This document shows, one piece after another, positions 1 through 64,000 of a stretch of DNA of 64,000 nt (position 1 is the stretch's first letter; the number at the start of each line of letters is the position of its first letter). Position numbers and translations under genes: made by a program. The notes beneath the pieces are model-generated. The model did no database searches and was not told where the DNA came from. It saw nothing but the letters and a program-made list of their open reading frames with translations. Where the stretch lies: contig NZ_JACJMB010000004.1 in NCBI RefSeq assembly GCF_016902615.1, positions 1-64,000 on the forward strand. Direction: 5' to 3'. This stretch comes from Collinsella tanakaei. Its GTDB lineage: Bacteria > Actinomycetota > Coriobacteriia > Coriobacteriales > Coriobacteriaceae.

Positions 1-61
1 CGCTCGCGCCGCAGCGGCACCAAACCACCCCGTCCCCGATGAGGACAAGACGCCCCTTAAG

Positions 62-104
62 GCTTTCGCAATGAACCTTACGAAAGCGCAACCTGACTGT
101 AAGG
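62..104 (+). promoter_or_regulatory. possible operator region upstream of the BceAB-type operon
   Basis: Two overlapping inverted repeats are visible: GCTTTCG at 62-68 with CGAAAGC at 81-87, and CCTTAC at 76-81 with GTAAGG at 99-104. They lie just upstream of the small membrane-protein gene. BceAB-type operons are normally controlled by a dedicated BceRS-like two-component system that binds an inverted repeat here, and the sensor genes may lie before the window. No clear -35/-10 pair was identified, so this is only a candidate. Confidence 0.25.
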
Positions 105-161
105 CAAATCGATGGATACGTGCGGGGCGGCCTGCGACTATAGGGTCAGGAGGTGGTTGTC

Positions 162-323
162 ATGCAGGCAACGAACATGAATCCCTATCGTCGCAGCCCC
201 TATGATGTTCCAGAGGAAACGCAGGGTGTCGGCATGGGTGCGGTTGAGATGGTTCTGTGGCTGCTCGTGATGGCAGCGCTCTCGATCGTCATGATCTGGC
301 TGCTGTGGGCGCATACCCGCTAG
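162..323 (+). CDS. small single-span membrane protein
   Basis: This 53-aa gene has an AGGAGG ribosome-binding site at 148-153, nine bases before the ATG. The first 26 residues are polar (NPYRRSP, PEETQG). One strongly hydrophobic helix follows at about residues 29-50 (VEMVLWLLVMAALSIVMIW), and the C-terminus is short and positive. The gene ends 71 bases before the ABC ATPase gene and lies in the same direction, so it is probably co-transcribed. I do not recognise a family. A single-pass helper or regulatory peptide of the adjoining transporter is inference from position only. Confidence 0.6.
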   Translation: MQATNMNPYRRSPYDVPEETQGVGMGAVEMVLWLLVMAALSIVMIWLLWAHTR

Positions 324-394
324 CGGCAGCGATGCAACGTACGAGGCGAACGGGGCGAGACCGGCCCGCATTCGCCAGGACCGAAAGGAATCTC

Positions 395-1297
395 ATGATG
401 GGTAAGCACAGTATGGGAGCGCATGTCGAGGTGCCCTCGGACGCCGCCGGCGGTGCCGCGCGCTCCCGCGTACATATGACCCTGCCGACCGTGCCTGCGC
501 CTGCGCGCACATCCGCCACGGAGGCCGCTGCGGCGCCCGTGCTCGACGTGCGCCATATCGAGAAGGTGTACGGTTCTCGCAACAACGTGACGCACGCGCT
601 CGCCGACGTGTCGTTTACCGTCTCGCGCGGCGAGTTCGTGGGCATCATGGGCGCTTCGGGCTCGGGCAAGTCGACGCTGCTCAACTGCGTGTCGACCATC
701 GACGCGGTCACGAGCGGCAACGTGCTGATCGACGGCGTCGACGTGACGGCCATGAAGGCGTCGAAGCTCACGAAGTTCCGCCGCGAGCAGCTCGGCTTCA
801 TCTTCCAGGATTCGAACCTGCTCGACACGCTCACCGCGCGCGAGAACATCGCCCTGCCGCTCACCATCAGCCGCGTGCCGGCGGGCGAGACACTCGTGCG
901 CGTGGAGGACGTGGCGGCGCGCCTGTCCATCTCGAACGTGCTCGACAAGTATCCCTATCAGATGTCCGGCGGCCAGCAGCAGCGCGTCGCCGCGGCCCGA
1001 GCGCTCGTGACCGAGCCTGCGCTCATCATGGCCGACGAGCCCACGGGCGCGCTCGATTCCAAAAACGCGCGCCTTCTGCTCGAGTGCTTCGAGACCATGA
1101 ACCGCGCCTACCGGGCGACCGTCCTCATGGTGACCCACGACAGCTTCGCCGCGAGCTATACGCAGCGCGTGCTGTTCATCCGCGACGGCCGCATCTTCAC
1201 CGAGCTGCGTCGCGGCACGTCGAGTCGCCAGGAGTTCTTCAACCGCATCATGGAGGTCGTGGCGATGATGGGCGGGGAGGCATCCGATGCTCTTTAA
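395..1297 (+). CDS. BceA/YxdL-type ABC transporter ATP-binding protein
   Basis: 300-aa ATPase subunit of a peptide-antibiotic sensing and detoxification exporter (MacB/BceA/LolD-type). The start is the ATG pair at 395/398, preceded by AAAGGAA. A non-conserved tail of about 48 residues precedes the nucleotide-binding domain, which begins near VLDVRHIEKVYG. Walker A is GASGSGKST (86-94), the signature is MSGGQQQR and Walker B is LIMADEP followed by TGALD; the switch His is in VTHD. The gene overlaps the permease gene by 11 bases, so the two are translationally coupled. In Firmicutes such pairs confer bacitracin or host-peptide resistance together with a two-component system; no sensor is visible in the window. 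The substrate cannot be read from the sequence. Confidence 0.9.
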   Translation: MMGKHSMGAHVEVPSDAAGGAARSRVHMTLPTVPAPARTSATEAAAAPVLDVRHIEKVYGSRNNVTHALADVSFTVSRGEFVGIMGASGSGKSTLLNCVSTIDAVTSGNVLIDGVDVTAMKASKLTKFRREQLGFIFQDSNLLDTLTARENIALPLTISRVPAGETLVRVEDVAARLSISNVLDKYPYQMSGGQQQRVAAARALVTEPALIMADEPTGALDSKNARLLLECFETMNRAYRATVLMVTHDSFAASYTQRVLFIRDGRIFTELRRGTSSRQEFFNRIMEVVAMMGGEASDAL

Positions 1298-3485
1298 GCT
1301 CGCTTGGGGCAACGTGCGGCGCGCCGGGCGCGATTACCTCGTGTACCTGCTCACGCTGACGCTTGCCGTCACCGTGTTCTACGCGTTCAACACCATCTCG
1401 GTCCAAGTCGATATCGCCGGGGTGACCGAGCAGAATGCCGGCATGGGCGAGACGCTCGGCGGCATCATCAGCGGCCTCACCCTGTTTCTCGCCTTCGTGA
1501 TGGGCTTCCTCATGGTGTACGCCAACAACTTCATCATGAAGCGACGCAAAAAGGAGTTCGGTCTCTACCAGGTGCTCGGCATGAGCCGCGGGCAGGTCGC
1601 GCGCATCATGGCGCTCGAGACGGTCTTCGTCTCGGCGGCGGCCCTCGCCTTCGGCATCGTGCTCGGTGTGGCGCTCTCGCAGGTCATGGTCTTCTTCACG
1701 GCGTCGCTGTTCAAGACGCAGATCGCTGATTTCCATTTCTTCTTCTCGCCGACCGCTCTGCTCATGACCGTGGCCTGCCTGGCCGCGATCTTCGCGGTCA
1801 CGCTCGTGTTCAACCTGCGCGTGGTGGCGCGTGCCCGCATCATCGACCTGATGAGCGCCGGCCGTCAAAACGAGGCTATCAAGGCGCGCAACCCCTGGGT
1901 GTCGGCCGTGATCTTCGTGGTCGGTGCCGCGGCCATCGCCATCGCCTATGCGCGCCTGCTGCACGATGGGCTGCCCTATGACGGCGACCCTGAAAAGATG
2001 CGGGACTTCCTCATCACCACGGCGACGGTCATCGTCGGCACCATCCTGTTCTTCTTCGGTCTTTCGGGCTTTCTGCTCAAGGTGCTCCAGAGCGTGCGCG
2101 GTCTGTACTGGCGCGGGCTCAACATGGTGACGCTGCGCCAGCTTGCCGCCAAGGTGAACACGGCGAGCTTCTCCATGGCCGTGATCGCGATGATCCTGTT
2201 TTTGGCCATCACCTCGGTGACGACGGGCATGTCGCTCGCGAGCGTGATGAACGCCAGCGTGGAGCGGGGGACTCCGGTCGACTACACGCGCTGCCTGGTC
2301 TATTTCAGCGAGGAGACGGTCGCCGAGATGAACGCCGACCCCGACATCACGGGGGGCACGGCGACCTACGCCGTGGCCGAGCAGCCGGTCGACCTGGTTG
2401 AGGCGAGCGCCAAAGATACCATCCAGGAGGGCGAGCACGCCGGGCAGCCCTTCGACGTGCTGTCGATCGCCGGCGACTACGTGCAGCTGGAGGCCTACGA
2501 CTCCACGCCGCGCGGCGCACGGGAGCCCCTCGTCACACTCGACGGGCTGTGCGAGGCCGTGGGGATGCCGATGCCCAGCGGCACGGAGACCTCCGGCGTC
2601 ACCGGTCTCGGCCTCATGGTGATGCGCGAGAGCGACTACAACCGCTACCTGAGGTTCCGCGGTATGGACGAGGTCGACCTCGGCTCTGGCGGGTACCTGC
2701 TGCTCTCCGACATGGGCGCCACCGTGAACGACATCTACAACGCCGTGCTCGCGCAGGGCGTGACGATCGACTTCGGCGGCGCGGAGCTCTCGCCTGTCGC
2801 GGAGCGGGTGGATGAGGACGCGAGCGTGTTCGGAAACTCCATGATGGGCATGAACTCGGGCACGATCGTGGTGCCCGACGGGCTCGTCGACGCTTGCGAC
2901 CTGCCGCTCTACTACGGCTATCTCATGCTCGACTATCCAGAAGGCGCCGACGTGGCGGCCGCGGACGGCTACATCGGGGTACCGCGCACCTATGGCACGG
3001 TGACCGACGACGCCGGCAACATCGTGGCGGCGTGGGGCACCGAGGCCACGCGCACGACCACCTACGAGAGCGTGAACTCCATGAACGGCCTCATCAGCTA
3101 CCTCGCCATCTACATCGGCTTCGTGCTCGTGGTGGCCTGCGCGGCGATCCTCACGATCCAGCAGCTCTCGGGCGTGGCCGACGCCGGCGAGAACTACCGG
3201 ATCCTCTCGGAGCTCGGTACGTCGACGCCCGAGATCGCCCATTCGGTGCTCGCGCAGCAGACGATCTTCTTCGTGTTCCCGCTCGCGATGGGCGTCGCGC
3301 ACTCCGTGGTGGCGCTGTCGGTCATCATCGACCTGGTCGAGCTGTTCGGCGGCCTCACGATCGGCGGCATGGTGGGCTTCACGGCGCTCATCTTCCTGAT
3401 CGCCTACGGCGGGTACTTCTGCGTGACCTATCTTTTGGGCAAGGGCATCGTGCGCGATGCGGTTCGCACACGCCATGCCAACTGA
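1287..3485 (+). CDS. BceB/YxdM-type FtsX-domain ABC permease
   Basis: 732-aa membrane subunit paired with the preceding ATPase. It starts at the ATG at 1287, eight bases after GGGGAGG and inside the ATPase gene. The N-terminal part resembles the BceB family: one transmembrane helix near residue 20, then an FtsX core with KKEFGLYQVLGMSRGQVARIM, a typical coupling-helix region. A large extracytoplasmic domain of about 250 residues spans roughly 330-590. The C-terminal FtsX repeat carries NYRILSELGTSTPEI and several further helices. BceB proteins have ten helices with the large loop between helices 7 and 8, which fits the hydrophobicity seen here. The following YxeA-like gene completes an arrangement like B. 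subtilis yxdLM-yxeA. Specificity is unknown. Confidence 0.9.
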   Translation: MLFKLAWGNVRRAGRDYLVYLLTLTLAVTVFYAFNTISVQVDIAGVTEQNAGMGETLGGIISGLTLFLAFVMGFLMVYANNFIMKRRKKEFGLYQVLGMSRGQVARIMALETVFVSAAALAFGIVLGVALSQVMVFFTASLFKTQIADFHFFFSPTALLMTVACLAAIFAVTLVFNLRVVARARIIDLMSAGRQNEAIKARNPWVSAVIFVVGAAAIAIAYARLLHDGLPYDGDPEKMRDFLITTATVIVGTILFFFGLSGFLLKVLQSVRGLYWRGLNMVTLRQLAAKVNTASFSMAVIAMILFLAITSVTTGMSLASVMNASVERGTPVDYTRCLVYFSEETVAEMNADPDITGGTATYAVAEQPVDLVEASAKDTIQEGEHAGQPFDVLSIAGDYVQLEAYDSTPRGAREPLVTLDGLCEAVGMPMPSGTETSGVTGLGLMVMRESDYNRYLRFRGMDEVDLGSGGYLLLSDMGATVNDIYNAVLAQGVTIDFGGAELSPVAERVDEDASVFGNSMMGMNSGTIVVPDGLVDACDLPLYYGYLMLDYPEGADVAAADGYIGVPRTYGTVTDDAGNIVAAWGTEATRTTTYESVNSMNGLISYLAIYIGFVLVVACAAILTIQQLSGVADAGENYRILSELGTSTPEIAHSVLAQQTIFFVFPLAMGVAHSVVALSVIIDLVELFGGLTIGGMVGFTALIFLIAYGGYFCVTYLLGKGIVRDAVRTRHAN

Positions 3486-3505
3486 GGCAACCAGTGTTCG
3501 ATGCC

Positions 3506-3534
3506 GCGACGCGCTCCTCAAAGGGGCGCGTCGC
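3506..3534 (+). other. intercistronic hairpin between permease and lipoprotein genes
   Basis: A perfect 9-bp stem, GCGACGCGC (3506-3514) with GCGCGTCGC (3526-3534), sits between the permease stop and the lipoprotein gene. No T-run follows, so it is more likely an mRNA-stability or partial-termination element that sets relative expression than a full terminator. Confidence 0.45.
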
Positions 3535-3553
3535 CCGTTAGAGGGAGGGCGAT

Positions 3554-3940
3554 ATGCGCAACCGAATGTTTGCCGTCGTGGCGCTGGCGTGCATCCTTGT
3601 GGGATGCGGCGGGTGCAGCACCCAGGGGGTTGCACGTCAGTTTGCCGACGAGCTGGGCGAGGTGGCCCTGTCCGCGCCGCCGACGGGCGCCACCTACTAC
3701 CTGCAAGTCGACAACGCGCGCGTGATCGAGGATGCCGCGGGCGATGTCGACATGCCGTACTGCTACGACCTGCCCGCATGGAGCGAGGACGGCGCCGAGA
3801 CAAGCGTGGTGTTCCGGACGGCGCGCAAGCTGCGCGACGGGGCGTACCTGCGCTTCGATGCGGCCCTCTTGCGCGGGATGATCTCGTGGGAAGAGGTAGG
3901 CTACGACGAGCTTCCCGATGCGGTGCGGGAGGTTATGTAG
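3554..3940 (+). CDS. YxeA-like (DUF1093) lipoprotein
   Basis: 128-aa secreted lipoprotein. A lipoprotein signal peptide is clear: positive start MRNR, hydrophobic core, then lipobox LVGC with Cys18 as the lipidation site. The mature part resembles the YxeA/DUF1093 family: TYYLQVDN, a YCYDLPAW segment, VVFRTARKLRDGAYLRF, and ISWEEVGYDELPD near the end. GAGGGAGGG lies just before the ATG. In B. subtilis yxeA is the last gene of the yxdJKLM-yxeA operon, so its place directly after a YxdLM-type transporter supports both assignments. The biochemical role of YxeA proteins is not established. The last 8 bases overlap the end of the convergent PIN gene. Confidence 0.75.
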   Translation: MRNRMFAVVALACILVGCGGCSTQGVARQFADELGEVALSAPPTGATYYLQVDNARVIEDAAGDVDMPYCYDLPAWSEDGAETSVVFRTARKLRDGAYLRFDAALLRGMISWEEVGYDELPDAVREVM

Positions 3941-4469
3941 GCGTTGCGCGGACACGGCGTGCCGCCGGGTTCGCGCCGCACTTCCCGAGCAGCTGCAGCA
4001 TATCGGAGACCGAAAGGGTCGCAACGGGTGCATGGCGCAGGAGCTTGTCATTGCTGGTAATCAGGCAGTCTGCCTGAGCGCGCTGCGCTGCGGCGATCAT
4101 CAGCGTGTCTTCCAAATCGTCGTGAAGCTGCAGGTAACGCCGGGCGAGCCATGCGTCGGAGGCGTCTGTGCCCACCGCACATCCCACCTCGGCCATCGTG
4201 TCGACGCACGCCGCGGCATAGCGTGAGGCTGCCCGGACATCGGTATCGGAGAGCGTGCCGTGCGCGTCGCGCGCACGGCGCTTGAGGGATTGACGCAGCA
4301 GGTAATAGACGTCCTTGACGGATTCCACGGCGAACAGCAGCGTGATATCCAGCTCGATGCAGCGTTCCAGCAATCGGCTCGCATCATGTGAGCGGCTGCT
4401 GTTCCCGTCGAAGAAGTCCAGCCACACGTTCGTATCGAGCAAGAGGAATTGCGGCCGGATGTCCATCAT
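3933..4469 (-). CDS. PIN-domain protein, probable VapC-like ribonuclease toxin
   Basis: 178-aa PIN-domain protein. The expected acidic residues are present: Asp12 in LLLDTNVWLDFF, Glu49 in FAVES, Asp121 in LEDTLMIAAA and Asp141 in ITSNDKLL. PIN toxins cleave RNA using a Mg2+ site built from these carboxylates. The start is the ATG pair at 4467-4469, preceded by GGAAGGAT. The upstream antitoxin-like gene ends 2 bases before this start, the usual antitoxin-then-toxin operon. The protein is longer than a minimal VapC (about 130-140 aa) because of the helical middle and a basic tail (ARRVRATPT). Stand-alone PIN proteins with other roles exist, but the pairing favours toxin-antitoxin. Confidence 0.75.
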   Translation of the reverse strand: MMDIRPQFLLLDTNVWLDFFDGNSSRSHDASRLLERCIELDITLLFAVESVKDVYYLLRQSLKRRARDAHGTLSDTDVRAASRYAAACVDTMAEVGCAVGTDASDAWLARRYLQLHDDLEDTLMIAAAQRAQADCLITSNDKLLRHAPVATLSVSDMLQLLGKCGANPAARRVRATPT

Positions 4470-4471
4470 GC

Positions 4472-4801
4472 CTATCCTTCCAGCTGCTCGTCGTAGAATT
4501 CATCGCGCAGCTTGTCCCATGAGGGGGTTGCTGCCGATGATGAGGCGTCCGCAAGGCCAAGCTCTTGGACGGTCTGCTCGTATTGGGCGCGGATCGCTTT
4601 GAGCATCGCAAACTTTCGTTGCGCCTCGTCTGAGGGCGCTGCACTGGCGGGGACAAGGATCTCTTGTATCGCCGCGGCGTCATCCTGATGGTCAACCACG
4701 TATTCCCAAAGCCCGCGGACTGCGGTAGACGGGGAGATACCCAGCCTCTTGAGTACGGTATCGCCCGCGGATTTGAGTCTCCTGCCGATGCGTACATTCA
4801 T
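4472..4801 (-). CDS. RelB/DinJ-like ribbon-helix-helix antitoxin
   Basis: 109-aa protein whose N-terminus (MNVRIGRRLKSAGDTVLKRLGISPSTAVR) has the pattern of RelB/DinJ-type ribbon-helix-helix proteins: a short beta strand with alternating residues, then a helix with GISPSTA. The acidic C-terminal half (WDKLRDEFYDEQLEG) is typical of the toxin-wrapping tail of an antitoxin. It lies immediately upstream of the PIN toxin gene with a 2-base gap, so the two are one operon, presumably autoregulated by this protein. RelB/DinJ antitoxins more often pair with RelE-fold toxins, so a pairing with PIN is less usual. Confidence 0.65.
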   Translation of the reverse strand: MNVRIGRRLKSAGDTVLKRLGISPSTAVRGLWEYVVDHQDDAAAIQEILVPASAAPSDEAQRKFAMLKAIRAQYEQTVQELGLADASSSAATPSWDKLRDEFYDEQLEG

Positions 4802-4959
4802 CCGGACGGCAGAAGTTGCTGTGCGGATACCATATCAATCACGCTCCTTAACGGCGTGCGCTATCCGTACAGCACATCATGCGGGGAGATGGACACGGGT
4901 GCGCCCGGGTAATGGGCGCTTCGAATGCTGCCGCGCCGCCCGCGGCTGCCCTCATCATG

Positions 4960-4994
4960 AAAACCCCGCGCCCGGAACGTTTCCGGACGCGGGG
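4960..4994 (-). terminator. rho-independent terminator (minus strand)
   Basis: Stem CCCCGCG (4964-4970) with CGCGGGG (4988-4994), continued after one mismatch by CCGGAA with TTCCGG around a CGT loop. Read on the minus strand it is followed by TTTT (4963-4960). It lies about 50 bases after the stop of the small basic gene at 5044. Confidence 0.7.
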
Positions 4995-5043
4995 TGAGTC
5001 GCCATATGTGGCTGGGAGGGCGTCGCGCGCTCGCTGCTGCGTG

Positions 5044-5301
5044 CTAAATCGAGGCCGCGTAGGGCCGCATGGGCCAGGTCTCAGACGGTGAGGGAACGCT
5101 CGACGCTGCGTCTCCCGCTATCTTGACGGCTTCCAAGAAGGCTTCATAGCTGCGCTTAAGGTTGAGTCGCTGGTCCTTCGAGCGCTTGGGCCGCTTGGCT
5201 GCCATCGTGATCTTGGTGCTGGCATTCGCCGCCTGCTCAGGGGCGGCAGCCGGAGTCGTAGCTAGGTGGGGGTCGTCTTTCCTCTTGCGTTTGGCGCGCA
5301 T
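5044..5301 (-). CDS. small basic hypothetical protein
   Basis: 85-aa protein of unknown function with a lysine/arginine-rich start (MRAKRKRKDD) and a second basic stretch (AAKRPKRSKDQRLNLKRSY), then a neutral helical part and a proline-rich end. GGAG is eight bases before the ATG at 5301. A good terminator follows on the same strand at 4994-4960, which supports a real transcript. No family was recognised. The basic character might suggest nucleic-acid binding, but this is a guess. Coding status is uncertain because the region is GC-rich and other frames are also open. Confidence 0.4.
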   Translation of the reverse strand: MRAKRKRKDDPHLATTPAAAPEQAANASTKITMAAKRPKRSKDQRLNLKRSYEAFLEAVKIAGDAASSVPSPSETWPMRPYAASI

Positions 5302-5534
5302 GAGATCATCTCCAATTCTGCGTTGTCGACGCCATCGGGCGCCGGCGGTCGGTTCTTCGTGCGCCGATATGAATGTACCTCAGCTCGTCGCGAATAATCT
5401 AAAGAACCGGTTAAGGTTTTTCGCTACCTGCGGCGATACATCCGAACGGCACGGTTGGACGGTAAACGGTCGGCGGATGTGGAGAACCTGCGGACGTGCG
5501 TCCGCCCGCTGCAGCAAGACGGACGCACGGGGTG

Positions 5535-7193
5535 TCAGTTGATGAAGAACGTGGTCGTGCGCGCCGTGTGGCGGAAGATGGCGCAGCCTCCTATCAGCGA
5601 ACAGGCTCCCAGGGCGATCACGATGCCATGCGTTGCCGCAAGGCCTAACAGGTCCGGGAGCACGATAACGCTCAGCGCTCCGAGCGCGAACGCGCAGACC
5701 ATGCCGCCGAGCACGCAGACCATGATGGACGCGCTGCGCTTCACGACCTCGTTCGCCACAGTCCAGGAGAAGTTGGGGTGCGCCGCATCGATGGCGAGGC
5801 CGACGTTGACCCATAGGAAGAACATCCCGAAGCCTACGAGCACAACCTCGCACGTGCTGAGTATGTCGATCTCGCCGAATGCCAGCATCGCTGCGGCGCT
5901 TGCGCCCAGGCAGGCGATGCAGGGCAGCGCATTCGAGGCGAGCTTCGCCCCCAGGATCGCGCGCGGGGAGAGTGGGGCGGTCGCCATGATCCAGGATGAG
6001 CGGCCCTCGAGCGAGATGGATACGGCGGCGCTGCTGCAGGTGGTCGCCAAGAAGGCGAAGACCCAGGGGAAAAGAAGCATGATGTACCCCATTGCCGCGT
6101 CGATCTGCGCGGGATCGAGCGTGACGCCGTCGATTACGCCCGAGGAGAGGATGCCGCGCATGCCGATCAGCGAGATGGCGAGCGCCGCGGCGATCATGAG
6201 CAGATAGCCGAACAGGCAGTTGAACGCATAGGAGGGGATGCCGACAAGCGTGCGCAGCTCCTTGATGACGATGGCGGCAAACGGGGAGCGGTCCTTTGCG
6301 CGGTCCCGCCGGGTGCGCGCCCGTCCGCGGCTGCGGGCCGCAAGGGCGTCATTGATACCGAGGTAGGTGCGCTGCATGATTTCGATGCAGACCGCGGGCA
6401 CGGCGATCGAGATGGCGGCGAACGCCGCGTACGCGGGCACTGAGCCGTGCACGATGCCCTGCGTCGCCCATGCGGCAGGAGGATAGCAGGCGTAGATGGT
6501 GTTCGAGATCTGCGCCATTGTGTCGCCCAGGGAGGCGGCAGCCTGGCCGGCATCCGCTCGCATGGAGAACGACCAGCCGTATGCTGCAACGAGCACGACG
6601 AGCATAAGCGCCATGGCGCCGATGATAAAGGCGAGGTTAGCGTGGCGGAAGCGCGTCGAGAGGGCCGTGACGCCCGCGGCGGCGAAGGCGGCGATACCGG
6701 TGATGGGCAGCGGGGCGAGCACCGCGCTGGCGAGGGCGAGCAGGACGGAGGGTGCCGTGGCGCCCGCGAACGCGAAGTACACCGCGTAGAGCGGCAGCAT
6801 GATGAGGATGGCGAGCAGGATGCTGGCGCCGAACAGCGTCGCGCTGCGTGCGAGGATCACCGTGCGCCGGGGGAGGGGCATGGCCATGATGAGGTCGTGG
6901 TCGCGCGTTCCGAAGAGCGTCCCGCGCGCCTTGATGAAGGTGAACACGGCACCTGCCAGCGCGCCGGCCGCGACGGCGAGCGGCACGATCGCCTCGGTGG
7001 CGCCCAGCAGGGCAAGGCTGAGGCCGAGCATGACGATATAGGCGACGATGAACGTGCCGAGCAGCACGGAAAGCACGCCCATGAGCGCCAGACGGCGCCC
7101 CCGCGCCCGACGGCTCAGCTTGGCGGCACCGGGCGCAAGCGAGTTGATGAGACCGCGCGCTTGCACGCCGAGCAGGATTATGAACGAGCGCAT
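5535..7193 (-). CDS. ABC-2 type exporter permease
   Basis: 552-aa integral membrane protein with about 12 predicted helices in two halves, separated by a charged stretch (LAARSRGRARTRRDRAKDRSPF) near residue 290. The pattern matches two-half ABC-2 permeases of the YthQ/EcsB-like group, for example DHDLIMAMPLPRRTVILAR in the first half and ILGAKLASNALPC in the second. The ATG at 7193 is preferred because AAGGAGG sits at the right distance; an in-frame GTG at 7202 would overlap the ATPase stop and has too short a spacing. It is co-transcribed with the upstream ATPase gene. The exported substrate is unknown. Confidence 0.85.
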   Translation of the reverse strand: MRSFIILLGVQARGLINSLAPGAAKLSRRARGRRLALMGVLSVLLGTFIVAYIVMLGLSLALLGATEAIVPLAVAAGALAGAVFTFIKARGTLFGTRDHDLIMAMPLPRRTVILARSATLFGASILLAILIMLPLYAVYFAFAGATAPSVLLALASAVLAPLPITGIAAFAAAGVTALSTRFRHANLAFIIGAMALMLVVLVAAYGWSFSMRADAGQAAASLGDTMAQISNTIYACYPPAAWATQGIVHGSVPAYAAFAAISIAVPAVCIEIMQRTYLGINDALAARSRGRARTRRDRAKDRSPFAAIVIKELRTLVGIPSYAFNCLFGYLLMIAAALAISLIGMRGILSSGVIDGVTLDPAQIDAAMGYIMLLFPWVFAFLATTCSSAAVSISLEGRSSWIMATAPLSPRAILGAKLASNALPCIACLGASAAAMLAFGEIDILSTCEVVLVGFGMFFLWVNVGLAIDAAHPNFSWTVANEVVKRSASIMVCVLGGMVCAFALGALSVIVLPDLLGLAATHGIVIALGACSLIGGCAIFRHTARTTTFFIN

Positions 7194-7198
7194 GGTCC

Positions 7199-7960
7199 TC
7201 ACGCCTCCTTCTCCACCAGCTCGAGGAAGATATCCTCGAGCGAGGCGTTGCCGCGGACGTCCTCGGTGGCGCCGCTTGCCAGCAGCTCGCCTGCCCGAAT
7301 GATCGCCACCTTGTTGCAGAGCTTCTCGACCACTTCGAGCACGTGCGACGAGAAGAACACCGCGCCGCCTCGTTCCGCCAGCTCATGCAGGATTTTCTTG
7401 AGCTCATGGGAGGCCACGGGATCCAGGCCCACGAAGGGCTCGTCGAGCACGAGCAGGCGCGGTTCGTGGATGAGCGCGCCGATGAGCACGAGCTTCTGGC
7501 GCATACCGTGCGAGTAGGAGCCGACGGTGTCCCCCAGCGCGTCCGCAAGCTGCAGGCGCTCGGCGAGCTCGGTGCGGCGTGCGCGGCGCTCGGACGCGGA
7601 CACGCGGTAGATGTCGGCGATGAAGTCGAGGTACTGCAGCCCGGTCATGAACTCGTAGACATCGGGGTTGTCGGGCACGTAGGCGCACGCCGCCTTCGCG
7701 GCTATCGGGTCGCCGACCACGTCGTGGCCGCAGATGCGGATGCTGCCGCCATCGACGGGCTGCGCGCCCACGATGGAGCGGATGAGCGTGGTCTTGCCGG
7801 CGCCGTTGTGGCCGATGAAGCCGTAGATGTCGCCGGGCTCGACGGTAAGCGACAGGTCGCGTACAGCGACCTTATCGCCGTAGCGCTTGGTGTAGTGCGC
7901 GATGGCGAGCACGGGGGAGGACCCCCGATGGGTAGGGGTAACCTGAGCAGAGCGTTGCAT
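7199..7960 (-). CDS. ABC exporter ATP-binding protein
   Basis: 253-aa ATPase partner of the following permease. Walker A is GHNGAGKTT (50-58), the signature is the variant YSHGMRQK (as in CcmA/EcsA/BcrA-type exporters), Walker B is LLVLDEP followed by FVGLDP, and the switch His is in FFSSHVLEVVEK. The GAGGAGG ribosome-binding site lies just before the ATG at 7960. The gene ends 6 bases before the permease start. An N-terminal extension of about 16 residues precedes the domain. EcsA/YthP-like exporters of this type are linked to peptide export or membrane stress, but the substrate here cannot be inferred. Confidence 0.88.
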   Translation of the reverse strand: MQRSAQVTPTHRGSSPVLAIAHYTKRYGDKVAVRDLSLTVEPGDIYGFIGHNGAGKTTLIRSIVGAQPVDGGSIRICGHDVVGDPIAAKAACAYVPDNPDVYEFMTGLQYLDFIADIYRVSASERRARRTELAERLQLADALGDTVGSYSHGMRQKLVLIGALIHEPRLLVLDEPFVGLDPVASHELKKILHELAERGGAVFFSSHVLEVVEKLCNKVAIIRAGELLASGATEDVRGNASLEDIFLELVEKEA

Positions 7961-8053
7961 GTCTGCCTCCTCGGTCTGATGAGGTTGTTGTTGAGGGAGA
8001 AAGTCTGCCCGCGGGGCGTGGGCGCGGCTGCCGTAAGGGTCGGAGCGCCTCGG

Positions 8054-8251
8054 TTAGCGTCCGTCTGCGTCCTGCGGGGTCGAGGTGTCGTCTGCTGCCG
8101 ACTTCTTGGGCAGCCTGCCGTAGCGCTTGAGGGCGTCGCGCAAGATCCATTCCACCTGGCCGTTCGCGCTGCGCATCTCATCGTCAGCCCAGCGTTGGAC
8201 TGCCTCCCAGATAGCGGGATCTATGCGGAGCGGATACTGTTTGCGGGCCAT
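8054..8251 (-). CDS. small Arc-like protein
   Basis: 65-aa protein, MARKQYPLRIDPAIWEAVQR at the start, with the look of an Arc/MetJ-type ribbon-helix-helix protein: the PLRIDP strand, the WEAVQRWADDEMRS helix, then NGQVEWILRDALKRYG as the second helix. The last 17 residues are polar and probably disordered. The start at 8251 has AGCAGGTG upstream. Proteins of this sort (Arc-like, DUF-annotated in Actinobacteria) usually bind DNA as dimers. It lies 93 bases before the ABC ATPase gene on the same strand and may control it, which is inference. Confidence 0.6.
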   Translation of the reverse strand: MARKQYPLRIDPAIWEAVQRWADDEMRSANGQVEWILRDALKRYGRLPKKSAADDTSTPQDADGR

Positions 8252-8275
8252 GGGGACACCTGCTTTTGCGCGGCC

Positions 8276-8300
8276 GGGGAAAGGCCTGGTGCCTTTCCCC
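8276..8300 (-). terminator. hairpin after the SPFH gene
   Basis: Perfect 10-bp stem GGGGAAAGGC (8276-8285) with GCCTTTCCCC (8291-8300), loop of 5. It lies 18 bases beyond the SPFH stop on the minus strand and before the Arc-like gene. There is no clean T-run, so it may terminate only partly. Confidence 0.5.
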
Positions 8301-8317
8301 GTCGGGTTATCTAGAAA

Positions 8318-9355
8318 TTAGTAGAGCGAGCTCGTGTTGAGCACGGGGTGCGCCTCGGATTCGCCGCAGAGCACGACCATGAGGTTGCTGGCCATCTGGG
8401 CCTTGCGCTCCTCGTCGAGCTCGATGGTGCCGCCATCGGCGAGCTCCCGCACTGCCATGTCGACCATGGACACGGCGCCCTCGACGATCTTCTTGCGCGC
8501 GGCGATGACGGCTTCTGCCTGCTGGCGGCGCAGCATCGCCTGGGCGATCTCGGGTGCGTAGGCGAGGTGCGTCAGGCGGGCGTCATCCACGGCTACGCCG
8601 GCAGGGGCCAGGCGCTGGGTCAGCTCGCGCTTCAGGGCCTCGGAGACCTCTTCGATATTGCTGCGCAGCGTGATGGAGGCCGTGTCGTCGGAGTTGTCCT
8701 CCAGATGGTCGTAGGCGTAGACGCTCGCCACGTGGCGCAGCGCCGTCTCGGCCTGCGTGGCCACGAACTGCTCGTAGTTGTCGACGTCGAACAGGGCCTT
8801 GGCGGTGTCCTCGACATGCCACACCACGACGTTCGCGATCTCGATGGGGTTGCCCATCTTGTCGTTCACCTTCAGGATCTCGCCGTTGAGCGTGCGGGCG
8901 CGGACGCTCACCTTGGTCGACAGGTTGCTCGCGGCGCGCGTCGCCACGTTGATCTGCTTGCCGAGCGAAAGGTTCGACTTGGAGAGGACCTCGGCCGTGG
9001 CGTCCTCAGCCGAGGCGTTCGAGCCCATGGAGCGGCTGTAGAATGGATTCGCCCAGTGGAAGCCGCCGTCGCGCACGGTGCCCTTGTACTCGCCGAACAG
9101 GATGCACACGCGCGCCTGTCCGGGCTGCAGGGTGAAAAAGCCGCTGACCGGGAAGAGCCAGATCACCACGGTGAGCACGATGGCGATGACGAGCCCCGCG
9201 ATATTGGCAGCGGACATGGGTATGCCCGCTTCTTCGGCTGCCGCCATGCCGCTGATCGACCAGATGTACAGCGCGACGATGACGGCGAACAGGACGATGG
9301 TGACGATAAGCATGCCCCAGCCGGACTTGGCTTTCATCTGCTTTTCCACGCTCAT
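8318..9355 (-). CDS. SPFH/Band 7 (flotillin-like) membrane protein
   Basis: 345-aa protein with two N-terminal transmembrane helices (about residues 14-37 and 50-75) followed by an SPFH domain: [29 protein letters not shown] is the classic entry strand pattern, and [27 protein letters not shown] the middle. A helical C-terminal part ([24 protein letters not shown]) is like the coiled-coil of this group. The ATG at 9355 has AAAGGAACT upstream; longer readings add an implausible leader. SPFH proteins form large ring-like membrane assemblies and can modulate proteases such as FtsH. No NfeD partner lies next to it. Function in this organism is unknown. Confidence 0.85.
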
Positions 9356-10158
9356 GGTAGTTCCTTTCGAACGTAAACATCCGCGTTTGCGTGACGGCCC
9401 GGATGCTGCCCTGAGTTGCCTTGGGGAAGGGCAAGCCCCGACGAGCGCCTTGGTCGGTCTCGTTGATTGCATTGTGATATCACATTGGTATCCCGTCAAG
9501 CGCCGTTCACCGATTCTGGCGCCGATGAGCGGTAGAAAAAGAAGCAAAACAGCGCACAGCATGCGACATATGAATATGGGATGAACGCAAGCGGGATCAA
9601 CGGGAACGCGGCTTGCGCCCAAGCAAAAAGAATAGAGGGTTAAAAAATAACGGAAATGAAATAGAAGCGATTTGGTTTGTCGATTCTGTCCAATTGCGAA
9701 CCCCGGGAAGTAAACAAAAGATAAGTAGAATGACAAGAAAACGTAAAAGGAGCAGTTGCTATCCCTCTGACCAGTTGTTGCGCAACAAATATAGACGCTT
9801 CTATGCTACATCGTTCGAAAAACAGGGTGTTGGAAGACGGTAAGCAATTCCATACTGGATAGTTAAAACGGGTTGTGCTAGTGTGAACCCATGCAGAGGG
9901 TTTAACGGTAGCGTTTTGCCCACTGTAAGGTTTGATGGAAAGGAACCGTGCAGCTCTGGCTTGGGAAGGGCTAGAAAACGGAGTGATGGGATGCTGCCTA
10001 CGTGAGTGGGCGGCTTCGTTGTCAATAGGTCCATTTTCTCCCTTGTGAGCACAGCTCATGTTTCCTAGTTCATCTGGCCGAGGTTGGCCGTGCTTGCGGC
10101 CGGCAATATGTCCATACATGCCGGAGTAATCTGAACCAACGATTAAGGAGGACTAGGC
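9356..10158. other. long gene-poor AT-rich leader before the surface-protein gene
   Basis: About 800 bases with no credible gene. The part from about 9640 to 9850 is markedly richer in A and T than the rest of the window. Open frames here lack ribosome-binding sites and coding bias. The segment 9850-10150 contains T-rich and G-rich tracts that could form an untranslated leader for the surface-protein gene at 10159. No known riboswitch family was recognised. Confidence 0.5.
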
Positions 10159-12528
10159 ATGAAAGTAAGGCACATGGCAGTTGCAGCCGGGCTGGGTATG
10201 GCCCTGGCTGTTTCTCCCGTCCTGGGGGGTGTCGCCGCATTCGCTGAGCCTGTAGCGAACGAGGCGTCTACTCAGTACACGGTTACGTTCAAGAAGGGTG
10301 ATAACCTCTGGGGCACCTATGAGGGCACGGGTCCCATCAGCCTGGGCGGCATTATCGAAGCGAAGGGCATTCCGTACGAGGTGGGCCAGACGTTTTTGGG
10401 CTGGGCCGATGCAAGTGGCGTAGTGAAAACTGATGACTATCTTATTACGGGTGACACCACTCTGACCGCTAAGTTTACCACCTCCAGCTCTACGTGGCAT
10501 AACGTCAGCTTCTGGGACGGCCTGACTGGTGAGTTCATTTCTTATGAGCGGCCTAATGAGGGCGCTAAGGTCTCGTTCCCCGCTGCCCCAGAGCACGAGG
10601 GATACAAGTTTGTCGGCTGGGTCGACAATTCCTTCATCCCGAGCGACGTCGATCCCGACGCCGTGACCATGGGTAAGAGCGACGCGCGCTACAAGGCAAT
10701 GTACGAGAAAGTCTCTACTAAGTATACGGTCACGTTTGCTGACGGTGTTACAGGTGAAACGATTTCTACTGCAGAGTACGAGGAAGGCGAGACGATTAAC
10801 TTCCCGACTCTGAAAGAGAAGCCTGATTATCAGTTTGTTGGTTGGGTTGATATGAGCTTCAATTCTGTTGAGCCTGGCACCCTTACGATGGGTAACGCCG
10901 ACATGAAGATCATTGCCCTCTGGAAAGAGATTGATCCCAGTAAGCTGCTTACGGTGACCTTTAAGGCGCCTTCCGCCACGCTTAATATCCAGGTTGCTCC
11001 TGGCACCAAGCTGAGCACTGCCGCTGAAATCTATCGTCAGGCCTGCGATGGCAATCCCACTTGGGAGGGCAAGCAGTTCATCGGTTGGGCGAACAGCGTG
11101 GACGGTAAGCCCCTCGCCGATGACTATGTCATCGAGGACAATATTCAGCTGATTCCTGTGTTCAAGAGCGTTGATCCTGCGAGCAAGTATGCCGTGACAT
11201 TCAGGGCTCCCGGTGCCGATGACGTTATTATTTACATCGATAAGGCGACCACGCTTGACGCTCTCGTTGAGATGTACGGATGGGGCCATGAGAATCCGAC
11301 CGCTGATGGCTACACCTTTGTTGGTTGGGCCGTTGACGGTATGGTGCAGCCCGGCGATTTCCTCATCGATAAGGATACCGTTCTGACCCCTGTCTTCCAG
11401 AAGGACGGCGAGGAGGCCGCTCAGTACTCCGTGACGTTTACTGCTCCCGGTCAGAAGCCGGTGACTGTGACGTTCTTTGCTCCTACGGCGCTCGATTACT
11501 TCATCGACCTGTACAATGACTCCCATGCCAATCCGTATCTCGAGGGCTACACCTTCCGTGGTTGGGCTCTTCCCGACGGCACTATTCTCTCTGGTGACTA
11601 CATGGTTCCCGAGGGCAACGTCGTTCTGAACCCCGTCTTCGAGAAGAATCCCACCGTTTACACGATCACGTTCTTCGACGCTGAGGGTAACGGTCTTTGC
11701 ACCACTTCGCAGGCTGGTGAGGTTGCGTTCAGCAACTACGTTGCCCAGTTTGTCGAGTCTGGCGTCAAGGTTCCGCATATCCACGGCTACGTCTTTGACG
11801 GTTGGGTGACCAAGAGCGGCGACCGTATCCTGTTGAGCGATACTATCGCCACCAACCTCAATGTTTATGCCAGCTATCGCAAGGCTCCGAAGCCTCCCGT
11901 GGCTCCGAAGCCTCCCGTTCAGCCGGGTGACCCGGATGTTCCGAACATCCCGCAGGAGGATTGCCCGAGCGAGGACTTCATCGACGTCGATCAGGGCCTG
12001 TGGTATCACGAGGCCATTGACTGGGCTATCGAGAACGGTGTCATGACCGGTTATGATGCCACGCACTTTGGTCCCAACGATGTCCTGACCCGTGCTCAGG
12101 TTGCTCGCGTCCTGTACAACATGGCGGGCCAGCCCAAGGTTGACGGCAGCACGATTGACGACAAGTTCACCGATTGCGGTGCCGACGATTGGTATGCCGA
12201 CGCTGTTGTGTGGGCTGTCGAGAACGGTATCTTCACGGGCTATGAGGATGGCGAGTTTGGTCCGAACGACGCTATCTCTCGTGAGCAGATCGCCGTTGTG
12301 TTCTGGCGTCTCCAGGGCGAGCCGCAGTCCGATAACGATCTTTCCACGTTCCCCGATGGCGCCAAGGTGAGCGACTGGGCTACCGAGGCTGTCGAGTGGG
12401 CCAACGAGAAGGGTCTGCTGAAGGGCTATGACAACACCGGCGAGCTCAATCCGACCGGTGGCCTGACCCGTGCCGAGTGCGCTACGGTTACCATGCGCTA
12501 TGTCGATATGTTCGGCATGGAGCTCTAA
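10159..12528 (+). CDS. secreted SLH-anchored surface protein with InlB-type repeats
   Basis: 789-aa exported protein. A signal peptide spans residues 1-29, with probable cleavage after AFA. Seven repeats of about 70 residues follow, each with a YTVTF-like strand at the start and a conserved (F)xGW core (FLGW, FVGW, FVGW, FIGW, FVGW, FRGW, FDGW). This is the Listeria-Bacteroides/InlB B-repeat (Flg_new) pattern of adhesins. A proline-rich linker (APKPPVAPKPPVQPGD) precedes three SLH domains from about residue 603 to the end, each with a GxxTGY or LKGY core and TRAQ/SREQ/TRAE. SLH domains bind secondary cell-wall polymer. AAGGAGG precedes the ATG. Codon use is rich in GGT, GCT, CGT and GTT like the ribosomal genes at 36.3 kb, suggesting high expression. 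Adhesion is a likely role, not shown. Confidence 0.9.
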   Translation: MKVRHMAVAAGLGMALAVSPVLGGVAAFAEPVANEASTQYTVTFKKGDNLWGTYEGTGPISLGGIIEAKGIPYEVGQTFLGWADASGVVKTDDYLITGDTTLTAKFTTSSSTWHNVSFWDGLTGEFISYERPNEGAKVSFPAAPEHEGYKFVGWVDNSFIPSDVDPDAVTMGKSDARYKAMYEKVSTKYTVTFADGVTGETISTAEYEEGETINFPTLKEKPDYQFVGWVDMSFNSVEPGTLTMGNADMKIIALWKEIDPSKLLTVTFKAPSATLNIQVAPGTKLSTAAEIYRQACDGNPTWEGKQFIGWANSVDGKPLADDYVIEDNIQLIPVFKSVDPASKYAVTFRAPGADDVIIYIDKATTLDALVEMYGWGHENPTADGYTFVGWAVDGMVQPGDFLIDKDTVLTPVFQKDGEEAAQYSVTFTAPGQKPVTVTFFAPTALDYFIDLYNDSHANPYLEGYTFRGWALPDGTILSGDYMVPEGNVVLNPVFEKNPTVYTITFFDAEGNGLCTTSQAGEVAFSNYVAQFVESGVKVPHIHGYVFDGWVTKSGDRILLSDTIATNLNVYASYRKAPKPPVAPKPPVQPGDPDVPNIPQEDCPSEDFIDVDQGLWYHEAIDWAIENGVMTGYDATHFGPNDVLTRAQVARVLYNMAGQPKVDGSTIDDKFTDCGADDWYADAVVWAVENGIFTGYEDGEFGPNDAISREQIAVVFWRLQGEPQSDNDLSTFPDGAKVSDWATEAVEWANEKGLLKGYDNTGELNPTGGLTRAECATVTMRYVDMFGMEL

Positions 12529-12561
12529 TAGCTCAACAAGCAAGCTGTCAGCTGCGTAGGG

Positions 12562-12595
12562 AAGGGAGGCCCCGTAATGGGGCCTCCCTTCATTT
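12562..12595 (+). terminator. rho-independent terminator after surface-protein gene
   Basis: Perfect 12-bp stem AAGGGAGGCCCC (12562-12573) with GGGGCCTCCCTT (12579-12590), loop GTAAT, then CATTT. It begins 33 bases after the stop codon. Confidence 0.8.
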
Positions 12596-12932
12596 GCATA
12601 GATTTGTGCGGTGAGCTCGACAAGACCGATAGACGCCTGGCGATAAACGGTTAACCTTGGGTGTGCGTGTGTTATGCCATGATGCGCGGTGAGCTTCGCT
12701 GACGGTCAAGTGGTATACGCGCATGCCGGAATAGTACTGAAGCAGCGCAAGATAATTGCACTATCGTTTTGGCCGTTATGCAAAAATGTGAAGATGGTGT
12801 CAAACCTATACCTGGCACGGTATCTTAACGATAGTCTTTAGATACCTGCCATTGACCTGGTTGAGCGGGTTTGCGCATGGGGCATTGGGTACCATGACAC
12901 GTATTATCAAGCAACATGCAGGGGGATACGCA
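12596..12932 (+). promoter_or_regulatory. upstream region of dhaM with an inverted repeat
   Basis: About 340 gene-free bases. GGTATC (12819-12824) and GATACC (12841-12846) form an inverted repeat spanning 28 bases about 90 bases before the dhaM start, in an A/T-rich stretch. It could be an operator. No confident -35/-10 pair was picked. Confidence 0.3.
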
Positions 12933-13313
12933 ATGGTGGGAATCGTATTGGTATCGCACTCACGTGCCTTGGTTGAGGCATTGCGCGACTACACCAGAGT
13001 GATTGCTCCTCGCGCGGCGGTTGCTATGGCGGGCGGTATGCCAAATGGCGAGTTTGGAACGAGCTATGGCAGCGTGTACCGCGCCGTCAGCGAAGTCAAC
13101 AACCCCGATGGCGTCATTGTGCTTATTGACATGGGTGCAGCGGCTATGGTGGTCAAAATGGTGCTGAGTGATTTGGACGATCCACGTGTGCGCATGGTCG
13201 ATTGCCCCTTTGTGGAGGGCGCCGTCGAGGCGACGGTACAGGCGCAGGCGGGCGTCGAGCGGGACACCATCATCGAATCCTTGAAGTCGCTTACGAATCT
13301 GCGTAAGTTCTAG
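12933..13313 (+). CDS. dhaM: DhaM-like PTS phosphotransferase subunit (EIIA-mannose fold)
   Basis: 126-aa protein matching the first domain of DhaM, the phosphocarrier that passes PTS phosphate to dihydroxyacetone kinase (DhaK-DhaL). MVGIVLVSHS carries the phosphorylatable His9; GVIVLIDMGAAAMVV corresponds to the DhaM LVMMDMGSA segment, and DCPFVEGAVEATVQAQAG to the PLVEGTLAATV segment. The ATG at 12933 has GGGGGA upstream; a longer reading from 12852 has no such site. Length fits single-domain DhaM of Gram-positive bacteria. dhaK and dhaL are not adjacent on either side, so this copy is either scattered from its partners or has a different acceptor. Confidence 0.8.
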   Translation: MVGIVLVSHSRALVEALRDYTRVIAPRAAVAMAGGMPNGEFGTSYGSVYRAVSEVNNPDGVIVLIDMGAAAMVVKMVLSDLDDPRVRMVDCPFVEGAVEATVQAQAGVERDTIIESLKSLTNLRKF

Positions 13314-13881
13314 GGAAACGCCGACCACAGCGTTTTGCGCGGGTTCCCGCACCGGGCGCCCGCGGATGCGTGCTGTGTCAGCCCGGCTCCAGGGCGCCTT
13401 CTGCGCTCTAACCCTCATCAATCTCGCCTGCGCTATCGGCTGCAAAGCCGGTGGTCAGCGCTTTTCGAGCGGGTATTTCCCGGGCAAAGGGGAAGAGGTG
13501 TTCCGGGAGCCTTCTTTTGCTATGCATTTCCGGTTTTAGGCGGCCTGAAATCCTTGCGCTGAAAATCCTCTCGTGGCGGTCAACCTTGAGCAGGCCTTTC
13601 TTTGTTGAAAACGAGCCGATGGAACTCCAAGTCGCCAGAGGGTGCCTAATACCGTCGTGGAGTTGCAGTTTGCAGGTGAACCACCGCCGCCCGGCTGCGC
13701 GTGTCCGGCGGGGCATCTCGGGTCGGTGGTGAGATCTGTGAAGAAAATATGTAATAAAACTAGTAGCATTTATCGCGTTTGACCCTCGTTCAGACGGGTA
13801 TGTCTTGTCTCGGTTATAAAACTACTTAATGAGTAGGAAAATGTAATGCCAGCATAGCGTAGGTTTCTGCACCGCAACGGG
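13314..13881. other. long intergenic region with potential RNA structure
   Basis: About 570 bases with no convincing gene. At 13681-13729 two mutually exclusive stems can form: CCACCG (13681-13686) with CGGTGG (13724-13729), or CCGCCG (13684-13689) with CGGCGG (13706-13711). This could be a structured transcript end or leader, but no known family was recognised. Confidence 0.3.
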
Positions 13882-13931
13882 GTTTCTCAAAAAGTAAGAA
13901 ACTTCTAACTTGCAAAGCAGCGATCTATGTT
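13882..13931 (+). promoter_or_regulatory. probable pfl promoter with overlapping inverted repeat
   Basis: A -35 TTCTAA (13903-13908) and a -10 TATGTT (13926-13931) are separated by 17 bases. Directly upstream, GTTTCT (13882-13887) and AGAAAC (13897-13902) form an inverted repeat abutting the -35 box, a position suited to a regulator. The leader to the pfl ATG would be about 130 bases. Confidence 0.45.
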
Positions 13932-14067
13932 ATCCTTGGCTTACATTTGATGCGGCAGACGGCCGCCGTGGCTCGGATTTGCGGTCGCTGCGCATCAAGG
14001 CCCCACTCATGTCGCACGTATCGCTACATCCGGTGCGTGCGTGATCCGCGAGGAGCGTGGTTTGACG

Positions 14068-16149
14068 ATGTACAAGGCATGGGAAGACTTTGCTGGAGGA
14101 ATCTGGCAGGATGAGGTCGACGTGCGCGACTTCATCCAGCGCAACTACACACCGTATGAGGGCGATGACTCGTTCCTCGTCGGCCCGACCGAGCGCACCC
14201 AAACGCTGTGGAGCCATGTGCTCGGCCTGCTCGAGGAGGAGCGTCGCCGCGGCGGCGTGCTGGACATGGATACCAAGGTCGTCACGGGTATCACGGCGCA
14301 TCCGGCCGGCTACATCGTGGCCGATCACCCCGAGCTCGAGACCATCGTGGGCCTGCAGACCGACAGGCCCTTGAAGCGCGCCCTGCACGTGAACGGCGGC
14401 ATCCGCATCGCGTGCCAGGCGGCCGCGCAGCACGGTTACGAGGTCGACCCTGAGATCGTCGACATCTACACGAATAAGCGCAAGACCCATAACCAGGGCG
14501 TCTTCGACGTCTACAAGCCCGAGATGCGCGCCTGCCGAAGCGCGCACATCATCACCGGCCTGCCGGATGGCTATGGCCGCGGCCGCATCATCGGCGACTA
14601 CCGGCGCGTGGCGCTCTACGGCGTCGACTACCTCATCCGCGACAAGGAGGCCCAGAAAGCCGCCACGCCGCACGCGATGACCGAGGCGGTCATCCGCGAT
14701 CGCGAGGAGCTCGCTGAGCAGATTCGCGCCCTGCACCAGCTGAAGGAGCTCGGTGACATCTACGGGTTCGACATCTCCCGCCCGGCGGAGAACACCCAGG
14801 AGGCTATTCAGTGGATGTATCTCGCCTATCTCGCCGCGGTGAAAGACCAAAACGGCGCCGCCATGTCCATCGGCCGCACCTCGACGTTCATCGACATCTA
14901 CGCCGAGCGCGACCTCGCCCGCGGCACGTTTAGCGAGGAGGAGATCCAGGAGTTCGTCGACCACTTCATCATGAAGCTGCGCATGGTCAAGTTCGCGCGC
15001 ACCCCCGAGTACCAGAACCTGTTCTCGGGCGACCCGCAGTGGGTGACGGAGTCCATCGGCGGCATGGGTGTGGACGGCCGCACGCTCGTCACGAAGATGA
15101 GCTTCCGCTACCTGCACACGCTCGAGAACATGGGCACCTCGCCGGAGCCCAACCTGACGGTGCTGTGGTCGGTGCATCTGCCGCAGGCGTTCAAGGAGTT
15201 CTGCGCCAAGACCTCCATCGCGAGCTCGTCGATCCAGTACGAGAACGATGACGTCATGCGCGTGTACCACGGTGACGATTACGCCATCGCCTGCTGCGTG
15301 TCCTCCATGCGCGTGGGCAAGGAGATGCAGTTCTTCGGTGCCCGTGCGAACCTGGCGAAGTGCCTGCTGTACGCGCTGAACGGCGGTATCGACGAGGTTT
15401 CCAAGAAGCAGGTGGGACCGAAGTACCGTCCCGTCGAGGGCGACACCCTCGAGTACGACGACGTCATGGCGAAGTACCGCGACATGATGCGCTGGCTTGC
15501 CGGCGTATACGTGAACACGCTGAACATCATCCACTACATGCACGACAAGTACAGCTACGAGGCCATCCAGATGGCGCTGCACGACCATCATGTGGTGCGC
15601 TGGTTCGCCACGGGTATCGCGGGGCTGTCCGTCGTGGCCGACTCGCTGTCGGCCATCAAGTACGCGAAGGTGCATCCGATCCGCGATGAGCACGGCGTGA
15701 TCGTCGACTTCGATATCGAGGGCGACTTCCCCAAGTACGGCAACGATGACGACCGCGTCGACCGGATCGCGCACGACATCGTCCATGAGTTCATGGAGTA
15801 CGTGCGTCGCAACGATACGTACCGCAACTCCGTGCCGACGACGTCGGTGCTGACCATCACCTCGAACGTCGTGTACGGCAAGAACACCGGTGCGACGCCC
15901 GACGGGCGTGCAGCGGGCGTGCCGTTCGCCCCGGGCGCGAACCCCATGCACCAGCGCGACACGCACGGGGCCATCGCGAGCCTGAGCTCGGTGGCGAAGC
16001 TGCCGTTCCGCGACGCGCAGGACGGCATCTCCAACACGTTCTCCATCATCCCGGGTGCGCTCGGCAAGGAGGACCAGGTGTTCTTCGGCGACATCGACCT
16101 GGGCGACATCGAGTTCGAGAACCCGCAGCCCAGCTGCGATTGCTGCTAG
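14068..16149 (+). CDS. pflB: pyruvate formate-lyase main subunit lacking the glycyl-radical domain
   Basis: 693-aa formate C-acetyltransferase body. The enzyme splits pyruvate with CoA into acetyl-CoA and formate. The catalytic Cys pair Cys409-Cys410 is in [10 protein letters not shown], followed by the conserved [12 protein letters not shown]. The conserved [24 protein letters not shown] region is also present. The protein then stops after [23 protein letters not shown] with an unusual tail [10 protein letters not shown]. In E. coli PflB (760 aa) the chain continues into the glycyl-radical loop RVSGYAVRF; that part is missing here and is encoded by the next gene. The ATG at 14068 follows GAGGAGCG; a GTG at 14041 is in frame. 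Codon bias and all core motifs look intact, so this is not a decayed gene. Confidence 0.93.
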
Positions 16150-16227
16150 AACGGCGCCATATCACACATCGGGTCTTGCGGCGGGGCCAAGTCCGTCCTC
16201 GCCATGACAAGAAAGGAAGAGAAGACC

Positions 16228-16479
16228 ATGAAGGTATCCGAGGTTTCCCAGAACCAGGCCGATAACCTGGTGAGCATGATCGATGCGTATGCTGAGAAGG
16301 GCGGCCATCATCTGAACGTCAACGTCTTCAACCGCGATACGCTGCTCGATGCCCAGGCGCATCCCGAGAAGTACCCGCAGCTGACGGTTCGCGTGTCCGG
16401 TTATGCGGTGAACTTCCATAACCTGACGAAGGAGCAGCAGGACGAGGTGATCTCGCGCACCTTCCATGAGGGCATGTAG
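16228..16479 (+). CDS. separately encoded glycyl-radical domain of pyruvate formate-lyase
   Basis: 83-aa protein corresponding to the C-terminal end of Pfl[39 protein letters not shown] and [14 protein letters not shown] match the E. coli PflB end almost residue for residue. Gly58 in RVSGY is the radical site. The start at 16228 has AAGGAAGA upstream; the in-frame ATG at 16204 is less likely. It lies 78 bases after the main subunit. E. coli YfiD/GrcA is a related spare part that repairs cleaved PFL but carries an extra N-terminal extension (127 aa in all). Here the main gene has no radical domain of its own, so this piece should be an essential subunit. The activase gene lies downstream. Confidence 0.93.
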
Positions 16480-16499
16480 ACGCGCTTGATCGTGGGCGG

Positions 16500-16572
16500 C
16501 CCCCGGGTCTTCACGTGCGCACGTCCTCGCGCCTGCGGCGCTGCGGAAAGTGCGCACGTGAAGACCCGGGGG
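16500..16572. repeat. 73-bp palindromic element
   Basis: Perfect 23-bp inverted arms: CCCCCGGG at the outer left end (16500) running to GTGCGCAC (16522), mirrored at 16550-16572, around a 27-base loop that itself contains GC-rich repeats. It starts 20 bases after the glycyl-radical gene. No T-run follows, so it is not a standard terminator. It could stabilise the transcript end or be a REP-like element. Confidence 0.75.
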
Positions 16573-16734
16573 TCGGCGTTCTCGCTCGGTACCTGCTGCG
16601 AGGTCGGGTGCGGAGGTGCTGCGGGTCGGTGGCTCGACGCGGCCCTCCTCGCGCCGTTGGCGCTCTGAGTGCGGGGTCGCGACGGGGCGCGGTACCATGG
16701 GGGTGAGGTTTTCACCCGGTTGCGAGGAGGACGC

Positions 16735-17802
16735 ATGGAGCGCGTGGGGTTTGCGGTCGTGGGGACGAGTGCCATCGCGGAGGCTATGGTCGAGGCGATG
16801 GCGGGGGTCGATCGGGCCCAGTACGTGGGCAGCGTGTCGCGTTCTGCGGAGCGCGCAGCGAGCGTGACGGCTCGTCTGGGGGGCACGACTCCCTTTTTGA
16901 GTCGTGAGGCGGCGTGCGCATGTTCCGAGGTCGATGCGGTCTACATCGCGAGCCCCAACGCGCTCCATGCCGAGCAGGCGCTTGCCTGCATTCGCGCGGG
17001 GAAGCACGTGCTCGTTGAGAAGCCGCTCGCAGCGAACGAGGCCGAGGCCCAGATGGTGTTCGACGAGGCGCGCGCCCACGGTGTGGTTGCGATGGAGGCC
17101 ATGCGCTCGGTGCACGATCCGGGCCTAGACGTGATCCGCCGCGCGATCGAGCGCGTGGGGCAGGTGCGCCGGGCGAGCCTTCGGTTCGGCAAGTACTCGT
17201 CGCGCTATGACGAGGTGCTCGCGGGGCGTCAGACGAACATCTTCGACGCGCGCCTCGCAACCGGTGCGCTGATGGACATCGGCGTGTACTGCGTCGAGGC
17301 GATGGTCGCCCTGTTCGGCGCGCCGTCTGCCGTCGCTTGCGCGCCTGTGCTCATCGGGCATGCCGACACGCAAGCGACGGGCGGCGCGATCGACGGTGCG
17401 GGCACGATCATTGCCCGCTATGACAATAAGGTCGTAGAGCTCTCGTACTCCAAGATCACGCAGGATCTGCTGGCGTGCCAGGTCGAAGGCGAGCTGGGAA
17501 CCGTCACGTTTCGCGGGGCGTCCATTCCCTCGGAGGGGACGATACGCCTGCGTGCGCAGGCGGCGGCGCGGCAACAGGGGTACTCTGCGGGGGCGAGCGA
17601 CGCCGATCGAGTCGAGGAGCTCGCGTTCGAGCCGTGCGCCAACAACATGTGCTATGAGCTCGAGGATTTCGTAGGGTGCATCTGCGAGGGCGACAGCGTC
17701 GAGCCGTACCGTACGTTCACGATCGAGACGCTTTCCATTATGGATGAGGCGAGGCGCCAGGCGGGCATCGTGTTTCCCGAGGACGGGCGCGCGATGCGAT
17801 AG
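16735..17802 (+). CDS. Gfo/Idh/MocA-family NAD(P)-dependent oxidoreductase
   Basis: 355-aa protein. The N-terminal Rossmann domain starts MERVGFAVVGTSAIAEAM, where the usual GxGxxG is altered to GTSAIA. AVYIASPNALHAEQALACIRAGKHVLVEKPLA includes the family motif EKP (95-97). The C-terminal alpha/beta domain has GALMDIGVYCVEA, the GxxxDxGxY pattern of the family. The GAGGAGG ribosome-binding site is just before the ATG. Members oxidise or reduce sugars, inositols or related compounds; the substrate cannot be told. It lies between the PFL small subunit and the PFL activase, an unexpected position with no obvious link to PFL, although it has its own upstream spacing of about 160 bases and may have its own promoter. 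Confidence 0.85.
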   Translation: MERVGFAVVGTSAIAEAMVEAMAGVDRAQYVGSVSRSAERAASVTARLGGTTPFLSREAACACSEVDAVYIASPNALHAEQALACIRAGKHVLVEKPLAANEAEAQMVFDEARAHGVVAMEAMRSVHDPGLDVIRRAIERVGQVRRASLRFGKYSSRYDEVLAGRQTNIFDARLATGALMDIGVYCVEAMVALFGAPSAVACAPVLIGHADTQATGGAIDGAGTIIARYDNKVVELSYSKITQDLLACQVEGELGTVTFRGASIPSEGTIRLRAQAAARQQGYSAGASDADRVEELAFEPCANNMCYELEDFVGCICEGDSVEPYRTFTIETLSIMDEARRQAGIVFPEDGRAMR

Positions 17803-17857
17803 GGCATACCCGGCGCGCCGCCCGAAAGGCAAATAAAGAGAGGGGCAGTGGCGCGAT

Positions 17858-18670
17858 ATGGCACGAAAGACGTTCGATGCGGTCGGGGAACAGCCCCGGT
17901 CCGTCTATGCGCTCGGGCGCATCCATTCGGTTGAGAGCATGGGCACGGTCGATGGCCCGGGTATCCGGTTCGTGGTGTTTACGCAGGGCTGCCCCATGCG
18001 CTGCCTGTTCTGCCACAACCCCGATACCTGGCAGACCGGCCCCTCTGCGGGGTCGCTCGTGTCGGTGGAGCAGCTCGTCAATGAGTTCGAGAGCAACCGG
18101 GCGTTTTATCGCACGGGCGGCATTACCGTCTCAGGCGGGGAGCCGCTGCTGCAGCCTGAGTTCGTGGCCGACCTGTTCGCCGCGATGCACGCCCGTCCGG
18201 CGGGGCGGGTCCACACCTGCCTCGATAGCTGCGGCTACGCGTTCGACCCCGCGCATCCCGAGCGGGTTGGGCGCGTGCTCGACGAGTGCGACCTGGTGCT
18301 ACTCGACATCAAGCACGCGGACCCTGCCGGGCATCGCGCGCTCACGGGTCGCGACCCGGCGCGCATCCTGGCGTTCGGCGACGAGCTGGCGCGACGCGGC
18401 ATCAAGACGGTAATCCGCCACGTTATCGTGCCGGGATACACGGATACGGTGGAGGAGTGCACGGCGCTCGGACGCCTGATCGCCCCGTGGGGCAACGTCG
18501 TGGGGCTCGAGATGCTGCCGTATCACACCATGGGCGTGGTCAAGTACGAGCAGCTCGGTCTTGCGTATCCGCTCGAAGGCGTGCCGCCGATGGACAAGGA
18601 GCGCATTCCCGAGCTGCGCGCCGCTGTGCTTGGCGGGATGCGGGCCGCACGCGCCTCGTCGGGAGCCTGA
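17858..18670 (+). CDS. pflA: pyruvate formate-lyase activating enzyme
   Basis: 270-aa radical SAM enzyme that installs the glycyl radical in pyruvate formate-lyase. The cluster motif is Cys45-Cys49-Cys52 in CPMRCLFC, followed by HNPDTW as in E. coli PflA (CLYCHNRDTW). FTQGCPM precedes it; GGITVSGGEPLLQPEF is the SAM-binding GGE segment, and VLLDIKH is conserved. Near the end, LGLEMLPYHTMGVVKYEQLGL matches the PflA C-terminus. The N-terminus is about 20 residues longer than in E. coli. It lies one gene after the split pyruvate formate-lyase, so its target must be the radical glycine on the separate 83-aa subunit. Confidence 0.93.
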   Translation: MARKTFDAVGEQPRSVYALGRIHSVESMGTVDGPGIRFVVFTQGCPMRCLFCHNPDTWQTGPSAGSLVSVEQLVNEFESNRAFYRTGGITVSGGEPLLQPEFVADLFAAMHARPAGRVHTCLDSCGYAFDPAHPERVGRVLDECDLVLLDIKHADPAGHRALTGRDPARILAFGDELARRGIKTVIRHVIVPGYTDTVEECTALGRLIAPWGNVVGLEMLPYHTMGVVKYEQLGLAYPLEGVPPMDKERIPELRAAVLGGMRAARASSGA

Positions 18671-18776
18671 TGGCGCAGGGGGATTGCCTTCGCACGTCGC
18701 GGTGAGCGGGCAGTTGGGGCCGCTCATCGCGCCCTGCGCCGCGACGTTCGCCGTGCATATACATAAGATATTGTTC

Positions 18777-18903
18777 GGGGTACGATTTTTCGGTGCGAAT
18801 CGTCCATACGAGAAATACCCCGTATCATTCCCGCAGGAACGAACTGCGGAAATGATACGGGGTATGTTCCTGGTGGGCGCAGGGCACCGAAAAATCGTAC
18901 CCC
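18777..18903. repeat. 127-bp nested palindromic element
   Basis: Outer arms of 20 bp (18777-18796 and 18884-18903, GGGGTACG ... CGTACCCC) and inner arms of 22 bp with one mismatch (18815-18836 and 18844-18865, ATACCCCG ... CGGGGTAT), with a 7-base apex. It lies between the convergent pflA and moaC-mobB genes. The layered structure resembles a MITE or a pair of nested REP elements rather than a terminator. The rest of the intergenic region (18671-18776 and 18904-19035) holds no gene. Confidence 0.8.
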
Positions 18904-19035
18904 TCATCATGTTTTATATTACGTGCCCTTTTCAGCCGCTTTGATGCGACATGGTTTTATGCACATACAAATAGTTCTACCAGGTCAGATACTTAATAGT
19001 ATACAGACCGGTCAGATGGTCGAAATTGATACTGT

Positions 19036-19069
19036 CGGCAGCCGGGTGCCCTGGGGCGACCGGCTGCCG
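19036..19069 (-). terminator. hairpin after moaC-mobB
   Basis: Perfect 10-bp stem CGGCAGCCGG (19036-19045) with CCGGCTGCCG (19060-19069), 31 bases beyond the stop on the minus strand. No T-run follows, so termination is uncertain. Confidence 0.4.
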
Positions 19070-19099
19070 GCAGGGGTGCTGCGAGGTGCGGGTAGCGCG

Positions 19100-20344
19100 C
19101 TACCTCCCCAGCCATTTCATGATGAAGTTCACGATCGCCGCCGCGTCGTTGATGCTGATGAACGGCGGCAGCGTGCGGGGCGCTCCGGTCTCGGTGGCCT
19201 CGCGCGTCGCGCGGGCGCGGAAATCGCGCTCCACGACGTCGTTGCAGGCGATGGCGACCGTGTTGCCGTCGATGAGGTCGAACGAGGTGTCGCCGCGCAG
19301 ACGGTCGACGCCGGAGCGCGTGACCACGATGTTGGGGAGGCCCGCCGTCTTGTAGCCCTCGACGATGACGATATCGACATCGGTGTAGTGCGTGAGCAGG
19401 TCCGTGACGGGAACCTCGCCCTCGGTATAGGCGTATTCGGCGTACTGCCCCGGGGCGATAAGTCCCACGTGTCGGCTTCCCGCCTGCGCATGGCGCCAGG
19501 AGTCCTTGCCGGGCTGATCGATCTCGAAGCCCTTATGGCCGTGGTGCTTGATGGTGCCCACGCGCAACCCGCGCTGCGTGAGACGCGTGATGACCTTCTC
19601 GACAAGCGTCGTTTTGCCGGAATTCTGGTACCCGATGAAGGCGAGCGCGGGTGCGGGCGTCGCCGACCCGGGGCCGCCGGGCAGCGGCGAGACGGGTTCG
19701 GCCGGCTCCTGCTCGGTCTTTTCCACCTCGGGCTGCGGAGCTTCTTCTGCTGCGCCGGCGCGGTTCCACACGCCCGAGCGGCCGCCCTCCTTGTGCAGCA
19801 GGCGCACGTCCACGATCTCCATGCCGCGGTCGACAGCCTTGCACATGTCGTAGATGGTGAGGCAGGCGACCGATGCCGCGCAGAGCGCCTCCATCTCGAT
19901 GCCGGTGACGCCGGTGACGCCGAGCGTCGCGGTGACGTGGAAGCCGACGCGGCCGTCCTCGCGCGCACCCTCGCCGGTGGCGGGGATGGGCTCGATATCG
20001 ACCTTGCTCTTCGTGATCATGAGCGGATGGCACATGGGGATAAGGTCGCTCGTGCGCTTGGATGCCATGATGCCGGCGATGCGCGCGCAGGCGAGAACGT
20101 CGCCCTTCTTCGCACGGTCCTCGAGCACCATCGCCTGGGTCTCGGGGTGCATGAGGATGGAGCCCTCGGCGATGGCGAGTCGCTGCGTGGTCGCCTTCTC
20201 GGACACGTCGACCATGCGGACGTCGCCCTTTTCGTCGACGTGGGTCAGGGTGTCGCGGTAGGCGTCTCGCTCTTTGGGCGCGGCCGCCCTGTGGGCCGCG
20301 TTCGCCTTGGGCTGTGCGGTTGCTTTCGTCGTTCGTCTCGCCAT
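19100..20344 (-). CDS. moaC/mobB: MoaC-MobB fusion for molybdenum cofactor synthesis
   Basis: 414-aa two-domain protein. Residues about 32-194 are cyclic pyranopterin monophosphate synthase (MoaC): [26 protein letters not shown] (104-108 region) and [16 protein letters not shown] are family hallmarks. A proline/glutamate-rich linker (195-232) follows. Residues about 233-414 are MobB, a GTP-binding adaptor of cofactor maturation: P-loop GYQNSGKTT (238-246), then [28 protein letters not shown] and DIVIVEGYK. The ATG at 20344 is 5 bases past the moaA stop, with GGAGG inside the end of moaA, so translation is probably coupled. MoaC and MobB act at opposite ends of the pathway, so the fusion is more likely organisational than catalytic. 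Confidence 0.9.
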
Positions 20345-20348
20345 GGCG

Positions 20349-21425
20349 TCAGCCTCCGATCTGTGACATGAAGCGCGCGGTGCCGTCGGTCGTCTCGTGC
20401 TCGAGCGGCTTGTGGTGCACGGCGTCGCGGTAGATGGCGAGCACGCGCGCGTCGTCGCTTGCGCGCAGCGCGTCGCGCACCGGATACTCGTCATCCGAGA
20501 ACAGGCAGGGCCGCAGCTTGCCGTCTGCAGTCAGGCGCAGGCGGTTGCAGCGGTTGCAGAAGTGGTTGGACATCGCCGAGATGAAGCCCACGGTACCCTG
20601 CGCGCCCGCAAACCGCCAATACTGCGCAGGGCCGGCGCCTGCCGGCGCGTGCTCACCTACGGGCAGAAGCGGGCCGACCCCGGCGCGCTTTCCGGCTTCG
20701 GAGATCTGCTCGCGAAGCTCATCGGAGGGCACGATGTCCGTCACGTCCCAGGCTTCCGGATGCAGCTCGGGGGCGGCACCGGAGACGCCGGGCGGGCAGT
20801 GGGGCTCGTTTTTGCAGGCGCCGATGGTCTCCTCGCTGCCGATGGGCATGTACTCGATGAAGCGGACGTGCACCGGTCGGTCGATCGAGAGCCGGGCGAG
20901 GCCGAACGTGTCCTGCTTGAGCCTGCGCACGACGACGGTGTTGACCTTGACCGGGTCGAAGCCGAAGGCGAGCGCGGCGTCGATGCCGGCGAGCGCCTGC
21001 TCCAGGCGACCCAGGCGGGTGATGCGGGCGAACTGATCGGCGTCGAGCGTGTCGAGCGAGATGTTGACGCGGTCGAGCCCGGCGTCACGCAGCTCGGGCG
21101 CCAAGCGCGGCAGCAGGGCGCCGTTCGTGGTGAGGGAGATGTCCTCGATCTCGGGAATGGCGCGGATCTCGCGGATGAGCGGGACGATGCGGTGGCTCAC
21201 CAGCGGTTCGCCGCCGGTGAGGCGGATCCGCCGGATGCCCTCCTGCGCGACGAGGCGGACGAAGCGCGCGATCTCCTCGGCCGAGAGCAGCTCATCGTGT
21301 CCGCGCGCGGCCACGCCCTCGGCGGGCATGCAGTAGACGCAGCGGTAGTTGCACTTATCTGTTACGGAGATGCGCAGGTAGGAGATGCTGCGCCCGTATT
21401 CGTCGTGAAGGTCGTGGGATGCCAA
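20349..21425 (-). CDS. moaA: GTP 3',8-cyclase MoaA
   Basis: 358-aa radical SAM enzyme for the first step of molybdenum cofactor synthesis. The N-terminal cluster is Cys25-Cys29-Cys32 in [13 protein letters not shown], followed by LTGGEPL. The second cluster is in [23 protein letters not shown]. The chain ends in GG, as required for activity in MoaA. Compared with E. coli MoaA there is an extra segment of about 25 residues with two Cys (GACKNEPHC) before the final third. The start is taken as TTG at 21425, because GGGAGG is ten bases upstream and the protein then begins [20 protein letters not shown] as in homologues. No ATG is available at this position, and longer readings run into the divergent luxS leader. 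Confidence 0.88.
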
Positions 21426-21580
21426 GATGCCCTGCCCTCCCAGGTTGGATGATATTCGTTTAAGAATAACACCGATATGCGGGACCAACAGGGCACCGGG
21501 CAAAGCATTCCGCGCGCGTCGGTGCGCAGGCGTGCTGTGCGCATGGGCGCCGCACACCTGTGCGCGACCGGTGTCGTGCG

Positions 21581-21600
21581 CCCGTGCTATGCTGCACGGG
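21581..21600 (+). promoter_or_regulatory. luxS promoter -10 enclosed by a perfect palindrome
   Basis: CCCGTGC (21581-21587) and GCACGGG (21594-21600) exactly flank TATGCT (21588-21593), a good -10 hexamer, 48 bases before the luxS start. An operator centred on the -10 box would give tight repression. No strong -35 was seen. Confidence 0.5.
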
Positions 21601-21647
21601 AAAGCGCATGCGGCACGTGTGCCTGCGGACGCGAAAGGGGATTTGCC

Positions 21648-22136
21648 ATGGATAAGATCGCAAGCTTCACCGTCAACCATCTCGTGCTCGAGCCGGGCGT
21701 CTACGTGTCACGCCAAGATCGCGACCCGGCGACCGGGGCTATCGTCACGACGTTCGATATCCGTCTCACCGCGCCGAACCGTGAGCCGGTCATGAATACA
21801 GCCGAGTGCCATACCATCGAGCATCTGGGTGCGACGTTTCTGCGGAACCATCCCGTCTGGGCGCCACGCGTCGTCTACTTCGGCCCCATGGGATGTCGCA
21901 CGGGCTTCTACCTGGTGGTGTTCGGTGAGGTGAGCTCGGAGGAGATCCTGCCGCTCGTGCGCGAGCTCTTCGCGTTCGTGCGCGACTTCACCGGCGAGAT
22001 CCCGGGCGCCCGTCCGGAGGAGTGCGGCAACTACCTCGACCAGAATCTCCCGATGGCGCGCTGGCTCGCGGAGCGCTACCTCACGCGCGACCTAGCCGAG
22101 GCCGATGAGAGCCGCCTGCACTATCAGGAGGCATAG
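21648..22136 (+). CDS. luxS: S-ribosylhomocysteine lyase LuxS
   Basis: 162-aa metalloenzyme that cleaves S-ribosylhomocysteine to homocysteine and DPD, the AI-2 precursor. The metal ligands are His55 and His59 in ECHTIEHL and Cys126 in EECGNY; the catalytic Cys83 is in MGCRTGFY. Length and motifs match typical LuxS (about 155-170 aa). The ATG at 21648 has GAAAGGGG upstream. The partner nucleosidase gene (mtn/pfs) is not in the window. Homocysteine made here would feed the methionine synthase encoded at 45.9-49.2 kb. The next gene, a phosphatase, is 60 bases downstream and may be co-transcribed. Confidence 0.95.
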   Translation: MDKIASFTVNHLVLEPGVYVSRQDRDPATGAIVTTFDIRLTAPNREPVMNTAECHTIEHLGATFLRNHPVWAPRVVYFGPMGCRTGFYLVVFGEVSSEEILPLVRELFAFVRDFTGEIPGARPEECGNYLDQNLPMARWLAERYLTRDLAEADESRLHYQEA

Positions 22137-22196
22137 GCCGGCTTCGGGTCGGTGTGCGCGCACCCGGCGAAACGAGCAAACTCGGACAGAGAGGAC

Positions 22197-22769
22197 ATGA
22201 TGGCAACGCTGTATCTCATGCGTCACGGCCAGACGCTGTTCAATGTGCTGAAGCGCAAACAGGGGTGGTGTGACTCGCCGCTGACAGAGCTTGGTATCGA
22301 GCAGGCGCGCCGTGCCGGTGCGTGGTTCGCTGGGCAGGGGATTTCGTTCGACCACGCGTACGCAAGCACGTCGGAGCGCGCTTGCGACACGATGGAGCTC
22401 GTGGCGCCGGGGATGCCCTATGAGCGGGTAAAGGGCCTGAAGGAGTGGAACTTCGGCACGTTCGAGGGGCTCACGGAGGACACGAACCCGCCGCTGCCCT
22501 ACGGCGATTTCTACGTGCCGTTCGGCGGTGAGGGAGAGATGGAGCTCCGTGCGCGCCTGATGGCCACGATCGACGAGATCATGCGCAGGCCCGGCCACGA
22601 CAGCGTGCTCGCGGTGAGCCACGGTGCAGCATGCGCCCAGGTCCTGCGCGCGCTCGGGTATGACTGGCGCAAGGATGGCAAGCGCTTGGGCAACTGCTGC
22701 ATCATTCGCCTTGGGTTCGATGCCGAGACGGGCTTTACCGTCGAGGACCTGGTGAATCCGAACGACTGA
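22197..22769 (+). CDS. histidine phosphatase family protein
   Basis: 190-aa member of the phosphoglycerate mutase-like branch-1 histidine phosphatases. LMRHGQTLFN holds the phosphorylated His of the RHG motif; DHAYASTSERACDTMEL contains the second Arg; LKEWNFGTFEGL is the conserved Glu segment; LAVSHGAAC carries the second catalytic His. The ATG pair at 22197/22200 follows AGAGAGG. Likely substrates are small phosphomonoesters; similar proteins are annotated as PGM, CobC or GpmB, and the sequence cannot separate these. Confidence 0.85.
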   Translation: MMATLYLMRHGQTLFNVLKRKQGWCDSPLTELGIEQARRAGAWFAGQGISFDHAYASTSERACDTMELVAPGMPYERVKGLKEWNFGTFEGLTEDTNPPLPYGDFYVPFGGEGEMELRARLMATIDEIMRRPGHDSVLAVSHGAACAQVLRALGYDWRKDGKRLGNCCIIRLGFDAETGFTVEDLVNPND

Positions 22770-22784
22770 TTGAGCCGCCAACCG

Positions 22785-22849
22785 AACCGCCGGTCGAGGC
22801 GTGCTGCACCTGGGCCCCTTCCGGGCGCGGTCCGCCCCGGTCGGCGGTT
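22785..22849 (-). terminator. possible terminator between convergent phosphatase and RpiR genes
   Basis: AACCGCC (22785-22791) pairs with GGCGGTT (22843-22849), with further GC-rich pairing inside. It directly follows the rpiR stop on the minus strand and lies 16 bases past the phosphatase stop. No T-run, so weak. Confidence 0.3.
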
Positions 22850-22851
22850 AC

Positions 22852-23757
22852 TTATATGCCCTTGTCGGGTTCTGGTGAGAGGCGCGTGTAGGGGAGCGCC
22901 CGCTTGAGAAAGCCCGCGCTCCTATCGTAGTCGGCGGCGAAGACGCAGCTGAACAGCGAATCGAGCACGAACTGCACGGAGATATGGCTCGCGAACTGCG
23001 TGATGCGCTCCTGCAGGTGCTCGGCGTCGCTCACGAGCAGGTAGCAGGCGAGCCCGGGGTGGCGCCGCCTCGCCGCTGCGGTGCCGATGTAGATCACGGG
23101 TACGCGCCGCTCGGCGAGCAGCGCCAGCTTGCGGTCGATATCGGGTGCAAGCCCCGAGTACGAGATGAACAGCGCGACATCATGTTCGTCGCTTGCCAGG
23201 GCGCACCGGTATTGGCGCTCGACGTCCGCATGGCAGAAGGCGTCACGCCCGATGGAGAGCAGCCGGTCGCAGAACATCTGCGCGGGGTGCAGGTTGTGCG
23301 ACTGCGTGTAGATGCCGATGCGCCGTGCGCCCCCGATGAGCTGGGCGGCGCGCACGAGCTCGGCGGTGTCGAGCACCTCGCAGGTGTCGCGCACCGTGGT
23401 GGCGTACAGCGAGCGCATCTGCGGAACGATGCGGCCGGGCTGCTCGCCGGGACCGAAGGGGAAGTTGATGTCCACGTCGGAGATCTGGCCGGCGCATACC
23501 GCGGCCGCGCGGGCGATCTCGACCTTGAGCTCTTTGAACCCCTCGAGGCCGATCTTTTTGCAGAAGCGGTGGATGCTTGCGATCGAGACGCTGGCCGCGT
23601 GGGCGAACTCCTTGATGGACACCTCCTGGAGCCGCTCTCCCATGGAGAGGATGACCGATGCGATCTGCTGCTCGGTTGGGGTGAGACCCCGCTCATCGCG
23701 GATGCGTCGGCGGATATCCAAGGCTAGCTCCTCTCGAAAAGTATCAAAATGTATCAT
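22852..23757 (-). CDS. RpiR/MurR-type transcriptional regulator
   Basis: 301-aa regulator with an N-terminal RpiR helix-turn-helix domain (about 1-77: LTPTEQQIASVILSMGERLQEVSIKEFAHAASVSIASIHRFCKKIGLEGFKELK, typical throughout) and a C-terminal SIS sugar-phosphate-binding domain (about 125-265, including GARRIGIYTQSHN and DVALFISYSGLAPD). Such regulators sense phosphosugars and control uptake and catabolism. It is divergent from a 6-phospho-beta-glucosidase gene, so control of beta-glucoside use is the natural inference. A direct repeat GTATCA at 23741-23746 and 23751-23756 overlaps its own start codon and could be an autoregulatory site. The start is uncertain because no strong ribosome-binding site is seen. 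Confidence 0.88.
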   Translation of the reverse strand: MIHFDTFREELALDIRRRIRDERGLTPTEQQIASVILSMGERLQEVSIKEFAHAASVSIASIHRFCKKIGLEGFKELKVEIARAAAVCAGQISDVDINFPFGPGEQPGRIVPQMRSLYATTVRDTCEVLDTAELVRAAQLIGGARRIGIYTQSHNLHPAQMFCDRLLSIGRDAFCHADVERQYRCALASDEHDVALFISYSGLAPDIDRKLALLAERRVPVIYIGTAAARRRHPGLACYLLVSDAEHLQERITQFASHISVQFVLDSLFSCVFAADYDRSAGFLKRALPYTRLSPEPDKGI

Positions 23758-23814
23758 ACCGCTGCACAACGTGCTATGTTCCATAAAAAGAAGTGTCTGT
23801 TGTGGCGCGCGCGA

Positions 23815-23844
23815 TTGAGTGGGGCGCCCGCGGGGGCATACAGT
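23815..23844 (+). promoter_or_regulatory. probable promoter of the first 6-phospho-beta-glucosidase gene
   Basis: TTGAGT (23815-23820) and TACAGT (23839-23844) with an 18-base spacer, 80 bases before the ATG. An inverted repeat GCGACCG (23859-23865)/CGGTCGC (23898-23904) follows in the untranslated leader and could be an operator or an mRNA hairpin. Confidence 0.4.
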
Positions 23845-23908
23845 AGCTATGAGGAGACGCGACCGTGCCCGCAGAGGGGCGGGAAGCGATGATGCCGCGG
23901 TCGCCTGA

Positions 23909-25351
<1,443 letters not shown>

Positions 25352-25356
25352 GTCTC

Positions 25357-25455
25357 ATGTGGATGGCCATCGCCGTGGTGCTCGCCATGGTCATCAGCTT
25401 CCTCCTGACGTTCTTCTTCTATGATCCCAACAAGTCCGCAAAGCAGGCGGCATAG
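25357..25455 (+). pseudogene. C-terminal remnant of a PTS EIIC permease (or a 32-aa membrane peptide)
   Basis: A 32-codon frame encodes one hydrophobic helix (MAIAVVLAMVISFLLTFFF) followed by YDPNKSAKQAA. This resembles the last transmembrane helix and end of the beta-glucoside EIIC permease (BglF/BglP type), which usually ends with an ISFxLTxxFGF-like helix. Only weak Shine-Dalgarno potential precedes it, and it lies 5 bases after the glucosidase stop. An intact EIIBC gene would be expected next to phospho-beta-glucosidases but none is in the window. The best explanation is deletion of the permease leaving its tail; an expressed small membrane protein cannot be excluded. Confidence 0.5.
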
Positions 25456-25557
25456 GCTTCATCGCCTTTGGGGCGGCGGCCGGGCGCTTATCGAGCCCGT
25501 CGCCGCCCACTTCATCTCGGCCATCTGCGGCCGAGTGCGGCATCGGGGCTCGTTTGA

Positions 25558-27093
<1,536 letters not shown>

Positions 27094-27110
27094 ACTGACA
27101 GCTCGAGTTC

Positions 27111-27145
27111 CCGGCTCCATGGGGGTTGTCCTCACATGGAGCCGG
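27111..27145 (+). terminator. hairpin after second glucosidase gene
   Basis: Perfect 11-bp stem CCGGCTCCATG (27111-27121) with CATGGAGCCGG (27135-27145), starting 17 bases past the stop. Without a T-run it may allow read-through into the HAD gene 24 bases further on. Confidence 0.5.
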
Positions 27146-27168
27146 TCTGATATCGGAAGGGGCGGCGC

Positions 27169-28008
27169 ATGTCCGACAAGAAGGTGATCTTTCTCGATGT
27201 GGACGGCACGATCACCACGTACGAGAACGTGATTCCCGCATCCGCCAAGCGCGCGATCCGCGCTGCGCGCGCCCGCGGCCACAAGGTGCTCATGTGCACC
27301 GGTCGCAGCAAGGCGGAAAACCCGCCCGAGCTGATCGAGATCGGATTCGACGGCATGATCGGCGGCAACGGCAGCTATGTAGAGGTCGACGATCAGGTGC
27401 TCATGCATGTACATGTGAGCTCCGAGCAGTGCGCACACATCGTGGACTGGTGTCATGGGCGCGGGCTCGAGTTCTACCTCGAGAGCAACAACGGCCTGTT
27501 CGCGAGCGAGAACTTCCGCGAGGCCGCGCGCCCGGTGCTGCGACGCTACGCGGGGCGCAAGGGCGTCGAGGGGGCGGATCGGCTCGAGACCGACGACGTC
27601 ATGCACGGCATGGTCTATGGTGCCGAGCTGTACCGCGACGACGTCAACAAGGTGAGCTTCATCCTGTCGAGCTATCAGGATTACCTGGACGCCGTCGAGG
27701 AGTTTTCCGACATGAAGGTCGGTACGTGGGGCGGCGCGGGTGAGACCGCGCTGTTCGGCGATGTGGCCACGAAGGATATCGACAAGGCCGTGGCGGTCGA
27801 GAAGGTGGTCGAGCACCTGGGGGCCGGCCCGTCCGACACCATCGCCATGGGCGACGCGAAGGTCGATATCCCGATGTTTCAGGCCTGCGCGACGAGCGTG
27901 TGCATGGGCAGCGGAGGCGAAGAGGCCAAGACGGCCGCCGACTTTGTGACCACTGACGTTGCCGAAGACGGCCTTTGGAACGCTTTCTCGCGTCTCGGTC
28001 TGGTGTAG
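27169..28008 (+). CDS. HAD-superfamily (Cof-type) phosphatase
   Basis: 279-aa HAD-IIB hydrolase. Motif I is FLDVDGTIT with nucleophile Asp10 and Asp12; motif II Thr is in MCTGRS; motif III/IV is KAVAVEKVVEHLG followed by IAMGDAKVDIPMF, where the final Asp residues bind Mg2+. The C2-type cap lies between about residues 85 and 190. GAAGGGG precedes the ATG. Cof-type enzymes dephosphorylate sugar phosphates or FMN. Its place after two 6-phospho-beta-glucosidases suggests relief of sugar-phosphate stress, which is inference. Confidence 0.88.
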   Translation: MSDKKVIFLDVDGTITTYENVIPASAKRAIRAARARGHKVLMCTGRSKAENPPELIEIGFDGMIGGNGSYVEVDDQVLMHVHVSSEQCAHIVDWCHGRGLEFYLESNNGLFASENFREAARPVLRRYAGRKGVEGADRLETDDVMHGMVYGAELYRDDVNKVSFILSSYQDYLDAVEEFSDMKVGTWGGAGETALFGDVATKDIDKAVAVEKVVEHLGAGPSDTIAMGDAKVDIPMFQACATSVCMGSGGEEAKTAADFVTTDVAEDGLWNAFSRLGLV

Positions 28009-28081
28009 GCGAGTAAAGTATGGATATACAACGGGGTCCAAATGAGCAGGGGGTGCCCCGACCGGTAAGGAGTGATTAACC

Positions 28082-28612
28082 ATGGGACTGTTTGACATGT
28101 TCAAGAAGAAGGCCGACGCCGCGCCTGCTGGCCCCGCTTCCGTGACCGCTACGGAGGGTGCCGACGTTGTCGCCGCGCCCGTGAGCGGTCGCATCATCAA
28201 GATGACCGATGTGCCCGATCCGGTGTTCTCCGGTGAGGTCGTGGGCAAGGGCTGCGCCATCTGGCCGGACGAGGAGACCGTGTACGCACCGGTCTCCGGC
28301 ACCGTGAGCGTCACCATGGGCCACGCCGTGGGCATCACGGGCGACAACGGCATTGAGGTCCTCGTCCACATCGGCATCGACACCGTGGACATGGAGGGCA
28401 AGGGCTTCACCGGCTACGTCAAGCAGGGCGACAAGGTGAAGGCCGGCGATCCGTGCATCAAGATGAGCAAGGCCGCCATCGCTGAGGCCGGGCATCCCGA
28501 CTGCGTCGTGTGCGCCGTGTCCAATTCCGCTGAGTTCTCCGATGTCGCGCTGTCCGTCGACGCCGAGTCGACCGTTGCCGCCGGCACCGCGGTGCTGAAG
28601 GTCACGAAGTAG
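28082..28612 (+). CDS. PTS EIIA domain protein, glucose type
   Basis: 176-aa free-standing EIIA(Glc)-fold protein. After a start MGLFDMFKKK and an alanine/proline linker, the domain runs from about residue 30: VVAAPVSGRIIKMTDVPDPVFSGEVVGKGCAIWP is typical. His81 (MGHAVGI) and His96 (VLVHIGIDTV) correspond to His75 and the phosphorylated His90 of E. coli Crr. TAAGGAG precedes the ATG. The MGLFDMF opening is like Crr (MGLFDKLK), so this is a true free-standing IIA and not a broken-off EIIBCA domain. It probably supplies phosphate to an EIIBC encoded elsewhere. A second such protein lies at 37.4 kb. Confidence 0.92.
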   Translation: MGLFDMFKKKADAAPAGPASVTATEGADVVAAPVSGRIIKMTDVPDPVFSGEVVGKGCAIWPDEETVYAPVSGTVSVTMGHAVGITGDNGIEVLVHIGIDTVDMEGKGFTGYVKQGDKVKAGDPCIKMSKAAIAEAGHPDCVVCAVSNSAEFSDVALSVDAESTVAAGTAVLKVTK

Positions 28613-28642
28613 CGTCAACCGCCGACAGGTGGTTTTGTTGGG

Positions 28643-28677
28643 AGGCGGGCGGTGCGCATGAGGCGTGCCGCCCGCCT
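28643..28677 (+). terminator. hairpin after EIIA gene
   Basis: 10-bp stem AGGCGGGCGG (28643-28652) with CCGCCCGCCT (28668-28677), 30 bases past the stop; no T-run. Confidence 0.4.
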
Positions 28678-28738
28678 GCATGAGGGGCGTCCGGCCCGCA
28701 TCGCCCGCTATGCTCGAAGACCCGAATGAGGAGGCCCG

Positions 28739-28987
28739 ATGATTCAGTTCTCGCATGCAATCGCCGACCCCGAAGGGCTGCATGCCCGTCCTATCGCCGC
28801 GATCGCGGCGACGCTCGCGCCGCTTTCCAGTGCCGTGACGATACGGGTGGGGGAGCGGTCGAGCGAGGCGCGCGACCTTATGGGCATGCTCGGGCTCGAG
28901 GCTCGCGGCGGCAGCACGATCGAGGTGACCATCGAGGGGCCTGACGAGGAGCAGGCGGCGGAGGCCCTGCGGGCTGTGCTGCCCTAA
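28739..28987 (+). CDS. HPr-family phosphocarrier protein (copy 1)
   Basis: 82-aa HPr. His15 in GLHARPIA is the phosphorylation site for Enzyme I. Position 46, which is the regulatory serine in Firmicute HPr, is Asp (SSEARDLMGML). AGGAGG precedes the ATG. The sequence is more diverged than copy 2, with an alanine-rich first helix (AAIAATLAPLS), so it may serve a different acceptor (paralogous HPr proteins such as Crh or NPr are known). It lies between the EIIA gene and the second HPr gene, all in the same direction. Confidence 0.9.
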   Translation: MIQFSHAIADPEGLHARPIAAIAATLAPLSSAVTIRVGERSSEARDLMGMLGLEARGGSTIEVTIEGPDEEQAAEALRAVLP

Positions 28988-29241
28988 AAGCGGTTTTGGG
29001 TCCAGCATCTCGCACTCGGGTTGCCGTGGTGGTTCCCGAGGGCGCTATGCGAAAGGCGCGGTGGGGCCGGGGCCGCGTCGACGGCATCGTTCTCGCCGCC
29101 GCGCTTCGCGTGTCGTCTAGCCGCTTTCGGTGTCGACAAGGATATCGGCCGAACTGTCGTCCCGCGGGCGCAACGGTTGGCGTATAGTCTTCCCTATGGG
29201 CTTGTATTTCGAGCCGTCCGCTGTATCGCAGGAGGTATCCC

Positions 29242-29490
29242 ATGATTAAGTTTCAGCATCTTATCGAAGCCGAAGAGGGTCTGCACGCCCGTCCCGTCGC
29301 GCTGGTCGCCTACACGCTGACCAAGTGCGCGAGCGATGTCCAGATCTCGTTTAACGGCAAGACCGCATCGGGTCGCGACCTGATGGAGATGCTGACGCTT
29401 GACGCCAACAAGGGCGATCTCATCGACATCACCATCGTGGGCGGCAACGAGGAGCAGACCAAGGAGGAGCTGCTCAAGGTGCTTCCGTAA
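29242..29490 (+). CDS. ptsH: HPr phosphocarrier protein (copy 2)
   Basis: 82-aa HPr with His15 in GLHARPVALVA and a near-standard body (ASDVQISFNGKTASGRDLMEMLTLDANKGDLIDITI). As in copy 1, position 46 is Asp, not Ser. CAGGAGG is just before the ATG, and TATAGT at 29183-29188 is a probable -10 box, so it likely has its own promoter within the 250-base gap after copy 1. Codon bias (GGT, CGT, GTC) suggests high expression, fitting the main HPr. A strong terminator follows. Enzyme I (ptsI) is not adjacent, unlike in most ptsHI operons. Confidence 0.93.
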   Translation: MIKFQHLIEAEEGLHARPVALVAYTLTKCASDVQISFNGKTASGRDLMEMLTLDANKGDLIDITIVGGNEEQTKEELLKVLP

Positions 29491-29520
29491 ACGGTGGAGC
29501 AACCAAAACGGTATGTGCGC

Positions 29521-29556
29521 AACCGGGCGCTGCGGGGCAACTCGCGGCGCCCGGTT
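29521..29556 (+). terminator. terminator-like hairpin after ptsH
   Basis: Perfect 10-bp stem AACCGGGCGC (29521-29530) with GCGCCCGGTT (29547-29556), then T and a short pyrimidine run; 30 bases past the stop. Confidence 0.6.
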
Positions 29557-29668
29557 TCATGTTGCCGCCGTGCGCGCTCCCGTTCGCGCTGCGCGGTCGA
29601 TTTTGCGTGTCGCCGTCGGCTCGGAGACCGGTTCCGGCTCTCAAACCCTGCTCCGGACACGAAGGGTG

Positions 29669-29805
29669 CCCACTTTCAGTACTTTTTTCGGGCTGTGCCG
29701 GGAAGACTCGCCGCTGGCGTCGTTTCCCGTCATCATTCTCCCAGTTGAGCACTTTATCAAAATAAAGCGTACGTTTGGTCGCGCTCAACATGTACTGAAA
29801 GTGGG
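29669..29805. repeat. palindromic dispersed element, copy A
   Basis: Outer arms of 14 bp, CCCACTTTCAGTAC (29669-29682) and its reverse complement at 29792-29805. An inner stem GTTGAGC (29744-29750)/GCTCAAC (29783-29789) lies within. Outside the stem the left arm is followed by CTTTTTTCGGGCT. The element at 50265-50417 has the same left core (CCACTTTCAGTAC then A-T-rich then GCGGGCT) and the same mirrored right end, so the two belong to one family. No coding capacity. The remaining bases from 29557 to 29963 hold nothing else recognised. Confidence 0.75.
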
Positions 29806-29963
29806 GGGTCCTCGTTTTCGGAAGGCCGCAATGCGACGATTGGGCGCATCCGGAGCGGCTTCGGTGAGCACCTGGCGGCCATCTTGCCTCGAGCGTGGAA
29901 TCCGCGGCCCGGCGTTTCCCGGGCCGGCTTGTCCTATCGGGTCAGATTGGTTACGCCTTGTCG

Positions 29964-29998
29964 GCCACCTGCGGCGCCGCAGGTGGCTTGCGTATAAT
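29964..29998 (+). promoter_or_regulatory. gatCAB promoter with a perfect 24-bp palindrome
   Basis: GCCACCTGCGGC (29964-29975) is immediately mirrored by its reverse complement (29976-29987). A consensus -10 TATAAT follows at 29993-29998, 37 bases before the gatC start. The palindrome occupies the place where a -35 box would be, so it may be an operator or an activator site. Confidence 0.55.
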
Positions 29999-30034
29999 GG
30001 TGGGCGTTCGACCTTATACGGAAGGAGAGCGCCC

Positions 30035-30346
30035 ATGGCACTCACCGAAACCGATGTGCGGGGCATCGCCGACTACGCCCGCATCGCCCTGGAGGGCGAT
30101 GAGCTCGCGGAGATGACCTCCTACCTCAACGACGCCGTCGACATGCTCGCGCCGGTGCTCGACTACGACCTGCCCGACGTGGAGCCCACGTTCCATCCGA
30201 TCGGCGACCTTGCGAACGTCATGCGCGAGGACGAGGAGCTGGGTCAGCGCGATCTGCCGCTCGAGGTTGCCCTCGAGAACGCAGGCAGCACGCGCGACCG
30301 GTATTTCCGCGTGCCCTCGATTCTGGGAGAGGCGGGTGATCGCTGA
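30035..30346 (+). CDS. gatC: Asp-tRNA(Asn)/Glu-tRNA(Gln) amidotransferase subunit C
   Basis: 103-aa GatC, the small clamp subunit of the GatCAB transamidosome that makes Gln-tRNA(Gln) or Asn-tRNA(Asn). It has the family pattern: helical N-terminus (IADYARIALEGDELAEMTSYLNDAVDML), a DVEPTFHPI segment and a MREDE motif close to the end, followed by RDRYFRVPSILGE. GGAAGGAG lies before the ATG at 30035. The stop overlaps the gatA start (TGATG). Confidence 0.93.
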   Translation: MALTETDVRGIADYARIALEGDELAEMTSYLNDAVDMLAPVLDYDLPDVEPTFHPIGDLANVMREDEELGQRDLPLEVALENAGSTRDRYFRVPSILGEAGDR

Positions 30347-31863
30347 TGGCGCAGTATATCGATACCCTGAGCGCGGCGCGCATCGCCGCCGGCATCAAGG
30401 CGGGGGAGTTTTCCGCCCGCGAGGTCGCGCAGGCCTCGCTTGATGCCATCGCCGCTCGCGAGGACGCGGTGCAGGCGTTTCTGCAGGTGTGCCCCGAGCT
30501 CGCCCTGGCCGCGGCGGACCGCGTCGACGCCGCGCGCGCGGCGGGCGGGGAGCTGCCGCCGCTTGCGGGCGTGCCGTTTGCCATCAAGGACAACATGAAC
30601 CTCGTGGGAACGCGCACGACGTGCGCCTCGCGCATGCTCGAGAACTACGAGAGCGTCTACACCGCCACGTGCGTGCAGCGCATGCTCGATGCCGGCTGCG
30701 TGCCGGTGGGCAAGGCGAACATGGATGAGTTCGCCTTCGGCTCCACGACCGACAGCTCCGCGTTCCACCCCACGCACAACCCGTGGGATACCGAGCGCGT
30801 CCCGGGTGGCTCGTCGGGCGGCTCGGCTGCGGCGGTCGCCGCGGGCGAGGTGCCGCTGGCGCTCGGCTCCGATACGGGCGGCTCGATCCGCCAGCCTGCG
30901 GCGCTGTGCGGCGTGGTGGGCATGAAGCCGACCTACGGCGCGGTGTCGCGCTACGGCGTCGTGGCCTTCGGCAGCTCGCTCGACCAGGTCGGCCCCTTCG
31001 GCCGTACGGTCGAGGACGTCGCGCTCGCCATGAACGCGCTCACGGGTGCCGGGAAGGATCCGTATGACGGGACGAGCCAGGACTGCCCCGTGGACTTCTG
31101 CGAGCACCTGAACGATCCGATCGAGGGGCGCCGGGTGGGCATCATCCCCGCTTTCATGGAGGCCGAGGGCCTGACGCCCGAGATGCGTGCAGCCGTCGAG
31201 GCCGCCGCGCGCGAACTCGAGAACCAGGGCGCTGAGCTCGTTGAGGTCGACCTGCCGCATCTGGATGCGGCCATCGCCGCCTACTACGTCATCGGCCCCG
31301 CCGAGGCGTTCTCGAACCTCGCGCGTTTCGACGGCATCCGCTACGGCTATCAGGAGCCCGACTGTGCGAACCTCGATGCGCAGAGCTCGCTGTCGCGCGC
31401 CCACGGCTTCGGACCCGAGGCGAAGCGCCGCCAGATGCTCGGCGCGTACCTGCTGTCCTCCGGCGTGTACGACAAGTATTACTACGCCGCCCAGAAGGCG
31501 CGCACGCTCATCACGGCGGACTACGCGTCTGCCTACGAGCGCTGCGACGTGATTCTCATGCCGTCCAGCCCGCGCACCGCCTGGCGCCACGGCGAGATCT
31601 CGGATCCCACGCAGATGTATTTGGCCGACCTGTACACCATCTCCATCAACATCGCCGGCAACGGTGGCGTATCGGTTCCGCTGGGGCTGGGCGCCGATTC
31701 GGGCCTGCCGGTCGCCTCGCAGCTCGTGGGCCCCGCCTTCAAGGACCGCACGATGCTCATGTTCGCCCGCGCGCTCGAGCGCGGTCTGACCGATGCCGCC
31801 ACGGGTGCGCCGGCGCTTTCCGTCGCGCCCGCATTCGCCGGGAAGGGGGGTGAGCTCGCATGA
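30346..31863 (+). CDS. gatA: GatCAB amidotransferase subunit A (amidase)
   Basis: 505-aa amidase-signature enzyme that frees ammonia from glutamine for transfer to mischarged tRNA. The catalytic triad is Lys81 (FAIKDNMN), Ser156 (VPGGSSGGSAA) and Ser180 (SDTGGSIRQPAA). Other conserved parts are GLKPTYG-like GMKPTYGAVSRYG and FGSSLDQVGPFGRTVED. Length is slightly above the usual 480-490. The start overlaps the gatC stop by one base, and its stop overlaps the gatB start by four, so the three genes form a coupled operon. Confidence 0.95.
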   Translation: MAQYIDTLSAARIAAGIKAGEFSAREVAQASLDAIAAREDAVQAFLQVCPELALAAADRVDAARAAGGELPPLAGVPFAIKDNMNLVGTRTTCASRMLENYESVYTATCVQRMLDAGCVPVGKANMDEFAFGSTTDSSAFHPTHNPWDTERVPGGSSGGSAAAVAAGEVPLALGSDTGGSIRQPAALCGVVGMKPTYGAVSRYGVVAFGSSLDQVGPFGRTVEDVALAMNALTGAGKDPYDGTSQDCPVDFCEHLNDPIEGRRVGIIPAFMEAEGLTPEMRAAVEAAARELENQGAELVEVDLPHLDAAIAAYYVIGPAEAFSNLARFDGIRYGYQEPDCANLDAQSSLSRAHGFGPEAKRRQMLGAYLLSSGVYDKYYYAAQKARTLITADYASAYERCDVILMPSSPRTAWRHGEISDPTQMYLADLYTISINIAGNGGVSVPLGLGADSGLPVASQLVGPAFKDRTMLMFARALERGLTDAATGAPALSVAPAFAGKGGELA

Positions 31864-33542
31864 AGGAACTCTCCGAGGTCCTGAAGGACTGGGAGGCCGT
31901 CATCGGCCTCGAGATCCATACCGAGCTCACGACGCTCGAGACCAAGATGTTCTGCAACTGCAAGAACACCCACGATGCCAAGCCCAACGCCAACGTGTGC
32001 CCGGTGTGCCTGGGCCTGCCCGGTGCGCTGCCGGTGCCCAACAAGCGCGCGATCGAGAGCATCGTGAAGGCGGGCCTTGCCACGAACTGTGAGGTCCAGA
32101 AGCACTCGATGTTCTACCGCAAGCACTACTTCTATCCCGATATGGCGAAGAACTTCCAGACCACGCAGGGCCCGGTAGCGTTTTGCATGCATGGTCATCT
32201 GGACCTGGAGGTTACCGGCCGCGGTGCCGCCGAGCGCCCGGAGTGTGCCTTCGGAGCGGCTGAGGCGCAGAGCCTGGCGAGCGCGAGCGCGAACGCCGTG
32301 GGCCTGTCGACTGCTATGGCCACCCAGATGCGCGAGGGCTCCCACGGCGGCGCCTTGGCAGGTATGAGCGGGTACAACACTGCCAACCTCGCGCTGCCCG
32401 AGCGCCATGAGGACGGGTCCTACACGGTGCCCATCCGCATCCTGCGCATCCATATGGAGGAGGACGCGGCGAAGATGGTGCACGTGGGCGGCGAGGAGGG
32501 CCGCATCGCGGCGGCGAGCGAGTCACTGATCGATTACAACCGCTGCGGCACCCCGCTCATCGAGCTGGTGACCGAGCCCGACCTGCGCACGCCCGAGGAG
32601 GCGCGCCTGTTCATGGAGAAGCTCCGCCGCATCTTCCTGACGCTCGGCATCTCCGACTGCTCCATGGAGCACGGATCCATGCGCTGCGACGGCAACGTGA
32701 GCCTGCGCCGCCGCGGCGAGACGAAGCTCGGCACGAAGACCGAGCTCAAGAACCTGAACTCGTTCAAGGCGCTGCACGATGGCCTGGCCTACGAGATCTG
32801 CCGCCAGGCGGAGGTGCTCGAGGAGGGCGGCATCATCTACCAGGAGACGCGCCACTGGGAGCCGGGCCGCAAGCGCACGGTCGTCATGCGCGTGAAGGAG
32901 ACCGCCGACGACTACCGCCTGTTCCCCGATCCCGATCTGGCGCCGTTCGACCTCTCCGATGAGTTCATCGCTCACTGCGCCGCCGAGATTCCCGAGCTTC
33001 CGGACGCCAAGCGCGACCGGTACGAGACCGCGTTCGGCATCAAGCGCGCGGACGCTGAGCAGATCGCCGGCGATCCCGAGACGGCGGCGTTCTTCGAGGC
33101 CTCTGCTGAGGGCCTGTCCGGCAAGCCCGCGCAGGCGGTGGCGAACCTTATCGTGAACGAGCTCGCCGCCTACCTGAAGGGCGTGGAGGGCGGCATCACC
33201 GACTGCGGCATCGCGCCCGCCCAGGTGGCTTCGCTCGCCAAGCTGCTCGCCGAGGACGCCATCAGCTCCAATCAGGCCCATGAGGTGTTCGGCCTGATGG
33301 CTGAATCCGGTGAGGACCCGGAGAAGATCGTGGACGAGCGCGGCATGCGCCAGGTGAGCGATGCGGGCGCGCTGCAGCCCATCGTGGACGAGGTGCTTGA
33401 GCGCTGCGCCGACCAGGCTCAGCAGTACCGCGACGGCAACCAGAAGGTGCTCGGCTTCCTTGTGGGCCAGTGCATGAAGGAAAGCCGCGGCCAGGGCAAC
33501 CCGAAGCTGTTCAACGAGCTGCTGCGCGCGAGCCTGTCGTAA
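31860..33542 (+). CDS. gatB: GatCAB amidotransferase subunit B
   Basis: 560-aa GatB, the kinase/tRNA-binding subunit that phosphorylates the acyl group on the mischarged tRNA. VIGLEIHTELTT opens the cradle domain; a zinc-type site is formed by Cys32, Cys34, Cys47 and Cys50 (CNCKN ... CPVC). MEEDAAKMVH, GTKTELKNLNSF and DYRLFPDPDLAP are conserved, and the C-terminal YqeY-like tail ends GFLVGQCMKESRGQGNPK. It is about 80 residues longer than most GatB because of an insertion at about residues 122-190, between DLEVTGRG and IRILRIHME. The usual YQISQYD motif reads FQTTQGP here. Reading frame and flanking motifs are intact. Confidence 0.94.
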   Translation: MKELSEVLKDWEAVIGLEIHTELTTLETKMFCNCKNTHDAKPNANVCPVCLGLPGALPVPNKRAIESIVKAGLATNCEVQKHSMFYRKHYFYPDMAKNFQTTQGPVAFCMHGHLDLEVTGRGAAERPECAFGAAEAQSLASASANAVGLSTAMATQMREGSHGGALAGMSGYNTANLALPERHEDGSYTVPIRILRIHMEEDAAKMVHVGGEEGRIAAASESLIDYNRCGTPLIELVTEPDLRTPEEARLFMEKLRRIFLTLGISDCSMEHGSMRCDGNVSLRRRGETKLGTKTELKNLNSFKALHDGLAYEICRQAEVLEEGGIIYQETRHWEPGRKRTVVMRVKETADDYRLFPDPDLAPFDLSDEFIAHCAAEIPELPDAKRDRYETAFGIKRADAEQIAGDPETAAFFEASAEGLSGKPAQAVANLIVNELAAYLKGVEGGITDCGIAPAQVASLAKLLAEDAISSNQAHEVFGLMAESGEDPEKIVDERGMRQVSDAGALQPIVDEVLERCADQAQQYRDGNQKVLGFLVGQCMKESRGQGNPKLFNELLRASLS

Positions 33543-33568
33543 GGACGGCGCGAAGCGCGTGATGGTAG

Positions 33569-33620
33569 GGCTCCCCGTGACGGTGGCGGATTTGCTGCCG
33601 TTACGGGGAACCTTCTTTTT
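33569..33620 (+). terminator. rho-independent terminator after gatB
   Basis: Stem GGCTCCCCGTGACGG with CCGTTACGGGGAACC (near-perfect, G-T tolerant) spanning 33569-33612, followed by TTCTTTTT (33613-33620). It lies 26 bases after the stop. Confidence 0.85.
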
Positions 33621-33728
33621 GGAGCGCGACTCCTCGGCATAAAGAAAAAGCGGCAACGCATATGCGCTGCCGCTCAAAGCAAGCTGTCTTATGTGCGTGC
33701 CGCGCGGGGGCGGCGAGTAGGTTCGTTT

Positions 33729-34181
33729 CTACAGCGTGGAGACCTGAGCCTTGATGACCTGGGACTCGGCGATGCGCTCGGCGGCCTCCAAGGTGCCAGT
33801 GTGCTCGATGGCCGCGAGCGAACGGTAGATCCAGGAGTTGACGTTCTGGTTCTCGTTCGTCTTCTCCTTGACGGCCGCGGCGACGTTCTGGAGCTCGCCC
33901 AGAAGCTGCGACTTGACGCCGCCGATCTTGAGCATGTCGGCGATGGAGTGGGCGGGCACGCCGCGCTTCTCGCTCACGTGGTCGATCATGTCGGTCACGG
34001 TGCTCATCTGCTCAGCGCGCTGCTCATCGGAAAGGGTCCGATCGAGTGCAGACAGGCCGTCGATGATGACGGATGCGGGGTGACCGCAGGGCACGAAGTC
34101 CTCGATCTCGTCCATGGCCTGCGTGATGGTGGCGCCCAGGCCGACCAGGGCTCCGGCGAGCTGTGCGTTCTGTGCGTTCAT
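33729..34181 (-). CDS. conserved-looking hypothetical helical protein
   Basis: 150-aa soluble protein with no recognised family. It is predicted nearly all helical (for example DMIDHVSEKRGVPAHSIADMLKIGGVKSQLLGELQNVAAAVKE), with one Cys in DFVPCGHPAS and no signal or membrane segment. The ATG at 34181 has GGAGG seven bases upstream, and codon use (mostly CTG, GTG, GCC, GAG) is like good housekeeping genes, so it is very probably expressed. It is followed by no near gene on its strand; tmRNA lies upstream on the same strand behind a terminator. Function unknown. Confidence 0.8.
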   Translation of the reverse strand: MNAQNAQLAGALVGLGATITQAMDEIEDFVPCGHPASVIIDGLSALDRTLSDEQRAEQMSTVTDMIDHVSEKRGVPAHSIADMLKIGGVKSQLLGELQNVAAAVKEKTNENQNVNSWIYRSLAAIEHTGTLEAAERIAESQVIKAQVSTL

Positions 34182-34222
34182 GTGTAACCTCCAAATACGA
34201 GGGCAAGCAATGTGCAGTGAGA

Positions 34223-34329
34223 ACGATACCGGTTGTGTCCAGCCCCATTCAACAATTGTGGTGCAGTCTTCACGTTTGTGAAGACTATCAGAACAGTGGG
34301 TAAACAGCGTGATAAAACGATATATCACG
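34223..34329 (-). promoter_or_regulatory. promoter and palindromes upstream of the 150-aa gene
   Basis: On the minus strand TTGAAT (34252-34247) and TATCGT (34228-34223) are 18 bases apart, 42 bases before the ATG. Upstream of these lie a perfect palindrome GTCTTCAC/GTGAAGAC (34266-34273, 34278-34285) and a second inverted repeat CGTGATA/TATCACG (34308-34314, 34323-34329) in A/T-rich DNA. They look like regulator sites. The remaining bases to 34520 contain no gene. Confidence 0.4.
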
Positions 34330-34522
34330 AGGTAAACGGTATTATTTTGAAATATCTTCCAACTTTTTCATCATTACCGTTCGCCGATTGAACAGATGCG
34401 TCCGCCGGAAATGATTGAGTTGGAATGTCCATTATGGTTGTTTTTATGTACAAGAACGTGCTCTTTTGCGCACAAGGGATTATCGATTGCGCACGACGAC
34501 ATAGGTGTGCATGCCATCGTCA

Positions 34523-34561
34523 CAAAAGAAGCCGAACCGCCAGCGTGCGGCAGTTCGGCTT
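34523..34561 (-). terminator. rho-independent terminator of ssrA
   Basis: Stem AAGCCGAAC (34529-34537) with GTTCGGCTT (34553-34561), extended by GCC/GGC after one mismatch, loop of 7. On the minus strand it is followed by CTTTTG. It begins 10 bases beyond the tmRNA 3' end. Confidence 0.8.
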
Positions 34562-34570
34562 CGCTGCGTG

Positions 34571-34942
34571 TGGTGGAGCCGCGGAGAATCGAACTCCGGT
34601 CCACGAAAGCCCCCTGATCGGCATCTCCAGGCTCAGTCGCTGATTTCATCTCGGGCACGTTGCGCGCAGCGACACGCTCGCGGTACCCCAATCGGTTCGA
34701 TCTTAGCCCGCACCATACCGATTACGTGTGCGGGCGCATTCCCCTTAAATGACATCGGGCTCGGGTCGGGGAAGCTCCCGAGCGCGACGCGCTGCAATTA
34801 AATACTAAGCAGCGAGAGCCAGCTGGGGCTCATAAGAAGAATTCTTGTCAATTCATTTTGACGGTACCCCTGTTTAACGTGGGCGAGGAGACCACGGCCT
34901 GCTTCCTCTCTCAGAACTATCGTGTCGAAACCAGTCGGCCCC
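34571..34942 (-). ncRNA. ssrA: transfer-messenger RNA (tmRNA)
   Basis: 372-nt tmRNA for rescue of stalled ribosomes. The 5' end GGGGCCGACTGGTTTCGACA (34942 downward) and the 3' end GTTCGATTCTCCGCGGCTCC-ACCA form the alanyl acceptor stem and T-arm; CCA is encoded. The tag reading frame ends in AspLysAsnSerSerTyrGluProGlnLeuAlaLeuAlaAla followed by TAG at 34807-34805. The C-terminal LALAA is a standard ClpXP degron. The resume codon is either GAC at 34849-34847 or the codon before it. Four pseudoknot regions are likely in the GC-rich flanks but were not folded. Confidence 0.95.
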
Positions 34943-34956
34943 AAAAGGGTCGGAGG

Positions 34957-34982
34957 GCGGCATCTGCCGCTCGACCTGTCAA
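34957..34982 (-). promoter_or_regulatory. possible ssrA promoter region with palindrome
   Basis: On the minus strand a perfect -35 TTGACA (34982-34977) lies 35 bases before the mature tmRNA start. The spacer contains a 14-bp palindrome GCGGCA-TC-TGCCGC (34957-34970). The expected -10 position lacks a consensus. An alternative -10 TAGAAT lies further out at 35022-35017, which would give a processed precursor. Confidence 0.3.
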
Positions 34983-35082
34983 TGTGCACGCACGCGAGAA
35001 CGCGTACGGGATAGCTATTCTACCACGGCCGGCGCGTGCGTATACGCGCCCCAGATCGGGATAGCTCATCGCTTCGCGGTGT

Positions 35083-35167
35083 CCTCTGGGGGGGACGGGG
35101 TAGTTTGGGGACATCCTGCGCCCGGTCGGGCGCAGGATGTCCCCAAACTACCCCGTCCCCCCAGAGG
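35083..35167. repeat. 85-bp near-perfect palindrome (REP-like)
   Basis: Arms of about 41 bp with a single one-base bulge and a 2-base loop. The left arm begins CCTCTGGGGGG, contains GACGGGGTAGTTTGGGGACA and ends TGCGCCCG; the right arm is its mirror. It lies between the tmRNA promoter and the patatin gene. The core GGGGACGGGGYAGTTTGG recurs at 59209-59227. GGGGACGG...GGGGAC palindromes ending in CAGAGG are known in other bacteria next to REP-associated tyrosine transposases; no such transposase is in this window. Confidence 0.8.
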
Positions 35168-35240
35168 AACCCTTCGTTTACGTTGGGCGATTTGTGGTAG
35201 AAGAGGACCAGGGAACATCGACGAAAAAGGATAGGCGGCT

Positions 35241-36113
35241 ATGGATCAGCGGGCGGAGAATGCGGGCAAGACAGCGATCATCCTCGAAGGCGGAAGCTTC
35301 CGCGGGCAGTTCACCGCAGGAGTACTCGACGTGCTGATGGAGCACGGCATCTGGCCGGACGCGTGCTTCGGCGTGAGCGCCGGCGTCCTGAACGGCCTCA
35401 GCTACAAATCGCGCCAGATCGGACGTCCGAACCGCGTGAACCTGGCCTTTTGCAACGACGAACGCTACATGGGCACCCGTTCGCTCGCGCGCAGCGGCAG
35501 CTTCATCGGGTACGACTTCATGCTGAACGACGTGCAGGACCGGCTCGATCCCTTCGACAACGACGCTTATCTGGCGAATCCGATGCCGCTGTGGGCGACA
35601 GCGACCGATATCGTGTTCGGGACCGCGGCCTACCTGGAGGTCAAAAACGCCGTGCTCGACATCGACGCGGTGCGCGCCTCGACATCGCTTCCGCTCATGG
35701 CTCCACCGGTCGAGATCGACGGGCACCTGTACCTCGACGGCGGCGTGGCGGATTCCGTGCCCATCGAGCACGTGTTGGAGGACGACGGCTTCGATCGCGC
35801 TGTCGTGGTCCTCACGCAGCATCGCGCCTACAAGAAGGGCCCCTATGAGTTCATGCCTGCGGCGCGTGCGCGCTACGGGGAGTACCCGTATCTGCTCGAC
35901 GCCATCGAGAGCAGGCATGAGCGCTACAACGAGCAGCGCGAGCATATCTGGGCCTATGAGGATGAGGGGCGCGCTCTCGTGATCGCGCCGGTGCGCCCGG
36001 TCGAGGTGGGGCACATTGAGCACGACGCCGCAAAGCTCCTCGACTTGTATATCCAGGGCCGTCAGGAATGCATCCATAGGCTTCCGGACATCAAGGCGTT
36101 TCTCGAGCGCTAG
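35241..36113 (+). CDS. patatin-like phospholipase
   Basis: 290-aa patatin-fold hydrolase, acting on acyl lipids. The oxyanion loop is GGSFRG (17-22), the nucleophile Ser46 is in GVSAG (44-48) and the dyad Asp166 in YLDGGVAD. SLPLMAPPVEIDGHLYLDGG is the usual approach to the Asp. No signal peptide or membrane helix is visible, so a cytoplasmic or peripheral enzyme of the YjjU/RssA type is likely. AAAAAGGAT precedes the ATG. The last third (ARARYGEYPYLLDAIESRHERYNEQ) matches the YjjU-like group. Physiological substrate unknown. Confidence 0.9.
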   Translation: MDQRAENAGKTAIILEGGSFRGQFTAGVLDVLMEHGIWPDACFGVSAGVLNGLSYKSRQIGRPNRVNLAFCNDERYMGTRSLARSGSFIGYDFMLNDVQDRLDPFDNDAYLANPMPLWATATDIVFGTAAYLEVKNAVLDIDAVRASTSLPLMAPPVEIDGHLYLDGGVADSVPIEHVLEDDGFDRAVVVLTQHRAYKKGPYEFMPAARARYGEYPYLLDAIESRHERYNEQREHIWAYEDEGRALVIAPVRPVEVGHIEHDAAKLLDLYIQGRQECIHRLPDIKAFLER

Positions 36114-36192
36114 TGTCTTAACCGTGCAGCCGCGCCCGGCCCCGGAGCCACGCACACATGTGCAGAAACTCTGCGTGCGTGCAAACGCCACA

Positions 36193-36220
36193 TTGACCCC
36201 GCATCCGTGCGCGCTATAAT
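36193..36220 (+). promoter_or_regulatory. promoter of rplM-rpsI
   Basis: TTGACC (36193-36198), 16-base spacer, TATAAT (36215-36220): a near-consensus housekeeping promoter 66 bases before the rplM start. It is the best core promoter seen in the window. Confidence 0.8.
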
Positions 36221-36285
36221 TCTTCAGTCATTTGCAGAGCCCCGTGAATCTCTGTTAAGACACGTACTGTACATGGAGGAGTCAA

Positions 36286-36729
36286 GTGATTCAGAAGTCG
36301 ACTCACTACGCCAAGCAGGGTGAGGTTGCCCGCAATTGGGTCCTCGTCGATGCCGAGGGCGCTGTCCTGGGCCGTCTCGCCACTCAGGTCGCCATGATCC
36401 TGCGCGGCAAGAACAAGCCCCAGTTCACCCCCAACTCTGACTGCGGTGACTTCGTGGTGGTCATCAATGCCGATAAGGTCCAGCTTACCGGTAACAAGGC
36501 CGACCAGAAGGTCTACTACCGTCACAGCGGCTACAACGGCGGCCTCAAGGCTGAGAGCTTCCGTCAGGCCATGGCCAAGCACCCTGAGAAGGTCATCGAG
36601 CGCGCCGTCCGCGGCATGCTCCCCAAGACCACCCTTGGCCGTCAGCAGCTCAAGAAGCTCAAGGTCTACGCTGGCCCCGAGCATCCGCACGCTGCTCAGA
36701 ACCCCACCAAGATCGAGCTGGAGGCATAA
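36286..36729 (+). CDS. rplM: ribosomal protein L13
   Basis: 147-aa large-subunit protein L13. [56 protein letters not shown] and [25 protein letters not shown] are standard L13 segments. It starts at GTG (36286), with GGAGGAG five bases upstream. Codon use (GGT, CGT, GTC, CTC) is that of a highly expressed gene. It forms the usual rplM-rpsI operon with 3 bases between the genes. Confidence 0.97.
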
Positions 36730-36732
36730 AAG

Positions 36733-37128
<396 letters not shown>

Positions 37129-37147
37129 GCTTTACTGCATGTATTGG

Positions 37148-37183
37148 CAGGGCCTGTCGACCGCCTCGACAGGCCCTGTTTTT
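37148..37183 (+). terminator. rho-independent terminator after rpsI
   Basis: Perfect 13-bp stem CAGGGCCTGTCGA (37148-37160) with TCGACAGGCCCTG (37166-37178), loop CCGCC, then TTTTT. Confidence 0.95.
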
Positions 37184-37366
37184 GTGCGGAATTCCTGCCT
37201 TCTTACCAGGCCCGGTTCACATACGCTGGGCGAATGGGAGCAAGGGGGTCGATATACCGCGGCACGTGGTCCAAAACAGCCAAAATGGCGTGTGCCCGGT
37301 TGTTTCTTTGCGGTACGATAGCGATACGAACACTCTGTTTCTTCGCACGGGTGAACAAGGGGGATC

Positions 37367-37864
37367 ATGTTCAGCGAGTTTCTCAAGTCGTTTGGCTTTG
37401 GGAAGCGGAACAACGTTCTGCTTTCTCCGATGGCGGGCAAGGTTATCCCGCTCTCCGAAGTCAACGACCAGACATTTGCTGCTGGCCTTTTGGGACAGGG
37501 CGTTGCGATCGAGCCGACGGGCAACAAGGTCGTGGCACCATCTGATTCTAAGATCGAGGCGATTTTTCCGACGGGGCACGCGCTCGCGCTCCATACCAAC
37601 GAGGGCCTCGATATCCTGATTCACGTCGGCCTGGATACCGTCAAGCTTGACGGGAAGTACTTCAACGTGAAGGCTTCCGTGGGGCAGATGGTCAAGAAAG
37701 GTGACGTGCTGATCGAGTTCGACCGTGAGGCGATCGAGCGGGAGGGATACGACGTCACGGCGCCGATACTCATCTGCAACTCCGTTGAGTTCTCGAGCAT
37801 CAAGGGCAACGTCGGCGACACCGTATCCGAACTCGACCAGCTGATCACCGCTCGCGAGCGGTGA
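37367..37864 (+). CDS. PTS EIIA domain protein, glucose type (second copy)
   Basis: 165-aa free-standing EIIA(Glc)-fold protein. VLLSPMAGKVIPLSEVNDQTFAAGLLGQGVAIEP opens the fold, IFPTGHALALHTNEG contains the accessory His71, and ILIHVGLDTVKLDG contains His86, equivalent to the phosphorylated His90 of Crr. It is diverged from the copy at 28082 (for example LHTNEGLDI in place of ITGDNGIEV), and more like the IIA modules of Gram-positive EIIABC proteins. AAGGGGGA precedes the ATG. It lies 80 bases upstream of nagB, so it may act in N-acetylglucosamine uptake together with an EIIBC encoded elsewhere. Confidence 0.9.
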   Translation: MFSEFLKSFGFGKRNNVLLSPMAGKVIPLSEVNDQTFAAGLLGQGVAIEPTGNKVVAPSDSKIEAIFPTGHALALHTNEGLDILIHVGLDTVKLDGKYFNVKASVGQMVKKGDVLIEFDREAIEREGYDVTAPILICNSVEFSSIKGNVGDTVSELDQLITARER

Positions 37865-37946
37865 GTGAGACCGGGTAGAATCGGCCCCGGCGCCGGATGT
37901 CGGGAGCGGTTGGATATCGTTAGGTATAGCGAGAAAGGGTTCCGGC

Positions 37947-38690
37947 ATGATTTCTATCGTACGCGCGCGTGATTACAACGACATGAGCCGCAAGGCGGCG
38001 AATATCATCTCCGCGCAGATCATCCTCAAGCCGAACTGCGTGCTGGGCCTTGCGACCGGCTCGACGCCGATCGGCGCCTACCAGCAGCTTGTCGAGTGGT
38101 ACAAGAAGGGCGACCTCGATTTCTCCCAGGTGTCCTCCTATAACCTCGACGAGTATCGCGGCCTGTCGGGCGACAACCCCCAGAGTTACCGCTACTTCAT
38201 GAACACCAACCTGTTCGATCACGTGAACATCGACAAGGCCAACACCCACGTGCCCGACGGCATGGCCGAGGACGGCGAGGCCTCCTGCGCCGCTTATGAT
38301 GCCGCCGTCGCCGCTGCCGGCTATCCCGATCTTCAACTTCTCGGTATCGGCAACAACGGCCACATCGGCTTCAACGAACCCGACGACCACTTCTCCAAGG
38401 GTACGCACCTGGTCGATCTGACCGAGTCCACCATTGAGGCCAACAGCCGCCTGTTCGACAGCATCGACGAGGTGCCGCGTCAGGCTTACAGCATGGGTGT
38501 TCAGACCATCATGTTCGCCAAGATGATCCTCGTTATCGCCAACGGCGAGAAGAAGGCCCAGGCCGTGCACGACATGTGCTTCGGCCCGGTGGCCCCGAGC
38601 TGCCCGGCGTCCATCCTGCAGCTGCATCCCAACACGGTGCTCGTGGCTGACGAGGAGGCCCTGTCGCTGTGCGCTGACGAGCTCGCGTAA
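37947..38690 (+). CDS. nagB: glucosamine-6-phosphate deaminase
   Basis: 247-aa NagB, converting glucosamine-6-phosphate to fructose-6-phosphate and ammonia. LGLATGSTPIGAYQ is the phosphate loop, Asp68 in YNLDEYRGL is the general base, and LLGIGNNGHIGFNEP contains His139 of the catalytic relay. STIEANSRLF and QAYSMGVQTIM are also typical. It lacks the longer C-terminal allosteric tail of E. coli NagB (266 aa), as in other Gram-positive enzymes. GAAAGGG lies before the ATG. nagA is not adjacent. Confidence 0.95.
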   Translation: MISIVRARDYNDMSRKAANIISAQIILKPNCVLGLATGSTPIGAYQQLVEWYKKGDLDFSQVSSYNLDEYRGLSGDNPQSYRYFMNTNLFDHVNIDKANTHVPDGMAEDGEASCAAYDAAVAAAGYPDLQLLGIGNNGHIGFNEPDDHFSKGTHLVDLTESTIEANSRLFDSIDEVPRQAYSMGVQTIMFAKMILVIANGEKKAQAVHDMCFGPVAPSCPASILQLHPNTVLVADEEALSLCADELA

Positions 38691-38734
38691 GTTCCGCATA
38701 CCAAAGATGGGAAGCTGGGCGCTTCCCGCTGACG

Positions 38735-38766
38735 CAAGGCGTCTCCTGAAGGAGGCGCCTTGTTTC
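38735..38766 (+). terminator. rho-independent terminator after nagB
   Basis: 12-bp stem CAAGGCGTCTCC (38735-38746) with GGAGGCGCCTTG (38751-38762), one G-T pair, loop TGAA, then TTTC. Confidence 0.8.
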
Positions 38767-39014
38767 GTAATCGAGCGGTCTAAGCCTGTGCGTCTTTTCG
38801 CGCCTGGCGGGCACAAAGCGCCTCGCGACAGAGCGGCCCCTATTATCAACTCTCAAAGAAATATAGCATACTTAACATAAAACTTTATATTAACGAACCA
38901 AAAGTTTGCGAAAAGTGCTTTACTGTACCTCACGCCAACGTGGCCGACCCGACACGGCATCGCGCGGGCGCATACCAAAGGGGCCCAGCCGGGCCGATGT
39001 GCAAGGAGGTAGCC
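38767..39014 (+). promoter_or_regulatory. AT-rich upstream region of the large regulator gene
   Basis: The stretch 38855-38925 is strongly A/T-rich against a GC-rich background and includes AAACTTT/AAAGTTT as a spaced inverted repeat. It is probably the promoter region of the regulator gene at 39015. No unambiguous -35/-10 pair was assigned and no gene is present. Confidence 0.35.
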
Positions 39015-42000
39015 ATGGCGGACACGACGGTACAGAAGCAGGAGACGGTTCAGCAGGCGGAGGATGCCGGGGCGGAGCGCTCGCAGACCGCACGCGAGCA
39101 GGGGTATACAGGCCGTCTGGTCCGCCGCGACCACCTGCTGCGCAGCATCGGGGGCAAGGGGACGGAATCGGGCATCGTGCTGATCGTCGCCCCCGATGGA
39201 TTCGGCAAGACGGCGCTGCTCATCCAGTACGCCCATGCGGCTGCAGCGCAGCGTGGGCGCGAGGGCGCGCTGGCCATCGATGGGGCGAATCTGAGCTGCG
39301 AGGAGCTGCTCGAGCGTCTTGCGTGCCCGGGGGATGCCCTGCCCTGGGCGACCCGTCCGCTTGTGACCCTTGATGGGATTCCGCGCCTGACGCGCAACGA
39401 GACGAAGGCGCTCGCTGCTGCCCTGCGCGCGCTGCGCGACCGCGGTGCCGAGGTGGTCGTGGCATGCACCCCTGCCCGCAGGCAGCTGTTGGATGAGCTG
39501 TCCGATGCAGCGCGCATCGAAGCGCAGGCGCTGCTGGTCTCGCCGCGCGAGTACTCCGAGTGGGTCGCGCTGTACTCCATCGCCCGGACGCTCGATGTCT
39601 ACGGGTTGACGGAGGGCATTCCGGCGCTGGTGGCGTGCCTGGAGTCGGTCAGCGAGCGCGCGAGCGACACAAGCCCGCTCGAGGACGGCATCCAGAAGCT
39701 CTACCAGGAGACGCTGGACGACCTACGTCGCGAGCGCGATCCGCTCCACCGCGTCGTGTGCATGCTGCTGCTCATGGGTGCCGGGACGCTCGGCGATCTG
39801 ACACATGGGGAGGTGAAGCTGCGCCAGGAGACGATCGGGCGGCTGGTGCGCGACTACCCTATGTTCAACATCGACCAGCAGCATGGGGCGTTTCGGTGCC
39901 TGACGCGGCGAAAAGATGCCCTGGCCGGTCTGCGCCGGAAGATCGCTTCGAGCAAGCCCGGCTACGCGCTGGTCGCCGCGCGCGCGTTGGCGCGGGCGGA
40001 GCGCATCGACGACGCGGTGGCGCTTGCGCAGGCCGTCCTGTCGCGCTCCGAGCGCGTCGAGCTGATCGTGCAGTTTCCCGCGGCGTTCGCGCTGGCAGGA
40101 CAGGGTGCGTTCGTGGCCAAGACGCTTGCGGCGACAGGCGAGGTCCTGTCGAGCGGCATCGAGACGGGAGCGCTGATCGCCGCCTACGTCTCCGCGCTGA
40201 CGATGGGCGATTACCGCCTGGCACGCGGGGCCGCCATCGAGCTCAGACGCCGCGCCACCGCGATTCCGCAGCAGGTGGCGCCTGCGGACTGGGCGTGCGC
40301 GCGGGCGGTGGCCGAGACGTGGGAGAGCGTCAGCGGCATCGCGCTGCCGGACGTGCGCGAGCCCGCCGCTGCACGCCTGGGCGTACGTGCCGCCACGCTG
40401 CTGCGCGCCCACGTGCGCGTCTACGATGAGCTCGTGGCGGGAACCGGCGATGTGACGTGGGGAGAGGACGTAAAGCTGCTCGAGGACGGCGCGAGTGCCA
40501 ACGAGATCGATATCCCGCGGCTGCTGCTGCTTTGCGACAGGTATCTCGATGATATTATGCACGGCAAGGGGCTGGAGGTGGGCAACCGCGAGGCGCTTGA
40601 GCGCCTGGTCGAGCGCCTCATGATGCGGCGCCTGGCGCCTATCGCCGTGCGCGTGCGCTGCGTGGTGAACATGGCGCGCCTGTTCGCGGGGGACCCGGTG
40701 GTCGATGAGCGCGGCTTCGTCGACGCGGGCACGACGGCGGTTCGAGAGTCCGACCTGCCCACGCAGCTGTTGTGCCTGGCTGCGGAAGGGTGGCAGGGCC
40801 TCGCGGTCGGTCAGGCGATCAACGGGCAGTTCCGCGGGCAGCAGGTCATCAAGCTCGCAGGGGAGGACCAGGTGTTCCTGCACTCGTGGGGAACGCTGCT
40901 CGAGCGCGTGGCGCACCTGCGGGGCACCTCGCGCGTCAAGGTGCGCGAGGAGGCGGAAACGCTCGATCTGTCGGAGGAGGACCCCACGCCGGCGCGCGCC
41001 TGGTGCGTGGCGCTGCACCTGGCGGCAGCCCGCTTCGATTCGGAGCTTTCGGCATGGTACTCGCTGCACAAGGACCTGATGCTCGAGGCGCGCTTCAGGC
41101 CCTGCGCGCGGCTCGCCATGAGCATGCTCGGGAGCAAGGCCGACTCCATGCGCAAGCTGCTGCCGCGTACCGTCGCGCCGACGCTCGTGCCGGCAGGCGA
41201 GCCGGCACCCGCCCCGGACACGCTGTTCGAAGTCGTTCCGGGCGGTATCGCCTCGGAGGTGGGGCAGGTGGTCATCAACCTGTTCGGCGGCTTCCAGGTG
41301 GAGCGCAACGGCCATACGCTCACCCAGACCGTATGGCGCCGGAAGAAGGCGAGCGTGCTCGCGGCGCGGCTTGCGCTGTCGCTGGGAACGTTCGTGAGCA
41401 GGCGGACGATCATCGACGAGCTGTGGCCGAAGGCCGAGTACGCACGCGGGCGCGAGAGCCTATACGTGACGCTTTCGGCCTTGAGGTCGGCGATGGGGCA
41501 GCGCGCGGGCGGTCCGCAGTACGTGCTGACCCAGGGCGAGGGTATCGCGCTGAACGGCGAGTTCGTGTACTCGGACACGAAGCGATTCGAGGGATTGGCG
41601 CGCGAGATTCTCTTGAGCGGGGACACGGTGCCCGCGCAGCAGATCGTGGAGGCGGCACTCAAGATGGAGCAGATCTACCGCGGACCGCTCTACCTGCCCG
41701 ACAGCGGCGATGCGAGCTTCTTTGCGAACATGCGCCGCGCCTACCTCTCGCGCTATATCGACTGCATGATGCGCGGGGTGGATGCGGCGCTGCGCATGGA
41801 GAACCTCAACTCGGCGGCGTGGCTGGTCGAGGCGGCGCTGAAGCAGGCGCCGACGCGCGAGGACGTGATTCGGCATGCGATGACGGTGTTCGACCAGTGC
41901 GGGCGCCGGCGTGAGGTGGTGGAGCTCTACAACAGCCATCTGCACTATCTTGAGCGCGAGCTCAGCACCCTGCCGGAGCAGGAGACGCGCGAGGCGTACG

Positions 42001-42041
42001 ACCGCATCATCAACCAGACGCGTCGCGTGGCCATGCTGTAG
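39015..42041 (+). CDS. large ATPase regulator with C-terminal winged-helix/BTAD (SARP-like) domain
   Basis: 1008-aa regulator. Near the N-terminus, LVRRDHLLRSIGG then LIVAPDGFGKTALL gives a P-loop (59-67) like that of MalT/LuxR-type STAND ATPases; LVTLDGIPRLT is the Walker B area. Residues about 330-720 are helical repeats without clear membrane segments. From about 750 (VVINLFGGFQVERNGHTL) there is a SARP-type winged helix, with SLGTFVSRRTIIDELWPKAEYARGRESLYVTLSALRS, and from about 855 to the end a bacterial transcriptional activation domain (TPR-like). SARP/BTAD ATPases activate secondary metabolism or surface-protein genes in Actinobacteria. GCAAGGAGG precedes the ATG. Its target genes are not evident from the neighbourhood. 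Confidence 0.85.
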   Translation: MADTTVQKQETVQQAEDAGAERSQTAREQGYTGRLVRRDHLLRSIGGKGTESGIVLIVAPDGFGKTALLIQYAHAAAAQRGREGALAIDGANLSCEELLERLACPGDALPWATRPLVTLDGIPRLTRNETKALAAALRALRDRGAEVVVACTPARRQLLDELSDAARIEAQALLVSPREYSEWVALYSIARTLDVYGLTEGIPALVACLESVSERASDTSPLEDGIQKLYQETLDDLRRERDPLHRVVCMLLLMGAGTLGDLTHGEVKLRQETIGRLVRDYPMFNIDQQHGAFRCLTRRKDALAGLRRKIASSKPGYALVAARALARAERIDDAVALAQAVLSRSERVELIVQFPAAFALAGQGAFVAKTLAATGEVLSSGIETGALIAAYVSALTMGDYRLARGAAIELRRRATAIPQQVAPADWACARAVAETWESVSGIALPDVREPAAARLGVRAATLLRAHVRVYDELVAGTGDVTWGEDVKLLEDGASANEIDIPRLLLLCDRYLDDIMHGKGLEVGNREALERLVERLMMRRLAPIAVRVRCVVNMARLFAGDPVVDERGFVDAGTTAVRESDLPTQLLCLAAEGWQGLAVGQAINGQFRGQQVIKLAGEDQVFLHSWGTLLERVAHLRGTSRVKVREEAETLDLSEEDPTPARAWCVALHLAAARFDSELSAWYSLHKDLMLEARFRPCARLAMSMLGSKADSMRKLLPRTVAPTLVPAGEPAPAPDTLFEVVPGGIASEVGQVVINLFGGFQVERNGHTLTQTVWRRKKASVLAARLALSLGTFVSRRTIIDELWPKAEYARGRESLYVTLSALRSAMGQRAGGPQYVLTQGEGIALNGEFVYSDTKRFEGLAREILLSGDTVPAQQIVEAALKMEQIYRGPLYLPDSGDASFFANMRRAYLSRYIDCMMRGVDAALRMENLNSAAWLVEAALKQAPTREDVIRHAMTVFDQCGRRREVVELYNSHLHYLERELSTLPEQETREAYDRIINQTRRVAML

Positions 42042-42086
42042 GGGAGAGGGGCGTGCAGCTGTCGTGTCGGCGGCACGCGCGTTTAG

Positions 42087-42200
42087 CTTCGGGGCCGCCA
42101 GCGCGCGCGATGCGATGGCGGCCCCGAAGGCGATAGGCGGCGGGAAATCGCCGGTGCGTCCGCGCAGCCGGGGGATACGGCGGCTACGCGGACGCACCGG
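42087..42200. repeat. two tandem strong hairpins
   Basis: Hairpin 1: a perfect 14-bp stem CTTCGGGGCCGCCA (42087-42100) with its mirror at 42116-42129. Hairpin 2: a 20-base arm from CCGGTGCG (42151) with its mirror ending GCACCGG (42181-42200), one mismatch. They lie between the convergent regulator and yhbY genes and may act as a two-way terminator, although there are no T-runs. Nothing else is recognised between 42201 and 42372. Confidence 0.65.
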
Positions 42201-42372
42201 GGCACTCGGTGTCGCAGTGCCCGCAGGCACCCGGCTGGGCGGTTCGGGGTAGCTGCGCTCGAGTTGCCCGCCCGCAAAAGCCGGCATAAACAGGCCTGTC
42301 CGGCAGCGTCTACCTTAGCTGCCCGACGCGCGGTGTCGGCACTCCCCAGGAAGCGCCTTGACGAGCGCAGCG

Positions 42373-42672
42373 CTAGCAGAGCTTGATCTTCTCGATGTCC
42401 TTGCGGGAGCTCTCGCGGTAGATGGTGAAGCGGTGGCCAATCACTTGGACGACCTCGGCGCCGGCGAGCTCGGCGAGCGTGCTGGCCGCGTCGCGCGTCT
42501 CGAGGCCGCAGCCATCCTGCACCGCGCACTTGACGAGCTCATGGGCCTCGAGGGACTCCTCAGCCTGCTCGACGACCGCGTCACTGACACCGCCGCGTCC
42601 GATCTGGACGGTGGGGTTCAGGTGATGCGCAAGGGCGCGAAGCTGGCGAACCTGCTTGCCGGTAAGTGCCAT
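42373..42672 (-). CDS. yhbY: YhbY-type CRM-domain RNA-binding protein
   Basis: 99-aa single CRM domain protein. MALTGKQVRQLRALAHHLNPTVQIGRGG is the typical start, with the GxxG loop (GRGG, 25-28) that contacts RNA; EESLEAHELVKCAVQDGC and IGHRFTIYRES complete the fold. YhbY is associated with pre-50S ribosome particles. Upstream Shine-Dalgarno is weak (GAGAGC). Confidence 0.92.
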   Translation of the reverse strand: MALTGKQVRQLRALAHHLNPTVQIGRGGVSDAVVEQAEESLEAHELVKCAVQDGCGLETRDAASTLAELAGAEVVQVIGHRFTIYRESSRKDIEKIKLC

Positions 42673-42772
42673 AGGGTGAGCTCTCTTTCTTTGTGGTGAT
42701 CGGTTAGCGGGTACACGATAGAACACCCCACCCGACAATGCCAGAGCGCAAGCCAATTTTGCACAAGTCGGG

Positions 42773-43660
42773 CTACCTGCGGGATGGATGCCCCGGGGTC
42801 GCCGAACGCGCGTCCCAGGAGAGGTGCGCCCAGCGGACCATGCGGATGTGATCGAGCATGTACGCGCCTTGCGGCCGTCCCTTGGAACCTGGCTCGCCGA
42901 CGTGCGGGTTTTCAACCATGTGCTGGGCGATGTAGGCGCGAAGCTCGTCGATGCGGTCCTCGTTGCCATCTTCGAGCATGCGGGAGAAATCGGCCACGCC
43001 GTCCTCCAGCGAATCGAAGGTGTCGCGCCGCGGCGAGGCGATGTAGCGCACCTCGGGCGTGAGCCCCATGCCGATAAGGATGTTGAAGGCGTAGACGTAG
43101 TCGCCGGACCGTGTGACCGAGGCTCCGATGGCATCCATGATGTGCTCGTCATAGCGCGGGCTCGCGCCGGCGATCAGGGTGATCGCGCAGCGCCGACGGG
43201 CTGCGGCGGTGAGCTTTCCGAGCGCCGCCTTGAGGTCGGCGGTCGCGATGGACCGGCTCGCCAGGGCGACATCGACCGACTTGGGCTCGATGCCCGCCAG
43301 GCGCCAGTCATCATCCCAGGCGAGCTGGACGGGGTCTATGCGGTCGAAAAGGCCGCATTCGCGCGCCGTCTCGTCGAGCACGGCGAGCATACGCGGCGAG
43401 AAGTCCACGGCGATGACGCGATGCCCCGCATGCGCGAGGGGGATGGCGAGCGACCCCGCGCCGCATCCCATGTCGAGTACCGTCTCGCCCGCCCGGATGC
43501 CGGTGAGCTCCAAGAAGGCTTGGGCATAGGGATGCGTCTCCCGCGGTCGGAAATGCCGCGCCCGCGCGTCCCAGAACGAAGGGTCGTCCGGACCGCGCCG
43601 CTTGGCCTGCAGCGCCTTCCACTCCTCATTCCAATCCGTCTCCAACAGCCGCGACCTCAT
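42773..43660 (-). CDS. SAM-dependent methyltransferase
   Basis: 295-aa class I methyltransferase. Motif I is VLDMGCGAGSLA (61-72), followed by VIAVDFSPRMLAVLDE (acidic residue of motif II). The N-terminus WNEEWKALQAKRRGPDDPSFWDARARHF and the C-terminal half without known motifs resemble the small-molecule methyltransferases common in anaerobes next to metal or corrinoid enzymes. AAGGGGA is eight bases before the ATG. The methyl acceptor cannot be inferred. Confidence 0.82.
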   Translation of the reverse strand: MRSRLLETDWNEEWKALQAKRRGPDDPSFWDARARHFRPRETHPYAQAFLELTGIRAGETVLDMGCGAGSLAIPLAHAGHRVIAVDFSPRMLAVLDETARECGLFDRIDPVQLAWDDDWRLAGIEPKSVDVALASRSIATADLKAALGKLTAAARRRCAITLIAGASPRYDEHIMDAIGASVTRSGDYVYAFNILIGMGLTPEVRYIASPRRDTFDSLEDGVADFSRMLEDGNEDRIDELRAYIAQHMVENPHVGEPGSKGRPQGAYMLDHIRMVRWAHLSWDARSATPGHPSRR

Positions 43661-43675
43661 CGCATCCCCTTACGT

Positions 43676-43703
43676 AAAAAAGCGCGGCGCCCAAGCGCCG
43701 CGC
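43676..43703 (-). terminator. rho-independent terminator of the UPF0210 gene
   Basis: Perfect 9-bp stem GCGCGGCGC (43682-43690) with GCGCCGCGC (43695-43703), loop of 4. On the minus strand it is followed by TTTTTT (43681-43676), directly before the methyltransferase gene. Confidence 0.85.
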
Positions 43704-43809
43704 GCCATATTTCCTCTAGCAAGAACCGCTTCCCACGCCGGTAGTGCCGCCCACCGCGCCGGCCGCTTCCCGGCGCCAACCGAGAAACATGGGCAACGGA
43801 GCCGGCAGC

Positions 43810-43918
43810 GGGGGCCTCCCATCACCCCCTGCGCGAGATTCCGCACGCAAAGGAGAGCCCAGCGGGCTCTCCGTCTTGCGCAGGACTGCCCGAGCGCAGG
43901 GGATGATGGGGGCCTCCC
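43810..43918. repeat. palindromic element flanked by direct repeats
   Basis: Arms of 17 bp with one mismatch (CCCATCACCCCCTGCGC at 43818-43834 and its mirror at 43894-43910) enclose a perfect hairpin GGAGAGCCC (43852-43860)/GGGCTCTCC (43864-43872). The 11-bp direct repeat GGGGGCCTCCC is present at both ends (43810-43820, 43908-43918). It lies just after the UPF0210 stop. Confidence 0.6.
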
Positions 43919-43935
43919 GCGCTCGGGCCAGAAAC

Positions 43936-45300
43936 CTAGTTCTTCAGCGAGTTGAGCGGCGCCGGGAAGCGTCCGCCGCGGTGGGCGAACACGGTGCCGG
44001 CGTGGGGGTTTACCGGCATGATGGGCGCGCGCCCGAACAGCCCGCCGTAGTCCACGGACTCGCCGAGCCCCTTGCCGATGGCGGGGATGATGCGCACCGC
44101 CGTGGTCTTGTTGTTGATGACGCCGATGGCCATCTCGTCGGCGATGATGCCCGCGATGGTCTCGACCGAGGTATCGCCCGGAATCGCGATCATGTCGAGG
44201 CCCACGGAGCACACGCAGGTCATGGCCTCGAGCTTCTCAAGCGAAAGCGCGCCGGCCTCGACGGCCTCGATCATGCCGGCATCCTCGGACACGGGGATGA
44301 ACGCGCCGGACAGGCCGCCCACGCTGGAGCTCGCCATGACGCCGCCCTTCTTGACGCAGTCGTTCAGCAGGGCGAGCGCCGCGGTGGTGCCGGGGCCGCC
44401 GCAGGTGCCCACGCCGATGATCTCGAGGATGCGGGCCACGGAGTCGCCGACGGCGGGGGTGGGGGCGAGCGAGAGGTCGACGATGCCCTTCTCCACGCCC
44501 AGGCGGCGGGCTGCCTCACGGCTCATGAGCTCGCCGGCGCGCGTGATCTTGAAGGCGGTCTGCTTGATCTTCTCGGCGACCTCCATCATGTCGGCGCTCT
44601 CGGGCAGCTGCTCCAGGGCGGCGGCCATGACGCCGGGACCCGAGACGCCGACGTTGATGACGGCGTCGGCCTCGCCGGAGCCGTGGGTGGCGCCGGCCAT
44701 GAAGGGGGAGTCCTCGACCATGTTAGCGAACACGACGAACTTCGAGGCGCCGACCGACTCGCGGTCCGCCGTGAGGCGCGCGGAGTCGAGCACGGTCTGG
44801 GCGACCATGAGCACGGCGTCCATGTTGATGCCGGCGCGCAGGCTCGCCACGTTTACGCTCGAGCACACGCGGCTCGTCTGGGCGAGCGCCTCGGGGATGC
44901 TCTGGATGAGGCGACGGTCGGCGTTACCGATGCCCTTCTGGACGAGTGCGGAGAAGCCGCCGAGGTAGTCGATGCCGAGGGTCTCGGCGGCGCGGTCGAG
45001 CGCGTGCGCGAGCGGGGTGAGATCCTCGTCGGGGCAGGCGGCGGCGATCTGCGCGATGGGCGTTACGGAGACGCGCTTGTTCACGATGGGGATGCCGTAC
45101 TCGCGCTCGAGCGCCTCCGCGGTCGGGACGAGCTGCTCGGCCGTCTTCGTGACGCGGTCGTAGATCTTCGTGCTCATCTTCTCGATGCTCTCGTCCGCGC
45201 ATCCCATGAGCGAGATGCCCATGGTGATGGTGCGGATGTCAAGATGCTGCTCTGAGACCATGCCACGGGTCTCGGCGATTTCTGCGGGCGTGATCGCCAT
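43936..45300 (-). CDS. UPF0210 (DUF711) family protein
   Basis: 454-aa member of UPF0210, sometimes labelled PFL family protein because its barrel fold resembles pyruvate formate-lyase; this is not evidence of PFL activity and there is no glycyl-radical motif. [65 protein letters not shown] and [10 protein letters not shown] are family signatures. AAAGGAG precedes the ATG. In most genomes an ACT-domain protein (UPF0237) lies immediately upstream; here no such gene is seen in the 575 bases before it. Function unknown. Confidence 0.9.
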
Positions 45301-45875
45301 GGGCGCTCCTTTGTTCGCAACGGTTGCATGCCTATACCAAACCCCATTCTAACAACCCGCCTGCGCACCTGCGCTCTCGACGGGGTGCTGGCGGCTTCTC
45401 TGCAACAAATCGGTTGCCGTGGGGCAATGCGGTGCAGCAGCGAGATGGAGAGGGGCTCCCTTGCTGCTGTCCGATGTGGGGCGCTGCCGCCATGGCGTCT
45501 TCATCACCATCGCGAACGGCCGGGTAGCCTGCCGCCGGAAGTGCGGCCTGGTCTGCATGATTGCGGCAGTCACGCGCGGCTTCCGTGTGGTCGCTCTGGG
45601 CTGCCTGTTCCTCTTCGGTTCCTGGTTCGCCGTGCTCGGCGTCATAGGGTGGCGCCGCGCCGTCGCAAGCGTCCTTGGGCGTATGCGGCGCGGCCAGGGA
45701 AACGCTGGGTGAACCATTTCGCGCCCGGCGTGTTCGTGTGTCGGGCATCTGCAAGCGATCGCGCGCTACGCCGACTGAGTGGCTGCGCCGGTCTCGCCTG
45801 CACGTCGTTTCGCCGCGAGAGCCTTTCGTTCAACGGCTCCCACGGGTGCATCCGCACGGCTTCGCGCGCATGCGG
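45301..45875. other. 575-base region without a supported gene
   Basis: Lies between metH (ending on its right) and the UPF0210 gene (starting on its left), both on the minus strand. Several frames are open because of high GC, but none has a good start site or family features; one plus-strand frame (45419-45712) has a single hydrophobic stretch. The promoter of the UPF0210 gene must lie near 45300-45400. No riboswitch was recognised. Confidence 0.4.
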
Positions 45876-48335
45876 CTACGCGTCCGCGCCGAAGAGCTCC
45901 TCGGCGATGCGCGCGGTCTCGGCGGCGTCCTTGGCGTAGTAGTCGGCGCCGATCTGGCTCGCATATTCCGGCGTGAGCACCGCGCCGCCCACGACGACCT
46001 TCACGCCCGGGACCTGCTCGTGCAGAAGGTCGATGGTCTGCTCCATGGCGGGAACCGTCGTGGTCATGAGGGCGGAGAGGCCCACGAGCTCGACGCCGCG
46101 GGCGCGGACCTCATCGACGATGGCCTGCGGGTCGACGTCGCGGCCGAGGTCGAACACGGTGTAGCCGTAGTTGTCGAGCAGCATCTTCACGATGTTCTTG
46201 CCGATGTCATGGATGTCGCCCTTGACGGTGGCCAGGCAGATGGAGCCCTTTGAGGCGATGTCGCTCGCGGGCATGAGACGCCGGATGGTGTCGAAGCCCA
46301 CGCGCGCGCATTCGGCCGACGCCATGAGCTGGGGCAGGAAGTAGGCCCCCTTGTCGAACAGCTCGCCCACCTCGTCGAGCGCGGGGATGAGGTGGTCGTT
46401 GATAAGGTCCATGGGGTCGCATGTGGCCAGCAGGCGCTCGGTCGCCGCCGCCATCTCGTCCTTCTTGCCGGTGAGGATGAGGTGGCGAATCGGGTCGCCT
46501 GCGTCGGCGGCGATCGTGTCGCCGGCGGCTTGGGCGGTGTTCGCCGGATGCCCCTTGTAGGGGTCCGCCCAGGTGGCGTAGCGCTCGATATAGGCCACAG
46601 AGCCCGCATCCTCCATGTTGAGCACGCGGAAGGCGCGCACGGCGTCCATGTAGCGCGCCGATCCCGGGTTCATGATGGGGGCGTCGAGGCCCGCGCCGAA
46701 GGCGGCGGCGAGAAACGTCGCGTTCATGAGCTCGCGGGCAGGCAGGCCGAAGCTGATGTTCGAGACGCCGAGCGCGCAGTGGACGCCCAGGCGCTCGCGG
46801 CACATGGTCACGGCGCGCAGGATCTCGAGCGCCTGCGCTTGGTTCGTGGACGCCGTCATGACGAGGCAGTCGATGAGGATGCGGTCGGGCCCGATACCGT
46901 AGCGCGCGGCCTCGTCGACGATGCGCTGCGCGATGGCGAAGCGCGCCTGCGCGGTGTCGGGGATACCGTCCTCGTCGAGCGTGAGGCCGATGATGTTCGC
47001 GCCGTAGTGCGCGGCGATGGGCAGGATGGCATCCAGGCTCTCGCGCTTGCCGTTGACGGAGTTGATGATGGGCTTGCCCGCGTAGCGGCGCACGGCGCGC
47101 TCGATGGCGGCAGGGTCGGTGGAGTCGATCTGCAGGGGCAGCACCGTCGCGGCGGAGAGCTGCTCGCAGACGCGTGCCAGCACGGCGGGCTCGTCGATGC
47201 CGGGAAGTCCCACGTTGACATCGAGGATGTCGGCGCCCTGCTCCTGCTGGCTGATGCCCTGGCCGATCACGTAGTCGATATCGCCCTCGCGCAGGGCCGC
47301 CTGCAGGCGCTTTTTGCCCGTGGGGTTGATGCGCTCGCCGATGACGGCGACGCGCCGCTCGGCCTCGGGCAGCGCTACGAGCGTCTGGGCGCTCGCGACC
47401 GTGAGAGCGCCCGCAGCCGGGTGCGCCGCGGGCACGCGGTCGCGCACGATGTCGGCGAGCAGGCGGATGTAGGCGGGCGTGGTGCCGCAGCATCCGCCGA
47501 TGACGCCCACGCCGCCCTCGACCATCGCCTGCACGCCGGCGGCATAGGTTGCGGGGTCGATATCGTAGACGGTCTTCCCGTCGCGCACCTTCGGCAGGCC
47601 GGCGTTCGCCTGCACCATGACGGGCTTTGCCGTTGAGGCGACCATGCGTCGGGCGAAGGGTGCAAGTTCGGCGGGGCCGAGCGAGCAGTTGATGCCCACG
47701 ACGTCGGCGCCCAGGGCGTCGAGCGTTGCCGCCGCCACCTCGGGCGGGGTGCCCAGAAACGTGCGGCCGTCCGCCTCGAAGGTCATGGTGGCGAAGATCG
47801 GCAGGTCCGCGTGCTCTTTCGCAGCGAGCACCGCGGCGCGGACCTCGGCGAGATCGGTCATGGTCTCGATGACGATGAGGTCCACCCCGGCCGCGACCGC
47901 CGCGCGCACCTGCTGAGCGAACAGCTCGTAGGCCTCATCGAACGTGAGGGTTCCCAGGGGCGCGAGCAGGGCGCCGGTGGGGCCGATGTCGCCGGCCACG
48001 TAGCGCGCACCGGCGTCGCGGGCGCAGCGCACGGCGGCGCAGAAGACGTCCTCGACCGTGGCGGCATCCCCGAGCTTGCGGGCGTTCGCGCCGAACGTGT
48101 TCGTGGTCACGACCTCCGCGCCCGCCTCGACGTATGCGGTGTGCACGGCGCGGATCTCGTCGGGATTCGTGAGGCACAGAAGCTCCGGCAGCTCGCCGGC
48201 GGCAAGGCCCGCCGCCTGCAGCATCGTGCCCATGCCGCCGTCGAAGAGCAGGTGGCGCCTCCCTTCGAGGACGGCGCGCAGGTCGTCATCGGCGATGCGC
48301 AGGGTATCGAGCGTGCGGGGCGTGTAGTCGGTCAT
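45876..48335 (-). CDS. metH: B12-dependent methionine synthase lacking the activation domain
   Basis: 819-aa cobalamin-dependent homocysteine methyltransferase. The N-terminal homocysteine domain begins HLLFDGGMGTMLQ, with zinc-binding Cys residues in GINCSLGP and GGCCGTTP. The pterin domain (IGERINPTGKKRLQAALREGD ... VLDEAAR-type segments) takes methyl from methyltetrahydrofolate. The cobalamin module ends the protein, with the axial His at about 709 in VKGDIHDIGKNIV. E. coli MetH (1227 aa) has a further reactivation domain, absent here and encoded separately upstream. The ATG at 48335 with GTGAGGA upstream is preferred to an in-frame GTG at 48347. Transcription order is metF, activation gene, metH. 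Confidence 0.95.
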   Translation of the reverse strand: MTDYTPRTLDTLRIADDDLRAVLEGRRHLLFDGGMGTMLQAAGLAAGELPELLCLTNPDEIRAVHTAYVEAGAEVVTTNTFGANARKLGDAATVEDVFCAAVRCARDAGARYVAGDIGPTGALLAPLGTLTFDEAYELFAQQVRAAVAAGVDLIVIETMTDLAEVRAAVLAAKEHADLPIFATMTFEADGRTFLGTPPEVAAATLDALGADVVGINCSLGPAELAPFARRMVASTAKPVMVQANAGLPKVRDGKTVYDIDPATYAAGVQAMVEGGVGVIGGCCGTTPAYIRLLADIVRDRVPAAHPAAGALTVASAQTLVALPEAERRVAVIGERINPTGKKRLQAALREGDIDYVIGQGISQQEQGADILDVNVGLPGIDEPAVLARVCEQLSAATVLPLQIDSTDPAAIERAVRRYAGKPIINSVNGKRESLDAILPIAAHYGANIIGLTLDEDGIPDTAQARFAIAQRIVDEAARYGIGPDRILIDCLVMTASTNQAQALEILRAVTMCRERLGVHCALGVSNISFGLPARELMNATFLAAAFGAGLDAPIMNPGSARYMDAVRAFRVLNMEDAGSVAYIERYATWADPYKGHPANTAQAAGDTIAADAGDPIRHLILTGKKDEMAAATERLLATCDPMDLINDHLIPALDEVGELFDKGAYFLPQLMASAECARVGFDTIRRLMPASDIASKGSICLATVKGDIHDIGKNIVKMLLDNYGYTVFDLGRDVDPQAIVDEVRARGVELVGLSALMTTTVPAMEQTIDLLHEQVPGVKVVVGGAVLTPEYASQIGADYYAKDAAETARIAEELFGADA

Positions 48336-48401
48336 GGGGGTCCTCACGGTCGCGGTCGTGTTGCAGGTATTGTACTCGTGCGATGCGCGCGCGGTGCGCC
48401 A

Positions 48402-49178
48402 TCAGGTGCCCGCGTAGCAGGTGGTGCCGCGCGCCCGGAAGGAGCAGGAGCCGGCCAGGCGGCAGATGGCGCAGCTCGGGCGCGTATCGGCGGCGTGCGC
48501 GTCGCCATCGAACAGCCCCACCATGGCCGTCACGCTCTTGGCGGGCAGCAGCAGATGGCTGTCGGTCACGGTGAGGCCGATGCGCCTCGTCGCGTCGAGG
48601 GCGGCGACGATCGCATCCTGCGCCGCAAGCGGGCAGTCGCCGTAGCCGCAGGAGAAGCGCCAGTTGCGCGTAAGGCCCGCCTCCTGGGCGGCGTTTCCCA
48701 CTGCGGCGTCCATCTCGTCGACGGCGGCTTCGATGTAGGCCGATCCCGCGGCGTCCAAGATGGCGGCGTCCAGCGGATTTTGCCGCGCCAGCAGGCGCAG
48801 GCGCCGCTCGCTTGCCATACCGAGCGTGGCTGCGACAAGCGCGCAGCAGCGGGCGTCCTTCAGGTGGCGGAAGACGTCGCGGCCGCGCAGCTCGACGGTC
48901 GTGCCGACAAGGCGGATGCAGGGGTCGCCGGCAGCATCGGTCCCCGTCGCGTCGACGGCGAAGACGCGCCGCACGCCGCGCGGGGCGACCTCGTGCTCGA
49001 GTTCCGCCACGATGCGCTCGATGCGCCCGGCGAGCTCCTCGTCGATGTGCTGCCCAGCGTATCCCAGGTAGCGCAGGACCTCGGCGCGGTCGATGGCGGG
49101 GCGCTGCGCCGCATCCGGCTGGTAGGGGACGGGAGCCTGGAGCGCCTCGGGTACGGTGCACATGCGGATGTCACTCAC
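48402..49178 (-). CDS. stand-alone methionine synthase activation-domain protein
   Basis: 258-aa protein resembling the AdoMet-binding reactivation domain of MetH, which remethylates oxidised cob(II)alamin. EAAVDEMDAA and NWRFSCGYGDCPLAAQ correspond to the conserved RxSPGYxxCPL segment (Pro changed to Cys here), and DSHLLLPAKSVTAMVG to the second signature. The C-terminus has four Cys (236, 239, 245, 254) spaced 2, 5 and 8 residues apart, absent from E. coli MetH; a metal or Fe-S site is possible but unproven. It starts at GTG 49178, 8 bases after metF, and has no strong ribosome-binding site. It complements the short MetH encoded next. Confidence 0.88.
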   Translation of the reverse strand: MSDIRMCTVPEALQAPVPYQPDAAQRPAIDRAEVLRYLGYAGQHIDEELAGRIERIVAELEHEVAPRGVRRVFAVDATGTDAAGDPCIRLVGTTVELRGRDVFRHLKDARCCALVAATLGMASERRLRLLARQNPLDAAILDAAGSAYIEAAVDEMDAAVGNAAQEAGLTRNWRFSCGYGDCPLAAQDAIVAALDATRRIGLTVTDSHLLLPAKSVTAMVGLFDGDAHAADTRPSCAICRLAGSCSFRARGTTCYAGT

Positions 49179-49186
49179 GGTCGCGC

Positions 49187-50062
49187 CTACGCGCGCAGCG
49201 CGCTCATGGCGGCCTTCGCCACGTCGGCGCGGTTCATGGTGTAGACGTGCAGGCCGTCGGCGCCGTGGCGCTGCAGGTCCTCGAGCTGGCGGCAGGCGTA
49301 CTCGATGCCCGCCTGGCGCAGCGAGTCGGGGTCGTTCTCATAGCGGGCGAGGATCTTGATCACCGGCGCGGGCAGCGATGCCGCGCAGGTGAACACCATG
49401 CGCGTGACCTGCTGCTTGCTCGTGAACGGCATGATGCCCGCCGTGATGGGGACGGTGATGCCCGCGGCGTCGGCGAGCTCGCGGAACCGGTAGAAGTAGT
49501 CGTTGTCGAAGAAGAGCTGCGTGACGAAGAAGCTCGCGCCCGCGTCCTGCTTCTGGCGCAGGTGCTTGACGGAGGTCGTCAGGTCGTCGCAGGTGAGGTG
49601 CCCTTCCGGATAGGCGGCGGCGCCCACGCAGAACCTGGCGTCCACGAGCGCGGGTATGAGGTCTTTGGCATAGGGGAAGGCGATCTCGCCGGCCTCGGCC
49701 TCGCTCATGCCCGCCGGCAGGTCGCCGCGCAGCGCGAGAACGTTTTCGACCCCCGCGGCGAGGAACTCCTCGATCTTGGCGGCGAGCGTCTCGCGCGTGA
49801 GCGAGATGCACGTGAGGTGCGCGACGGAGGGGATGTCGAGCTCCGAGGAGATCATGTGCGCGATCTTCGCGGTGGCGGCGGAGTTGCCCGAGCCGCCGGC
49901 GGAATAGGTCACGCTGATGAAGTCGGGCGCGAGCGGCGCGAACCCAGCTGCGACCTCGCGGGCGCGCTCGAGCGTGAGCTCGCCTTTGGGCGGGAACATC
50001 TCGAACGAGATGGGCTGGCATCCAGCGGATTTCGCACGGCTGAAGATCTGGTCGACTCTCAT
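49187..50062 (-). CDS. metF: 5,10-methylenetetrahydrofolate reductase
   Basis: 291-aa MetF, making 5-methyltetrahydrofolate for MetH. ISFEMFPPKGE is the N-terminal FAD/barrel signature, FISVTYSAGGSG follows, LALRGDLPAG is the folate loop, FFVTQLFFDNDYFYRF and ITAGIMPFTS are conserved, and the length is standard (about 290-300). The ATG at 50062 has AAAGGGGA upstream; a longer reading enters a non-conserved leader. First gene of the metF-activation-metH operon. No cobalamin or SAM riboswitch was seen upstream. Confidence 0.95.
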   Translation of the reverse strand: MRVDQIFSRAKSAGCQPISFEMFPPKGELTLERAREVAAGFAPLAPDFISVTYSAGGSGNSAATAKIAHMISSELDIPSVAHLTCISLTRETLAAKIEEFLAAGVENVLALRGDLPAGMSEAEAGEIAFPYAKDLIPALVDARFCVGAAAYPEGHLTCDDLTTSVKHLRQKQDAGASFFVTQLFFDNDYFYRFRELADAAGITVPITAGIMPFTSKQQVTRMVFTCAASLPAPVIKILARYENDPDSLRQAGIEYACRQLEDLQRHGADGLHVYTMNRADVAKAAMSALRA

Positions 50063-50264
50063 GATGTGTCCCCTTTGGCTGCACATGTTACGGCGTGGGG
50101 CATCATACACCGCGCGCGTGGGGGAACTGCGTGCGCCGGGAGGGCGAAACGCGTTGTTCACGGCATGACGGCGGCGGTTGTCGGGCGCGCGGCGCGCCTG
50201 ATCGTCCGGTTCGGCAGAAGACACTGGCCCTTATGTCCGTTTGGTACCCACGTCACATCGAGGA

Positions 50265-50417
50265 GGTGCCACTTTCAGTACATTTTTTGCGGGCTCATCT
50301 GAAGAGCGGATTTTACATGCATAAAAAATATAAGAAACCGCAGGAAAATGATAAATTGCTGCATAAAATTGTTCCGGCAGCGAAGGTGGCTCCGAGAAAG
50401 GTACTGAAAGGGGCACC
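50265..50417. repeat. palindromic dispersed element, copy B
   Basis: Arms of 17 bp with one mismatch: GGTGCCACTTTCAGTAC (50265-50281) and GTACTGAAAGGGGCACC (50401-50417). The interior is A/T-rich (ATTTTTTGCGGGCT at the left, then ATAAAAAATATAAGAAA). The left 13 bases CCACTTTCAGTAC and the following T-run plus CGGGCT match the element at 29669, so these are members of one family. It lies between metF and gltD; the rest of that 440-base gap has no gene. Confidence 0.75.
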
Positions 50418-50504
50418 TTGTCGTCCGACAAGGTCGCAATCGTGGCGAAACGGCGGCGCGCCCGCGCGCTCGGCGACAGTGCCGAACGTGCGGGCGCGCA
50501 CAAT

Positions 50505-51987
50505 TTACAGCTTGCAGGCGCGGGCGAGCTCGTGCGCGCATGCGACGCCGTCGGCGATGGCGTTGACCACGAGCGACGAGCCGCCGCGGGCGTCGCCGCA
50601 GGCCCAGATTCCCAGATCGGGCGTAGCCGCACCGTCGACGCCGGCGCAGCGATGGCTCTCGGTGGCGTCCATGATGGGCAGCGGCCTGCCAGCGCCCGCG
50701 GCGGGGACGGCAACGCCGAAGGCGTCGAGCACGCCTCGCTCGGGGCCGGTGAAGCCGCAGGCGATGAGCACGAGCTGCGCGGGCAGCTCGCGGACGCTGC
50801 CTTCGATCTCGGCGGGCGAGCCGCCTGCCCACTCGACATCGACGACCTCGAGCGCCCGCACGTGCCCGCTCGCGTCGGCAAGTGCGGCGCGGGTGTTCAC
50901 CGACCAGCTGCGGATTTCGGCGCCCGCGGCGGCGATGGCCTCCTGCTGGCCGTAGTCGGTCTTCTTGACGTTCGGCCACTGCGGCCAGGGGTTTTCGGGC
51001 AGGCGCTCAGCTGGCGGCTCCGGCATGACCTCGATCTGCCGGACGCTTGCCGCGCCCTGGCGCACGGCGGTGCCCACGCAGTCGTTGCCGGTGTCGCCGC
51101 CGCCGATCACGACCACGTCGAGCCCGCGCGCGGAGATGGCCGGCTGCGTGCCCGCGAGCACCGACTTGGTCGAGGCCGTCAGGTAGTCGACGGCCATGAC
51201 CACGCCTTCACTGTCCATGCCGGGCACATCGAGCGTACGCGCCGCGCCCGCGCCCACGGAGAGCACGACGGCGTCGAACTCGTCGACAAGCTCGGCGGCG
51301 ATGGCGGGGTCGGCGGCGTCGCTTTCGAGCCTGAAGGCGATGCCGCGCTCCTCCATCAAGCTGCAGCGGCGCTCGACGATCTCCTTCGGCAGCTTCATGT
51401 TCGGGATGCCGTACATGAGCAGGCCGCCGGGGCGGTCGGCGCGCTCGATTATCTCGACGCGCGCGCCCAGGCGGGCGAGCTCCCAGGCGCAGGCGAGGCC
51501 TGCGGGGCCGGAACCCACCACGGCGATGCGCGGCGCGTCCGCACGAGGGGCGGCAAACGCCGCAGGGCCGCCGTGTGCCCATTCCCAGTCGGAGATCGCG
51601 CGCTCGGTGTCGTGGATGGCCGTCGGCTCTCCCTCGACCGATCCCAGGTTGCACGCCGCCTCGCAGGGGGCGGGGCACACGCGGCTCGTGAACTCAGGCA
51701 GCGGGCTCGTGAGGGCGAGGCGGTCGGCCGCCTCGCGCCAGCGCCCGCGCCACACGAGGTCGTTCCACTCGGGGATGAGGTTGTGCAGCGGGCAGCCGCT
51801 TGAGCGCGCCCGTCCGAAGGGGTGCCCCGTCTGGCAGAACGCCACGCCGCACATCATGCAGCGGCTCGCCTGCACGCGCCGCTCGCCCTCGTCGAGCTCG
51901 CGATAGAGCTCATCGAAGTCGCGGACGCGCTCGTCTACGGGGCGCAGCTCGTGAACCTTGCGGCCGTATGTCAGAAACGCTCCCGGC

Positions 51988-51995
<8 letters not shown>
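50505..51995 (-). CDS. gltD: glutamate synthase small subunit
   Basis: 496-aa NADPH-dependent beta subunit of glutamate synthase. Fe-S Cys are in CMMCGVAFC (46, 49, 54), SGCPLHN (68) and CPAPCEAAC (108, 111, 115). The FAD site is VVGSGPAGLACAWELARLG from about 159, with RPGGLLMYGIPNMKLPKE after it; the NADPH site is VVIGGGDTGNDCVG. IWACGDARGGSSLVVNAI closes the FAD domain. AGGAGG precedes the ATG and the gene start overlaps the gltB end by 8 bases, so the two are coupled. It passes electrons from NADPH to GltB. Confidence 0.95.
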
Positions 51996-56622
<4,627 letters not shown>

Positions 56623-57029
56623 ATATAGTCCTCCCGCGGGTCGAATCGTATGGATGGCGCGCCCGGGCGCGGGGTGCGCCCGGGGCCGGGCGACTTATGG
56701 TAGGAAGCCTTGATTGCGGGCGGTTTTCCCAACTATTGCAACGCGGTTTCGATTTGGGGGCGAAACGGTGTCAACAGGGTGGCGGCGCTGTGGGGAGCTC
56801 GGCCCCATGACACCGATGAGCTGCGCAAACGATGCGTTGTACAGCGAGGGGGCGACCGGGGTGCGCCGGGCCGTCCACCTGGTGCGCGCGACTTCAGATG
56901 GTCATCTGGGCGTTGCTGCGCGGTAACCTGCGTGAAATTGCCTCGAAACCCAGGGCCTGTAATCTACAATTCGTTCGTTGGGACAAAACGCCGGCGGCAC
57001 GAGGCCGGCGTGATACGAAGGGAGCCCCT
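56623..57029. promoter_or_regulatory. divergent gltB/glnN regulatory region
   Basis: About 400 bases without a gene. For the glutamine synthetase, TTGCCT (56938-56943), 16-base spacer and TAATCT (56960-56965) make a promoter 65 bases before the ATG. Next to gltB a GC-rich stretch (56660-56690) could fold on itself. Nitrogen-regulator sites are expected here but none was recognised; no glutamine riboswitch was found. Confidence 0.5.
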
Positions 57030-59126
<2,097 letters not shown>

Positions 59127-59153
59127 ACCCGCCGTCGCATCCGATGCATGCAC

Positions 59154-59185
59154 AGAGGGCTCCCGTGCGGGAGCCCTCTTTTTTT
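59154..59185 (+). terminator. rho-independent terminator after glnN
   Basis: Perfect 11-bp stem AGAGGGCTCCC (59154-59164) with GGGAGCCCTCT (59169-59179), loop GTGC, then a run of T to 59185. Confidence 0.95.
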
Positions 59186-59196
59186 GGCTTGGTTGT

Positions 59197-59235
59197 CCTT
59201 GTCTCCCCTGGGGACGGGGCAGTTTGGAGACAAGG
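59197..59235. repeat. short palindromic element related to the one at 35 kb
   Basis: CCTTGTCTCC (59197-59206) and GGAGACAAGG (59226-59235) are perfect arms. The loop between them contains TGGGGACGGGGCAGTTT, which matches 16 of 17 bases of the core of the palindrome at 35083-35167 (GGGGACGGGGTAGTTTGG). It lies between convergent glnN and guaD. Confidence 0.65.
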
Positions 59236-59247
59236 GCCGATGCGCGC

Positions 59248-60657
59248 CTACGCGCGCTCGATCACGAGCTTGCCCTGGCACCACACCTGGCGGATGTTGT
59301 CCGGCGTTGCGAGATACAGGATGCGCGCCAGCCTATCGGCCGGCTCGTTGAAGATGCCGAAGCCGGTGAGGTCGGCGAAGGCGCGGCGCGTATCGATGAT
59401 CTGCGCGTCAAAGGCGCGCCCGACCTCGAAGGAGCCGGTCGGAAGGCCGAGGGCCTCGGCGCCGCCCTTCGTGGCGAGATAGAGGGCCTCGGGTGCGGAG
59501 ATGCGCGCCGGGTAGCCCGCGCCGCGCCGGGTCGCGTCCACGAGCGCGTCGACGCCCTCTTCGAGCATGCGCGACGCCATGACCGCCTGGCGGATGTTGT
59601 CGTACATGCTCGGTGAGAACCCGCCGGAGATGTCGGTTCCCAGGCCGATGTGCACGCCGGCCTCGTGCATCCGACGGACCGGGCAGGCGCTGTTGGCGAA
59701 GTACGCGTTGGAGATGGGGCAGTGCGCCACGACGGTGCCCGTCTCGGCGAACAGGCGGGTGTCGCCTTCGCTCATGAACGTGCAGTGCGCCATGATCGAC
59801 TTGGGCCCGAGCAGACCGAAGGAGGCGAGCGCCTCGGCATCCGTCTTCCCGAAGCGCTCGATGGCTACGCTGTGCTCCCATTCGCCCTCGTTGCAGTGCG
59901 ACTGGATGTAGGCGTCCCGCGTCCGGGCGATCTCGCCCAGGCCGGCGAGGGCCTCGTCGGTGCAGCTGGGGATGAAGCGCGGGGTGACGGCTCCAAAGGC
60001 GCCGGCGAAGCGGGGGTCGTCGGCGCGCCGCGCGGCATCGAGTGCCGCCACGCGGTCGAGGAACGTCTCGGTGTCGGCGAGCGCCTGGTCAGGCGTCGCA
60101 TCGCGGTAGAAGTCGTGGTTTGCTGCCGGGTCGTCCATCACGACCTTGCCCACGATGGCGCGCTGGCCCGCGTCGGCGCAGGCGCGCGAGACGGCGAAGC
60201 TGCCGTCCAGGTGCGCGCTCGCGAAGTAGAGCACCGTCGTGGTGCCGCGGGACAGGAAGGTGCGCGCGAGGTCGTGGCCCACGGCGTAGGCGAACTCGGC
60301 GTCGGCGAAGCGCGCTTCGAGCGGGAAGGTGCGCTCGTCGAGCCAGACGTTGAGCGGCTCGTCGAGAGCGACGCCGGCCTGGGGCCACTGCGGCGCGTGG
60401 ACGTGCAGGTCCACGAAGCCGGGAAGGGCTACCTCGTTGGCCCCGAGCTCGAGATACGCCCCGGGCTCGGCGGCGCCTGCCGCACGCGCGGCGGCGACGC
60501 GCTGCTCGAAGTCGGCATCGCCCGCGCGCGTGATGCGGCAGATGGTGCCCGCATCGTCCAGCTCGACAAGAGCGTGCTCGAGCAGCTCGAACGCTCCGTA
60601 GGTCGGGGTGTGGAAGAACGATCCCAAGACCGCCTTCAGGTTCGCGATCGTAGTCAT
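59248..60657 (-). CDS. guaD: guanine deaminase
   Basis: 469-aa amidohydrolase turning guanine into xanthine and ammonia. Metal ligands are His85 and His87 in FVDLHVHAPQWPQ, His in SHCNEGEWEHS and MAHCTFM, and the catalytic Asp in GLGTDISGG. HAPQW and the CNE segment are the guanine-deaminase form of the family. It lies downstream of a purine permease gene on the same strand (92-base gap), so uptake and deamination form one unit. GAAAGGA precedes the ATG. Other amidohydrolases (chlorohydrolase-type) are less likely. Confidence 0.92.
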   Translation of the reverse strand: MTTIANLKAVLGSFFHTPTYGAFELLEHALVELDDAGTICRITRAGDADFEQRVAAARAAGAAEPGAYLELGANEVALPGFVDLHVHAPQWPQAGVALDEPLNVWLDERTFPLEARFADAEFAYAVGHDLARTFLSRGTTTVLYFASAHLDGSFAVSRACADAGQRAIVGKVVMDDPAANHDFYRDATPDQALADTETFLDRVAALDAARRADDPRFAGAFGAVTPRFIPSCTDEALAGLGEIARTRDAYIQSHCNEGEWEHSVAIERFGKTDAEALASFGLLGPKSIMAHCTFMSEGDTRLFAETGTVVAHCPISNAYFANSACPVRRMHEAGVHIGLGTDISGGFSPSMYDNIRQAVMASRMLEEGVDALVDATRRGAGYPARISAPEALYLATKGGAEALGLPTGSFEVGRAFDAQIIDTRRAFADLTGFGIFNEPADRLARILYLATPDNIRQVWCQGKLVIERA

Positions 60658-60749
60658 GGCAGGTCCTTTCGTGATCTGGGGGTCCGGGGTGCGCGAGCGG
60701 GATGCCGCCGCTGCGCCTCGGTCCTCTCAACTCAGGCTGAACGCTCGCG

Positions 60750-62063
60750 CTACCGCTCTGCGTGCGCCGAGGGGTCCTCGGGCAGCAGCAGATTGAGCAC
60801 GACGGCGATGATGCCGCCGACGGCGGTGCCGCTGCTCACCAGGTACTGCAGCATGACCGGGAAGGCGGCCTTCACGTCGGCGGACAGCACGAGGCTCGCC
60901 ACGGTGAAGATGAGCGACAGGCCGATGACGAGCATCTTCTTCTGGTCGAGCTTGGAGTTGACGATGATGCGCAGGCCGTTCACCACGAGGATCTGACACA
61001 CCACGAGCAGCACGCCGCAGATGGCGGCCTCGGGCACCGAGGAGATGACGGCCATGAGCTTGGGGCACATGCCCAGTACGATCAGGATGACGCCGGCGCA
61101 CATGACCACCGTGCGGCTCGCGACCTTGGTGATGGAGATGATGCCCGCGTTGGTGGAGTAGCCGGTGAGCGGGGTGCCGCCGAACAGCGAACCCACGAGG
61201 CACCCCAGGCCCTCGCCGATGACGGCGCGGTTCAGGCGCTCGTCGGTGAGCTCCTCGTTCGTGACGTCGCCCACCGTGAACCACACGCCGGTGGTCTCGA
61301 TGAGCACGATGAAGTAGATGAACGTCATGAGGACGATGGAGGGGATATCGAAGACGGGCATGCCGAAGTGGAAGGGCAGGGGCATGCCGAACCAGTCGGC
61401 GGTCAGTACGCCGGAGAAGTCGAGGACGCCCACGAGGGCGGCGGCGACGCAGCCCACGGCGAGCGAGCACAGCACCGACAGGACGCTCACGAGGTGATGG
61501 CGGTAGCCGGTCTTGTAGGCGATGACGTTCATGATGATGAGGGTGATCATCGCGGCGAGACCAGGCGCGAGGTTCGCGGCGAGCCCGCCATCGATGCTGA
61601 AGACGCCGCCGGCGGCGGTGGGGGTGAGCGACAGGCCGACGATCACGATGATGAGGCCGCCGATATAGGGCGGGATGCAGCGGCGCACGATCTTGGCGAA
61701 CAGCTTCGTGACGCCGAGCAGCACGAGGATGATGGCGCCGGGGATGATGCTGCCGACCATCATCGCCATGCCGCCGTTCGCGCCGATGGTCGCGAGCGCC
61801 GAGAGCGCCACGAAGCTCGCGCCCTGCACGACGGGTAGCTTGATGCCGAACCCCGTTTGGATGAGCGTGGCGATGCCCGCGGTGAAGAAGCAGATCTGGA
61901 TGAGCTGGTTGGTGCCCGCCGTGTCGAGCCCGAGCATCGTCGCCAAGACGATGGGGCACACGTAGAGGTCCATTGCGAGCACATGCAGAAATGCGAGGCC
62001 CACCGCCTTGAGGGGCTCGACGCGGTCGTTGACGCCGAGCACGAGGTTGTTTTCCGTTGCCAT
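60750..62063 (-). CDS. NCS2-family purine (xanthine/uric acid type) permease
   Basis: 437-aa membrane transporter with about 12-14 helices. LPVVQGASFVALSALATIG and GLGCLVGSLFGGTPLTGYSTNAGIISITKVASR are the two NCS2 signatures, the latter including the substrate-binding Glu region (ETTGVWFTVGDVT). The ATG at 62063 has GAAAGGAA upstream. Sequence near the motif (VGLSLTPTAAGG, QTGFGIKLPVVQG) fits the UacT/PbuX-like xanthine or urate subgroup more than uracil UraA. The partner guaD follows. TATGCT on the minus strand about 40 bases upstream may be its -10. Confidence 0.88.
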   Translation of the reverse strand: MATENNLVLGVNDRVEPLKAVGLAFLHVLAMDLYVCPIVLATMLGLDTAGTNQLIQICFFTAGIATLIQTGFGIKLPVVQGASFVALSALATIGANGGMAMMVGSIIPGAIILVLLGVTKLFAKIVRRCIPPYIGGLIIVIVGLSLTPTAAGGVFSIDGGLAANLAPGLAAMITLIIMNVIAYKTGYRHHLVSVLSVLCSLAVGCVAAALVGVLDFSGVLTADWFGMPLPFHFGMPVFDIPSIVLMTFIYFIVLIETTGVWFTVGDVTNEELTDERLNRAVIGEGLGCLVGSLFGGTPLTGYSTNAGIISITKVASRTVVMCAGVILIVLGMCPKLMAVISSVPEAAICGVLLVVCQILVVNGLRIIVNSKLDQKKMLVIGLSLIFTVASLVLSADVKAAFPVMLQYLVSSGTAVGGIIAVVLNLLLPEDPSAHAER

Positions 62064-62208
62064 GCGATTCCTTTCGATAGCGCGCGTACATGACTCCCTC
62101 AGCATAGCGGAGTATGCGCCCTTTCGGCGGCATCTGAGTGGGGCGACAGCGGAGATGTGCCATTGGGGCGGAAAGGGTGCGAGGGCCCGCGGCGGTCGCA
62201 TGGGGTCG

Positions 62209-62255
62209 CCGGCCCTGCCGGATGCCGTGCGGCATCCGGCAGGGCCGGGTATACT
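62209..62255 (+). promoter_or_regulatory. promoter of the AIM24-family gene with a 19-bp perfect palindrome
   Basis: CCGGCCCTGCCGGATGCCG (62209-62227) and its mirror at 62230-62248 are separated by only TG. A -10 box TATACT follows immediately at 62250-62255, 45 bases before the start. The palindrome covers the -35 and spacer. It is also between divergent genes and so could control both. REP-like insertion is an alternative. Confidence 0.5.
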
Positions 62256-62300
62256 CTCCTCGACGGGAATGCGGCGACTGCCGCTGGAAGGAGGTTTTCC

Positions 62301-62999
62301 ATGAGGTTCGTTTTGTCCGGCGATTCCGATTGCCCGATCGCCCGCATCGCGCTCGGTTACGGTGAGTCCGTGAGGATCGAGAGCGGGAGCATGGTGTACT
62401 CGCGCGCCGTCGAGATCGCCGGCGGCCTGAACTCCCGGAAGAAGGGGCTGGGCGGTGTGCTCGGCGCCATCGGGCGCAGCATCACGAGCGGCGAGTCGAT
62501 GTTCGTCACGACGGCGACCGGCACGGCGGATGGCGGCGAGATCGCCGTCGCACCTCCGATCCCCGGCAAGATCGTCGAGCTCACCGTCGACGCCTCTTCG
62601 CGCTACTGCCTGAATACCGGCGCGTTTCTCGCCTGCGACGGGACCGTCGACTACACGATGGTGAGCCAGGGCATCTCGAAGGCGCTGTTCGGCAACACCG
62701 GCGGCCTGTTCGTGATGGAGACGAACGGCGCGGGCAGCCTGCTGGTTTCGGCATTCGGCGACATCCTTGCGCTCGATGTCGTGCCGGCCGAGCCGCTCGT
62801 GGTCGACAACGAGCACGTCGTCGCTTGGGACGCGACGCTCGACTACCGCATCGAGGTCGCGAGCGGCATGTTCGGCTTCACGACGGGCGAGGGCCTCGTC
62901 AACACGTTCACGGGTGCCGGCCGGGTGTACATCCAGACGCGCAACCTGGCGAATCTGGCCCAGGCGATGCATCCCTACCTGCCCACCGCGTCGAACTAG
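62301..62999 (+). CDS. AIM24/TIGR00266-family protein
   Basis: 232-aa protein of the AIM24 (TIGR00266) beta-helix family. GESVRIESGSMVYSR is the family N-terminal signature, followed by SGESMFVTTATG, PPIPGKIVELTVDASSRYCLNTGAFLACDGTVDYTM and GNTGGLFVMETNGAGSLLVSAFGDI. No signal peptide or membrane helix. AAGGAGG precedes the ATG. Bacterial members have no established role; in yeast the mitochondrial Aim24 affects inner-membrane organisation. It stands alone, bracketed by a tRNA gene and a divergent permease. Confidence 0.85.
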   Translation: MRFVLSGDSDCPIARIALGYGESVRIESGSMVYSRAVEIAGGLNSRKKGLGGVLGAIGRSITSGESMFVTTATGTADGGEIAVAPPIPGKIVELTVDASSRYCLNTGAFLACDGTVDYTMVSQGISKALFGNTGGLFVMETNGAGSLLVSAFGDILALDVVPAEPLVVDNEHVVAWDATLDYRIEVASGMFGFTTGEGLVNTFTGAGRVYIQTRNLANLAQAMHPYLPTASN

Positions 63000-63033
63000 A
63001 GGCTGCGCGGCGACCGGTCCGCGGCCGGGAAAC

Positions 63034-63069
63034 AAAAAGGCCCGGCCACCGCGAGGATGGCCGGGCTTT
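63034..63069. terminator. two-way terminator between AIM24 gene and tRNA-Glu
   Basis: 9-bp stem GCCCGGCCA (63040-63048) with TGGCCGGGC (63058-63066). On the minus strand TTTTT follows (63038-63034), serving the tRNA; on the plus strand TTT follows, serving the AIM24-family gene. Confidence 0.8.
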
Positions 63070-63078
63070 CAGCTCGGA

Positions 63079-63153
63079 TGGTGCCCCCAACGGGACTCGA
63101 ACCCGTGTCGCCGCCTTGAAAGGGCGATGTCCTAACCGCTAGACGATGGGGAC
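63079..63153 (-). tRNA. tRNA-Glu (UUC)
   Basis: 75-nt tRNA with encoded CCA. The acceptor stem GTCCCCA pairs with TGGGGGC (one G-T pair), the D-arm is GTCTAGCGGTTAGGAC, the anticodon loop CTTTCAA contains TTC (63120-63118), and the T-arm is ACGGGTTCGAGTCCCGT. The GTTCGAGTC T-loop is canonical. Confidence 0.96.
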
Positions 63154-63253
63154 GGCGGAGTCGAGTATACCAGATTCGTCAGGGATGCAAACCGAGGGTG
63201 CACTTCTTCTGCACCGCTGCACAGACTGCGCGCAGCGCGAATGCGCGGTCCCC

Positions 63254-63282
63254 TATAATGGGCGGTGGTTCAGACCACCGCC
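63254..63282 (+). promoter_or_regulatory. bioY promoter with adjacent palindrome
   Basis: A consensus -10 TATAAT lies at 63254-63259, followed at once by GGCGGTGGT (63261-63269) and ACCACCGCC (63274-63282), perfect 9-bp arms around TCAG. The repeat covers the expected transcription start. It could be an operator or a 5' mRNA hairpin. It does not match the known BirA operator consensus. No clear -35 was found. Confidence 0.55.
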
Positions 63283-63298
63283 CAGAGAGGATTGCCAC

Positions 63299-63841
63299 AT
63301 GAACGTACAGCAGCTCGCCCGAGCGGGCGTCTCGGTCGCCCTGCTCGCAGTCGCCGCGTGGGTGACGGTGCCGATCGGTCCGGTGCCCTTCACCCTGCAG
63401 ACGATGGCGCTCGCCATCCTGCCCGCGGCGCTCGACCGCAAGACCGCGTGCGCGGCGGTGGCGGTTTACCTGCTGCTCGGGGCCATCGGGCTTCCGGTCT
63501 TCTCCGGCTTCGGCGGCGGCATCGCCTCGATCGCGGGCCCGACCGGCGGCTTTTTGTGGGGGTTCATGCTCGGCACGCTCGCCGGGACGACGGTCGAGTC
63601 GCTGCTTCCCGCGCGCGTGCCGCTGTTCGCGCGCTCCCTGGCGGCGAGCGCGACCATGCTCGCCGTAAGCTACGCCTGCGGCGCCGTCCAGCTCATGATC
63701 ATCGGGTCGATGGACGCCGCGGCCGCGCTCGCGGTCGCCGTGCTGCCGTTCGTCATCCCGGATGCCGTGAAGCTCGCGGTCGGCACGAGCATCGGGTGCT
63801 CGGTCGCCCGCGCCACGGGCCATATCGCCCAGCACGCGTAG
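63299..63841 (+). CDS. bioY: biotin transporter BioY (ECF substrate-binding component)
   Basis: 180-aa membrane protein, the biotin-binding S component of an ECF transporter. VTVPIGPVPFTLQTMALAILPAALDRKTA is the BioY signature at the N-terminus, followed by VYLLLGAIGLPVFSGFGGGI and GPTGGFLWGFMLGTLAG, which line the biotin site. About six helices are expected. AGAGAGG precedes the ATG at 63299. No BioM/BioN or biotin-synthesis genes are adjacent, so it probably uses a shared ECF module. The organism is presumably dependent on external biotin. Confidence 0.93.
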   Translation: MNVQQLARAGVSVALLAVAAWVTVPIGPVPFTLQTMALAILPAALDRKTACAAVAVYLLLGAIGLPVFSGFGGGIASIAGPTGGFLWGFMLGTLAGTTVESLLPARVPLFARSLAASATMLAVSYACGAVQLMIIGSMDAAAALAVAVLPFVIPDAVKLAVGTSIGCSVARATGHIAQHA

Positions 63842-63867
63842 CGCGGGCGACGCGCACCGATATCGAT

Positions 63868-63903
63868 ACGGCTCCGTCTCGCTTGCCGAGGCGGAGCCGT
63901 TTT
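63868..63903 (+). terminator. rho-independent terminator after bioY
   Basis: 14-base arms ACGGCTCCGTCTCG (63868-63881) and CGAGGCGGAGCCGT (63887-63900) with one G-T pair, loop CTTGC, then TTT. The final 97 bases of the window hold no recognised feature. Confidence 0.9.
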
Positions 63904-64000
63904 CGGTTCGGTGTGCCGCGGCAAAGGGGTCGCTACCGGCACGCCGCGCGCCGCGCGCCCGCGCGCTCGGCGGGGGACATGCGGGCGCGCGGGGTGTAGA

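Follow-up and report, generated by a model that had tools for sequence, protein, structure and literature searches.

Small intergenic repeats of bacteria are usually viewed as being held by single-stranded hairpins. The mark of REP sequences and REPINs is that each end is a hairpin of 20–40 nt with a GTAG or CGTC tag (PMC3116915). The elements analysed here resemble REPINs (Bertels and Rainey 2011, PMC3116915) in having two inverted conserved ends and a less conserved spacer with favoured lengths, and they are also extragenic, present in many copies per genome, provided with lineage-specific ends and lacking an autonomous copy. In contrast to REPINs, these elements lack a REP hairpin at their ends, which are longer (18–30 bp) and do not flank a RAYT gene; the spacers of family F2 are non-palindromic, and the lengths fall on a 10.5-bp ladder.

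The TIR repeat families of TIRYT genes (TIRtrons, PMC3733652) are similar to these elements as dispersed inverted-repeat dimers that are unrelated to GTAG REPs and occur in a genome with a Y1 gene. However, the repeat around the present Y1 gene is a different one (TGTCCTCATNGGGGACGGG...), and no end of family F1 is nearby. Correia elements (NEMIS) of Neisseria, a MITE whose internal protein site binds IHF, share the size class, inverted ends of about 26 bp, a conserved internal site and the intergenic position (PMC10969869). Unlike Correia elements, the present ones show no target duplication and have no parent insertion sequence, and congeneric species have the core, but not the ends, in common. 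Classical MITEs (PMC10969869) are likewise short, non-coding and dispersed, with inverted ends and empty sites, but here the interiors are near-random, the ends are near-identical and conserved in place, and there is no parent element. No description of these elements in Collinsella or Coriobacteria was found in the open-access literature searched. The repeat analysed here is a member of a class of paired-end elements that extends across the genus and was not encountered in this literature.

Two inverted-repeat elements in the window

The window is the 64-kb stretch of Collinsella tanakaei DNA that was analysed, and it contains two genuine inverted-repeat elements, copies A and B. Element A (29659–29815, unstranded) belongs to family F1 and to its short class, which has a different centre. 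The invariant part of its left end is CCACTTTCAGTACTTTTTT (29670–29688, +), the 13-mer CCACTTTCAGTAC being perfect at 29670–29682 (+), and its right end is CCACTTTCAGTAC again, also perfect (29792–29804, −). The short-class centre CCCAGTTGAGCACTTTATCAAAATAAAGCGTAC (29740–29772, +) is common to four copies (L004, L013, L021 and L034). The earlier note had described copy A as an element of 137 bp; the element is real, and the inverted pair measures 135 bp (29670–29804) from the outer edge of one inner 13-mer to that of the other, or about 157 bp (29659–29815) with the outer arms. As the note had also stated, copy A lies in an intergenic gap, between an HPr-like gene (29242–29490) and gatC (30035–30346).

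Element B (50259–50423, unstranded), located between metF and gltD, is of the long class of F1 and, measured between the 13-mers in the same way, is 145 bp long (50269–50413). CCACTTTCAGTAC is perfect at its left end (50269–50281, +), and the right end CCCCTTTCAGTAC (50401–50413, −) has one mismatch to it, which bears out the mirrored end that had been reported to recur 20.6 kb away. Element B also carries CCTGCGGTTTCTT (50332–50344, −), a variant of the genus-wide core WACCTGCGGTTTTNT. A motif followed by a T-run and CGGGCT had been suggested as the search pattern for this family; the T-run after the core is conserved and CGGGCT is not.

The arms are 36 nt with 75% complementarity in copy A and 27 nt with 85% complementarity in copy B. 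Strand folding was better than that of dinucleotide shuffles (z = −4.7 for the + strand and −5.6 for the − strand), and 0 of 200 shuffles folded equally well. No terminator was predicted within element A or element B. When the window and 18 element loci were searched, no Rfam match other than tmRNA and tRNA was obtained.

Family F1 is dispersed within one species

A whole-genome search found 21 complete F1 end pairs of 125–147 bp in this genome, plus some degenerate ends. With at most one mismatch, the 13-mer CCACTTTCAGTAC gave 38 matches genome-wide versus 2 for the reversed control, and the longer end pattern with at most three mismatches gave 41 ends versus 0. Unpaired end matches were contig ends, degenerate copies (C15) or a chance match within a coding gene (C21). 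The end consensus AACGAGGAGGGCCYACTTTCAGTACTTTTTT is near-invariant, with the outermost 10 bases in few alternative forms; unlike the ends, the interiors have diverged. The long class (145–147 bp) has the centre TACCTGCGGTTTTNTTG, and the short class (135 bp), which includes copy A, has another centre. F1 elements are therefore MITE-like in being short and non-coding, with terminal inverted repeats and many dispersed copies.

Paired F1 ends were absent from all 42 congeners searched, nine of which were additionally searched for single F1 ends with 3 mismatches. In the GTDB contig collection, the 18-mer gave 11 scattered matches in unrelated organisms versus 7–8 expected by chance, and the IMG/VR search for the F1 end gave chance-level matches only, the viral match having no paired end. 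Because 21 pairs are present here and none in 42 congeners, the ends can only have spread by copying within a single genome. The spacer of copy A is 544 bp here versus 133–211 bp in G020, G014 and G037. For six more copies (L004, L005, L009, L020, L021 and L034), the spacer of at least one close relative is no longer than the element-free length or exceeds it by only about 14 bp. A base-perfect clean empty site was not found among the element-free orthologous spacers, because the flanks have diverged by 15–25%. The 21 pairs, their absence from the congeners and the element-free orthologous spacers together uphold the earlier reading of a dispersed, non-coding, non-autonomous element; the contrary case that it had named, two copies only and no empty sites, is not what these genomes contain.

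Other sequences occupy some of these spacers. In one convergent spacer that bears an element elsewhere (L263–L269), seven aligned congeners have a small symmetrical terminator, GTGGGACAAAA...TTTTTTGTCCCAC. In G014, spacers that contain F1 here, namely the gltD-metF spacer and one at C7:140998, hold arrays of TGCAAATCGGGGACGTACCTGCC in alternating orientation (L305 and L306).

All 21 F1 pairs are intergenic according to a simple gene caller. The 20 classified copies were 9 convergent, 9 tandem and 2 divergent (5, 18 and 5 for the spacers of the window), so that F1 copies are mildly enriched at gene 3' ends. The 9 copies between convergent genes would suit a role at the 3' ends of genes, as bidirectional terminators or RNA hairpins, and so would the good folding of the strand and the presence, in congeners, of a small bidirectional terminator in a spacer that bears an element in relatives. 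This explanation is nevertheless highly unlikely, because no terminator is predicted inside either window element, and a stem needs neither the same sequence at 21 loci nor a 10.5-bp step. Genes next to F1 copies showed no common theme by eye, and no recurrent recombinase was seen by eye among the neighbouring proteins listed. The lack of a theme also speaks against fixed host regulatory sites, that is, two operators looped by a DNA-binding protein without present mobility. Such sites are a distinctly unlikely explanation, since point mutation cannot produce 21 copies in one species when its relatives have none.

A genus-wide core lies between clade-specific ends

The core WACCTGCGGTTTTNT was found in 34 of the 43 genomes of the genus, and the reversed control gave zero matches. 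Among the fetched loci, 74 of 86 core matches lay within an inverted-repeat element. In the controls, this was the case for 1 of 71 random positions and for 0 of 110 chance core matches in viral contigs, around which no inverted repeats were found. About 10 end types were recognized, each limited to one clade as far as tested. The ends are near-identical inside one genome and wholly different between clades, and such a wholesale change of the end sequence is a further point against fixed operators. The ends change wholesale between sister species with the core retained, which opens the questions of what protein sets the ends and for what reason hosts retain the copies.

Some spacers are filled in more than one clade. 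The copy A spacer of G036, G040 and G041 holds another element with the ends GGACAATTTGTTCAGATATGAAGGTT, and about 12–15 such elements are present per genome. Both window spacers are also filled in F2 genomes, and the copy B spacer of G020 contains an element with a variant F2 end. Sharing of two spacers out of 21 does not clearly exceed chance, and we therefore do not conclude from these cases that ends were replaced at fixed loci. A suggestive hint of replacement is given by the L237 locus, which has F3 ends in G021 and G012 and F4 ends in G034. Elements in the same spacer of different species could reflect ancestry instead of fresh insertion.

Several other arrangements were observed. Core copies outside F1 ends are present in the C. 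tanakaei genome at L317 (G000:C16:22890) and L066 (G000:C1:157563), the latter between TTTGGTATC/GATACCAAA-like ends. In G036:C22, two F2 elements (L189 and L195) are 1.4 kb apart, and G041 has a single corresponding element (L173), flanked on the left like the first of these and on the right like the second, as though recombination had removed the DNA between two F2 copies. A further dispersed palindrome, CTATAAGTTGCGGTGAAATACGG...CCGTATTCCACCGCAACTT, lies in the left flank of L259 (query 537–610) and is present in many copies within the tight clade.

Element lengths fall on a ladder of about 10.5 bp

The spacing of ends on the helix is important for short transposons, as in the work on IS50. 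F2 lengths cluster at 159, 169, 179.5, 189 and 200.4 bp, with a best period of 10.45 bp (Rayleigh R = 0.93, 41 elements). F1 lengths cluster at 125.5, 135.2 and 145.8 bp, with a best period of 10.5 bp (R = 0.86, 21 elements), although the F1 ladder has only three rungs with one class dominant, and F2 is therefore the stronger case. Periods of 8–14 bp were scanned, and none of 400 random rung placements fitted as well. In 32 non-redundant F2 elements, the ends are 96% identical and the interiors 36% identical versus 28% expected by chance; F2 lengths deviate from the rungs by no more than about 1 bp although the interiors cannot be aligned. The F2 elements in the gltD-metF spacer of G036 and G040 measure 169 and 180 bp, and the difference of 11 bp is one turn. 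F3 elements are 127–128 bp.

We favour, with moderate confidence, mobile elements that are non-autonomous and have their two ends bridged, on double-stranded DNA, by a putative trans-acting protein. A short intergenic element of this kind would be bound at its two inverted ends by a sequence-specific protein supplied in trans, and the protein would bridge both ends across the intervening double-stranded DNA. In a loop of just 100–200 bp, the twist of DNA would require the ends to be on the same helical face, and this would produce the 10.5-bp ladder. A bending protein, for example, would use the conserved central motif as a third site, and the bridging protein may be the same as the one that moves the element. 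The ladder may thus be read, from sequence alone, as a natural record of two ends repeatedly joined on the double helix. It is also compatible with a repressor loop, as would be formed at fixed regulatory sites.

Ends and core change little after insertion

Four orthologous loci (26 sequences, with 45-bp flanks) were compared. Pairwise divergence was 0.053 for the ends, 0.144 for the interior and 0.167 for the flanks, and it was 0.028 for the core, which is favoured in the reference copy only, as the four loci were located via the core. The ends and the core are therefore 3–6 times less diverged than the interior or the flanks. For variable sites in ends versus flanks, p = 3e-14, which is a guide value since columns are not independent across the tree. 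These results indicate that the ends and the core were kept in place after insertion. Changes in the ends were all one-sided: no compensatory change was found, with 0 two-sided changes to a standard pair, which again argues against terminator or RNA stems.

The interior had a single orientation throughout, with no inverted interior among the orthologous elements of the four loci (26 sequences). Invertons, switches that a recombinase would flip by acting at the inverted ends, had seemed conceivable from short inverted repeats about 100–170 bp apart, helically phased, with many sites sharing one end sequence. The constant orientation has already weakened this explanation, and a promoter switch would be of little use to the nearly half of the copies that have convergent genes on either side, so that invertons are improbable in the extreme. 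In-place conservation of ends and core and the retained orientation would both fit looped host operators, and conservation of the ends in place is not expected for a purely selfish element. The latter point counts against mobile elements with bridged ends. The host may now use the inserted copies. A wider interpretation, which we hold only tentatively, is a genus-wide class of mobile DNA with a shared central motif and clade-specific, interchangeable ends on one helical face. The end-binding protein of each lineage would differ in specificity, and hosts would keep the inserted copies as paired-end DNA loops that serve them, for example as a boundary between adjacent transcription units.

Mobility hallmarks and the Y1 transposase gene

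No convincing target-site duplication was found in F1, F2 or F3, direct repeats being no better than chance at any offset or length. The search for an autonomous copy by long-range end pairs gave none in the assembly, which is fragmented into 92 contigs: end matches all pair at element length or lie at contig ends or in degenerate copies, and none flanks a gene. A partner protein for the ends was likewise not found, and this weighs against mobile elements with bridged ends, as do the missing autonomous copy, target duplication and perfectly clean empty site. When the seven end consensuses were examined for a REP-type hairpin, they folded no better than shuffles, while the control, the repeat that flanks the Y1 gene, does fold. 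The label MITE or REP given in the earlier note therefore holds for a short, dispersed element with filled and empty sites. It does not extend to a transposase or autonomous copy with these ends, to target duplication or to a REP hairpin, and the sole REP-type transposase gene of the genome is flanked by a different repeat. The genus-wide core, the clade-specific ends, the helical ladder and the conservation in place go beyond this label and were not visible to the author of the note.

This single Y1 gene (G000:C36; L325:1150-2290, around 16226-16561) has a below-cut-off match to the NCBI model of REP-associated transposases. It is flanked by the inverted pair TGTCCTCATNGGGGACGGG...TTTGGTGCCAC and not by F1, and no F-type ends were found within about 1.5 kb of the fetched Y1 loci. 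As its flanking repeat is a different family, the Y1 transposase was rejected as the partner of these elements. The Y1 gene with its flanking repeat looks like a separate REP/TIR system, and such systems therefore coexist with the class and do not explain it.

Movement of REPINs or TIR dimers as single-stranded DNA by a Y1 (RAYT or TIRYT) transposase would account for paired inverted ends, variable spacers, extragenic positions, the lack of target duplication, vertical persistence and lineage-specific ends (PMC3116915, PMC3733652). A Y1 protein is encoded in 9 of the 10 genomes tested, and the copy in this genome matches the REP-associated model, below the cut-off. We still consider this explanation unlikely, because the ends do not fold as REP hairpins, the Y1 gene and the fetched Y1 loci are without these ends, and G025 has core-bearing elements yet no Y1 gene. 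A double-helix ladder is also unexpected from a single-stranded intermediate, and spacer palindromy, which is present in F3 and weak in F1, is absent from F2. As a separate observation, the Y1-flanking repeat also adjoins element L005.
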